Made by a program: the position numbers and the translations under genes
Part shown: in pieces, positions 1-64,000 of the stretch
Numbering within the stretch: the first letter of the stretch is position 1
Layout of the letters: each line of letters starts with the position of its first letter
The notes under the pieces: model-generated
The model's input: only the letters and a program-made list of their open reading frames with translations
Told to the model about the DNA's origin: nothing
Databases searched by the model: none
Source: Quercus robur
Lineage: Eukaryota > Streptophyta > Magnoliopsida > Fagales > Fagaceae
DNA: 64,000 nucleotides
NCBI RefSeq assembly: GCF_932294415.1
Contig: NC_065538.1
Location: forward strand, 76,583,834 to 76,647,833
Direction of reading: 5' to 3'

Positions 1-130
1 TGTGTGTGCGGCTTTGTTGATGGTTTGATGGTTTGTGTGTGTGTGGCTCTGTGTATGTGGTGATGGGTTTGGATAGGTTGATCGGTGTATCATGGGTCTG
101 TGTGTGTGGCTCTGTGTGTTGAACCGGTGC
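1..130. repeat. TG-rich degenerate minisatellite
   Basis: Short phrases such as TGTGTGTGTGGCTCTGTGT recur two to three times between GATGGTTTG-like spacers. The tract is cut by the window edge, so its full length is unknown. No gene signal was seen from here to 597; that stretch is AT-rich and lies downstream of the first F-box gene. Confidence 0.6.
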
Positions 131-597
131 TAGAGGTTGAGGGAGAGAGAAAAAAAATACTATTGGAAAGCCTAGGAAAATCGAATCAAAGTCTGAAAAA
201 AAGTGACGATTGGAAAGAAATAATAAAGAAAGATTAAAAAATAATATTTTAATAAAAATAAAGTTTTGGGATGTTGAAGATATTGTAAAATGATATAGTA
301 TAAGTAATAAAGTGGTTTTTTGAAATGGTAAAATAGAATACAGTAGCATTTCTTGATGTTGATGCTCTTATAAACACATTCCCATGTGCGTCCTTAGGCG
401 ATGTGGGATTCCATGAAATGTAAGAACACCCTTTTTGGGTCACTACACATATACCTTACAGCATAACCTAGTTAGAGCAACCTACACATCAAATTGCTTA
501 TTTGAGTCAAAGAAAGAACCACAATATTTGGTAAGATGACATAGGCAAAAGGTTAATAAAGAAGTTTAAAAATATGGCATAATTTTTCATGTGTCAG

Positions 598-2291
598 TTA
601 GCCACTATAACGCGGAGCATTACAAATACCCAAAAGGAAATGAACTGTACAGCTCCTTGACCCTCTGGGGAACAACAGTATCTGTTCAAAAATTTCCTTT
701 TGCTTCTTCTCTAAGTCCCCATGGAATTCGAAATAAAATTCATCACAGATAATGACAATCCTCTCCAAAACTGACGCACTTCCAAGCAAAATCTTTACTG
801 CATGCATCTCTTTTTCAGCTCCACGAAAGCCAAAAATTTCGATAGTCTCGAGGTTTGTCACGAAACATGAAGGCACTGGGTTCATTATCAGATCATGATT
901 TCCACAATATGTGGGTAGGCAGACCTGCTACATGGTTACCAAAAAACACAAAATTAGCTGCAATGTTGATTCAATAGTGGTCAGGCATTATGATACAAGT
1001 TGCAGTTCAAATAATGCTACCGTCCCAAAACTAAGATAGTTAAGACATGGAGAGTTCCGGATTATGGTCAGCAGTGCCTCAAGATCAAATTCTATTGGAA
1101 ACCCACTTTCGACATTGAGACGGGTCAATTTATAAAATACAGGCAGATGGGCAAATAACTCTTTTGCATAACTGAGAACCTATGATAACAGAAAACATCA
1201 CAACCAAAAAGTTTCTGGTGAGCCTCATAATAAGCGAACAGATAAAAGGAATGGCTGCTACAAAGGGATACATTCATTCATGTAATGAGCAGTTGGAAAC
1301 ATACCTCAAGAGCATCAACATCTAGTGTCAACTTTTCCACATTACCAAGCCCGCTAAGAAGCTTAAATACACGATGAGCATCTAGGAAATGATATTCTGC
1401 GTCTCTTTTGTTCAATTGAATAGACGCATCAACTATTGAGGATGGGTTGTAGAAGCAATAATCATTTATGAGTTGACCATCAAAAGAAAAGGATTTCAAA
1501 CTAGTTCCAAAAATCACAACTTGACAACCATTAAAATCATTCTGATCATCTGCCTCAGCATTCAGGTCATCTTTATCATCATTTTCATCATCTAATAGGT
1601 AGGTATCAGTTATGAAAAACCTTTGAAGCATAGGAGAAGAGATACAAACAGCCTTGACATTTTTCCAAATGCAGTCAATTATAGATAAGTCCTCCAGGAT
1701 TGGGCAACCCGTAAAGAGCTGTTGTGTTGAATGATCATCGGAAAATATAACTTTCTCAAGAGCCAAAAACTTGAGACTAGAAAAACTAATGCTTGAAGGA
1801 AGCTTGAGAGAGTGGAACATGTGAAGTATCAATACTTCTAATGATTCACAAGTAAATAAGCAAGGCGGCAATGCTAACGGTTCTTGAAAGTTTCTAAGAT
1901 ACAGATCTAACTCTTGAACCTTATGCTTCACAACAGAACAAATCCAGGCATTAATGCGAGATGTATCATATTGCACATTACATGACACACAGAATTTTTT
2001 TATATCTGAAGGATCATGAAGCGCAAGCACTCTTTCCACAAATTTCATGAACGTCATCCTCCTATCCAGTGCCCCTTCATCAAAATCGAGTTTAGGGATG
2101 GATGTCCATAGGTATTTCCATCTTTTTGATAATATGCTTGTTCTAACAGCTTCTTCGGTTGAAAGGTATGACAAAATGTGCTGAATAATTGGGTCAGGTA
2201 AATCGTCAATTCGCTTTCTTCTCTTCTTAGCATTCTGTTTCTTTCTGAACTTTCGGTTCTTGCCACTGTTTAATGGAAAGCTTACATCCAT
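598..2291 (-). CDS. F-box/LRR/FBD protein, copy 1 (3 coding exons)
   Basis: Coding exons on the minus strand are 2291-1305, 1179-1021 and 924-598. All have GT-AG borders and phase 0, giving 490 residues. A basic, NLS-like stretch lies near residues 11-29. The F-box (about 30-72) carries DDLPDPIIQHILSYL and SILSKRWKYLW. Leucine-rich segments follow (CLFTCESLEVL, GCPILEDLSI), and the third exon holds an FBD domain (VPSCFVTNLETIEI). Plant proteins of this class act as substrate receptors of SCF ubiquitin ligases; the substrate here is unknown. The start at 2291 is preferred over the in-frame ATG at 2324 because a TAG acceptor at 2308-2310 would remove the upstream ATG, and copy 2 shows the same arrangement. 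An acidic Asp/Glu/Asn insertion at about residues 234-252 is absent from copy 2. There is no frame break. It may be functional or a recent duplicate under weak constraint. Confidence 0.85.
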
Positions 2292-2306
2292 AATTTTGCA
2301 GATTTT

Positions 2307-3060
2307 CCTACACCACATAACCAACTGTCAGATTTGTCTTTAAATTTCACAGCAGCAACTTTTGACAGTCTGAAAAGAGTTTTAAAGTAGAATAGGATGC
2401 TGGATATGCCATAAAAATATAGATTCCTCAAACAAATTTTAGAGACTCCTTGTGATTCCCTCTAAATCACAATGAAAATTTTTAAAATGGGAAAAACTAA
2501 TGTTGGAAAATTTTCAACATTCTTCATCCTACCCAACTTTATTTATTTATTTATCCTCTTCCCTCTGCTTCTCTTTTCCCACAACAAATGGATGAAAAGC
2601 AAAAGCAAACCTCAATACTCATTTCTCACACCCAATGCATTTACAGATTATCATGAATACCCACAAAGGTTTTCAACACCTAAACTTTCTTAGCAAAGTG
2701 AGAGAACACATCCTTTAAAATTGCTCAATATAGGCCACCATTACCATCAAAACTAAGCTCAAAGCCACACATTTTAGCAATTTTTATTCATTTGATGAAA
2801 AAAAATGCATTATAAAATGAAATTATAGCATAGAAACTGACCTGAAAGAGCACTCTTATTCCTGGTCTGAATGTAACCCAATTCCTGAAAGTTCAAAGAA
2901 GTTCTTGGTTTGGGATTTGACCTTTTTAGTGGTACCCAAGTTAGAGTAATCTTCCACAGAGCTCTGTTTGGAAACTCAATTCCATAAAAATCAGAACTTT
3001 TTTTCCTGAAGAGCTTTGAAGTGTGGGAACAAATATACAACAAAGCCCTTTGTTTTCCTA
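2307..3060 (-). promoter_or_regulatory. Probable 5' UTR with intron and promoter of F-box copy 1
   Basis: A CAG|GTCAGT donor on the minus strand, ending the upstream exon at 2842, pairs with the TAG acceptor just upstream of the ATG. This predicts a leader intron of about 530 bp (2841-2308). The leader exon would lie at roughly 2842-3060. Upstream of copy 2, a CAG|GTTAGT donor at 17155 and a CTAG acceptor at 16316 have the same layout, which supports a shared ancestral leader intron. No TATA box was assigned. Confidence 0.4.
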
Positions 3061-3282
3061 CATTTTAATTTTTAGGACCATGCTTCCGACTTCCGAGTTC
3101 TGACACTGATCATTTTTTATTCTTTGAATTTTTTTGAATCGGAAATCAGAAAAGCCCTTATTGGAACGGTGATGACCTCTTATGGCGATATTATCGCCAC
3201 TAAAGCTACATAGTTTTTTTTTTTTTTTTTTCCCTATTATTCAAAAAAAAAATTTAATTAAAAAAAAAATTGCCTAATTTAA

Positions 3283-3964
3283 TTAACTTACCTCTTTTTT
3301 CTTTTTCTTTTTTTCTTTTTTGTAGCCAAAATCAACCTTCATCCATGTAGAAATAGATAGGGAATCCAAATACAAAGCCTCTAAGACTAGTGGTGGTGAA
3401 TCTTTTAACCATACAATATCTTCATCTATTTGCCTAGCATGGCGAGATAAGGAATGTCCAACATTGTTTGCACTTTGTCTAATACTCTTTATTTTCACAT
3501 GCCTAAGACCCCTTGCAATACATCGAATATCATCATAAATATAGCCCAGCTAAGACAAGTTGATCTATTGTGAGGTGATGGATTGCATAACGTTGATGTT
3601 GTCTCCTTCAATGACTAATTTAAAGAAACCAACTTCCACCACGAACTCCAGAGCTTTCCTGCACGCCAACACCTCTGCCTCCTCACTATCAGTCACCGTT
3701 GGGCCTTTAGACGATAGCGTTGCCATAACCTCTCCTTTGTCATTCCGAATAACCGCTCCAATTCCAGATGCTGTCATGACTACAAATACTGTTGCGTCAA
3801 AGTTAAGTTTGTAGAAGGATCCCTTGGGTGGCTACCACACCTATGTTTGTCCGTTTGACACCCAAACCTCCAGCTAGGTTTATGCCCCTTTATACTCATC
3901 TATGTAGATCCTGGCTTTTGCATTAAGTCGAGCTAGTTCCTGTAATTTGCTCCCATGCAGAACC
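3283..3964 (-). pseudogene. RNase H-like (RVT_3) piece of the LINE
   Basis: The 3777-3565 frame reads as a plant RNase H fold: GIGAVIRND opens the first strand, EEAEVLACRKALE is the central helix with its acidic residue, and LVIEGDNINVM carries the DN pair. After a frame change, 3498-3283 continues with the family's usual tail (NNVGHSLSRHAR). Such domains end many plant LINE ORF2 proteins and are also annotated as putative RNase H host genes. The LINE reading is preferred because of the zf-RVT part upstream and the A-tail downstream. Confidence 0.6.
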
Positions 3965-5327
3965 TGTTGGATAAACATAGTTTGTATCGCATACAAAACA
4001 TACGCAAAGAAAAATTAATGAATCTACTTCATTCGCAATTGATAACATGTACTATGTAAATTTCAAAATTTAAGAATAAGAGAGTGTACCTTGGTACGGT
4101 GAAATTCAAAACCAAATATTAGAAGTACTTGAGAACACTTTTAATCTTCACTCCAATTCCACTTATGCCAAAGAAGTGTTGCCTCTCAATCAGTTTATAC
4201 GTATGTGTTCAAGGGAGAATAAGAGAGTGGTTTATACTCACATACACACCATTTCATTTTCTTATAAAACTCTATATGTTTCTCTCCTTATATATAACTA
4301 ATTATCTAATTGGACTAGCATTTTGAGCCATTTCAATTGGGCTTTAGTATGTGGCCTGGAATGGGACCAAAATGGACAAATAAGACACTAGCTTCAATGG
4401 GTTTTGGGTCTTTCTATCAACTCTTGACAAGCCCAAAATTACCATTAATTATATTTAATACCACTATATAAATATAATTGCATTGTAGTCCTTATTAATA
4501 AATTATATCTCAAGACTTTATTATACATTTAACCCCTTCATAAAAATATTTGTAGTAATACAAAGTCATGAATGTTGACTGTTACTTTGAATATTACTAT
4601 ATCTTAATTCTTGAGTATCCGGTTTAATCTTTTAAGTTATTCATCATATATTTATGAAATTGGTACTTTAGTAACTTCTTACTAAAGTGGTTAGCCCTAA
4701 CACTCTGAATAACCAAACCCATTAAGTTTATCTCAAGAGAATATTTTATATCTCTGTTAAGAGATTATGAATTTCATCTTGAGAATATATGTTTCTTCAA
4801 CACTAAATGTAGCGGCCCAACATACTGAGGTTTTGATCATGATTTAGATCTCACTCCCAATATATCAAAGCAACCTACACTTCATGACCAGATTCATTAT
4901 TCTCTCAAGATTAAGAGTTGATGTAAATTGAAGTCGTGAGATTTATTATCCATTTGACAGTCGTTAGTAGAATAATAAATCTCACAGCGATCTAATTCAA
5001 TATGTCTTGACACTTAAAACATATCAACATATCAACTAGAAGTTTCCACTTCCATGATCAAGACAAATCATCTTAGTTTATATGTTATAGTCTCCGTAGA
5101 CGAAATGCCCAATTTCATCACTAACTACGAACTAAAATTCTGAGTTTACAAAGAACTTGTAATTTATATCTTCTGTGACTAAATCACATACTATACATAC
5201 CTATATGATAATGTCCAAATATTCATGTTACAATTATTTTAGATAATAATAAAGCAACTTTATTAATCACAATATAATGTCATACATAGCATCATACAAT
5301 AGGATTTAAAGGGCACATATCCTAACA
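3965..5327. mobile_element. Lone LTR (fossil) inside the LINE
   Basis: The segment starts TGTTGGATAA, ends ATCCTAACA and is flanked on both sides by the 5-bp target duplication GAACC (3960-3964 and 5328-5332). On the minus strand the LINE peptide continues across the site once the segment is ignored (IWNQRNSVL, then HGSKLQELARLNA). No internal gag/pol region is present, so it is a solo LTR left by recombination of a longer element. The ends look Copia-like, but the family is not certain. It is younger than the LINE it interrupts. Confidence 0.75.
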
Positions 5328-5699
5328 GAACCGAGTTACGTTGGTTCCAAAGTAGCCAACAATGAACCACAAAAAGTTCAAAGTCCTCCTCAGAGAGCTT
5401 GAGCATTAAATCTGCAAATATTCTGTGATTTATATCTTCTGTATCTAAATCACATAAATCACATACTATGCATCTCATGAACTATATGATAATGTCCAAA
5501 TATTCATGTTATAATAATTTTAGATAATAATAAAATAACTTTATTAATCACAACATAATGTTATACATAGTATCATACAATAGGATTTAAAGGGCACATA
5601 TTCTAACAGAACCGAGTTACGTTGGTTCCAAATTAGCCAACAATGAACCACAAAAAGTTCAAAGTCCTCCTCAGAGAGTTTGAGCATTAAATCTGCAAA
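5158..5699. repeat. Tandem duplication across the LTR/LINE boundary
   Basis: The segment 5158-5418 recurs at about 5424-5699 with a few differences and a small insertion. Each copy holds about 170-185 bp of the LTR's 3' end plus about 91 bp of the adjoining zf-RVT-coding LINE sequence, so the duplication happened after the LTR inserted. It accounts for two near-identical minus-strand reading frames in this stretch. Confidence 0.8.
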
Positions 5700-6102
5700 C
5701 AGAAGCAAAGCATCCTGTTGGCTAGTGTAGCATTTCTGTATCGTTTGACTTGGACAACTAGCCCACATGTTTTGAGCCGCTCCACATTCCCAAAGAGCAT
5801 GAAGCACTAATTTTGGAAATCTTTGGCAAATGTTGCAGGTGCCATCTTCTATAATTTGTCACTGAGCCAGGTTCTCATGCGTTGGCAATATATTCTGACA
5901 TGCTCGCCACCCAAATACCTTTATTTTGTTAAGAATATGAAGCTTCCAAATCCTTGCCCAAACTTACCTTATTCTTAAAACATAAGAAATGAGGTTAAAG
6001 CCATAAATCAACAAAAATTAAAAACAAAAGACCTATAGGATAAAAACTCCTTGCTGAATAGTAGATAGATACAAAGTTCCTACCCAATATTTTATCACAA
6101 CA

Positions 6103-6452
6103 CTAGACTCAATAATGCTTTTTTGTTTTTTTTTGGTTTTTTTTTTTTTTTTTTTTTGGGTTTAGTGTTATAATGTTTAAAAGTGATATATAAATAATCG
6201 TGTGCATTTAAAATATAAAAGAGAGAGAGAGAGAGAGAGAGATAGTATCATAAGTCGAATAAAAAAGATAAAAGAAAAGGCCTAAAACGAACAGTAAATT
6301 ACTCTTTTAATCAGTTTGTGTTTGTGATTTTTTTTTAATTATTTAACTAAAAGATAGGGGTATTTTAGAGAATTTAAGAATTTATTTGAGGCTATTTTAG
6401 TATGCAAAGTTGAAAACCAAACAAGAAATCCTATTATTAATAGTATAGAAGA
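6103..6452 (-). mobile_element. Short nonautonomous Helitron-like element
   Basis: Read on the minus strand it begins TCTTCTATACTATTAATAAT after an A at 6453 and ends GAGTCTAG before a T at 6102, the A/T insertion site expected of Helitrons. An internal ACACTAAACCC plus A-run matches ACACTAGACCC plus A-run in the element at 12358-12644, so the two are relatives. The usual 3' hairpin is not recognisable here. A (GA)n tract occupies about 6220-6242. Confidence 0.45.
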
Positions 6453-6909
6453 TAAATAAAATTCTCACTGCCCATGTACACAACCAAAACTACCCAACTT
6501 TTCCAAAAGCCTACCCCATGTTGAAACAATGTAACTTCTACTCCACATTTAAACACTACTTCAACAAAATGTAACTAGTGATGAGGCTCTTTTTTATTCT
6601 TGGCCTGGAATTAGGGCTGTCCAGCGGTTCTTTGACCCGCCCAAACCGACCGGGTCCAACCGACCCGCATCCCAACGGGTGAACCCGATAGCTGTAGTGA
6701 GTCGGATTCGGGTGTGTTTCTTTCAAAACCCGAATAATCGGGTCGGGTAGCGGTTTAAGGAAGAAAAAACCCGCATTACCCGACCCGACCGATATTTTAA
6801 AAAAAAAAAAAAAAAAAAAAGATAATTCAGCACTCAGTTCAGTTTACCCGTGAAGACTGAGTTGCTGTCCAGGACTGAAATGAGGAGACAGAGACTGATT
6901 GGACTTAAA

Positions 6910-7155
6910 GCACTCAGTTTTTTTTTTTTGTTTTACACGCTAAGTTCAAATCAGCCTACTTGCACCTAAGATTTTTACACACCAGGAAATCATGGCCGTC
7001 CGATTTGAACGTGATCAACGGTTAAAGGAGCACTCAGTTTTTTTTTGTTTTACACGCTAAGTTCAAACTTCAAATCAGCCTACTTGCTCAGTTGCTCCTA
7101 ATATTTTTACACACAAAGAAATCATGGCCGTTGATTTGAGCGTGATCAACGGTCT
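6910..7155 (+). repeat. Tandem duplication in the hAT leader
   Basis: Two units of about 120 bp (6910-7028 and 7029-7155) share a CACTCAGT plus T-run, TTTTACACGCTAAGTTCAAA, CAGCCTACTTGC, and AAATCATGGCCGT followed by GTGATCAACGGT. The second copy holds the ATG of the leader reading frame at 7124; the first copy has an equivalent ATG. They may be duplicated promoter or leader modules of the transposase gene. Confidence 0.75.
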
Positions 7156-7735
7156 TGATCCTTCTGAAGACCAACAAAAGCATTCCAACTTCCAAGTTCC
7201 CAACGCAAAAGAAAATCCCACAAATCTCTCTTCAGAAAATCCCACAAATCTCTCTTCATCTTCAGACTCTCAGAGGTGCAGAACGGCTAACCCTCACCTC
7301 ACCTCAAATCATAGCCAAAAATTTCCACTTCCCCAAGCCATGGCCGGTTACCCTCTCTCAGCCTCAAGAGACCCTCAACCCTCATCTCTTTCTCTTTTAA
7401 ATAGATCTGATTTTTCTCTCTGTTCCACTTTTCTCTGCTCTCTAGTCTCAAGGGCTGATTCAAAATCCCTCTTTTATTTTGGAACCCTTGACTTCAATCC
7501 AACTCTCCAAGTCTCCAACGGACCAAACACCAAACCTTGCTGCCTTGCTGGTTCATCTTCACACGTATCCCGCGCTGAGCAGAGGATCGGAGTGTTGTCG
7601 CTGGTCTGTCGCACCAAGGGCACCGTCCGCCGCCTCTCAGCCTTCAAGCACGACGACGGCGGTTTTGCTTTCCTCGTCAACAGGTTCGTGTCGCTCAAAC
7701 AAATCTGTTCTTTCTCTTTTTTATTAGTTATTTAG
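7124..7735 (+). other. Unassigned leader ORF upstream of the hAT transposase
   Basis: This is an open frame of 203 codons in a locally GC-richer part of the element. It is Ser/Pro/Asn-rich with no recognised domain or motif. A CAG|GTTCGT donor (exon end 7683) and a TTTAG acceptor (exon start 8433, three bases before the transposase ATG) predict that most of it is the first, largely untranslated exon. Splicing does not put it in frame with the transposase. It is probably a chance or upstream ORF in an Ac-like long leader rather than a second transposon protein. Confidence 0.3.
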
Positions 7736-7973
7736 ATTCTTCAGTTCTGATTGTTTTTTAAAGCTTTTAAGATTATTTGATTGCCTTATTGTATAAAGAA
7801 TGGTGAGGATTTAACGAATAATACAGACACCAAACAAAGTTTGTAACTTTTTGAAGTAAAATAATATTTGAGGTGACGGATTGTGATTAGTGCTCAAGCA
7901 CCTCCTTTCCATGTAAGAACACTGTGATGTTGAGGAAGTTTGTTCAAAAACCATTGGCTATGTTTAACTAAGC

Positions 7974-8005
<32 letters not shown>

Positions 8006-8435
8006 GAGAGAACTAAAGACAATGAGAGTCTCAGATCACTTCAACTGAAGTTGTGTCTATGATCTCGTTTTATAAAAAAAAAAAAAAAAAAGATTTGGGA
8101 AAATGTATTGGGCCTCTATGTTTTGAATGAGGACAATTTCTTTCACATGCTTATAGTTATATCAGTTCTTAGTTTTGTCTTGACTCTTAAACAATGCATA
8201 CTTGCAATTTAAATGAAATCATGAAGTGCCATGTAATTTACCTTGATACAGAACACTGAGTGTTAAATGAAATTAGTACTAGTGAAATAAATTCTTATGC
8301 ATAATGATATTTCTTATTTTACAAAGCTCCAATGTATGTGATTTTGCCCTTTAAGAGGTCAACTACAATGATCTTTCTTAGTATTAGTTTTTTTTATGGT
8401 TGTTTGTTTATGCTTAAATTTGATGTCTTTAGGTC

Positions 8436-10757
8436 ATGGAACCCTCTACTGATGCCCCCCCTTCCCAAACAACACCCGCTGCCCAAGCTGGACCTGCTGT
8501 CCAAGCTGAACCTGTTCCCACTCCAACAAATGCTGAGGCACTTCCACCTAGACCTAGTGATAAAACCAAAGTGAGTGAGATAGCTGCTGATTGTGGTAAT
8601 AATAGGAAAAAGTCTAGTGCCTGGGATCATTTTGAAAAAATAAAAATGAGTGAGGGTCAATTTAAGGCTGTTTGCCATTATTGCCAAAAAACTTACCGTG
8701 CTAATAGTAAGGGTCATGGTACTACTAATTTATTGAATCATACACCAAACTGTGTTAAGAACCCTAATAGAGCTTCACTTAAAGGGCAACAAACCTTAGC
8801 ATTTGAACCCAAAATGAATGGGGAGGAAGGGTTTAAGCTTGTACCAACAGCCTTTACTGTTGAGGCTTCTAGGAAGGCACTCGCAGAAATGATTATAATA
8901 GACGAGTTGCCTTTTAGGTTTGTTGAAGGGTATGGGTTTCAAAAATATTCAACAACCTTACAACCTAAGTTGCAAATCAGGGATTTCCCATCTCGTCAAA
9001 CTGTGGCTAGAGATGTGATTAGCATTTATGGTGTTGAGAGAGAGAAACTAAGGGAAGCCTTGAAAGGTCGTAGGGTGTGCCTTACTACGGACACATGGAC
9101 TAGTATTCAAAATCTGAATTATATGTCCCTCACAGGTCATTTTATTGATGATGATTGGAACTTACATAAAAGAATTTTGAATTTTTGTCAAGTGGAAGAC
9201 CATAGGGGGGAGACTATAGGTAGAAAGATTGAGATGTGTCTCCGTGAGTGGGGTGTTGATGGCATATTCACCTTGACAGTGGATAATGCTTCCTCTAATG
9301 GTGCTACCATTAAATTTTTACAAACAGTAACTAAAGATTGGAAGGGGACTATTTTAGAACATGAGTTCTTGCACATGAGGTGTTGTGCACATATCTTAAA
9401 TCTGATTGTGGGAGATGGTATGAAAGAAATTGATCCGTCCATTGCTAGGGTGCGTGAGGCAGTGAGGTATGTGAAGTCCTCACCAAATAGAAATCAAACT
9501 TTTAGGAGTATTATGGAGAGATTAGGTATTGAATCCAAATGTTTACTAAGTCTTGATGTACCAACTAGGTGGAACTCTACCTATCTCATGTTAGATACTG
9601 CTGAAAAATTTGAGAAAGTGTTCCTAAGAATGGACTTTGAGGATGATAGCTATTCTTCATACTTTTTGAACAAGGAAAATAGTGGTGGTTTGGGATCTCC
9701 TTGTGGGGTTGATTTTCAAAATTGTAGGACATTTGTGGGTTTCTTGAAACTTTTTTACAATGCAACTAAAAAGTTCTCCGGTTCTTTGTATGTGACTTCA
9801 AATACTTTCTTTGACGAGATGTTTGTGATTCAAGAAAATATTGCTCATTTAATTAAATCTCAAAATCATCTCTTGAAAAACATGGCAACTAAAATGGAAG
9901 CTAAGTTTGAAAAGTACTGGGGGAAAGGGGATAAAATTAATAAGCTTTTGTATGTGGTTGTGGTGCTGGATCCAAGGAAGAAAATGAGGTTTTTGAAGTT
10001 TTCTTTTTTTGAAATTTATGGGGATGAAGTGGCTAATGAGATGGTTGACTTGGTGGGGAGTTTTATGGCTAGGTTGTATGATGATTACTCTAGGGTTGAT
10101 TCACCAAATGTGGTGCTACCAAGTGAGAATGAGAGGACACACATGGAAGGTGATACAGTTGGTTGTAGTGATCCGTATGCAATGGTTAATTCACGATATG
10201 AGCGGTTTTTAGAGGTTGAGAAGTCTATAGGGTGTAGCAATGAGATGGAAAAATATTTGGCTGAAAATTGTGAGAGTAGAAGGGATGTGAAATTTGAGAT
10301 TTTGGGGTGGTGGAAAGCCAATTCGGATAGGTACCCAGTTCTGTCCAAAATGGCTAGGGATGTGCTGGCTGTACCTGTTTCTACGGTTGCTTCTGAATCG
10401 GCTTTTAGTACCGGAGGGCGCATACTTGATCCATTTCGGAGTTCACTCTCCCCTCTCATGGTTCAAAATCTTATTTGTGCTCAAAACTGGCTGCAAGCCC
10501 GTGTCCCAATTTCTTTTCGCAAGTCAAAGGACGAGATGGAGGCCTTGGAGGATGAATTTCATGAATTAGGTAATATGTTTAACTTCCAATCTTCTTGTTT
10601 ACTAAGTGTTATTAAATGAGTCATATACTTGAGCAAAATTTAATCTATTGTCTCAATTTTTTCTTTTCTAGTTTTAAATCAAACAACAACAGCAGCAAAT
10701 TCTAGTTCCTGTTCAAACAAAGGTGGTACTCGTACCACAGTCAATATTGATGAATGA
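8436..10757 (+). CDS. hAT transposase (BED zinc finger, DDE core, dimerisation domain)
   Basis: Exons 8436-10569 and 10672-10757 join through a 102-bp GT-AG intron and give 739 residues without a break. The N-terminus is Pro/Ala-rich. A BED finger spans about 60-109 (C80-x2-C83-x18-H102-x3-C106). The RNase H-like catalytic core shows D219 in LTTDTWTS, D283 in TVDNASSN and E654 in VASESAF. The C-terminal hAT dimerisation region reads DPFRSSLSPLMVQNLICAQNWL. These residues correspond to the catalytic D-D-E of the family. The second exon adds an Asn/Thr/Ser-rich tail ending NIDE. If the intron were retained, the frame would stop at 10619 with 727 residues. The protein would cut and re-insert its own element and related nonautonomous copies in the nucleus. 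All key residues are present. Confidence 0.93.
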
Positions 10758-11348
10758 TCACTGATTGGGTATGTTTCTGCCTTTATAATTTTTGTTCATA
10801 TTGGTGTCCCTTTTAGTTATTCTGTATTGGTTATTCTGTCTTTATATAGTATTGATAAATATTTTTCCCCTTGTATTGTAGGAGGATGGAAGGTCGCCTT
10901 TTGTATAGGAGGCAGTTTTTTTGGATATATTTTGAAGCTTTTTTGGACAGATGTGTAGCTTTTCTAATTATAATTATACATGAACTCTTGTCTTGCTTAG
11001 AGGAAGGAAAACTTAGCATCTGTGTAGGCTTTCCTCTCTATAAGTTATGGACATGTTAACTATAGAAAATAGAGTAGTTCTTTACTGCCTTAGGAAAGCT
11101 ATTTTTTGGAAATACTTAATAGTATTTCATAGTTGTAACTTATTATATATACTGCTGGGAACTGCCTACTGATTTGGTAGTTTATTGCCTTGTGCAGTAA
11201 CTGCCTTCTCTGCTGCCTCTATGGCTTTATATATCAAATTATGAAGATGATGTATTTTTAGTAGTGCTTGTAGCCTATGTGGTTCTGGAAATTTGTTTGA
11301 TGTGTGGAATGGTTGGTAGGTACTAGGTATGTTTTCACCTTGACAGAC

Positions 11349-11600
11349 TGATGAATGTGGAAACAAAATGGTACTGCCTAGGCCTTAAGGCTTAGGCAAT
11401 TTGGAAAATATTTGTTATAAATTTATAATGTGTGGATGATGAAAAGGTGGTAACAAAAATGGTAATTGTGTTTTATTGATGAATGTGGAAACAAAATGGT
11501 ACTGCCCAGGCCTCAAGACTTAGGCAATTTGGAAAATATTTGTTATAATGTGTGGAATGTGGATGATGAACAGGTGGTAACAAAATGATAATTGTGTATT
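11349..11600. repeat. Direct tandem repeat in the hAT 3' region
   Basis: Two units of about 125 bp, starting near 11349 and 11477, share GATGAATGTGGAAACAAAAT, GGTACTGCC, AGGCAATTTGGAAAATAT and a GGTGGTAACAAAA end. They differ by a few substitutions and short indels. They lie in noncoding sequence between the transposase stop and the right subterminal zone. Confidence 0.8.
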
Positions 11601-12357
11601 TGTGTTTTTATCTATTTGATTAATGCTTAGGTTTTACATTCTATTGATATTTAACATGTATCCAGATTTTACTTTGAAGTCATACTCAATGAAGGCCCAT
11701 TTTACATACTTTGAATTCATACTTTGAAATTTGAATTGATAATGTATTGGTATTTTACATTCTGGGAAGTATGAATTTGGAGTTTTGGACAAATTATAGT
11801 AGAGTTGAAGGCCCATTTTAAAAGAAATTTAGTAAAAAACAGGCCCAATCTGATATGTTAAGATTCAAAAACTCTTAATTCGTAGAAAAGTCCAATAATT
11901 TCGGCCAAAAGGCCCAAAAAAATTAATTTCAATAAAATTTACAGAAAAGGCCCAATAAGAGGTCCAACCCGTTCAAACCGATGATCCGATCCGTTCAAAC
12001 CGATGATCCGACCCGGCGGGTTTAACCCATATTACAGATGATTGCGGGTCCGTTTTTCAGTGACCCGACCCAATCGGGTCGAGTGCGGGTTGGGCCCAAA
12101 CCCGGGCTGACTCGACCCGTGGACAGCCCTACCTGGAATGGTGTTTCAACAAAATCACTGATTCAACAAAAACTCATATACGAATTTAAAAAGCAAAAAA
12201 TAAGAGAAAGTAACAAAAAAAGTGGACTTACCAAAAATCACTATGAATCAACCATGGAACCCTTATCTTCTTTGCGGGAGAACTCCAATTTGCTACGTGT
12301 AGGCAGAAATCTTTTCAAAATTGAATAGTATTAAAAGAGATGAAGTAGATAGAGATA

Positions 12358-12644
12358 TCTATACTATTTATAAGAGGATTCCTCTTTTTGGACTGGACTT
12401 TTAATTGATTCAGAAATACTCATAAACCTTACGTTTAATAAGAGAAAAACTTGAAAACAACCCGGTAAAAATATATTTCCAACTCCACTTAAATGCCTAC
12501 AAAATAGGACACTCTCCTACTAACCCATGTTTTCAAAACAAACTTATCTAATTTTTTTTTTTTTTAAAGGAAATTGTGACACTAGACCCAAAAAAAAAAA
12601 AAAAAAAACTCATTGCACGCGCAAAGCGCATGTGATGAGACTAG
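12358..12644 (+). mobile_element. Short nonautonomous Helitron
   Basis: It begins TCTATACTATTTATAAGAGG directly after an A (12357) and ends GAGACTAG directly before a T (12645). The 3' hairpin GCGC-AAA-GCGC with flanking CAC/ATG lies about 10 bases before the CTAG terminus. TC start, hairpin, CTAG end and insertion between A and T are the Helitron hallmarks. At 287 bp it codes for nothing. Confidence 0.72.
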
Positions 12645-14703
12645 TAATTATATATTGGTGTAGTTTTAAATTGTTGAAATGTGGGGTGTTTAAATGAGGA
12701 TATGTGATAGTGTCAAAATTTAAGGAATATGGATAAAATGTTATAGTAATGGTTTTATAGTAAGAGTGTCTTTAGGTGGAGTTTGATATATATTTTTACT
12801 AAGTTGTCCCCAAGTTTTGTCCCTGTCAAAATGTAAGGTCTAGTGGTACTTTTTATCCACATAAAAGTTCAGTCCAAAAAAATGAATCTTGTTATAAATA
12901 GTATAAATAAATGCACATATGAAATTTAGTTGTGGGAAGCATGGTTTAAAAAAACCAAACCGGTCAAAGAACCAGTTTCAGGCCCGATTCCCGATTTTTG
13001 ATCGGTTTTGGCCAGTTTTTGACCGGTTATAGTGATTTTTTCCAAACCGAATTAGTGGCCGGTTCTCGATTGAACTGCCTAGTCTAGTATACTAGAAAGT
13101 TAGATGTACACTTCTTACTTCCCATCAAAAAAAAAAAAAACCTTCTTACTTGATTCTACATGTATCTCGATCTTTATCATCTTTTCTCTTTCTATTTTAA
13201 AAAACAAATCCAATCATCCACATCTAATTCCGTATTCCCACTAATTTCAAAGGAAAGAAGTCACTCAAAACTCAATTAAGAATGTATGAACATACCATTT
13301 GTTTTTAATAAATTTCATTATATTGCTCTCTCTTTCCCTTTTTCTCTCTTTCTCAAATTGCTCCACCGCCTTCATAAAAATAGGCACTGCATCTTTAAAT
13401 CTCTCATATTACAGATTTCTCTCTTTTTTTTAAGCTAACCTCATAACCCTTCTAAGTGAGCAAATAAGTAAATTTCAAAATTGGGATACCCCCAAGTTAT
13501 TATAGGGTAATGAAATTAACGAAAGAGAAGGGTTAGTTTTTAAATTTTTTGTAAATCCCATTAGTTTTTAAATATTTTGTAAATCCTAATACATGATTAA
13601 TGATACCCTTCATTCTTCTAGAAAACATAAATATCATTTTTCAAGTGCATAGTACATACAACTCAATGCTTTATGCCTCCATTTGGAAAGCGCATCTTGC
13701 GCATTTCCTAGCACAAGCTTTTTTTCTGTGGATCCCGTGCACCATTCACAGGACCCATAAGTACCATGTTCAGCAACTTTTTCTTTAAAACTAGGTCTCA
13801 CGACACTATTCACATATTTAAAAATTATTTTGCTACAGTATTTTCAGTTTTCAACAATAAACGATATCCAAACAGGCCCTAAATGTACTTTTCTTGACCG
13901 TGTTTGTGTATATTTGCACAAGTACTATAACAAAATACATTTTGCACAATAAGTGCATAAGTTGATTTGGGTGTTCTTTGGGGTTTATTGGGCAAAATTT
14001 GACCCTTGTACTATTTTACAATGTCTGATGCAGATGCCCTTAGATCTTTAAAATTTGAGAAATAGCTAAAATCAAATGTAGCAAGAGTGCAAGACAGTAC
14101 ATTGCATTTAAGGACACCCGGCAAAAGAGAATTTGGCAAACAATTTCATACGTTAAGACTTAAGAGCATTGTCCTCTGTGACACTGCATGAGGGCTATAA
14201 CGCACAATGAACAGGTGGGTGGGAGAGCTGATAACTGAATTACAAGGGTTTTTATGTTTTCAAACCTTTTTAGCAACAAAGATACAAGGACAAGGAATAA
14301 CCTTAAACCTCTTAGCTACCAACCATCGAACCTCCTAACTCGTGTGGTACCTCTGATCCTTCCCTTAAGAGAGAGTCCGGGTTTGAATACCCTGGGTTCA
14401 CATGTTCCCATACTAATTGTAGCAAGCCAAAGAAAATAAAGGCTCAAGGACTATTCCAAAACCTGTGCATTCTTTTCTTTAGGTCAGATGGCACTGAAAT
14501 ATTTATCTGTCAGTAATTGGGGAGTCAGGAGAATGAAAACTAAAGAATTATTAATTAAATTAGCCAAAATTGAAGAACAATAGAGGGTCAAGCACTTGGT
14601 CTACAATGCAATTTTTTGGCTAAAGCTGAAAACCTAAACAAAAATAGCTACATCCTTTGCATGTTCCGACACAGAAATGACCGAAACCAAAATCGCTCAC
14701 TGC
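12645..14703. other. Intergenic stretch between Helitron and F-box copy 2
   Basis: No gene is supported. At 12940-13090 there is a CCGGTC/GACCGG-rich patch that looks like the subterminal part of an unidentified transposon. At about 13674-13880 a MITE-like piece begins CCATTTGGAAAG and ends ATCCAAACAGGCC, resembling the copies at 29480 and 36036. At 14320-14450, CCTTAAGAGAGAG plus GGGTTTGAATACC resembles the internal promoter end of a tRNA-derived SINE. Confidence 0.4.
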
Positions 14704-16300
14704 TCAAGAGAAAGAAATAACACAATTCAGTGACCCTTTTGGAACTGTTAGTAGATGATCATTAACTGCCTTTTGCTTTTGATCTTGCCCTGAGAATTCT
14801 TTAGACCAAGATATAACCATTCTTTCTAAGACTGCTGTATTCTGAAGCAAAGTCCTCACCACAAGTACTTCTTCTTCAGTTCCAAGAAAATCACCAATTT
14901 TGATAGTCTTAAGTTGTGTTAAGAAGCATGGAGGCACGTGATCCAATTTCCAATCCTCCTTGGTTAGTTCAATACCCTAAATGGTCATCAAATGAAAATA
15001 TTTTAGCCATGTGGCAATTGTAAATACCTGCAAGTAAAGCTTTCAGATAAAAACAAATGTGTGGTTATAACATAAGTTACCCCGTTCAATTCAAGAGAAG
15101 CAAGACACGGCGAGTTTTGGAATACTTTCATTAGTGCTCCAGAAGCCATGTCCACAAAACCCATGTAAAATTCAAGATGGGTCAGGTTATGAAACTTGGG
15201 TAGATGAGCAATGAATTCTTCTTTGTAGTCGAGGGCCTAGAAACAGGTTAAGACTATGCATCAGATCCCAAAAACATCAAATAAACCTTTCATTGAACCA
15301 AACAGATAAAAGCAACAACTAAACATACAATAGATGCATCAGTTCATTTGGTAAGCAAAAAGGAAAATACCTCAAATGTTTGAGGTGTCAGTACTAGACT
15401 TTCTACGTTAGAAAGCTCTTTTATAAGCTTGTTTGCATGATAAGCAACTTCTATCTGTCTTCCATCCACATTAATACAAGCCTCAACCAATGACAATGGA
15501 TTACAAAAACGATAATCATTCTTTAATCTACCTTCGTAAACAAAGAATTTAAGACTCATCCCAAAAATGATGACTTGACAACGGCTTTCACTGTCAAGGA
15601 GGTCATATATGACTAAGCTTTTAAGCATTGGAGCAGAAATACTAATGGCATTGATATTCTCCCAATAGCAATTATCTAGAGTCAACTCCTCCAAGACTGG
15701 GCAACCAGAAAAGAGCCGTTGTGTTGATTGGTCATCAGGAAATACAATATGCTTAAGAGTCAAGATCTTGAGACTTGGAAAAAAGATAGAAGAAGGAAGC
15801 CTGAGATTATAGCACATCTGTAAATTCAACACTTTGATTGATTCACAAGTAAATAGACTACGAGGCAAGACAAATGATTCTTCATTTAAGAAAAGGCAAA
15901 GATCTAACACTTGAACTTTATGTCTTACTGCAGAAAACACCCATGAATTAATGCTACATGCATCACAAAACACATCACAAGACAGTGAGAACTTTTGTAC
16001 ATTTGAAGACTTCCGAAGCACTAGTGCTCTTTCTACAAGATTCATGAACAAATTCCTATTCCAATCATTCATTTCGCTTGGCCCTTGTATAAAGTTGAGA
16101 TTGGGCATTGAAACCCACAGATATAGCCATCTTTTTGATAACACACTTGTTCTGACAGCATCTTTTGTCCCAAGGAAGGATAGTATGTGTTGAAGAACTA
16201 TGTCAGGTAAATTGCATAATTTATTTCTTCCCTTATTCATACTATGCTCCTTGCTGAGCTCCTGAGTTTTGGAATCATTTATCGGCGAACCTTGATCCAT
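14704..16300 (-). CDS. F-box/LRR/FBD protein, copy 2 (3 coding exons)
   Basis: Minus-strand exons are 16300-15371, 15236-15081 and 14976-14704. All junctions are GT-AG and phase 0, giving 452 residues. The F-box lies at about 28-70 (LPDIVLQHILSFLGTKDAV, VLSKRWLYLW). Leucine-rich segments follow (SLFTCESIKVLNL, GCPVLEELTLDNC), and the FBD domain is at the C-terminus (DHVPPCFLTQLKTIKI). Exon layout, the F-box region and motifs such as DDQSTQRLF (copy 1: DDHSTQQLF) show it is a paralogue of the 598-2291 gene. The start is the first ATG after a CTAG acceptor at 16316. The reading is intact. The likely role is as an SCF ubiquitin-ligase substrate receptor; its target is unknown. Confidence 0.87.
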
Positions 16301-16315
16301 GGTTTGATTATTTCC

Positions 16316-17290
16316 CTAGAGTATATAATGTGTCATTAGATCCATATAAAAAGAAAGGGGAAAAACAAAGCTAATCAAAAAAATTTATAGGAGAATGACA
16401 GCTTACAAATATTCACGTACACATGAAAAAGAACCTACAACGGTTCTAAATTACGAGCAAAGAGTCCACCGCAGTTCAGTCATCTTCACAAGTAAGCCAT
16501 GTAAACTTTAATCTCATTTCTATAAAATATTCATCTTATTCCAATGCCGAAGCATTCATTGACTAGCCTGACTGACCCCTAAAATGGGAAAGTAAAGATA
16601 TAGTGTGCTTGCCTCTATACTCTCACAAAAATTGCATGGTTACCAATTTTTGCCCCATCAAATTAGTGAGTGTCAAGTCTTTTACCTTACCTCTCTAGTT
16701 TCCCCTATTCTAGCTTTTCTTTCATTCCTCAATTTGAAACCAAACAGAATGTCAAATTCAAACTTCAAAGGTGTAGTGTATATGGGGGTTTCTGAAAATT
16801 CAGGCCCAAACACATTTGACCTTATTTAACACCTTAAACAAAGAAAATGCCTTTCAATGCCTGTTAGTGAGTCACATTTCAAGCTAAATACTTTTTTTTT
16901 TTTAATAAAATTCTTATTTTAGTTTTCCTTTCTATATTTTCAATATACTAAAATTGGGCATTCCTTAAAACAAACACTGTAGTAGTCGCCATCAAAATAA
17001 ACCTCAAAGTCACACCCACATACGGTAATTGGAAATGCATCATTATATTTATAGGACAACAACAACATAAACAAGAGAAATCCCAACAAAGGGTTTAACT
17101 TCATAAATTTCAAACGCAAACAAAAAATGAACAAACATAATCTTAATAACTAACCTGGAATAGCCACTCCTTCCTTCGTTTGCCGGCACTGAGTTTTGTA
17201 TTTTACTTAATTTAAGTCTTAGGTTTTCCTGTTCGGTCTTAGATTCTGTTTGGCGTTTGGCCTTCGGAAGCTATTTAAACACAAAGTACA
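16316..17290 (-). promoter_or_regulatory. Probable 5' UTR, leader intron and promoter of F-box copy 2
   Basis: A CAG|GTTAGT donor (exon end 17155) and a CTAG acceptor just upstream of the ATG predict a leader intron of about 840 bp. The first noncoding exon would span about 17155-17280. Copy 1 has donor and acceptor at equivalent places, which supports the model. Open frames inside this intron are short and unlike known proteins. Confidence 0.4.
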
Positions 17291-18041
17291 GTAAAGCCAA
17301 GTGTCACTACTGGGGCTCACAGTCAGCACACCACATAGGAGGTTTTTCTTTTCCTGTGATTTGCTCACACCTTAACGAGAGTTTAAGTTGACCTCTTTTT
17401 TCCCTCCTTTTTATATAAATTGTTTTTGAGAAAAAGTTATAAATTTGTTTTTTGAGATAATAAATTTGTTAATATGTGGGTAGTGGGATTTTTTTTTTTT
17501 TTTTTTTTTTTTTGAGGAAGCAATTAGTGTGGAAATATTTTGTTTTGGATTTCATTATTACTATTTTCATTATTCATTCAGAGCACAAATGAATCATCTT
17601 GTTATCAAAAGACAATTTTTAGAAGATTACTGAGAAGACTCTAATGGTTAAATCATAAAAATTTCTGCAGTAGATTCAATATGATAATTTTGATATTTTT
17701 AAGTTAAGGGATTGAGTCTGTAATTATACCAGCTCCATCCTCTCTCATTCTCAAGATCCTTGGAAATTGATATTTAGGTGGTTTAATCCCTAAGTTGTAA
17801 AGATCCCTTTAGCCTATCAATTGACTAGATGAGTAGTAGGGGGCTCATTGAGTGCATATAAGGCTTTAGCGCGTTTGAGACTCCAATCGACTCTTCTTTT
17901 CATAGTTATGCACATATTCTTTTTTGTGGCTGACTTAGCAGCTTTCCCTCTAACTTTTTTTTTTTTTTTTTTTATAAGTATCTTCCCTCTAATTCAATAC
18001 TTTATTTTTTTCACCGTTAGTGTCCATCTAATATTTTAAAG
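17291..18041. other. Intergenic, nothing recognised
   Basis: This is AT-rich spacer with long T-runs near 17490-17513 and 17948-17972. No gene, RNA gene or transposon end was identified. It separates F-box copy 2 from the 5'-truncated end of the following LINE. Confidence 0.5.
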
Positions 18042-18774
18042 GGCAACACTTACTTGGTGCAATGGACGGATTTGGGACCAATATACCCTCATTAGGCTGG
18101 ATAGGATGGTAGCTAATGAGAGATGGATGGAGTTCTTCCTCGAAGCCAAGGTCCACCACACATTGATGTCGGCATTAGGCCATTGCCTATTGACCCTTTT
18201 CCTAAGGAAAAGTATGCCATCAAAACCAATGAAGAAAAGGTTTTTCTTTGAGGCAATGTGTACTAGGGATGAAAGATGCAAGGAAGTGATTGAGACAGCT
18301 TAGGATCCTTTAAATGGAAACCCTGAGTTTCAGATACAAGACAGATTAAAAAGTTGCCAAGTTCATCTCCAGAATTGGAATTAAAGGGTATTGAGAAAGC
18401 CCTAAAACAGAAGCAAAACTGGCTATAGCAATTGGAATCCTCTGAACTTGCTCCATGAAACAGCTGAAGAGATCTAAGCTCTAAAAAGGAAAATCAACAA
18501 AATGCTTATCATGGAAGAGATGATGTGGAACTAGAGATCATGTGCTTTGTGGATTAAATGTGGCGATCGAAACACAAAGTTTTTTCATGCAACAGCCAAT
18601 CAAAGACTCAAGAAAAACAAAATCGAGGGGTTATGGGATTCAAAAGGTGTTTGGCAGGAGAAGCAAGAGGAAGTGGAGAGTGTTATCTTAAAGTATTTCT
18701 CAACCATCTTCAATACTGATCCAGTTAATTTCGAGGCTAGTTAGGGAGCAATGAGCACTTGGGTCTCTACAAAA

Positions 18775-19602
18775 ATGAATAACGAGCTCCTTAGGGACTT
18801 TAAGGAAGAAGAGGTTTGGAATGCCCTCAAATAAATGCACCCCACAAAATCCCCCAACCCAGACGATATGTCTCCCATCTTTTATCAGAAGTATTGGGAT
18901 ATTGTTGGTCCTAGTGTAGTTAATTGTATTCTTCAGTCTCTTACTTCTGGAGTCATGCCTCGTGGTCTAAATGACACATATATCTATTTGATTCCAAAAG
19001 TTAAATGCCCCTAAAAGATCACTGAATTTAGGCCTACTAGATTATGTAATGTGATTTACAAAATTATTTCCAAAGTTCTTGCAAACAAGTTGAAGAAGAT
19101 CCTCCCAGAAGTAATTAACAAATCTCAAAGTACTTTTGTTCCGGGAAGACAGATTTCAGACAATGTCTTAGTGGCCTTCTAAATTTTGTTCTACATTGAT
19201 CAAAGGAGGAAGGGGAAAAAGGGATTGATGGCCATAAAGCTTGACATGAGCAAGGCATACAATAGAGTATAGTAGACATACTTGGAGGCGATGATGTGGA
19301 AAATGGGTTTTCATGAGAAATGGATATCCTTGATGATGATGTGTGTGACAATGGTCTCTTACTCTGTCCTCATTAATGGGGAACCCAGAGGCCGAATAAT
19401 CCCCTTAAAAGGGATTAGGCAAGGGGACCCTATCTCCCCATACCTGTTCCTTCTATGTGCAGAAGGTCTATCAGTTATGTTAAGGAAGGAAGAGAATGAT
19501 GGAAGGATTAAAGGAGTCTCGGTGTGCAGAAGAGCGCCCCAAATATCCCTCCTATTTTTTGCAGATGATAGCACAATTCTTATGTATAGCTACAGCCAAT
19601 GA
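18775..19602 (+). pseudogene. LINE reverse transcriptase core (broken)
   Basis: Recognisable RT motifs in sequence order are SPNPDDMSPIFYQKYWDI (finger region), [50 protein letters not shown] (catalytic Asp block A), LINGEPRGRIIPLKGIRQGD and FFADDSTIL (the F-ADD catalytic block C). In-frame stops (after WNALK, KVKCP, LVAF and NRV) and a frame change before the LEAMMWKMGF piece show that it cannot be translated through. Both catalytic aspartate motifs survive. Confidence 0.85.
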
Positions 19603-20486
19603 GGGATCCAAGGTGATCAAAGTTTTAGAAGATTACGAAAAGGACTTAGGCCAGAAGCTGAATAAAGAGAAAAATTCAGCAAAAGCACAAAGTGGGAGGT
19701 TCAAGAAGAAGTGAAAGAAATGTTTAGAGTTCAGATAATTCAACAACATGAGAAGTACTTGGGTTTACCCCCTCTAGTAGGGAAAGGGAAAATGGAGGCA
19801 TTTAATCAAATTAAAGGTCAGGTGGGTCATAAAATTGTAGGGTTGAAGAGGAAGCTGCTGTCCATGACAGGACGAGAAATTCTCATTAAGGCGGTTAAGC
19901 CACCCCCACATACAACATAAGTTGCTTCAACCTCCCAGACACTCTTTGCAAAGAATTAAACTCCATAGCGAGCAATTTTTGGTGGGGGTAAAGGGACAAA
20001 GAAAGGAAGATAGATTGGGTATTGTGGGAAAAACTTTACACCTCAAAAGTTAATGGGGGGATGGGGTTCAAGGACCTCAAAGCATTTAGCTTAGCTCTCC
20101 TAGGAAAATAGGGCTAGTAGATCCACCAAAACCCAAACTCACTTGTTCATAAAGTATTTAAAACAAAATGCTTTGAAGAGAATACCTTTATGGAAGCATA
20201 ACTAGGACATAAACCTTCTTTCGCATGTAGGAGCTTAATGGTAGCAAAGGGAGTCATTGAAAAAGGTTCTTGGTGGAACATTGGGAATGGAAGGAGTGTA
20301 AATATCTGGAAAGACAAATGGATCCCAATCCCGGAATCTTTCAAGGTTATAAGTTCAAGGCCCCAAGACACAGACCGTGAAGAGGTATCGAGTCTACTGG
20401 ATCTTGAAAGAGGCATGTGGGATATCGACCTAGTGAGGAGGACCTTTCTCCCTCATGAAGTTGATGTGATCCTAGGCATTCCCATT

Positions 20487-21573
20487 TGAAAGTTCAAATA
20501 GTGTAAAAAACACCCTTAAACGTTTAGACCCCCAATTACAAAATAACCAATTCAAGCTTTATGTCAAACAACTAGTGTGCGGAAAATGAACAAAAGCTAT
20601 AAACAGAATTGGGAAACAATCTAAGCCAATTAAAAACACATCCACAGCAGAAAATAAAAGGCAAAGATAGAGGGAAGAGAGATGCAAATATAAGGACAAC
20701 ACGCGATGTGTTGTCGAAGAGGAAACCGAAACTCTTGGCGTAAAACCTCTCTGCCGCCCTCCAAGCGGTCAATAATCCACTAGAAAATGTAGTTGGGATA
20801 CATGAACAGTAATAGACCCTCCAAGCCTAATCTACCCGATGTACCTAAGCCCTCCAAGCTTCTTGCTCCAACGAAATTGCACCGAACCTTTTTCTTTTCT
20901 AACTTACCGGATTCCGCTATAATCCATAGCATCCGCCATCCTTGGCATCTTCCAATGCTTCCCAAAACTCCAAAAACACTCAACACTCTAAATGGGTGTG
21001 GGTAGTGTTTGGATAGAAATCTCCTCTCAATAGGTATGACAATGAGAGAGGGAATGAGAAAAGACTACAAAGATTTCTCTTTAAGAATGAGTAGCTCTCT
21101 CTAATTGGATGAGTGTTTTGAAGAAACCTCTCTTAGGGTTTTTCTTTTTGAATAGCCACACATATTTTGTGAGAATGAGGGGTATTTATATTGGTGTGAG
21201 AATAGAATACGAAGAGTCAGTTTTTCCAAAACAGGGCTGGCTGGCAACTTGACCTTGCGACTTAACTAAGTCGCGAGCTAATTGAATGGCCAGTCTGGAT
21301 TTTTGTCCTGTAGTGCTCCAGCTGGCATGACTGTTCAGCTCCCCTGCATGCTCTGTGCGTGTGCAACTTTTGGCAGCTTGCAAGCCGCGAGCCTCTCGCG
21401 AGATCCAGTCACGAGTCTCTGCTTCACTGCACAGTCTTGAGCATTTCTTCACACTCTCTCACACACTACCCTTACATGATTCCCACCTAAATACAGGGTT
21501 TCTAAGTACTGTATTACAAGCAAATTTGTCACGGAATAAAGCCAACACATGGTTGATTAAATTCAACCTTACA
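20487..21573. mobile_element. Lone LTR (fossil) inside the second LINE
   Basis: The segment starts TGAAAGTTCAAATAGTG and ends CAACCTTACA, with the 5-bp duplication CCATT on both sides (20482-20486 and 21574-21578). The LINE peptide runs into it (HEVDVILGIPI) and resumes beyond it (DSLIWAWTQNGNFMVRSVYQ). No internal coding region is present, so it is a solo LTR of about 1.09 kb; the family is not determined. It is younger than the LINE. Confidence 0.72.
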
Positions 21574-22735
21574 CCATTAGCCCCAGTCTCCCTAATGACT
21601 CACTAATCTGGGCATGGACTCAAAATGGGAATTTCATGGTAAGAAGTGTGTACCAAGTTGCTTACAATTGGTTAAAAGATAGGGGGTGTTTCAAACAGCT
21701 CGAAGATGAAGCAACTTTAGAAGTCAGTATGGAGCCTAAATTGTCCAAATAAAGTTAAACACTTTATGTGAAGAGCTTGCAGAAATATTCTCCCAATGAA
21801 TTATTGCCTTAAGAGCGGGAAAGTAATTACGGAGGATAAGTGTTTGATGTGTGGGAAAAAGCAAATCATCTAAGCATATCCTTTGGGATTGTAATTTTAT
21901 AGTAGAGGTCTGGAGAGAATCAAGCCTCACCTTTCCCAACCTAAATAACCCCAAACGTGTCTTTATAGATGTTGTTTGGAAGCTAAGGGAAGACCAAAGA
22001 GTTGACTGGGAAATCTTCGCCCCCACAACTTGGTGCCTTTGGATGAACAAGAACTTGTTTAAGCATGAAGGAAGGTGTAAACAAACAAAGACTATAGCGA
22101 GAGAAGCTGAAATCTTGGTTGAGGAGTTCTGTCAATATATCCCCCCCTCCCCTGAGCCAAAAAATCCCCCTAGACAAAACTTGTTGGAGCCCACCCAATC
22201 ATGGATGGTACAAGGTAAACGTGGAAGGAGCGGTGTTTAAAGAGCTCAACTGTTGTGGAATTTGAGTGTTTATTAGAAATGAGAGACACCAAATCATGGG
22301 AGTAATGAGCCAAAAGCTCAAATTGCCCTTGGGAGAACTAGAAGTGGAAGTGAAGGCAGTAGAGGAATGAATCATGTTGGCTAAAGACCTTGGACTCAAG
22401 TAAATCATTATTGAGGGAGATGTCTAACTATAATGAAGGCTTTATTACCCCCCCCCCCCCCCCTTTCCCTTGAGCTCCATCCAGAAGGTGATCGAGGAAG
22501 CAAGACAATGGATACATGTCTTCTCCACATGGAAATCGAGCCATGTTTGCAGGTTGTGTAATTCAGCTATACACTTGATGGCTAGAAATGCTAAACAAGT
22601 CTCTAACTATGTAATTTGGGTTGAGGATACTCCACCCATTATTGAGTTTCAAATTCTAAATAATGTAAAATCTATGGACGTTTGTCCTAATCAATGAAAT
22701 CTCATACAAGTTGACTATCAATATATATATATATT

Positions 22736-25500
22736 AAGGGAAGGAAAAAAAATTTTTAAATCAAAGTTTAATAGTCTTTTAACTTCCACTAATTAAAAAA
22801 AAAAAGGTCTTTGAGCTCTTGATTGCATCCATTTAATCCTTATAAAAATGGTTTAATATTATTCTTAAATAAGAACTAGGTTGTAATCTATGCTTACACA
22901 AATAAAATATTCATCATCACTATTGCTATGTTTTTTTTAATAAAAAAAACATAAAATATTCAACAATAGTGATGATGAGGTGGTCTTATTTTAATGAGTA
23001 AAGTGGTGATCTTTGCTTTCATGTTGATTATTGTGAATGAGTCACTTAAAACTAAAATTAAAATTAAAAACTATTTTGAATTCTATTTTACTTTGCTTTT
23101 AATATTCCTGTGTGATGCATAACTTGACGAAGATACATATGCAAGCTCGAATTTTTTAAAATAATTAGAACTAATAATTAAATAAATAGTAATAACAAAT
23201 TATTAAATAATTAAATAATTTTAATAAAAAATTACTTTAATTTATGATTGTTTAGAGTTTAGACTTTATTAGTGTTTATCTATTTTTATATTTTAAAATT
23301 TTCTTTGTGCTTTGTGTTAATTTCTTAATATGAGACATGTAATGAGTTTGTTAATTCCTATTTAAGTTATGTTTAATCTATGCCTTAACCAACACAAACA
23401 ATAATAAACAAAATAGTTCCCTAATACCAATTTTTTTCCTAGTGAAAGTCTAATTGAAAAAATCAACACACTCACAAATTAAATACGATAACCAAAACCA
23501 AAAGTCAAAACATACATAAAAGAGTTCAAAAATTGAGAATATATATAATACTTACATAAGATAACCGAGAATTTTTTTTTTTTTTTGGAAGCAAGATAAC
23601 TGAGAATTTAAATGGGTGTCCATTATTTTACTTCTTTATAGTAAACTTTCTTTGGCATAATATCCTACACACAAATTTAGAAGTAAAAAACAATAAGTAA
23701 GATGCATTTTTTTTTTTAAATTCATCTTACTTATATTTAGAAAAAAAAAAAAAAAAAACTAAGATGATTTTATTAGATTTTTTTTTTTTTTTGCTGAAAG
23801 ATGAATTTATTAGATTAAAACATAAGCGTAAGTTGCATTTTGAAAAAAATAAATACAAAAAAATGGGGTGTATTGTGTGAGATTTAATTATAGGGATGAC
23901 TTATTGGTTGATAGGGATCGTATAAAAAAAATCATGGCTGAATATATATAAGTTCTAAAAATTTTGATAATAGATTTTTAATTGGAGTAGAATATAAATT
24001 TCTAAAACTTAGATGATAAAGTTTTATCTAAATTAAATTATTTTTAAATTGTATTCTTTAGTCAAGAGTTTTGTAGCTTAATATCCTTATAAAATACTAA
24101 TTTAATAAGATGCAACTTGAGAGAAAAAAAAAAAAAAAAAAGGTGGGTGGTGTGATATTTAAGTTTAGAAAATTTTATAATAGACTTTTAGCTTGAATAG
24201 AATTTAAATTTATTTTAAATTATTGTTAAATCATGCAACTTTTTGAAAAAAAAAAGGTGAGTTGCGTGGGATTTAAGTTTAGAAAATTTTGATAATAGGC
24301 TTTTAGTTTGAATATAATTTAATTTTTTTTAAATTATTGTTAAATCTATCCCTTATTCAAAATGTGGAGGTTTTTGTTAGAAAGAAAATATGGGTTGTTG
24401 TGTGAGATTTAAGTTTAGAAAATTTTATAATAAACTTTTAGTTTGAATAGAATTTATATTTGTTGAAATTAAAATGGTAAAGTTTTACCTAAATTAAAAT
24501 TGTTAAATATTATCCCTTAATTGAGGAAATATGTTCTCACAAAAAAATATATAATTAATTTATACTAATTAGTAAGAGTAGCAACTTGGTGCAATCACGA
24601 CTTCTAAACTTAACTTTTATTATATAGTATATGATATGATATGATGTTAAATCATTCAACTTGAGAAAAAAAACAAAACAAAAAACGTGGGGATTTAAGT
24701 TTCAAAGTTATTCAATTTAGGACTTTTGTCCAATTTTGTTAAAAAAAATTGCCATTAAATATGCAATTAACTAATGAATTTTTTTTTTTTGAAAAAGAAG
24801 TTCTTACATAGAAAATCTATAAAATATTTTTATTAATTTTATATGTATATTTTTTCATGTGAAAATAATACCTTTTTAAGGGAATTGTTTTTAACAAAAT
24901 TAGATAGAAGATTTGAATTTAATAAAATCTCAGAGTCTGTTTGCATCAGTTTTAGTTTTTAGTTTTTATTTTTTATGTACAACATTTTAAAATCCCATTT
25001 TCTCATTATTTTTCCAATTTTTTTTAAAGGTTCAAATATACTTTAGCACACTTTCAGTAAAAAAATTTAAGTAAAAAATTAGATAAGTTGTTTCCAAACG
25101 GATACTTAGAAGACTCAATTGAACAGAACACATCACTGTCAGTTTCTTTAAAACATTTTCTCCTCTTTCTGTGTATGTTAAAAATACTTAATATTCTTAA
25201 AAAAAAAAAATTAAAGAGAATAAAGTTAAAGAACTTAGATGAATTTCAGCCAAACATAAAGTATACTGTTTACATTTTAACCAATTTTATATTAGGAGAC
25301 TTTTTTTTAAAATATTTTTTATACCTCGATAATTGGGATGACGGGAAAATTTGAAAAAAAATTAGCAAGTGGCAACTGGTTGGTTTGTCGAATTCCTAAC
25401 AGGAGTAGGAGAGGAAATTTCAAATATATATTTATTTTTGTGCTGAATAGTAGGAGACCCAAATAATAGTAAGATATTTGTGGCTAATGTCTATATATAT
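22736..25500. repeat. AT-rich spacer with degenerate tandem repeats
   Basis: No gene is seen. Between about 23876 and 24530 a unit of 115-280 bp recurs four times, marked by ATTTAAGTTTAGAAAATTTT, AATAGACTTTTAGTTTGAAT and TTAAATTATTGTTAAAT, with units near 23876, 24152, 24267 and 24402. A MITE-like piece near 24940-25107 starts GTCTGTTTGCATCAG and ends GTTTCCAAACGGATAC. The rest is A/T runs. Confidence 0.55.
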
Positions 25501-25601
25501 CCTTAAGCAGTGCTATTAATTTTACAGCTTAAAATCATTTGTTTCAATCTCACACTTTCTACATTTTGTAAGCGAAAAAAAAAGAAAAAAAAGAAAGTCT
25601 G

Positions 25602-25638
<37 letters not shown>

Positions 25639-26077
25639 ATCTGAGGGATTCCGTGGGCCATCATCGTCAACATGATCATCAAATCCTGACCGTCAAAATA
25701 CTCCTGATTTGGCAAATCAGCCACAAATCCCAAAGGTTCACACTTTACACTCTCTCTTCTCCGCATTTTTTTATTATTATTATTTGTTTCTCTCTTTGCT
25801 TATTAATTAAAAAAAATAAAAAATAAAAAATCGAAAAATTTAAAAATCCTCACGGGAAATTCACCAATAAATTTTCTCTTTCTTTTTCTCTCACTTTCTC
25901 GCTCTATAACTTGTTTGTTTTAAATTTCTTCAATCTATGGTGGGAACTAAGAACCCTAACTCTTCGATTCTCACCCTTCAGTGGTGGGGCAACAACAACA
26001 AAATCACAACAATCGCAAAACCCTAACCCTAGTTCTAATTTTGCTACCAGGATTTTTATCCATTTTTTTTTTTTGCC
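25501..26077 (+). promoter_or_regulatory. PCFS4 promoter/leader with CT microsatellite and short uORF
   Basis: A (CT)n tract spans about 25606-25636 and more pyrimidine runs follow to 25900, a pattern common in plant 5' leaders. An upstream ATG at 25937 opens a 29-codon frame that ends at TAA 26024-26026, 51 bases before the main ATG. It would matter only if transcription starts before 25937. No TATA box was assigned with confidence. Confidence 0.35.
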
Positions 26078-29000
26078 ATGGACTCCGAAAAGCTCTCCTC
26101 CGTTAACCCTAGGGCCACCACCGCGACCGCTACTACCGAAAAGCCTCCTCCGCCGCCGATTCTCGAGCGGTTCAGGGCGCTGCTGAAGCAGCGAGACGAA
26201 GAGCTCAGGGCTTCAGCCGGAGGAGGAGTCGACGACGACGATGAAATCGACGAGAGCTTCGTCGTTCCGCCGCCGAGTTCCGAGGAAATTGTGGAGCTCT
26301 ACGAGATGTTTTTGGGGGAGCTTACTTTCAATTCGAAGCCAGTTATTACGGATCTCACGATAATCGCCGGCGAGCAGAAGGAGCACGGGAAAGGCATCGC
26401 GGATGCGATTTGCGCTCGGATTATCGAGGTTCGTTTCGGTGTTTGTGGAATTTTGGGGAGAGGGGTGAGAGAGATTAACCAACAATTAGGGAGGGCTTCT
26501 CTGAATTTTGTATCGGTTATGGGGTTTTAGGGTTTTTTTTTTTTGGGTTTGTATTTCATTTGTACTCGGCTTAGTGTTGTGTAATTTTGAAGTTTTTTGA
26601 GTTCTTCAAAGTGTAAAGATTAGAATTTGGTACTTTTCTTAGTCTCCTTTGTTTTTATTCTTTGTGTGCTGTTTGGTTTAGGCAAAGGTAAAAGATTCAC
26701 AATTTCAATGAAGTTTAAGATGGGCGTCTAATCCATCTGAATTGATATTCCTAGTCTAACTGTAATGGTTACGGATTGTTAGGAAATGGTGCTAATATTG
26801 TGGTAGAATTTAAGGATGCAACCTATGAGAACCTATGGGAATTTGGTTACAAGTTGAATAATTTTCGAGAATAGGGCCAAGGGCCAAGAGCCTTGTATCT
26901 TAATAGCACTTCCTGTTGTTTTCAACGGAGACGTCTAGGGTTCAATCCCTTCTCCCCTAAGTATCAAATTATCAAAAAGTTATTGAGAACAACGGGGAGG
27001 TTTGTGGATGATACCCTTGAGTTTAATATTTCACATGATATGTAATCATGTAGTTCAGTAAATTATAGACTGCTGCGGTTTATTTTGAAAACAAAACCTA
27101 AAGCCTTCCAAGTTTTCCTCTATATGGGTTTTTTTCCCTGTGTTTTCCTTTGTAGTGTTTGATTTTGTGCAAATTCATTAGAATTTGTATGTCTTGAGAG
27201 CCCCTTATATTTTACCCCTAAAGTGCATTCTTCAAATTTCTACCTTTATTGGTAATTTTTATTTTGGTGGAGCTACTTTTTTGGGAAATAGGGGAACTAT
27301 TGTTTGTTGTTTGTTATTCTTATGTCATCCCTTATATGTCTTCTGCAGGTCCCAGTCGAGCAAAAACTTCCTTCACTATATCTTTTAGACAGTATTGTCA
27401 AGAATATTGGCCGTGATTATGTAAGGCATTTCTCTCCCCGTCTGCCTGAGGTGAGTTTTGCATAATCATTTGCATATATTTTAAGTCCCTAGTTTTCTTA
27501 TCACATGATTTTGACAATATTCTTATTTAATTTTTTCCAAGGTTTTCTGTGAGGCATACAGGCAAGTTCAGCCAAATCAGTATAATTCTATGCGACATCT
27601 CTTTGGCACCTGGTCAGCAGTATTTCCACCTTCTGTCCTTAATAAGATTGAGGCACAACTGCAATTTTCTCCTTCAGTAAATAATCAATCATCTGTCTTG
27701 GCTACCATGAGGGCTTCTGAATCTCCACGACCAACACATGGCATTCATGTTAACCCAAAGTACCTGCGTCAGTTGGAACATTCAACCCTGGATACTGTAA
27801 GCTCTCTTTCTCTCTCTCAAAGGACATGGGTTGGACTGCTGCCTTTATGTAGTGCAGTAGTTGAAATTCTGGTTACTTGTCAAGATGTTTTATTCTAAAT
27901 TCTTGCAGTGGGATATCTGTAGTAACTACAGTGTTGCATCTTCTAGTCAAGATGTTGCTGGACTAGCAGTAGCAATCTATATATTTCACCAGAATTTGGA
28001 ATATACTGACATCTATGTCTTCATTCATTATAAAGTTCTGCAACTCAGATATTTGGATATTTTGTAGGAGGTGTGGCTGACCATTATGATTAGATGTGGA
28101 AATATTTTCTTCTTAGATCGTATTCTATAATTGCTGATATGATATTTGAGGGCTTAGCAATAGCCTATGTTAAGGCTTTATTGTACTCAATTACATTCAA
28201 AGAGGGTGAATTTATTAAAATTCCAGCAGCTTATTTTAAGCTTTGAGGGTGTGAATGCCATCTTCTTCTTTCATGTGATTGCTTTGGAAACGTAGGTCTG
28301 ATGTCTTAGGGTTTATTTTTCTTTCTTTTTGGATCTATTAACTGTTTTAACACCAAACTCATTCAATATCCAATCTTTTATTACCTAACACTACCTAAAT
28401 CCTTTCACATCAAAATCTATTCAAGAACCTAATTTAGTGATGACTTCTTAAAGATCCTACATCATAACAAGTTTTGTAAGAGAGATTTTCTTGTGTTTTC
28501 TATACTATGGTGTGGAAAAGAAATAAAATTACTTGATTAGATGGCCAAATGAGTGATGCCTAAGACTTGTGGAGTAAACATGTTTGATTTAGTCAAGGCC
28601 TACTGGTGCCTTCCCAAATTCGTTGCTGAGGTTTCTTTAGGCACCAAATGCCAATTAATATTTCGATGTAAACAACACTAGAATTCATACAGCATTTATA
28701 ACTCCTAGGCCCTAGCCATCATTTGGGGTCCACCCCAAGGATTCCTCGTAATTACTTGATGTGAGTGGGATGGGGGGAGTACAAACGCTTGAGAGAATAG
28801 TCAAGTGCTCGAAGAGCTCTGTATACTCTCAATAAAGGAAGAAAAAAATAGAATTCATACAGAACTGGTAGGAACTCATGAGTTACCGTACCTAAATCAC
28901 TTGGGACCATTTCATTATCTGGCTTGTGCCTACTTATAAAAAAATTACCTGGCTTGTGCCAAATGTGCATTGTTTGTGTTTAATTACTGATGGTGTAGAA

Positions 29001-32000
29001 TCAGATGTACCTAAAAAAAAGATATTTTGGCTGGCTGTGGTGCAGTTGTTTAATTTGGGCATTTCACAGGGGCCTGTTTGGTTGTCCTTGAAATTGAATA
29101 GCTCTCCATCCCTATTCTGTATGTCATCTATTGTGTTAAAAAGTTTGAAAAACTGTGGAACTTTATGGAATTCAAGACACAATCTATGTCTTTACTTTTG
29201 CTGAGAACTGTTAACTTTTCTTCATTGTCCCTTTCAAGATGGTTGAATTGCACATAAGTCCAGAATAGTTTGCTGATGAGCTTTAGCTCCTACAAGAATT
29301 TGAGGGTAGGGTTGGGGGTAGAGTAAAGTTGTGGCTTCAAGACCCACTAAATATGTGTTACTTACTCACCAAAAACATTTTATTAAAAACAGACCGTGAG
29401 TAGAACGATTTAAGTTTCTTATGACATCCAAACAAGCCCTTGTAGATCATGGTGTTCTGTGAAAAATAGTTTCTACTTAGGGTGTGTTTGGATATTGCTT
29501 ATTTTGCTGAAATTGAAAACTTATTATTGAAAGTACTATAGATAAAAGTAAAAGTTAGTTAAATTGTACAGTGAGGCCCATGAATAGTATCAAAAAGTGC
29601 ATGAACAGTACTGTGGGACCCACCATTTTTACAGCAAAATGCAAAATTTTTTCATCCCCAACGCAATCCAAACGCACGCTTACAAATGCATGTGATATAT
29701 TGTGAAACAATGACACACATATCATAGGCTAGAGGATATGGAAAAGAAGTGCTATAATGAGCCCAAAATGATGGTTAACTTAGAATTGTTTTGGGGGGAA
29801 TGGGATTCTGTATTCTGATCTCCTATCAATATTTTCAACTATCTTGGTTCCAGATATTAATTAAATCTAATTTTTTATTTTTGTGCACTTGATCTGCTTG
29901 TGTGCATTCTTTTGGTCTACATCTTTTATTTTCCTGTTTTTATTTTTTCATTTATTTCATAAATGTAGGGAGAAATCTGCTGTGCAACTTTATTTTTTTT
30001 GGTTGTCCTTTATATAAGTTAATTTCAATGTTATTGTTTCATCATCTTATTGTAACTGAATTTAGAAACCTGCCAAGACGAACTGTGTTACTTTCTGTTG
30101 TTGCTCAGTTGTGCATGAAATGGACAGCTTTGGAATTTAAAATTTGTAATTTGTTTGTAACCCTTGCAGAATATTCGGCATCCTAGAGGAACTTCAGCTT
30201 TAAAAATGTATGGTCAAAAACCTGCCATTCCATATGATGAGTTTGATCCTGGTCATGCAGAGGTTGTATCCTCACAGGTTGGAGCCCAAAGATTGAGCTC
30301 AACTGGAGATGCAGGTCATACACCTTTTGCCTTTGGGGCTAATAAGGTGCATCCACCTTCAACTGCCAGACTTGCAAGACCCTCTTCGCCTTCAAGAACT
30401 GGGCCTGATAGGTCTTTATCATTAGCAGGTGATGAATTTGCTGCAGAAAATTCTCCTAGAAGGTTTGTTGATAGGGCCTCTCCATCTCATCCATTTGAGT
30501 ATGGACTTGGTAGAGCAATTGGTAGAGATGATGAAACAAGTGGCTGGCAGAGAAAACACTATTCTGATAATAATCAGAAAACTACTGCTGTATACCACCT
30601 TGGTAATGGACATGAGCACCAAAGACCGAGAGCTTTAATTGATGCATATGGAAATGACACAGGGAAGAGATCTTATAACAATAAGCCTCTGCAGGTTCAA
30701 CGCCTGGACACAAATGATATAGACACTAAGGTCGCTCCAGCATCATGGCAGAATACTGAAGAGGAAGAGTTTAATTGGGAAGATATGAGCCCCAATTTAG
30801 GAGACCGTGGTACAAGTAATGATTTCTTGTCATCAGCTGTTCCACCATTTGGTAGCTTTAGAACAAGGCCGGGTTTTGGAGTGCAGAGTGCTGCCCCTTT
30901 GGAGCCTGATAATAGGAGCAGTTGGTTGAGTCAGGCTCAGCTTCCTGCAGTTGATGATTCTTCTATAAATACTGAAGATCCAGTCTCCTTATCAAGTGTA
31001 TGCTTCCTCCACTTGTTTGCTGTGCCATTCTTGATTTTTAGGCAGCTTGCTTAGTTAATCTTGAATTCAAGTGATATTCTTCTGGCAACATAATCCGCAG
31101 TTATGCCAAGTGGTGTGATTTTTGTTAGTTAATTTTCACTTCCTACCGTATCTTTTTCCTTTGCTATCATGTGATTAGAGCTTTCCTTGGAGTATTGTGG
31201 TTCCTCTATCGCAACCCTGTCTTTTCAGCTGTTTACGAACATATTTTGGGGTCTTGAATTGAGGGTGAATACCCTTATTTTTTCCTTTTTAGTAATTAGA
31301 ATCCAATCGTGCATATTATAATTTATAAACACTATTTGCTATAGAGGGGATTGGTGTGATGCAAATATTAACAAGATTAAATACCATAAGATCAAGTCAT
31401 ATTCTTAAGTTCCTTTAACTTAATATGCTGTTCATCATGTTTTATCTTCTTCTGTTTTTTTTTTTTTTTTTTCCTGTTGAACTTTAGCAGTTAATGGTAT
31501 GTCATTAAGACTTAAAAAAAAATGTATTTCATTAAGAAAAAGAGAGGGAGGGGGTGGGTAATACATCTTTCTAATTTCTGGAACTTTTGGGCATTGGCTA
31601 TAGTAGGGTTCATGATTTTATGTTTTTGGTTATTATGCCTTATGTGTCCACTGTGCACTAGTTTGAGTTTTATGAGTCAAGGTTTCCAACCCCAATAATT
31701 TTTAAATTTGTGGTCCCGGTCAAACTAGTTTCCTTCTCTCCATCTTCTATAATTCCACTCCTTCAGCATCGTTACTTTAAACTGCAACTGTAAATTTTAA
31801 ATTATTCTTCCTTAGCTGAAACACCCTGCTTTTGATAATCCTTATGTTATTCTTCATCAAAATATAATACCCAAAATGTCAAAAAGAGCCTTTAATCTCC
31901 TTTCACACAAGACAACTGCCATTGAGAACCGTTCATGAAAACCTTCTTGTTGCCAAATTTAGAACTCAAAATGTGCCCTCTTGCTCCTTCACAAACCAGA

Positions 32001-34167
32001 AACCACTGATTTTCCCAACCTTTAGCCAATAGTAAAGTCATGGTAGAAAATTATAATACCCTATTTAGTGCTTTCTGACATCATTTGATGTTTTTGATCA
32101 CAGTTTTTTTTTTTTTTTTGACTTGTCTCCAAAATGCCAACTTCCCTGAAACTATTAATATGTTCCAGGAATTGATAATGATTAGAGAAAATGAACTTCC
32201 AACCTTACATTTGAATTTCTGCAATTTTGACTGCAGTTTGGTCGTGGATCAACGCGGAAGATATCTGGATTCCGAACTGAGAGAAATCAGATTCGGGATT
32301 CTCGCTATCCTCAGGAGGCCTGGAATATGCCTCCCCATCTTGCCAAAGGAAGAGAGAGGAATTTCCATATGCCCTTATTGGCAAGCGGTACATCTCCATC
32401 AGATTGTGAAAAAATGTCTCCTCTTATAGATAAGCTTCCAGATGCTGACCCACAAATTTGCGGACCCCCTACAATTACATCAAGAATTGGTCCTAGTCTT
32501 GACTCTTTTGGTGTAGAACCTCGGCCTGGTGTTGTACCCTCATATATGGGGGTAAGACCTCCCCTAAATGTGCATAACTCTCACCCACCACATCTGCTGC
32601 CTAATTTTATGCAGCAGAAACATATGAGGAGCCAATTCCAGTCAATAAATACTAGCAATACTGTCAATAATCTAGGTCCAAATAGGTCTTTTTATATCCC
32701 TGAGCAGCAGATGGATGGTTTTGGAAACAAGGAGCTGAGTTCTACAAAGCTGCAACAATTGCCCAGTCAGCATGCAGGACTAATTCCTCTAAGCCAGGCA
32801 CAAGTCACTCCTTTACAGCCACAATTTCTTCCATCTCAGGATGTGCATCAATCTGCAGCAGCTGTGTTGCCACCTCATTTTCTGGCAGCCCCTTTGAATC
32901 ATGGATATAACTCACGAGGGCACGGTGCCACTGTTAGTACAGGTCCATCAAATCCTGTACCTGGTGTACAGTTGAATATCCTAAACAGGCCTTTACATTT
33001 ACAGGGAGGCTCATTGCCACCTCTACCTCCTGGCCCCCCTCCCGTGCCATCACAAATGATGTCTCTCACACAAAATGCTGTTCCCGGTGTCTCTAGTCAA
33101 CAGCCGAGCACTGCATTTCCTGGATTGTTTGATTCTCTCATGGCTCAGGGTTTGATCTCATTGAACAAACAGGCTCAGGTATGCATTAATATTTCACTTT
33201 ATGCTTTAAATGTTGAATTTTGATTTTTGTTTTCTTTTCCTTGAAATGCAGTTGTTAGATTGTTTCTCAACCAAGTTATTTGATATGTAGGATTCTGTAG
33301 GAGTTGAGTTTAATGCGGACCTTCTCAAGGTGCGTCATGAATCTGCAATAAATGCCCTGTATGCTGATCTCCCCAGACAATGCACAACCTGTGGCCTTAG
33401 ATTCAAAAGCCAAGAAGAGCACCGTAGTCATATGGATTGGCATGTAACTAAGAATCGTATGTCTAAAAACCGAAAGCAGAAGCCTTCTCGTAAGTGGTTT
33501 GTAAGTGTGAGTATGTGGCTCAGTGGTGCAGAAGCATTAGGAGCTGAAGCAGTTCCTGGGTTTTTACCTACTGAGACCGTTGTAGAAAAGAAGGATGATG
33601 AAGAAATGGCTGTACCTGCTGATGAAGATCAGAATGCATGTGCATTATGTGGAGAGCCTTTTGAAGAGTTTTACAGTGATGAGGCCGAAGAATGGATGTA
33701 TAAGGGGGCTATTTACTCAAATGCACCCAATGGCTTGACAGTAGGCATGGATAGGTCTCAGTTAGGCCCAATAGTGCATGCTAAGTGCCGGTCTGAATCT
33801 AGTGTGGTTTCCTCTGAAGATTTTAGACAAGAAGAAGGGGTATGCATTTCTTGTTCAACTCTTTCAGAATTTCCACTTATATACATTTATCAAAAATAAA
33901 AAAATAAAAAAAGTCTCTTATATACTTTCTTCTGAAAGTCTGTCATTGTTTTATGGTTAAAGCCATAGTATTTTGTCTGAGGACTGTGTTATGCATTCAT
34001 GTATCTATCAATGAGCAATATATTACTCAAGACCAACGCAATTATGTGAGTATTTTCATTGTATTCTTATGCCTAAAGCTCAACAAATGTTTCATATACA
34101 TTCTTTTAATTGTTGTGTGCAGGGAATTACTGCAGAGGGTAGTCAAAGAAAACGTATGCGGATTTAA
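26078..34167 (+). CDS. PCFS4: PCFS4/Pcf11-like pre-mRNA cleavage and polyadenylation factor (7 coding exons)
   Basis: Exons are 26078-26428, 27349-27450, 27542-27796, 30170-30997, 32237-33178, 33291-33839 and 34123-34167. All junctions are GT-AG and phase 0, giving 1023 residues. An RNA polymerase II CTD-interacting domain spans about 67-192 ([45 protein letters not shown]). A long low-complexity Pro/Gln/Ser middle follows. The C-terminal zinc-binding module has C857/C860 with H870/H873/H877, then C943/C946 and H989/C992, around the hallmark [20 protein letters not shown]. It ends in SQRKRMRI, like Arabidopsis PCFS4. The family bridges the Pol II CTD and the 3'-end cleavage machinery; Arabidopsis PCFS4 affects FCA transcript processing and flowering time. 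The protein is longer than Arabidopsis PCFS4 (about 800 residues from memory), mostly in the middle. Introns 3 (2.4 kb) and 4 (1.2 kb) are large. Confidence 0.93.
26876..26985 (+). mobile_element. tRNA-derived SINE in PCFS4 intron 1
   Basis: An A-box-like TATCTTAATAGCAC is followed about 45 bases later by the B-box-like AGGGTTCAATCCC, with CAACGGAGACGTCT between them and a tail CTAAGTATCAAATTATCAAA. This is the layout of plant tRNA-related SINEs. Possible target repeats are TTCGAGAATA upstream and ATTGAGAACA downstream. Pieces with the same ending occur at 50280-50350 and, inverted, at 54933-55018. Confidence 0.6.
29480..29679. mobile_element. Tourist-like MITE in PCFS4 intron 3
   Basis: This 200-bp segment has imperfect inverted ends (GGGTGTGTTTGGAT at the left, ATCCAAACGCACGC at the right) and is flanked by TTA on both sides (29477-29479 and 29680-29682), the PIF/Harbinger target duplication. 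A related copy lies at 36036-36236 and further diverged ones near 13674 and 24940. It codes for nothing. Confidence 0.65.
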
Positions 34168-34900
34168 CTTAGCTAGATCGACTTCTATGTCATCTGTAAC
34201 ATAATGTGATTTTGTTCGTGTTAATGGTATGCTCTTAACTAATTTTTACAGTAGCATTGGAGGTCACAGTATCTTGTACATGTATAGTTGTACTTGTAGC
34301 ATGCAACATTGCGTTTTGCAGCAGAGGTTACAAATTCTCTTGCAATATTACCTTTCTGGCATTCTTTTTATTTTTGCTGTCAAAACTTCAAGAGGGACAT
34401 AGAATATTTTCTTTATTGCCATTGACAGGTATTCCTGTGGTTCCTTCACCGTCTTAAGGGCGTTGTTTTGTTCACCTAAAAACAAGGAAAAGAAAAAAGA
34501 AAAAAAAAAAGAGGTAGGGGGAGTGGGGGTGGGTGGTGCTAAGCATTGTGTCCATTTTTTTTTTGTTTCTAAATATTCTGCAGGTGGAAGCATGAATGGT
34601 CGATCTGTATGCCAAAGCTTCTTGTTCTTATTTCTCATTAAACCAATGGATCAATGGAAGTGAAACGGCGATCAGAGTGGAAATTCAGTATACTTGAGGG
34701 CTGGAGCCTTAAAATTTTTTTTTTACCCTGGATTTGGTTTCAGGATCATTGATATATTGTAGAATTTCATTTTCTTGGTAATTTTGGTAGAGCTTTAAGA
34801 ATTGTGTTTATGATATTACTGTTCTTTCCATTGGAAGGGATTTTTTTTCTTCAGTTTAAATAAATTTACTCTCTTTTTATTAAATGAATTTGTCTTTAAA
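34168..34900 (+). terminator. PCFS4 3' UTR and probable poly(A) region
   Basis: After the TAA at 34165-34167 no further coding sequence is seen. An AATAAA lies at 34859-34864, preceded by TGTA-containing and T-rich stretches (34740-34790), which together make a plausible plant polyadenylation region. A later cluster of T-rich sequence follows to 34900. Confidence 0.4.
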
Positions 34901-34984
34901 CCCCGCTCTTATCCCGTGCCTGCCATTCAAAGTTGCAATGTGTATACCTTTAATGATAAAGATGCTCTCCCTCTCTCTCTCTCA

Positions 34985-35240
34985 TGTGTGATTGAACTTA
35001 GTTGTGACTTCTGAAGCATGTCAAACATATGTGTTTTGTGAAGTGTTGCTGCTAGGCTGCAAAAGATGCAGCAACATTCACTTTCATGACTTTTCTTATA
35101 GAGAGTTAATGTGCTTCTCTAACTTACTGCGTGTGGTTGAAGTTAGTTGTGACATCTGAAGCATGTGAAACATCTGTTTTCCGTTAAATTCTGCAAAAGA
35201 TGCAGCAAACATTCACTTTGCATGACTTTTCTAATGGAGG
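34985..35240. repeat. Imperfect tandem duplication downstream of PCFS4
   Basis: Two units of roughly 115-130 bp share GTTGTGACTTCTGAAGCATG (second copy GTTGTGACATCTGAAGCATG), TGCAAAAGATGCAGCAA, ACATTCACTTT and CATGACTTTTCT. They begin near 34990 and 35130. No coding potential is seen. Confidence 0.7.
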
Positions 35241-35403
35241 GGCATTATGCGTTTATGCTTTTTCTCTATCCTAAAGAGAAATGAGAAATCCGTTTTTAGT
35301 AGATCAGGGAGCTTTGTAGTGTTACGCAAAGCAGATGTTTCGGCATCTTTCTTATTTGGGTGTTTGTTCTCAATAATATTAATTCTGCAACATTGCGGGC
35401 AAC

Positions 35404-35405
<2 letters not shown>

Positions 35406-35446
<41 letters not shown>
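35406..35446. repeat. (AT)n microsatellite
   Basis: About 20 uninterrupted AT dinucleotides. Frames running through it give only Tyr-Ile repeats and are artefacts. The rest of 35241-36035 is AT-rich spacer between the convergent PCFS4 and tryptophan synthase-like genes, with no gene seen. Confidence 0.9.
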
Positions 35447-35449
<3 letters not shown>

Positions 35450-36035
35450 TTGTCTGAACACTTAAGATTGACAAAGACAAAAACATCACAACGAGTCTAC
35501 AAAGGGTAGTTTGGATCATGATGGTTCGAAAAATATATATTATTTGGTGGAGTTGGAAGTGTTGCAGAGATATTTTGACCACTAACCACTCATTACCACC
35601 ATATGAGAGCTATCTTCTAATTAATATTGATTCATATAGATCATAAATATTATACGAGTTATAGGGTATGGGTTAAAACTTAGAACACTTTTTAAAGTGA
35701 TACTATAAAATAATTTTCTAAAACCGTGCAGTTTTTCTGTGTGTTAAAATTGGTAGAAATTTTATTGATTTATATAATAAAAATTTAACTGCACACCATT
35801 GGATATAACATATAAGTACAGCCAATAATGAGGATCTTCAATTCATAAAAAACTCTCACATTCCATCCTACAGTTAAGCTTATGCATAGCTCTATTGCTA
35901 TTATTCTCACGAACTTAAAATATAGGTCACTAATTTCCTTTCTCTATAAAGTGACCATGCAATATATATGGGTCCAATCGGTATGAGATTATTTTAAGCA
36001 TTTTTAGCACTTAAACATAGGTTCCTAAATATAAA

Positions 36036-36236
36036 GCACTTGTTTGGATACCACTTATTTTGTTGAAACTGAAAAATTATTATTGAAAGTACTGTAAATA
36101 AATATAAAAATTTGTTGAAATAGTACAGTGGGACCTATGAATAATTCTAAAAAGTGCATTGGAGCCCATAAATAATAACAAAAATAAGCTAAATAGTGAA
36201 ATAATTTTAATTTTTAATCCTAACTCAAATGCACAT
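36036..36236. mobile_element. MITE copy related to the one at 29480
   Basis: It shares TGTTTGGATA, TATTATTGAAAGTACT, AGTACAGTGGGACC and AAAAAGTGCAT with the PCFS4-intron MITE in the same order. The ends are more diverged (left AGCACTTGTTTGGATACC, right CTCAAATGCACATT). It lies about 50 bp beyond the stop of the tryptophan synthase-like gene and may form part of that gene's 3' end. Confidence 0.55.
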
Positions 36237-36283
36237 TAAAATGGTGCCACAGCCACGCCTTATTTGCTTGTCATTGCACATAT

Positions 36284-39200
36284 CTACAAGTTTTGAGAAG
36301 CAGGGAACTGTTTCTCCATTGGGTAATATTTGTGATTTAAAATCATTTCCGCATCCTTATCTCCACGCCCACTACAATTTACCACAACCTTTGTACCAGT
36401 AGGCAAAGTGGGGCAAAGTTTATTCAGAAACGCCAATGCATGAGAGGCCTCCAACGATGGAATTATACCTTCCAATCTGCATAACAATTGGCAAGCTGCA
36501 AACAATAGGGAACCACAAATTAATAGTCTCAAGTTTAGAAAATAGTATTCTCCATAATTTCATTTTCTTGTACATATCAATTATTATATATGAAAAAAAA
36601 TCTTGTTGCGCACTCAATAATGTACAATCCGTACGTATCATATTAAGAATTGCATATGTGATATCCACAATAAAATGTGAATAGTAATAGTGTGTACGGA
36701 TAATATATATTAGTAAGTATGTGATAATCATTACTCATTGTATAATTGCATCATCACATACCATCTAGGGCTTCCTTGTCCGTGACACTGTAGTATTCTG
36801 CACGTCCTGTGTCTTTAAGAAAGCTCAGCTCTGGGCCAACAGCTGGGTACTCTAGCCTGCATTTATTTGTGGATTAGGCACATCTACATCACACTAAAAA
36901 GTAGCCATTACTATCATCTTAATTAATTTATTAATGGACAAAGTTTAGCAACAAAATTAATTGTACCTTAAGGCTAAAAACTCACTCAATAAAATAAATA
37001 CTACAACATATTTTGAAAATCTAACCGTTGAATTGCATGTTTTTTACGCCCTTAATACACATGTTAAATTTTGTGTCAATCGGATATCATTTACTATATG
37101 ATCTATAAACTTATATTTTGTACATAATTTTAAATTACAAAAACTTGCAATTTAAAAAATTTATTGATGACATAGCTATTGATCTTTAATTTTCTTGAAA
37201 TTTTGCAAGTATGGAGGATATAAGAAGAAGATGTAATCCAATGGTGGATTTGTCAAAATTCACATCCAATAAAAAGATATTAAGTAAGTTTATAGCCTAA
37301 GACTACAACTAATTTTGTAGCTAAACTTTGTCCTTAATTAATTTAATAATTGGTCTAAACTAGTATTAGCAACTTGCATTAGACGTGACAATATATATTC
37401 ATACGTGGATTAAGTGAAAGGAAGGTTTAAAGTTTAAACAAATTGGGTCTTAAGTCTTAACCCGAGAGTCAAAAATCACTTGTCTCAAACATTATCTTTT
37501 TTTTTTGGTAAGCTCAAACATTATCTTTGCTTTTTACTGTTAAATATAAATTTGATTATTTTTTGGGGTCAAACGTTATCCTACTTTATTATATATATCA
37601 CGTTGCATCTTTCTTTCGAAAGTGCTGATTTTGTAATCATTTTTTTTTTTTTTTTATTCTTATAAAAATATGCGGTGGTTCGACCTTGGCCTATGCTCTA
37701 TTGTCTATAGTGTAAATAAAAATGCTACTCCTACTCCTGTTTCAATTTTTGTATATAAGTTTCTCAAAAAAGTTAAAAAAAATTGTATATATGCACTTTA
37801 TGCTGTGTATACAGGTAAAAAGTGTGCACAAAACTGTAAATTAAATTAACCATAGGGAGTTTTGTAGCTTGTTGACATATTTTGGTATTTTCAATGTAAA
37901 TATTTAAGATTCAAATCCCTTAACCATTAAATATATATATAAAAAAAATGTAAATTGACGAAAGAAAAAATTTCTCATTGTCTCCTCATTTATAATTAAA
38001 AAGTCTGTAAATATGTTATTGAAAATAATGATTTTTTATCATAAGATCAAGATATCAACTAATTTTATGGTTTAAGTGGGTTCGAATATTAAATCTTTTA
38101 TTTCATAACAAATTTTTTTACTAGTAGAGTTAATTGTAACTCATTGTTATTGTGTTAGTTTAATCAACATTTTATATTAGAATTGTACTAAAATTATAAT
38201 TTTTTATATGCTAAATGAATTAAAAATTTGGTGCTTTGGTTCTTACCCCACGCCAACTGAGTGTGGCCTTATAATTTGGCCTTCCTCATCTTGCAACAAG
38301 TAGCTCATGGTTCCATGGTAAACTCCCACATAACCTTTAGCCAAAGTTGCAGAGTGCTTGTCACTTTCCAAGCCAAACCCACCAGCCTCAACTCCAATCA
38401 ACCTCACATCTTTTTCTTTAATAAATTCATGGAACAACCCCAATGCGTTAGAGCCACTCCCTACACATGCAACCAACACATCAGGCTTGCCACCCCATTT
38501 CTCCATTGCTTGTCTCCTTGTTTCTTTTCCAATCACTGATTGAAACTCTCTGACCATGCTTGGACATGGATGAGGCCCCACTACTGTTCCTGTCAAGTAA
38601 TAGCTGCTCTCTAAGTTTCCCACCCATTCCCTGAAGGCCTCCGAGGTTGCATCCTTAAAATTTCCATCAACTGATTTAACCTATATATTAACAGCATTCA
38701 TGTCAGTTTTTGCAAAAGTTTATGTCTATTTAACATAAAAATTTATTTTACATACTCATCTTTTTAAAATATCACATATCAAATTATTTATTTTACACTA
38801 TATTTTATTAAATTAAATTTTCTTATCATTTATAATTGTTTCTTTTTCTTTATACACAATAATCAAACATTCACTCTCATTTTTAATTCTTGATATTCAC
38901 TCTTGTTTTTCATTTTCGAGATACATAAAAAAAAAATAAGAAATTAAATGTATAAATTTACATAATTATTGTAGGGTCACGTTCCAGAACGAACCGAAAT
39001 TGTAGTTGGGTCAGGACGTGAGTGGGCCCATACAATATCATTTGTAGAGAGTGGGATCGAAAGGCTAAATCATGTTTACCCGGCGGTGGTTTTGTTAAGC
39101 TGTTCATACATGGTTCAGGTGTATTCACCTTTGGAACCCCTCCCTCTCCCCGTGGGACTGGAGGCCCCCCTTGTTTAGGTTACATATTTTTTCTTTTATA

Positions 39201-41015
39201 CTAGCATGCGTTCAATTTCCTTCGTCCACGTGTAGGGTCGACCTTTTCAAGACTGATACTTGTCCCATCTGTCCCAGACCTAAGTCGTTGGGAGAGGCTG
39301 ATAAAGCCAAGGAACACGGCTCTGTTAGGTGCAAAGATCAGTCTGGGAAAGGCAGTAAGGTCAGCCTTTCCAAGATATTTCAGATTTTCTTTTAAGATTG
39401 TCCCTATGCCGCTTTTGCCCCTTTTCCTGGTGGAGCTTTGGACCAAACCGAGGGCTGCACCGTCCTCGGCTGCCTCTTTGGGCCCATGTGTGCTTTACAC
39501 TAATGAGCTTGGACTAACATCTTCTTCGGCTTGGGCCTTAAAGCTTCCCATGAACAAATGGGCCTAGCCCATATATTGTTGGGCCCCACAATTATTATAA
39601 CAAATTTATAAATTTACATAATTATAGATTGACGGATGTAGATTATTTTTTAATTAAAATTTTATAAATTTTACACATTTTTCAATTATACGCCAAAACA
39701 ACAATTTTGATGGTCAATATTTACCTCTCTACCGTACTATTTTGGAGCTATATTATATTTCTTGCATGTCAGAAGTGATTATTCATGAAGGGACTATTGG
39801 ATTGGTCCACTGTCCTTTTTTCGTTTTAAGAATCATGCCAACAAGCACCATATAGCAATCATCGAGAGGTTGTGTCGTAGGGTTCTCCTTCAAATATGGT
39901 CCCAGTTATAATAAATTATATCCACAGCCCACAGATATTCCTTTGTATTAGGTTTTGTTTTTGGGAAAGCTTATTTATTTATTGAAAATTCGTAAAAATA
40001 TAGTTACATAAAAAATAATGAGACTTTAAAAATTGATACCTCAAATTTTCAAGATTTGAATAATTGAGTGTGTGTTGCGCAAATATGTAATAAATCTCAT
40101 ATTATATGTTTACCATGTAAATTTTGAGTTTATAAGTAATTATAGAAACTCTAATAGTAAATTTATAACATTTGACGCATCTAATATATATCATAATAGT
40201 TTGTATGTTTGTTGAATACACAATTCACTTTTAAATGTGAACTAGCCTCTATTATATGTTAATTATGTAGACTCTTCCTTATAGCCATTAAAATATGATC
40301 TAAAGAATGAAGTTACATCATTTTGTTACAGGTACAATATATTTGTCTAGTCTTTATTGAATATGATATCAAATCAAATCTTTATAAAAATTATCATTTT
40401 ATATTAGAGAAAATAACTCTGGGAGTGAAAAAGTTTTTGAACGTTTCAAAAGCTTGTACCTGAATTGAATTATTTAACCATTATCTATAATAAAGTTTGA
40501 ACTCAAAATCACTAATTCTTCAAAAAAAAAAAAAAAAAAAACTCAAAATCACTGTTATGATACCACAGTAAAATCATAAAACATGACTGTCAGAAAAATG
40601 TGAATTATTGTAAGAAATAAAGAAATATTTATGTATACCTCAGCGCCCAGCAACTTCATCAACACCAAATTAGAAGACTGTTTCTCCATATCTTTGGTAC
40701 CCATGAAGATTGTGCACTGTAAAGAAAGTTTGGCACATGCAGCAGCTGTGGCCACACCATGTTGTCCAGCACCAGTGGCTGCCACAACACTTTTTCGGCC
40801 TAGACGTTTGGCAATCATGGCCTGGGCTATGGCGTTGTTGATCTTGTGTGCTCCACCATGGTTCAGATCTTCTCTTTTTAGATATATATCTGGGCCTTCT
40901 CCATTATTGTTCTTCTTGTAGTGATTTGTGAGCCGCTCGGCAAAGTATAGAGGTGTTTCCCTCCCAACATAGTCTCCTAGTGCCGTTGCTAGCTCAGCCT
41001 AAAATAAATTCATCC

Positions 41016-41054
<39 letters not shown>

Positions 41055-41823
41055 AGCTTTTGCATGAAGAGTCATTTTAGCATTTTTCTTTCCCTCTTTT
41101 GGTCATGCTATATATGAATAATTAGTCTAATGACACAAAAACTTCCACAGTATTATTTATAATTTTTTAAGTGGTATGTTGTGATTAGTGTACAATAAAA
41201 ATGACATTCATATTAGAATGATATGAAAATAATATTACATCAATTATAACTTATCACATTTTTAAAATATGAAAAAGGTCAGGAAATGATGTGTATTTAG
41301 AGTGTTTAAGAGCTCAAAAAGTTTTTTTTTTTGGTTGGGCTAGCTTCTAGCTAAAATCTAACATTGGTTTTAAACTCCCACAACTTTCTTCCGGTTAATG
41401 AAAGAAGAATAATGTCATTCACAATGGATTTTTAGTATTCTTAGTTTGTGTAGCGCTTAGTTGTGATTGTTTAATGCAAACCTGAAACTGGGCGTCATGC
41501 AAAACCAAATTGAATTCAGCTTCAAGATCGCTCAAGCAAGAAATCAATGTCTCTGGCACGAAATTCCCTCCAAACCTCCCAAATTTTCCTTTACATCCTT
41601 TCCTTTCATGATCAGTTTCTTCAACTAGTTGTGGCTTTGGCAATGTCGGCCTCCTCATAATCAAACTCCTAGTCGAACCGATAATATCCTTAACCAAAGT
41701 GTTGTGATCAACAACTACAGCACGAACCACAGAGGCATTGCCTATTCTTCTCTTAACACTAACATGTCCACTGGTTGGACATATTTGGGAAATAAGAAGA
41801 TCAGTTCGCATATTACAAGCCAT
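36284..41823 (-). CDS. Tryptophan synthase beta-like protein with altered active site (5 exons)
   Basis: Minus-strand exons are 41823-41482, 40998-40639, 38680-38247, 36856-36762 and 36495-36284. All introns are GT-AG and the frame is unbroken over 480 residues. The N-terminus could be a plastid transit peptide; an in-frame ATG also lies at 41895. Body motifs include [13 protein letters not shown], the PLP lysine K166 in [40 protein letters not shown] and SGRGDKD. Plant TSB makes tryptophan from indole and serine in plastids. Several near-invariant positions differ (Salmonella TrpB numbering): E109 is A188, R141 is K220, G233 of the phosphate loop is S309, D305 is E381, H313 is L389, and the HSGTATLKDA loop is three residues shorter. 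E350 (E426) is kept. The last 20 or so residues match no usual TSB end. A paralogue with changed or lost activity is likelier than a normal TSB. No other TSB gene is in view. Confidence 0.88.
36936..37333. mobile_element. MITE with about 45-bp inverted repeats in intron 3 of the TSB-like gene
   Basis: The left end GGACAAAGTTTAGCAACAAA and the right end (read on the other strand) GGACAAAGTTTAGCTACAAA start inverted repeats of about 45 bp with a few mismatches. The flanks are direct repeats, TTAATTAATTTATTAAT on the left and TTAATTAATTTAATAAT on the right. The length of 398 bp and long TIRs suggest a Mutator-like MITE. It codes for nothing. Confidence 0.68.
38970..39590. mobile_element. Lone LTR (fossil) in intron 2 of the TSB-like gene
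   Basis: The segment starts TGTAGGGTCACG and ends TTGGGCCCCACA, with ATTAT on both sides (38965-38969 and 39591-39595). It is 621 bp long and clearly GC-richer than the surrounding intron. No internal region is present. The short open frames inside it on either strand match no known protein. The family is undetermined. Confidence 0.72.
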
Positions 41824-42450
41824 ATTTGTGTAAGGGTGAGAGAGAGAGAGAGTTATATTTGGGTGTTTGTTAATACTCAGTACTTGTTGGAACACTTTGA
41901 GTTTTTTTTTTTTTTTATAGAGGCATTATTCTCAGACAAGTCAAAGGTAGTTAACAAATACGGTACTCAAAACGGCCACCAAAACGAGGAACACGAGGAG
42001 GTTTTATGAAAAAACGAGGTTCACAAGTGTCTAATTCGCAGGGACACAGTGGCCACCAGTGGCAGAACTAAAGCCCAGGCTGTGAGAAAATACACTCTAT
42101 TACGGATGTATGTTTCTCTCCTCTCACATCTGGTAGGACTCACCAGCTTGTGAGAGGGAGGAAGCATATACTTCCTCCAAAGCTGGTGGGGCCTCAATTT
42201 TTTTTTTTCTTTAAATCCTTTATATTACATATAAATATTAAACTTTTCTAAAGATATAGCCTATAAAAATAGGGGTTGGCCTAAGCAAAAATTTCTAGTT
42301 CCTCTCCTGATGGCCACAATCCTCATTTGCTTATCAGTTTACATCACATGAACCCAATAATCGAAAGGGAAGTAGTGCAATGGTTCTACCGCAAGTGTTG
42401 TCCTTAGTGTGTGCAGGTACAGAATTAAAAAAAAAAAAAAAAAATCTACT
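41824..42450. promoter_or_regulatory. Upstream region of the TSB-like gene
   Basis: A short (GA)n tract lies at 41841-41852, just upstream of the chosen ATG, and a T-run at 41902-41917. Further out, a small inverted repeat (GGAGGAAGCATATACTTCCT) sits near 42160-42180, and an A-run at 42427-42444. No TATA box was assigned. Confidence 0.3.
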
Positions 42451-42451
42451 T

Positions 42452-42858
42452 TTCATGTGTGGAAAATGGATATTTGTCCCCTAATTTACAAACTATGTAT
42501 TAAAATATTCATGTTATGAAACTATTTACCAAATGCCCTTCTTTTTTAAACTCGATCATAAAAAAATTGAATTCTGTGTAAAACTCGATTTTGAGGATAT
42601 CGAGTTTTATATATATTTTTAAGAAGAACTCGACATTAGTAATGTCGAGTTCCATTTAAATTTTCAAAAACATTTAAGTGGCAAAATATGCATAAAACTC
42701 GACATTGTTAATGTCGAGTTACACAGGTAATACGATTTTGTTAAAATCGAGTTTAAAAAATCGGGGTATTTTGCTAAATAGTTTCAAAATATAAACATTT
42801 TACTACATAGTTTGTAAATTAGGGGCAAATGCCCATTTTCCCCTTTTCCACATAGGGC
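42452..42858. mobile_element. Foldback/MITE element with long inverted repeats and nested TCGA hairpins
   Basis: The outer arms, about 100-120 bp, are imperfect reverse complements. They share GGAAAATGG, CCCCTAATTTACAAACTATG, TGAAACTATTTA and AAACTCGAT. The interior has two perfect hairpins, each AACTCGACATT, a 3-base loop, then AATGTCGAGTT (near 42627-42651 and 42697-42721), plus two further ACTCGAT/ATCGAGT pairs. The arms resemble Mutator-type MITE ends, but no clean 9-bp duplication was found. No protein is encoded. Confidence 0.65.
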
Positions 42859-42962
42859 AATTGACTTGAGAAGGATGTTGATATAATATATCTGTACAAG
42901 TTACCCATTTTATATTTTTGGGCATAAATAAATAAAAAATTCTTGAACATTACGTGTGATCC

Positions 42963-42966
<4 letters not shown>

Positions 42967-43013
<47 letters not shown>

Positions 43014-43020
43014 ATATTAT
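42967..43020. repeat. (AT)n microsatellite
   Basis: A run of TA dinucleotides of about 50 bp with one or two interruptions. From here to 44774 the sequence is AT-rich spacer with no recognised gene or element, apart from GA and A runs near 44060-44090 and 44450-44461. Confidence 0.85.
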
Positions 43021-44774
43021 ATTGACAAAATTTGACTCCAAATCCCCTTGAAATCATGGACAAGTCAGAACTTAAAGTTAGGAGGGACGGTTTTGCTATT
43101 GGTTGCATGTGGCTGCTCCAGCCTTTAGCTCTGTTGCTTAACCACTAAGGATTTTTTTTTAATTAATTAATTATTTATTTTTGTATTTTATGTGTGGCTT
43201 TGATATTAGTTTGTTTAAAATTTAATTTTTTTAAAAACTATTATTGATAATTTTTGTTGTTGTGCTTATTTTATTGGGCTTGTATATTTTGTTTTAGATT
43301 TTAGGTTTATACATTTTTTATGCCCTTTAAATTGAGGAAAATGCGAGAGTAAACTAATAAAAATTTACTACCTCAACAGTTTGTAAAAATGTTATAGAAA
43401 CATTTGTGGCTATAATATTATTCTTAAAAGAATCAATGATATTGTTAGGGGAGCAAAGTGTAATTTTATATAACAAAATTACTAAAATTTATAACTATAT
43501 ATATACTAATATTTTTTTACAAAAAAATTAGGGGGACAATGGTCAAAGTCTCCCTATGTTCATGTTTGAAATGATATTTTCTAATTTTGTTACATGAAAA
43601 ATTATAAAAATATTCATGTGTATTATTTAAACAAGTTACAAATTATAAAACTATATATATGAATGATTTTTTTCAACAACCGCATAATATGCTAGAATAA
43701 GATAGTTTGAAACGTGCTCGGAGTCAACTTTTTTGATATTATGTAATCTCAAACAAAATTGTATATTATACCCCATTTTTATGTAAAGTGGTCCATGTCT
43801 ACCTAAAAAATAAAGAAAAGGAAAACCTTATATTGTATGTACTCTCCTCCCATTTTATTTATTTATTTATTTTAAATTCTAAATTAAGAAAACGTTTTCA
43901 TAATTCACCAGAGACACAATTTTTTTTTTAATGTTTAAATAAAAGAAGAGAATTAAAGGAAAAATATTCAGAATACAGTCTCTATATCTTGAACGATGTG
44001 GTGATATATAAAGCTACATATATATGCATACAAAGCTTGGCATGTGAGGTTGTTTGTCAAAAAAAAAAAAAAAAAAAAAATGAAGAAAAAAGAAAAAAGA
44101 AAAGGTTAACATATGCTAAATGTAATACCACATGTACTACTAACACAGTAACACCATCAAACCTCTCTCTCTAACCAATAACTTTCTAATGTGTCAAATT
44201 TAAGGTAAATAAACTTAGTCCATTTTGTTTTATTTTACATATTATGATGAGGAAAATTTTTATTTAAAGTAAATCCATCATAGCTTGTGAAGATTGAAGT
44301 TATTAGGTTATATATTGTTAACCGAAGCGACAATTGTGTTTTTGATAAATCATATTCTATTGTTATATCTTTTAATATTTATTAATATAGCTATTTTTTT
44401 TAAAATATTTTTAATTATAAATGTCTACTTCAACATTGAATTTTAAATGAGAGAGAGAGAGAGTTCAAAAAGAATCTCTTGAAAAATATGTTGCTAGTAA
44501 TAAGAAAAACAAAACTTATATAGTAATTTTATTTCACAAAAAATCAAGAGGAAGGAATTATAAACAAAAAATTATAAAGTAAAATTAAATAAATATTATT
44601 TAATTACTTTTTAATTTTTTTTAAAAAATACCTCATATGTTCTAGCATTTCATGCGGCCATAATTTTGCAAACTATTGATTCAGTCCTTTGTTTTTCAAT
44701 CAAGTGTTTGTTTAGGTATTCTATAGTTTCTAATAGCTTATTTGCTAAATATGATACAAAAAAGATATACGAAG

Positions 44775-45339
44775 TAGGATTATAAATGAATTAAGCCGTT
44801 CATAAACAATTTGGGCTTAACTTGATAAAAAGTTTACTCATGTTTGTTTGTTTATAAACAACCCAACCTTTAATTTTAGTTTTAGTTTTGTTAATAAAAG
44901 AGCCAAACTCAAGCAATTTTTTTTTGTGTGAACAAACTAGGAAACAATATAGCTTGATAAAAAACAAGTTGAGCCTAAGCTCATTTATGGATTTAGTAAT
45001 AATTTTGATATCGACTTGAAAAGTTAAGTCATATCTTACTAAGTTTTCAATTAATTAGGAGTTAGGTCCACTTGTCCAAATCAAATGAGCTTAATAATAT
45101 GTTTAATATGTGCTTGATAATGTACTTGTATTGTATCACAAGCTCAAGAGCTTGATATCGAAATCAAACTTGGCTTGAATAATAAATCAAGCTGAGTCAA
45201 GCTAAACTTAAGCTTCTGAACTTTTTGATGAGGTGAGCTTGGTTCAATCTTGAACTGCGAGCTTGAATATTTTATTTTTGTTGTTGAGATGAGCTTAAAC
45301 ATTCAATAATCATAAAATCTTGATTCATTAACAGCTCTA
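44775..45339. mobile_element. Nonautonomous hAT-like element
   Basis: It begins TAGGATTATAAATGAATTAA and ends GATTCATTAACAGCTCTA, whose reverse complement TAGAGCTGTTAATGAATC is an imperfect match to the left end. The interior is crowded with AAGCTTGA/GAGCTTG motifs in both orientations, typical of hAT subterminal zones. The flanking 8-mers (ATACGAAG and ATATAAGC) match only partly, so the insertion is old or the borders are slightly off. It is 565 bp and codes for nothing. Confidence 0.5.
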
Positions 45340-46299
45340 ATATAAGCTAGAACATTAATGTGTAAAATTCAAATACTCCAAATTTTAGGAAATAAAATTT
45401 AAATTTGAAAATTTTAAACTTTAAAATTCAAAAATACTCCGACCTTTAAGAGTTGCAAAAATCCAAACTTTTTGTGACGTCAACTTTTTTATTAACACGA
45501 TTCAATCATTCAAACGCTGTGAAACATTTTAGTATTTCTAAACATGTTATTCTGGATATTGACCCCTGGTCACATCGGGTGGATGCCGTAAGGCCTTGGG
45601 TTAATAAGGGCCACTCGTTAGAGTACTGATTGAGCTATAACATGTGTAGCTTGTGGTTAGATACAAGGAACAACAACGTTTAAATGGCACCATCCCGGAG
45701 TCCCGGCCAATGGTAGGGACAACAAATTTTTTTGAGATATATAATAACTAAACAAATTGAAACTTTAGTACAATATATAATAACTAAAGAACAAGAAGAA
45801 GAGAAAAGACGTATCAAAATGTGAGGAGCTTTGTGCTAAATTTTAGCATCACAAGCATCACGTGGGTTAGGAACTCCCAGATATTTTGAAAAAAAAAAAA
45901 AAAGAGTCAACAATCAAAAGAAGTTAAATGGGGAATTGACGGTTCAAGCGGATAAAGTAAAATCCACATGTTTTTTTTTTTTTTTTTAGCTTTAAAATCC
46001 ACATGTTTTGAATGTGTTTTTATTATGCACAAATAAAAGTGACACCCATCTCTTTTTCAGCCTTCTTTTATCATACAATAATTGTTAGTTTCTTGGTTAA
46101 TACTTGACTAGACAACATACTAGAGGGTTTGTTTAACAAAGACTTTTAACCTTTTTCTATTGTTTTATTAATTTTTTTAAAAAAATAAAACTAAAATTTA
46201 GAGTTGTTTGAATTTTACTTTTTAAAGTTTGGAAGCGTTTGGATGTTGCACTCTAAAGTTTCAAAATTTGTGGATATAAAATCCAAACACTTCCAAACT

Positions 46300-47672
46300 T
46301 TAAAGGTTCTCCAACAGTCAAGCTATCTCTATTTTTTCTCTAAAAAAGTCACTGTTCACACAAAAAAAACCCCTCCAACAACCTCTCCATCTCCAAATTT
46401 TTATTTAGATTTGCTACAGTAGCTCTCCAGGCCTGGAGAGTTACTGTAGCTTATGCAAAGAATATTTCCCCATAAAATAATATCGGTTGAATTAAAAAAA
46501 TACTTTTTTCTCTTTCCTCCCTTTCTCTCTCCTCTCACGGCTACAAACACAACAGCTACAAACACAACCATCTTTCTCTCAAACATCTCTAAACTCAAGC
46601 ATAATCAAAATACAAACACAAAAACATAATTTTAAAATTAATCAAACCACAACAATAAAAGCAAAAAAATTTTTGCTCTCATAAAACTGATATAATTTAA
46701 ACAACAAATCTAAAATCAAAACAACAACAACAACAGATCAAGAACAGAAAAAAAAAAAATTAGAACAACAATAAAAGATCAAGGAAAAAAAAAAAGAAGC
46801 CGATCTGACAAATCTAAAATCAGAAACAACAACTAATCAAGAATAAGGAAAAAAAATAGAAGCCGATATGACCCCTGGTTGCATGCACTTTGCAGTGAGG
46901 AGGAGGAGCAACGGTGGCGGTGTGGTGGAGCAAAGACTATTTCTCCTTTCTCTCCATGCGTGTCTGTGTGTGTTTGAAGATAATGACACCAAAAGGCAAG
47001 CAAGATTATGCGAGAGCTAGAGAATTTATGGAATCAAGTAGAAAAAGAAAAAAAAAAAAAAAAAAAAAAGAGAGTAGAAAATGAGAGAGCTAGAGAAAGA
47101 AAGAGAGAGGGAGGTTTTGGAATCAGGTGGAAAGTAAAAAAAAAAAGAAAAAAAAAGAGGAGAGGATGGAATCCTATGGGTGTACGTGTGTGGTGGACAA
47201 AATGCAAGAGGAAAAAAAAAGAAAAAAAAAAGGAAACGTATGGTTGAAAGAAAGGCAAAGAATAAGAAATCACAATTTAAAATTACTACTACAATATTTT
47301 CACAATAAATTTTAAGTAATTAGCTAATATTGGTGAGTAAAAATATAATTTCAGTGGTGGGTTCAAATTAGAACTAGTAACAACTTTCCATATAAGATTT
47401 TGTTATGATTCTTGTGAAAGTATTGCAAAAAATATTGTGGATGTAACACTTTTTGTTGAAAAATATAATTGTTGAGAATGAATAGAGGAAGAAAAAATAA
47501 AGATTAAAAAAGAATAAAGAATGAATGAAGAAATATTATTTAAATGAGATGGAGAAAAGATAGAGAGTCTGTTGGAAGACATTTTTGAAAAAGTGAGTAG
47601 GCAAAAGGTAAATGTTACTGTTGATTGCCCAAACAATACAAAAATTTGCCTAGTTTGCTGGAGATACTCTTA
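46300..47672. mobile_element. Possible MITE/composite repeat with a central palindrome
   Basis: The left border GTTCTCCAACAG and the right border GCTGGAGATACTCTTA are loosely inverse. The sequence just outside both borders is similar (GGATATAAAATCCAAACAC at 46271 and 47702), as if an element had entered a repeated tract. Inside is a 38-bp near-perfect palindrome at 46413-46450 with arm GCTACAGTAGCTCTCCAGG. The inner 46.6-47.3 kb is A- and GA-rich. Borders are uncertain. Confidence 0.35.
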
Positions 47673-48472
47673 GGAGGTAAAATCTAAATTCTGAAACGTC
47701 AGGATATAAAATCCAAACACCTCAAACTTCAAGGGGTAAAATCCAAATTTTAAAATTTCAAAGTGTGAAATTCAAACACTCCCAAACTTTAAGGGTATAA
47801 TATTCAATTTGCCTTTTTTTTTTTAAAGAAGTACAAAGTCATGTACTTAAATTTAGAATAGCTATTTAACATATGAATATTTATTTACTAGGTATGACAA
47901 TTTCTTAGAATCTATTTGCTAAAGGTAATACTCACTAAAAAACTATACTAAGAATGATAATGAATGTCATTATCTTCCAACAATAAACAGCTAAATTTTG
48001 ATAAGGCATTCTCACAATATTTAAAATTTTGCAATGAATGATAATATATGCTACAATTTAAACTCTTCATCAAATGAAATACCTGCAACCATTTACAATG
48101 AAGATTTTGTTATCCATGCTTCCTTCTTTATTATCTTATTTTATGAGCACAACTTCGATGTTTAGCTTACTTAATTTTTAATATGAAAAACCCTTTTAAG
48201 CAAGAAAATAAATAAAAAAAGAAAATGATAATAAAAGACATATGTCATCAAAGTTTCCGTTAAGATAAAATTATAAGTATAGAAGATTTAAACTTAATAA
48301 ATTAGTGTTTTCTATGTGACAAATAGAACATATATTTTAATTCTCACTTTCCAAGCATGACTACCACGTAAAATTCAAAATACACGAAGAAAATTTTTAG
48401 GACATTAAAATTTAGTGGAGTTTATTTTAGACATTGCACAAGAGAATATTCTAGAAATCATAAGATTTCATT

Positions 48473-48620
48473 AGGGTTTATCTAAGAGTGTAATAGGTGG
48501 GGTATATGCTCCTTTAGTTTAGGGAAGGAATGAAACTATCCCAAACAGGGTTTATCTAAGAGTGTAATAGGTGGGGTATATGCTCCTTTAGTTTAGGGAA
48601 GGAATGAAACTACCCCAAAC
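48473..48620. repeat. 74-bp tandem duplication, almost perfect
   Basis: Units 48473-48546 and 48547-48620 each run from AGGGTTTATCTAAGAG to CCCCAAAC or TCCCAAAC and differ at a single base. The duplication is recent and has no coding content. Sequence from 47673 to 48472 is AT-rich spacer with nothing recognised. Confidence 0.92.
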
Positions 48621-48689
48621 ATAAAGGGTGAAAGTGCTTTTTTGCCTTTGTGTGCGTATGTGTTTTTATTTTATTTTTACTTTAAACAA

Positions 48690-48765
48690 TGTGTTAAAAA
48701 AAAAAAGCCATCCCAAGAAAATTGTGCATAAAAGAATGAAATTTGGCTCAAAAAATTGACTAATC

Positions 48766-48803
<38 letters not shown>

Positions 48804-49870
48804 AGGGATACAAAAAAATATCACAATATTTTTACAATACTTTTATTTTTAGTTATGGTGGGTCCTAGTCTAATATTTTTATATTTTATTTTAGAGTAAT
48901 GCTATGTTTACAAAATTTTAACAACAAATCTTAGGTGGTAAATTGTTACTGGTTTTATATTTTGCATTAAAAAAAAAAAAACAAAAAAGGCCAGTTGAAT
49001 AAAATAGTGCTTGAAATAATGAATTTTCGCTCAACAAATTTGACTAAACCAAAAAAGAAGCTTAAGAACACAACAAAATATCACAATATCTTTTATTTCC
49101 AACAAACTAGTTTGATATTTTATTATTTTATTTTTTACGTCTACAATATTTTCACAACAAAATTTAAGTGACAAATTGCTACTGGTTTTAAATTGGAACC
49201 ACCACTTTGAATTGTGTATTAAAAAAAAAGAAAAAAAAAGCCAGCACAAGAAAACTTTGCGTGAAATAATAAATTTTGACTCACCTAATTTGACTAAAAT
49301 AAAAAAGAAGTCTAAGAACATAACAAAATGTCACGATATTTTTACAATATTTTTATTTTTAGTTGTGATATGTCCTAATATGATATTTTATTTTAGAAAA
49401 ATGCTACCTTCACAACATTTTCAAGAAAAATTTTAGATGACAAATTGTTACTGATTTTAAACTAGGCCTATTATTGATATCATTTTTTTATCCACTTAAG
49501 ATTTGTTGTGAAATTATAGTGAAAATTTTGTGAATTTAGCATTTATTATTTATTTATTTATTTTGATCTATAAGGAACTGAGATCTCAACAATTGTGAAA
49601 ATATTGTGACAACAATAAGATGTTATAACATTTTCACAATACAATTAATTTTAGTTGTGGTTGGTCTTAGTCTTATATTTTATTATTTCATTTTGAGCGA
49701 ATTATCATATCAATAATTGTGAAAATATTGTAAGAATATTTTATGCTAGTATAGCTATATTGTGTCCGCATATTAAAAGAAAAAAGAAAACACAAAAAAA
49801 GCTAGCTCAAGCAAAATGGTGAGTTTTGCTTCACCAAATTGAATAAACCAAAGATTACTGTAGATTAAGT
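48690..49870. repeat. Four-unit degenerate repeat array
   Basis: Units near 48706, 48989, 49239 and 49799 each carry an A-run, an AGCCA or GGCCAG start, CAAGAAAA or similar, a TTTTGGCTCA-like segment, TTGACTAAA, then TCACAATATTTTTACAAT and AAATTGTTACTGGTTTT. Spacing is about 250-280 bp for the first three. The TTTTCACAAC/GTTACTGG portion also occurs at 47290-47450, so a dispersed MITE may have been amplified here in tandem. Confidence 0.6.
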
Positions 49871-50279
49871 TGTTGGCTCTTTTTATATAATTAGTAGATA
49901 GAGAAAATTCAATTAGAATTAAAATTATATTTCAATTGGAGTTTAATTTTGTCTCATGTGTCTCATCTAAACTTCTTAATTTTTGTGTCAAGAGAGTAAA
50001 TTTAGTACAAAATACAAGGAGTTTAATATAAATGAACCATAAGAAACTCAACCATATATCTAATTATATATCTAAAATTAGAAGAAGAGACGGTTTAAAA
50101 GGTTATGCTTTCCAATTCCATTTGTTTGTCTAGCTAAAAATAATTCAAATTTATGAAATTTTTACATAATACTATGAACAATCATTATTTATCAGGTAGA
50201 AACTTATATATATGGTGTATGTGTTTTTTTCTTTTTTCTTTTATAATTGTACTTGTGCATATGCATAGAATTCTAAACT

Positions 50280-50350
50280 AATGTTTTTAATGGAGACATT
50301 TAGGATTTCAAATCACCATCTCCTAAATTATCAAAAAAAAGAAAGGAAAA
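50280..50350 (+). mobile_element. SINE 3' fragment
   Basis: AATGGAGACATTTAGGATTT, TCACCATCTCCTAAATTATC and an A-run parallel the B-box end and tail of the SINE at 26876-26985. The A-box half is missing. Confidence 0.35.
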
Positions 50351-51466
50351 AAAAATCCGGTTCTAATCTTTCTAAATTATTATATCTCTAATCCTTTAAT
50401 GGCCCAATTGGTCACACTCACAAGCCCAGGTTACTAGGCCTGGCCCTCCACCAATGAAATTATGTGCTAATCTATAGAGCTTATTATGTACCATGACTGC
50501 TTTCTATTGGACCATTTACAGATAAAAACGGAGGAGTGGGATTGAAATATTGAAATGCAGCCATACCTTTTTGAAGGCTAATTTAACCCAATTCAAGTAC
50601 AATCCAAGCTTTGGTTATTTCCATGACTTGGATCACATCTGCGAAAGAAAGCCCAAACTGCCAACGCTCGGGTTGGGCTTCAGCTGAGACATCTTACGGC
50701 CGACAGAGCCCAATCTCCAATTAACGTATGCTTCTATATTGTTGCCATCTTTTTTAAGGTTGGGTTGGGCTTCAGTTACATTTTAGGCCTCAAGTAAGAC
50801 TCCTTTTTGAAAAATGCAAAAGACAATTATTTATTTATTTATTTATTTTTCAAAATTTGATAAAATTATATATATTCACACACATAGGCTCATCAACATG
50901 CCGAAGTACAACCAGGCAAGACCTTTCCATTCTGCTTGAAACTCGTCCTCAAAATGGATCTAATTTCATTTCACACTTTGCGTTCTTTATGTTTTTTGGC
51001 TCGCTACTAGAATTTGACTGAACTATCAAGATACAAGATAGCAATATTCACAAATGCCTATTCAGATTACGTGTGACAAACCACTTTTTAATGAAAATTA
51101 AAGTGGGAAGGATTTTTTTTTTCCTCTAACAAAAAGTGGGATAAGAAGATTTGAACCACATTTTTACCTATAGAAAGAACTAACTATTGTCATTGAACTA
51201 CAAAGAATATTTTTGGATGGAAGGGAACGAGTTGAGAGTATAGGATAGATAATAAAGATGATTTTTTTTTTTGTTGAATTTAAGATTGAAAAAATTTATA
51301 GATGTAAAAAAAAAAAAAGGCTCAATTTTATAGATGAGTCAATACAAAATCAAACTTTGCCATTTTTCTGGCCTCACTATTACTACTAGAGGGAGCTGTA
51401 TTCCATTGTATTTGCTAAAACTTCTCTATGTCAAGTCTGGTTTCCTCCATTGATTTCCATTTTCCA

Positions 51467-51697
51467 CTAGGCAACAAACATGGGGCAGAAGAGAGCAACT
51501 CTGTAAGGAGATTTGGGCTTGTAACTTCTGTGGCAATTCTGACGCAAAGCAAGCTGAATCCCTGCCACCATAGCTAATATCTGCCCCTCCATTGAAGTCT
51601 TTGCAGGTTGCACCTTAATGCTCTGCGCAGCAGTAACTACATCAAGAACATCCCTGATGACAATCCAAATTCCTAAGCAATTCCGTTTAGTCCACAT
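51467..51697 (-). pseudogene. RNase H-like fragment
   Basis: The minus-strand frame contains LGIWIVIRDVLDVVTAAQS and EGQILAMVAGIQLALRQN, which follow the first strand and the acidic helix of plant LINE/RVT_3 RNase H domains (compare GIGAVIRND and EEAEVLACRKALE in the LINE at 3565-3777). Nothing before or after it extends the domain, so it is an isolated remnant. Spacer from 49871 to 53484 otherwise shows no gene. Confidence 0.4.
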
Positions 51698-53484
51698 ATC
51701 ACTTCAAAATTAACTTTATGAAAATTATCTTCTGGTGATATCCATCCTTTCAAGTTCTGATGAGTTTGTTTTCTGTAGTTACGCTATTAAAAGTATAAGT
51801 TTATTCATTTAGTTTTATTTTGAATATGCGCTAAGTTCAAGCTTTTTACCAAACAAGATTACATTTTTAAACTTAGCACATTTTCTTGTTGAAAAAACTT
51901 GAGCTTGTTCATAAATTACTTGATTAACTTATTTTTTCTATTATGTAGTAAAACCATGACTAAAATTTTACCCTTTACAATTTTATAAAATTTTTACTAC
52001 AAATGAATTGTTTGTATATAAACTACAAATGATAATTTGATATTATATGGACTTATCTACAAACTTACACAGTTTGATTTCAAGTCTATATAAATTTATT
52101 TTTGTACAAATATACATATAAAAATGTACTATTATATATAGTTAAATTAAGTTTTGTGTTCATGAACACATTATTATGTTTAAACTTATTTGTTTAATAG
52201 TCGAGCCTAAATTTGAGCTTGAGAGAAAGAAAAAGAGTTGTGCCATTTTAAAATTTTATTTTAAGAAATTTTTTATAATACAATTTGACCACTTTCCATT
52301 GCTCATAATAGATGAAAGTGAGACAAAAGGGTAAATATACCATTTTTGATAACTTATGGATTGACAATACTAAATTGAGAGTACATATCATCAGTTTAAG
52401 ATTGACTCAAACATCATGGATCCTTTTTCCATTGAAAAAACTACATAAAATTTTGGAGGGGATGACCCCCTTCTTTGTAGTGATACCTAATTCCATGACA
52501 AAGTTTACTTGTATTTGTTCAAAAATATTCTATTGTAATAGTAAGGTGTAGTAGAGGTTGAGGATTGAAAATTGCTATTCAATGTACATGTTTGAAGAAT
52601 TCAGTCGAGTGAATTGCTTGATTAGTCTACTGACTAGAATGTTAGGCATAAAGGTTTATGAGTCATTTGCGAGACATTTGGTTGGGTGAATCCTTACTAT
52701 AAAATTTATGATATTAGTTTTTCATGGTTATTTTGTAGTCATTCAACCCCAAAACTCTACTTAAATAAAATTTCAACACTAATCACCGGAGAGGAAGACA
52801 AATACGCTAAACCAAAAAAAACCTAAAAAGAGTGATACTTCTTTGAGAGGTTCATACTTTCAAAATCCAAGATCACCATGAAAACACAAAGAGACATCAA
52901 ATCTTCAAGAAGTCTTGGAGTGATCGAGAGATTAGTATTGTAGTTAGCGAATTGACTTGTGGCAACAACATTGAAGGCACAAGGCAGGATTTGTAGTTAC
53001 TAGCAAGAGCAGAGAGTGCGAGTACTTAGTCTAATTGCATGTGTGGTCATGTGAGTATCGTTTGTACCACAACAACATTCAATAGTGGATTTGTTGAGCC
53101 AAGCTTGGCCCTAGAGTGTTTTTAGCGGTTTGGATTTTCATTCCGTGAACAAATTTCTATCTCGATGTGGGTGTGTGTTTATTCTTTATTGCATTAAATG
53201 CGTTTATCCATGATTTAATATTGTGATTGAATATTGACTAATTAACTACCTGATTTACGTCTTGATAAATCCTCAAATTTAACATGAATTGCATGTATCC
53301 TTAATTAGTCCCTGTCAATGAAGTTCCTCCTCTCGCCTTTCTTCCCCCAAAGGTTCACGACCGTAAAAGAACTTGTAACAATTAAAGCTCAACCACATGA
53401 GCCTCGTAAAAGCTAAGCAAAAACCTAACCACCTTCATTCTCTCATGAACTCAATAAAAGCACAACGGTAACTTCAACTACTTT

Positions 53485-54334
53485 CACTACACCAAAATAA
53501 GTCTATTACATCAAGTGTTAATACAACAAAATTAGTATAGTGGTATTAGACATAATATCACATCTAAAAATTAAAAGTTGTTGCAATAGTAACTTAAAAA
53601 TAGTAAATTATTACATTAATAATAATTAGTTGTAATAATTTAAAATTTTCAATTGCAATAGAGATTTTAATACTAAATTGAATTTAGAATTTTTTTTGCA
53701 ATAACTTAAATTGAAGAAATCAATTTTTTTTTAATAACTTAAATTGAAGAAATCAATTTTTTTTAATAACTTAAATTGAAGAAACCATTGTAATAACTTG
53801 ATACCAATTATATATTTTGCGATATATTATAATAGATCGAAATTTCAAAGAGATGGCTTATTGCAACAAATTTAACATTGCAATAACTAAAATATCAATT
53901 ATTTTACAATCTATTGCAATGACAAACATGAAACTGCAATGAATATATTATTACAATGATCTAATTCCAATTATTTTACAATCTATTGTAAGAAAAAATA
54001 TGAAAAATTTAACTATTACAATAAATATACCGTTGCAATAATTTGAACCCAAATTATTTTTGTCAATTCTTTACAATCTATTGTAATAAAATTCATGAAA
54101 TAATAGCCTATTGCTACAAGATATTCGAAGTAATAAATTGTATATTGCAATTGCAAATATATTATTACATCAAAATTTTCATTAAAATATTTAAGGTTTA
54201 TTGCAACAAAATTTTTTTGTAGCACAAACTTATTATCTCAAATTTTATTGCAACACTTAGCATAAACTATTGCAATGACTTCGATGTTATTGCAACGATT
54301 TTTTTTGTTGTAATAAACATTTTTTGTTGTAGTG
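53485..54334. mobile_element. Nonautonomous CACTA-type (En/Spm) element
   Basis: The left end is CACTACACCAAAATAAG. The right end ...ATTTTTTGTTGTAGTG reads CACTACAACAAAAAAT on the other strand, the CACTA signature. Subterminal zones are dense with TTGCAATAA/TTATTGCAA motifs in both orientations. A unit around AATAACTTAAATTGAAGAAA repeats three times near 53700-53790. The flanking 3-mers (TTT and CTT) match at two of three bases. It is 850 bp with no transposase. Confidence 0.72.
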
Positions 54335-54932
54335 CTTCTATTTCTATCTGCGCCTTTTTCTGTTTTTCCTAACATAATAGATAAGAAAGAAGAAGACGAA
54401 CAACAACAACAACAAAAACAAAAACAAGCACAGGAAAAAGAAACAGAAACAGCAAAACAATGCAGTGCCTGCAAAACATAATAAGGTGTTAATTCTCTGG
54501 CAATGCCATAAATGCATATATAGTTTTCTCTCCCGACTCTTTTGCTCTTCCTGCTGTCTTGGCCATGATTAAATACTATCAAGGTATCTACAATACATAC
54601 ACTGTATAATCTTTTATATTCTGCTGCTACTTTTTTGATACCGACAAGTTATAAAATATTGGTAGCAAATTTCTTCCACAAAATTAAATGTCTTGCTGCT
54701 ATTCACAACGTTGCGTTTTAAATTAGGCTGCATCTATAGTAATCTATATTATGACAATTTAATACTGTTTGGTGGCACTGAATCAATGACTTCGTATACC
54801 GTGAAGGTGGCAGTGCATGCATGGCTATTACAACAGCAGCATTGTTTTCTAAAATTGCCAGTAAGTCAGTAACCTTGACCAACAAGTCTAATTATCATCT
54901 CATCTCATTGTTAATTAAATTGTTTTCAGGTG

Positions 54933-55018
54933 TTTTTTTTTTTTTTTTTGATAATTCGATAGTTGGGGGTGAGGGTAATTAAATACCGGAAGGTGTTAAC
55001 TAATTAAGCTACAAGAAT
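54933..55018 (-). mobile_element. tRNA-derived SINE, minus strand
   Basis: On the minus strand it reads CTTGTAGCTTAATTAGTTAA (A-box zone), AACACCTTCCGG, a decayed B-box zone, then CGAATTATCAAAAAA and an A-run (the T-run 54939-54950 on the plus strand). The order matches the SINE in PCFS4 intron 1. Confidence 0.5.
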
Positions 55019-55083
55019 CTAATAAGTTCTATCAATCTTGTTCCTTATAACCTTTTATAAATCAAGACTATGCCCATTGTGTT

Positions 55084-55474
55084 AGGATCCTCTCCTTTTA
55101 AACTAGATCATTTTATGATCTAGATTAAATTTTATAAATTCAAAAACATATCTAGTGTCATATTATTTAAGATTTTAATTTAAAGATCAGATTCGAAAGT
55201 AATTAAATAATAGTATGAGGTAACTTTTTCTGTCTGTTTGAGAACAACTTATATATTTAGCTTTTTGCTAAAAGTGTATTAAAGTATACTTGTACTTTAA
55301 AAAAGTAAGAAAAAAAATGAAATTTTAGAAAACTGTACATAAAAACTAAGAAGCAAATAATTAGTTTATAAGCTAGCCCCATTAGATCCAAGTCCTATTA
55401 GATCTAAGAAATAAAATCTTAACAATAAAATTGATTCTCTCCGTTTCAAGTGAAATGGAGAGGATTGTATTCCA
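55084..55474. mobile_element. Probable MITE with CCTCTCC ends
   Basis: The left end AGGATCCTCTCCTTTTAAA faces an inverse right end ATACAATCCTCTCCATTTCA. A second hairpin, CTCTCCGTTTCA-AG-TGAAATGGAGAG, lies at the right end with one mismatch. The interior is AT-rich and noncoding. No target duplication was established. Confidence 0.45.
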
Positions 55475-58004
55475 TGCCAATAAGCAGCAATGGAGTTTTG
55501 TGTTTCTACTCTCCATATTTGTTACCATTTATTTTTTTGGCGATGCATGCTATTAATTACTGTTGCATACATTTCATCTTGTTTAAGGAAGTTGAAGTTT
55601 TTTCTGCCGAAAAGAGGTGGAGGTTTAATTTGCATAGTTAAACTTACTGAAGAATTGACACCTCAAAGAAGCTGCCCCTAATTTGTGGTTACTAACGCAG
55701 CATCTTGATACTAGGGACTCCAGAACCTTATCATACACTAGCTGTTGGAATTAGATTTAGATATCTTAGTCAATTCTCTACCTTTCTTCTTGAAGAACTT
55801 TTGCTATTGCAACATAATAGGAGATTTAAATTCTTTTGAGAGATTTGCCTAATTGGCAGATGGAATCTAAGCGTTGAGGTACGAAATCAAGGACAAAAAT
55901 TGAAGGCTTTGCTGAAAGTCACAAAGGTACGTAAAATAAAATCAATGCAACATTTGCAGTGATGTTCATGGTACTACTTCCCTCTCTTCGATGTTGGTGG
56001 CACAAGGGCTACACTTCTGCCAACATTACTGCTCGGGAGCAATGAAGACCACCCAACTCTGGAGAGTTCTTGCTATACATATTGATTAGTTTCAACAACC
56101 CAGTGTTCTTTCCATAAAGATTGCCTTAAATATTTCATACGAGTAGTAGTAGTGATTTTGGAGTACGTCAACCATAATGATGATTATTGTCCCCCTGAGG
56201 ATTTGTTCATAGGGAGGGTGAAATAAGCGCAGCTGCAATCCAGTAGGTACACTGTACACAGAACTCTTCAGTTGTTATTTTGAAGATAACTCTAGTTAAA
56301 AATGAGTATATATATACTTGGGCTCTTCCAAAAACTAAAAAATATATCATGCCTAAAATGTAGTTCTCTAGACCAACCTTAACTTGATCCTCATGAGTTT
56401 CATAGAATGACAGGAGAGAACTCATTTCACAGTTCAAATTTAATTTCTGGAATATAATAGTATATAATAAAATATTATTTAAAAATTTAAATGATGTGTA
56501 ACAGATACACTTTTTAATATGTAATATCAAATATAGACTATTTAATATTTATTTTAAATAGAGTGATCATTTTTTAGGAAAATTATTGAATACTCTGAGA
56601 GTACCATAAATATATACTCTCCATTCTTATATGAATTGTGGATTCTACCATGAATTTAATTAGTGGGTCTCACTATTATGTGAAAGAGAGTATTTTATAA
56701 TTACTCAATTTTTTAAACTATGGAGTACATTTGTAAAAAATGCAATAGCAATTCATGGGGCTTAATTAATTTAAAACTTCATGCCTTTGTTGGTGCCATT
56801 CTCTGTATCTTTCAGGTGGCACCATGTGAACTAGAGGCAAAAGCCTTATTAAGATGTCTCTATTTTATAGTCTGTAATCACCATAGTTTGCTAGTTTGCC
56901 AATTACTTCCAAAATGACAACTACATAATACGTTGTACCATAGCATTCTAAGTTATAAGAACAGTTGTCTGTATTGAAATTCTTGGGTTCTAGGATCCAG
57001 CAATGCATTTTAAGTTGCAATTGATTTGGAATTTTTGGTGAAGCAAAGGAAGAGTTTTGATCGGTAAGGAACGGTTGGCTTTCTAATCTCACTTTGTACT
57101 TTGATAGCTGGATTAAATTATTTGGATGAATGATTGCTTTGCCAAGCTGTCATATTTGACTTCAAAAACGAAAGCATACCCTTTTCAGGTTTAATCCTTA
57201 ACTCTCACCACCGTTTTGAAATAGCCCACCTAAATAATTCATTAGTCAAAAATGGATTGCAACTAGTTTTTTTCCTTGCTTTGCTTGTTACTTTGAGCTT
57301 GAGCAGTCCACCACAGGAAACCAACTATACCCTATAATTGAGATGTCTTATAATATTAGGATAATTGCAGAGAACAAGAATTCATTCATTCTAAAAACTA
57401 CTAATAGAGGAAAGGAAAAAACAGCTGATATTTGTTAGCCACTGAACTTCAATAGTCCAAGTAATGCCTCTTTTAAGAGGTACATTTGAAAATGATTAGA
57501 CATTATAAGGTAGCCCCTCCTACAAGAAAACCTAAACCTAAAGCCCTAATAGAAATTTAACAAAAGCAGAATTGGGATACTTCTTCCAACTTATACCAAC
57601 AAAGTTTGGTTGTACTTTCATCTTGTTAGGTGAAGTCAATACCCGAACCTATTACCCTTGCAAGGTGGTGATTTGCACTTTTGCTTCTCTGCAGGAACAA
57701 ACACCACGGGGCAAGGATATTTTGAGGTGCGTTCTTGACTTCTTCCCTCTGTTTTGAACATTGGATTGCACATCACCTTATTGGTTCATTTCTTCTCTTC
57801 CCTTCTTTTCTTCTTGCTGCACCATAAAGAGGGAAAGAAAGTTAGGTCCTTTCCAACTTAAGCCCTACAATGAATAAACTAACACATTGGATACAAGATA
57901 AAACATTATGATGATTCATATATAGATGTTAATATCCAAATGTGTTAGCTTCTATTTGTTGTACAAACATATCTAGTATATTTACATTTCTATTACGCTA
58001 TTCC

Positions 58005-58038
<34 letters not shown>

Positions 58039-58268
58039 ACAATGATTTAAATACTCTCTGATCAACAACAACAACCACCACCAATTTAAGTTGAAATCCG
58101 ATACTAATGAATGGGGAAAATTAGTAAAGAACACTACCAATAACTATAATTACCCATAAAATACTTAGCCCCACAAAAGTACTCCTATTGTAAGATCGAA
58201 ATGCTTTATAAGTTCATATATAAAATGAGTTTGAACATTTTGTTCACCTTATGTGTAAGGCTTGTGGA
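55475..58268. other. Gene-poor stretch downstream of the HD-Zip gene
   Basis: No protein family, RNA gene or transposon end was recognised. Open frames are short (up to about 107 codons) and without motifs. An A-run of about 33 bases lies at 58003-58035. Part of 57.8-58.27 kb may be the HD-Zip 3' UTR. Confidence 0.5.
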
Positions 58269-61200
58269 TCATGCATTGTCACACATGACTGCAGCCCTTA
58301 TCCTTTCAACTGTGCACTTTATTAGACTGTTAACTGTTGCCACTGATCCGAGGGAGAGTTTTGCAGTTGGAACTGAATCTACTAAGATCTGAAACGCAAC
58401 TGTCAATAGAGAGCCACCAGACCCAACCTCAGCAATTCCTCCACCATTTAGACCAGGCCCATCAGGAAGTATAGCAAAACCAGATGGTAGAAGGGCAACG
58501 TAATCTGGATCCCCACCACTTAAGACCACATTCATGGCAACAATATCAACTGGAGCATAAATTACATATGAGCCGGTAGAATCAGTGCAACTCTCTTGTA
58601 GTATCAGCATATTGCTCTGGCTTGAATTTGCACTCTACATTTTATATTGACACATAGAATTCCAATTATACAATGTTAGCTTCAATTTGGTGAGATGAAT
58701 TTTCATTTAGATTAAGCAGTAGATATGCGCAACACAGCTAAACCTTACATTTACCCGGAGTAAAGAGACACAGTTGCCTGGATCGCGACCATTAGCTATA
58801 TGTGCCATTTCTTGAACTAGTCCACCATTTGAAAGGATATCCCACTGTAAACAATATAAAAATTTGTAAGCTAGTAGAGATTCAATAACTTCAAAGATAA
58901 ACATTCAAAATACTAATATTTTTAAGATGGTACAGAAATGCATGTTCTCTGAAGGACAATGACTAGTAGGATACTTCAATTTAAACATTAACATGCTATA
59001 TTGGCTGTGAGCTACATCACACAAACTACTTCAATTTAAACTTTTGAATTTTCTTTAGTAGGAGAAATACAACAATTTACCAAGAAACATCATCTATTGA
59101 ATTAAAAATGTATCATCAAAAAAATCAGCAAGATCCTTTAACATAGAAGGAGAATGGTATGCAAATTTCTAAAATCTTCATATACCTCACTCCGAGAGTT
59201 CTCATCCCTAAGGAAATCAAAAACCCTCTTTGGTGGAACTCGAATCCAAAATGAAGTTGCAGCACTCAGCACAATACCAGGAGGCCTGCCTGGATCATCC
59301 ATACTCTTCCTGGTCATAACCCTTACATCATCCGAACCAGCTGCTGATAACGTTGTCCATGCATGTGCCGTAGAAGCACCCACACCAGTACAAAAGCTCA
59401 CCACCATTCTTTCTGCCAGCTTTAACATACTCTTCCTTCCTTCTGCGCTTGTTATTACTGAAAATTAGAAATGATTTAGAAAGGGCTGGACAAAAAAACA
59501 GGGTGAAGGAATTTTCTATTCTTGTAAAATGAAAGATTATAGGCCGACAAGCTCTAACTCAACTGGAAGCTCCTTCTCTTATAAGTGTTTGGTGAATGAA
59601 TTTTCTATTCATGTAAAATCAGAGAACAATTCTTACCACATAGATCTCCTGCTGGAATATTATTAGCCATTGAACTTGCAAGACGTTCACATTTTCTATC
59701 AAGGGTAGCCACCCAACGTTTTGCTCCAAAAGCAATACCAGAATTAACCAGTGGTCTGTATATATTGTGAACGGTTCTGTCATCCACCTCGACATGTTCC
59801 ACCCATACAACCTAAAGAATCAAGAAAAAATTGTACAGTTAGTCTTGACTACATTATTTAGTATGAAAAAAGTGCACTTGGTAAGTGATAATTACTTTTG
59901 CATAACCATTTGGCAATTCTTGGATTAAGCAACCAGATGGCCTTCGTCGACTCCTTGAAATTGGACTAAGGCGTAGATTATCCAAGGAAACATCAACAAC
60001 AGCCCATGTTCCATCTGCATTCTGTTTACAATACCTCACAAAGTAATTTTCACGAGTTGGGACAAGCGGTGAAGGGACTTGAAATTCAGCAGTCATCTGT
60101 AGGAGAACAAAGTTAATTAGGTACATATCTTCTCTTGCTGAAATCACTAGCTTTCTTTCCAGGGAAAGCCAATTAGACTCATTTCAACCATAACTTTAAG
60201 AACAAATGAAATTCTCAAGTACCACTTGCAAGGCTCCATTATAATTCCCTGCCACGCCGGTTGATAGGACTTCTAAAGTCATTGCTCTTGAAACAATACC
60301 GCAAAACACAGATGACCATCGATTCTGAAAATAACATTAATGTAAAAAACATTTCAAATATGTTTATATAATCCAATAATCCGGTAAAAACTATAGGAAA
60401 AGTTCCTACCACATCCATTAGAATCTCAACAAGGCTAATATGATTCATTATAACGACCACAGACTCCCTTGAAGCTTCTGTCTTTAGCCCCAAAGGTTTT
60501 GGGCCGATTCCTCTAGGGAAAGTCCTCAAGTATTCTTCTTCATTTAGTATCTCAGTTGAGTTGTCACTGGAAACCCACAAAGGCTCTCCAGCCTGAGCCA
60601 TTCTTACTAATTCTTCCATTGCTGCAACAGCAAGCTCAACAATCATGGGCTTATCGGCATCAGTGGGACCTGTAATTGATCTGAAAAGATCATTCCCTCC
60701 ATACATCTCCCCCACAAAGCCTGACTGTGCCCCAAAATTCCCAACCCCAAGATCAAGCGAGCGGGAAGGCACATGAGATGAAAGGTGAGAATATGAAGTC
60801 GAAGGCTTGCCAACATATTTTGCTGCAATTCCAGATATCCTATCAATCTGCAACCAAAAAAATAAAAAAAAAAAATTTCAAAATCACAAGCCTGTGACTA
60901 AAAAGAAACTCCAAGAAGTATGTCATAACACGTGTGTCCATTTGTGTAAGATATTTTTTCCCAGCTTTTTTAGCTTATTCATCTTATTTAGTTTATGTAC
61001 AATTTTTTAAAATTTTATTTTTTCCATGTAATTTAGGTACAGTTACACTTTTATCAACTTTTTAAGCCCAATAAGCTAATGGAAATAAGCTCTCTTAAAG
61101 CCATTTATGCTGGTTACCTCTTCTCTTAAACGAGCATTCTCGATCCTCAAATGTTGCTCGTCAAATGACATCTCACCAAGAGCTGCGGGTCCCCCACAGT

Positions 61201-61987
61201 TAGGACATGTAGCATTGCTTAAGGCTTCCTTGTACCTATTGTTCTCAGCACGAAGTTTTTCATTCTCCGATTTCAAAATTGAATTCTCATGACGTTCATG
61301 TTGGGCCTATAATAGAGTAGATTTAGTCATTCACAACTCAGTAATGCTACACAAAATATATCAAAACCTTTTCAACCAGTATAAGCTTAAATGCTTAACA
61401 TACCGCTATGATTTAACCTAGTAATGACAAGTCCTTGTCAATTAGAAGGGGAAGTCCATATGAACTTTTTACACACACCCACATTAAATATACATTGGGA
61501 ATCACATAAAAAATTTGAAAATTTATACTTTATATATATAATATGTGTTACCTTCATTTGGGTCCGCTTATTTTGGAACCAAAACTTCACTTGTAAAGGC
61601 TCTAACCCTAACTCACGGCTAAGCTCTTTCCTTTGCTTGTCATCTGGGTGAGGGCACTCCTTGAAGAATCTGATATAAACCCAAGTTACAAAAATCACTA
61701 AACAAGATGATATAAATATATATCAGACATCAATAACATAGTGAGAATGTTTATGCTTACGCTTCCATTTCCTGGATTTGACGCTGTGTATGGCGGTGGT
61801 ACCGCTTCTTTTTGGCGCGTTGGTTGGGGTCTTGATCATCCCCAGATGGAGCTTCCATGGTTTCAGTACCAGATTTAGTCTCAAAATCATCATCTCTAAG
61901 CTTTCCCAATTCATCATCATCATCATCAGACTTGTGTGGCATATCCAACAAATGATGGTGAGTTTCGAACATATTTGGCTCAAACAT
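58269..61987 (-). CDS. PDF2: HD-Zip class IV transcription factor, ATML1/PDF2 group (10 coding exons)
   Basis: Minus-strand exons are 61987-61761, 61669-61552, 61306-61118, 60847-60410, 60324-60223, 60096-59896, 59811-59637, 59457-59186, 58844-58749 and 58634-58269. All junctions are GT-AG, giving 727 residues, close to Arabidopsis PDF2 (743). The homeodomain spans about 59-117 ([30 protein letters not shown]). The zipper-loop-zipper follows (about 118-190, with the CPNCGG pair). The START domain is about 238-465 ([19 protein letters not shown]), then the START-adjacent domain to the end ([39 protein letters not shown]). The chosen start gives [12 protein letters not shown], aligned with PDF2's MYHPNMFESHHH; an in-frame ATG five codons upstream is possible. 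Members specify shoot epidermis (L1 layer) identity in the nucleus and bind L1-box DNA. No defect is seen. Confidence 0.95.
59531..59597 (+). mobile_element. Short SINE-like insertion with 22-bp target repeats in HD-Zip intron 7
   Basis: Two 22-bp direct repeats (59509-59530 and 59598-59619, core TTTTCTATTC-TGTAAAAT, one mismatch) flank 67 bp containing CTCTAACTCAACTGGAAGC, an A-box-like motif of plant SINEs, and TCTCTTATAAGTG. Long target repeats and the A-box suggest a truncated SINE. The B-box is not seen. Confidence 0.4.
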
Positions 61988-63700
61988 TTTACAAATCTTC
62001 AAGATTTTGAAGCTAAGATTTTTAACCTGAGAGGGAAAATAGGAACTAAGTAATTAGGTTCACACATCAAAAAAAAAAAAAAAAAAAAATCTAGAACAGT
62101 GGAAACGATAATTAATATCGTGATAGTAATATATAAAACTCCCTAAAAAAGAGTACAGGATCTGAGAGAAAGAACAGAACCCCATATTATTATTATTAAA
62201 AACTGTGCACATAATAAATAGGAGATGAAATCATCTTGGGCAAGTAATCTGTTTACCACTGTCAAAGTTGATATACATGAAGTACAAGGTAAGGCTGTGA
62301 TTGTAAACCTCTAAAAATGTAAATCATTAATACCACCACTCTCTCCCTCACACTCGTTTCTATCGACACAAGAATTTTTCTTCAACATTATTACTATCAT
62401 ATTGCTTAGACACTATATTACAACTCTAATTTTGCTCACTCAGATATGTGACAAAGATTAATGAAGTGAAATTATCAAATAAACCTAAACCAGCAAAACA
62501 TTTGAGCTCTCAAATAGTTAAATTTTGTATATCATCTAGTACTAAGCATATGAGGAGGGGAAAAACCCAAAAAAAAGAAAAGAAAAAGAAAAAGAAAAAA
62601 AAGAAATAGAAGAAGATAAAAATAAGGCCAACCTGATTGTTGCTTAGCCACGAAGAAACTTCTCTATGTTCCCTTTAACTCAATCACCAGAAGCATTAAT
62701 CCGGTTGGCATATTTGACTTTCACACAAACCCTAGACACCATACATTTGTTCTTTTTCTCTCTGTCAAGAGGAAGAGGTTTTGAGTTTGGTTTCTTGTTG
62801 AGGTTAGTGGGGTTGGTTTTAATAGATTCTCTGGCACTGTCTGAGAGAACCTAATAAGAATAGGACATGTAGCAAGAGGCCAGAGATGGCTACGGTTTTG
62901 GGCTTCAAAAGGGGACCAAAAAGTCTTTCAGCCTTGGTTCTCTTACGTGCCAACAAACACTGTCTTTTGGACTAAAAGTTGATGGAAAAGAGTTGACAAT
63001 CAAAGGGGACTTTTTGACACCCCAAATTTCAACACAAACAAAGATTTATAACGCTTACTAGGATCTCGGTGAGCTCCCCCAACAACACACACACACTCTC
63101 TCTCTCCCTCCCTCTTTTTCTCTTATGTGAAATATAACGGAAAAAATTGTTTGAAAATATGGTTTAAACAGACATATATGAGTTGTTTTGAGCTTGAAGA
63201 CTTGAAGCACAAAAACCCTTTTGAAGCTGTAAGGAGAGGACCACGAGAGAAGGGTCAGATCTGTTTTTGGAGACTTTTGGGTCACTGAAAAACTAGTTTT
63301 CGGGGTTTAAAAAAAGTGGGGTTATTTACTTATTTATTAATTTTTTTTTCAATTGTTAGGGCATTCTGATTGGTACTGTAATACTAGTACAAAGGGTTTA
63401 AGAAGAACGCGGCTATGTAGGATGAGAGAGAGAGAGAGAGAGAGCGAGCGATAGAGTGAGAGAGAATGAAACGGACGAGAAAAAAGAGGAGATAAAATCA
63501 AAAGTAAAAGAAGGCCTTGAAGAGGGTGAGAGAGAATGGAAGAGAAGAAAAGGGTAGGGAACAGGTGGAGAGGATGTGGCAGCAGGGAGGAGTTATTGCA
63601 GAGCTTATTGAGATGATGTAATAGCATTTATGGAGGGAGAGAGAGAGCCTCTAGGGTATGGTGAAAGAAATTACGGCTTCTTAATTCCATCAACCTTCAA
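61988..63700 (-). promoter_or_regulatory. HD-Zip 5' UTR, leader intron and promoter
   Basis: A TCTCAG acceptor upstream of the ATG (exon start 62035) and a CAG|GTTGGC donor (exon end 62633) predict a 5'-UTR intron of about 597 bp, as reported for Arabidopsis ATML1-type genes. Upstream, AGCATTTA at 63623-63630 matches the reverse complement of the L1 box (TAAATGYA) at 7 of 8 bases. A pyrimidine tract at 63085-63121 and GA repeats at 63427-63468 offer GAGA-type sites. No TATA box was assigned. Confidence 0.4.
63424..63470. repeat. (GA)n microsatellite upstream of the HD-Zip gene
   Basis: Uninterrupted GA from about 63427 to 63444, then GAGCGAGCGA and more GAGA to 63470. Purine-rich GAGA sequence continues to about 63650. 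A 22-base A-run sits at 63913-63934. Nothing else is seen to the window end. Confidence 0.85.
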
Positions 63701-64000
63701 CCGTTTCACTGCCACAGAAAGCTTAGAAAATTTTGAGAAATAATTAATTCACTCTTATGGTGTGTACGGGACTAGAAAAAATGGTCCAAACCATTGCTTT
63801 GCTTTTTATATATGAATAAGTTTTCTTTTGAGAGGATTAAATTTCAACTCATACAGTAATACTTATTATAATACATATAAAAATTTCAACTCATAAGTAT
63901 TACTGTTTACTAAAAAAAAAAAAAAAAAAAAAAAATTCAACTCATACATCATCAAACAAACAAACAAAGACATCAATTGAATTTTGGTTTGGATTGTAAA

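Follow-up and report, generated by a model that had tools for sequence, protein, structure and literature searches.

A TSB-like gene of oak carries the marker residues of the indole-releasing pseudoenzymes of core eudicots

In this analysis, we examined a gene resembling tryptophan synthase beta (TSB) in Quercus robur, located in a 64,000-nucleotide stretch of contig NC_065538.1 (positions 76,583,834 to 76,647,833; hereafter the window, whose numbering is used below). Very probably (about 0.9 in our estimate), it is a single-copy "TSB-like" gene, whose product would not join indole to serine and would instead bind the alpha subunit (TSA) and keep it activated, free indole being released. Indole is a compound of both scent and defence. 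Proteins of this kind were described in 2025 in other flowering plants, i.e. core eudicots including Aphelandra, Lamium, Nicotiana, Populus and Arabidopsis, by Florean et al. (PMC12727527), who reported that TSB-like yields no tryptophan and that it binds and activates TSA, with free indole as the output. The oak gene is a new example of this kind and, since the mechanism has already been published, a modest discovery. In those other species, experiments established that TSB-like binds and activates TSA, that indole is released and that no tryptophan is made. For oak, what is established is the sequence and structure of the gene, its marker residues, the selective constraint on it and the presence of TSA and normal TSB genes; activation of TSA by the oak protein, as well as a role in scent or defence, is what we infer from this resemblance.

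The TSB-like gene encodes an open TrpB-type protein of 480 residues, spliced from five minus-strand exons (41823-36284) with GT-AG boundaries throughout and no internal stop, as a preliminary description of the window had proposed. Sixty open GT-AG combinations were found among the candidate splice sites tried, and the 480-residue model was retained because its boundaries and phases agree with those of both canonical TSB genes that oak possesses (exon lengths of 342/360/434/95/212 nt in the TSB-like gene vs 354/357/443/95/176 and 327/357/443/95/176 nt in the canonical genes). Exon 1 (41482..41823) contains the start codon, an N-terminal extension of about 78 residues and the beginning of the TrpB core. 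Exon 2 (40639..40998) encodes G162 (usually Thr), the PLP lysine K166, A188, TGAGQHG and K220; exon 3 (38247..38680) the loop with a three-residue gap, K243, R251, GSGSN and Y355; exon 4 (36762..36856) E381, A384 and L389; and exon 5 (36284..36495, stop codon included) SGRGDKD and the C-terminal tail, which in the alignment exceeds the tails of the canonical TSBs by 12 residues. The N-terminal extension, close in length to those of the canonical TSBs, is predicted to be a probable plastid transit peptide. Because it has five exons and shares its splice sites and phases with both oak TSB genes, the TSB-like gene is a duplicate and not a retrocopy. Wrong splicing was considered as a source of the short loop and of the missing residues and was rejected, all marker positions being internal to exons (exon 2 for A188 and K220; exon 3, which is 9 nt shorter than in both canonical genes, for GSGSN, Y355 and the loop gap; exon 4 for E381 and L389); since the loop gap itself lies inside exon 3, a splice artefact is ruled out. 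Intron 2 holds a 621-bp TG...CA insertion (38970..39590) with ATTAT flanking both ends, which looks like a solo LTR or a small LTR element and lies outside coding function.

The TSB-like protein shares with canonical plant TSB (TrpB1) the fold, the PLP lysine, the five-exon structure and the splice phases, but departs from it in the Glu, Arg, Asp, GGGSN, His and full loop that TSBs keep. TGAGQHG and SGRGDKD are retained along with K166, while A188 stands for the catalytic Glu109, K220 for Arg141, E381 for Asp305 and L389 for His313. The phosphate loop reads GSGSN (G308 to N312) where GGGSN is usual, and the stretch from AEV to KDA counts 13 residues vs 16 in both canonical TSBs of oak. All the residues named in the preliminary description (K166, A188, K220, E381, GSGSN and L389) were found at their positions, and the loop is indeed three residues shorter; its view that the R141-D305 bridge had been replaced holds for the two substitutions but was too strong as worded, a Lys-Glu pairing being possible. 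We take the altered glycine and the lost histidine to be G233 and H313 in Salmonella. Lys87, Glu109, Arg141, Asp305 and the COMM domain follow the Salmonella numbering given in PMC9512447.

Among the best 80 of at least 562 confirmed relatives, all cyanobacterial by title and some sharing a genome, so that they form a near sample of limited breadth, all 80 carried the usual residue at E109, R141, D305 and H313, at the second Gly of GGGSN and, as Thr, at the position of G162, as did both oak TSBs (2/2); the changes of the TSB-like protein at these positions are more than chance would produce. The same held, in these 80/80 and 2/2 sequences, for Leu at the position of Y355 and for an AEV...KDA stretch of 16 residues. 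Columns that are otherwise constant were changed at 54/249 positions in the TSB-like protein, vs 6/255 and 2/251 in the canonical TSBs of oak, and the changes were denser in the COMM domain (25/66 columns) than elsewhere (29/183). Among the traits of an active TrpB, the family profile and the PLP lysine are present, while the indole-activating Glu and the Arg-Asp closing bridge are absent. The score against the TIGR00263 trpB profile, far past the cut-off (526.8 vs 392.45 bits), would suit a tryptophan synthase still functional despite its unusual residues, but such an enzyme is scarcely credible, the Glu being described as essential in PMC12727527 and PMC9512447 and its loss being accompanied here by changes of the closing bridge, the loop and the Thr.

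The three markers of published TSB-like proteins were all matched in the oak gene (A188, E381 and K220): in AsTSB numbering, PMC12727527 gives Glu190 as almost always Ala, Asp386 as always Glu and position 222 as Arg or Lys. Like the core-eudicot proteins, the oak protein is thus a TSB paralogue with Ala for the catalytic Glu, Glu for the closing Asp and Lys at the Arg/Lys position. Two residues of helix beta-H6, K243 and R251, are kept and correspond by offset to K167 and R175, the latter being described in PMC8187860 as contacting T183 of the alpha subunit. Tryptophan synthesis would be lost because the indole-activating Glu is gone, and TSA, bound by the TSB-like protein and held in its activated state, would cleave indole-3-glycerol phosphate to free indole, released without tryptophan being formed. 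E381 and K220, in place of Asp and Arg, would keep the closed, TSA-activating shape, in line with the proposal of PMC12727527 that the longer Glu (Asp386 to Glu) is a permanent holder of the active conformation. The preliminary description had wavered between a changed reaction and a regulatory pseudoenzyme; the latter agrees with the published family, which has the same two markers, while the former found no support. The case illustrates that a true pseudoenzyme can be picked out by its residues when a reader has nothing but the sequence.

A changed reaction would imply PLP chemistry with a nucleophile other than indole, e.g. phenol, as in engineered Glu-less TrpB variants. Retention of K166, TGAGQHG and SGRGDKD would agree with it, but PLP residues are also expected to be kept where the fold must persist. 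The engineered tyrosine synthase TmTyrS1 (PDB 8egy), which has the TrpB scaffold and bears a changed catalytic Glu, is found among the structural relatives by sequence (E 9.9e-128); it is, however, a laboratory-evolved bacterial enzyme, and the rank of the oak protein in the TrpB family (TIGR00263) is mute on chemistry. Changing E105 to Gly, Ala or Ser opens bacterial TrpB to phenols (other work cited in PMC12727527), whereas the TSB-like protein of Aphelandra, the one assayed in that article, made neither tryptophan nor, from phenol, tyrosine. On balance, we consider a changed enzyme very unlikely.

Within the reading of the oak gene as an indole-releasing pseudoenzyme, the protein might moreover have been rebuilt for indole escape, its tunnel being narrowed or misaligned in such a way that indole from TSA would reach the stroma and bypass the dead site; we hold this idea tentatively and as rather improbable. 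It would draw on the loss of three residues immediately ahead of helix beta-H6, where the alpha and beta subunits meet, on Y355, which we presume to occupy the site of the indole-tunnel residue Tyr279 in Salmonella, and on the concentration of changes in the COMM domain. According to PMC12727527, the two known residues do not account for everything, and the reverse E190A/D386E swap in TSB gave no indole output; indole escape, if true, would provide a structural basis for release beyond these two residues. The loop gap, Y355, G162, S309 and L389 constitute concrete positions for comparison across TSB-like proteins.

Averaged over the branch, the TSB-like gene is under purifying selection: omega was 0.076, vs 0.032 for TSBs (379 codons), and fixing omega at 1 on the TSB-like branch cost 19.2 lnL units, although dS is saturated there (about 2.4), which makes omega rough and mute on very recent decay. 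The intact five-exon frame and a branch omega of about 0.08, i.e. not near 1, bear out the earlier statement that simple decay was not involved. A pseudogene, open by luck or recently dying, could be suspected from the excess of changed constant columns reported above and from the insertion within intron 2; yet, with 480 open codons, five intact introns as counted in our analysis, an omega of 1 rejected and changes clustered in the COMM domain and not evenly spread, it is extremely unlikely.

In a FastTree phylogeny of 83 sequences, in which the oak protein was the sole TSB-like member, it did not fall outside both oak TSBs and was paired with the TSB of C37:36 Mb (support 0.81), its branch being roughly threefold longer. 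This pairing would favour an independent origin, by convergence from an oak TSB gene rather than through inheritance from the TSB-like ancestor of core eudicots. The long branch speaks against it, and the pairing may be long-branch attraction. Core identity to the two oak TSBs was moreover nearly equal, i.e. 66 % (257/389) and 68 % (266/389), while these two are 88 % identical to each other (345/392), as expected for an earlier split of the TSB-like gene. With a TSB-like gene in every core eudicot examined in PMC12727527, an independent origin is highly improbable.

The 785.7-Mb genome was searched for TSB and TSA genes, and 17 matches for TSB were obtained at four places only, with a single TSB-like locus (19/19 first-look candidates scored). 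Five matches fell in the TSB-like gene, five in each canonical five-exon TSB gene (at C37:13.65 Mb and at C37:36.25 Mb) and two in a gene on contig C2 that looks like TSB type II. Besides the TSA-type gene described below, two TrpA-like places were fragmentary in the stretches examined. A cluster of TSA and TSB-like genes was considered, a TrpA-like place lying on the same contig about 0.8 Mb away (C5:75.82 Mb), and was dropped because this place is fragmentary in the 8 kb examined and contains an in-frame stop inside one match. One TSA-type gene, on contig C41, is apparently complete, its matches spanning TrpA positions 11-256; the first ten or so matched TrpA positions and the transit peptide were not found for it. 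As in the core eudicots of PMC12727527, the TSB-like gene is an addition to the canonical TSB and TSA genes and no substitute for them, a gene that looks like TSB type II being present as well; oak, in which a single TSB-like locus accompanies an apparently complete TSA gene, adds one more genome for the recently described indole switch.

The TSB-like candidate is encoded on the minus strand of the window (C5:76583834-76647833) by five GT-AG exons (41823-36284), which splice to 480 residues without internal stops. Among the sites tried, 60 GT-AG combinations gave an open frame, and the one retained was chosen by its agreement with the splicing of the two canonical tryptophan synthase beta (TSB) genes of the same 785.7 Mb genome; its splice positions and phases are identical to those of both, and it is the unbroken five-exon model of the preliminary description. 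The protein was assigned to NCBIfam trpB (TIGR00263) with 526.8 bits (cut-off 392.45), the TSB at 13.65 Mb on contig C37 scoring 623.7 bits on the same profile, and its closest PDB sequence was the reconstructed TrpB LBCA-b (5ey5, E 7.2e-149). A genome search with this protein (17 matches; 19/19 candidates scored) returned four places: the candidate itself, the TSB pair on C37 and, on C2, a gene of greater divergence that looks like TSB type II from its motif TETGAGQWG and low identity.

Residues were compared with both TSBs and with 80 cyanobacterial TrpB loci (the best 80 of 562 confirmed relatives). The PLP lysine is retained, and six residues invariant in these 80 loci and in both TSBs are replaced: the catalytic Glu by A188, Arg by K220, Asp by E381, the second Gly of GGGSN by S309, His by L389 and Thr by G162. 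Every change listed beforehand was recovered in this alignment, G162 being additional. Among columns at least 95 % constant in the best 80 of 562 loci and common to both TSBs, the candidate departs from 54 of 249, and the TSBs from 6 of 255 and 2 of 251. These changes cluster in the COMM domain (25/66 columns altered vs 29/183 outside; Fisher p = 4e-4, naive test), whose limits were taken from an excerpt of PMC9512447 (Salmonella 102-189). In helix beta-H6, both K243 (K167) and R251 (R175) are retained. Ser344 and Ala384 stand for Ala and Gly, constant in both TSBs and in 80/80 of the best 80 of 562 loci; we take these positions to lie at the monovalent-cation site (Salmonella G268, S308), a further allosteric element.

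Core eudicots have a TSB paralogue named TSB-like (Florean et al., PMC12727527), in which Glu190 is nearly always replaced by Ala, Solanaceae having Ser or Pro instead, Asp386 is always Glu and position 222 is Arg or Lys. These positions correspond to A188, E381 and K220 by the residues described; judged by such markers, the gene is an added member of this recently described family. Of the changed reaction or regulatory pseudoenzyme previously proposed, it is the pseudoenzyme half that finds support. According to the same study, TSB-like with TSA (the alpha subunit) and substrates yields indole and no tryptophan, TSA co-purifies with TSB-like, and TSB and TSB-like compete for it; in N. benthamiana, TSB-like is strongly upregulated after herbivory, together with indole emission. 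Mutant A190E synthesises tryptophan weakly, E386D gives less indole, and tyrosine is not formed from phenol. Reverse substitutions in TSB abolished tryptophan formation without gain of indole output, so further residues matter (PMC12727527).

Most likely, the oak protein would occupy the place of TSB on TSA and keep TSA active, while being unable to use the indole it produces. We infer these biochemical steps from other species, the sequence-level ones being observed here; as the mechanism is already published for other species, the interest of this gene is modest. A less likely addition is that the gap in the loop ahead of helix beta-H6, together with Tyr355 as a tunnel residue, aids indole escape, Tyr355 being equated with Salmonella Tyr279 by offset counting, without structural alignment; an excerpt of PMC8187860 describes Tyr279 as lining the tunnel and able to extend into the channel.

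Four TrpA-type matches were found in the genome, at three places: a complete-looking TSA gene (C41:534-540 kb; exon-like matches spanning TrpA positions 11-256) and two fragmentary stretches, at C41:884-886 kb (fetched as 881500-887500; positions 14-83 only) and at C5:75.82 Mb (fetched as 75820500-75828500; positions 14-83 and 198-256, one match with an in-frame stop). The latter lies about 0.8 Mb from the candidate.

In a tree of 83 sequences the three plant genes grouped with support 1.0, and the candidate was paired with one TSB (0.81). This pairing would favour an independent origin of the candidate, which we consider very improbable, since its near-equal identities to the two TSBs (66 % and 68 %) suggest an earlier split; separation before both TSBs is unconfirmed because of the same pairing. 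A codon model (three sequences, 379 codons) gave an omega of 0.076 for the candidate branch, compared with 0.032 for those of the TSBs; the values are rough because dS on the candidate branch is about 2.4. The preliminary description had called for this estimate, taking a ratio near 1 with breaks in relatives as adverse; the value obtained is far from 1, and forcing omega to 1 lowered lnL from -3099.24 to -3118.48 (2 delta-lnL 38.5). Candidate and TSBs did not differ significantly in this three-sequence model (single-omega lnL -3100.75; 2 delta-lnL 3.0). The result points to a protein kept under constraint over the long term, and is compatible with very recent damage.

Intron 2 holds a 621-bp TG...CA element flanked on each side by ATTAT (38970-39590); a solo LTR, or else a small LTR element, is its probable identity. 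Elsewhere in the window, an open 728-aa hAT-family transposase frame (8433-10619, plus strand) carries BED zinc finger, RNase-H-like and dimerisation domains, and two similar F-box/LRR frames lie about 13 kb apart on the minus strand (1278-2327 and 15344-16315). Plus-strand gene frames at 26039-33899 end in one with a PCFS4 zinc-finger domain (33291-33899), to which the upstream frames are assigned as a guess. A START-domain frame (60239-60877, minus strand) has a sequence reminiscent of HD-ZIP IV homeobox proteins.
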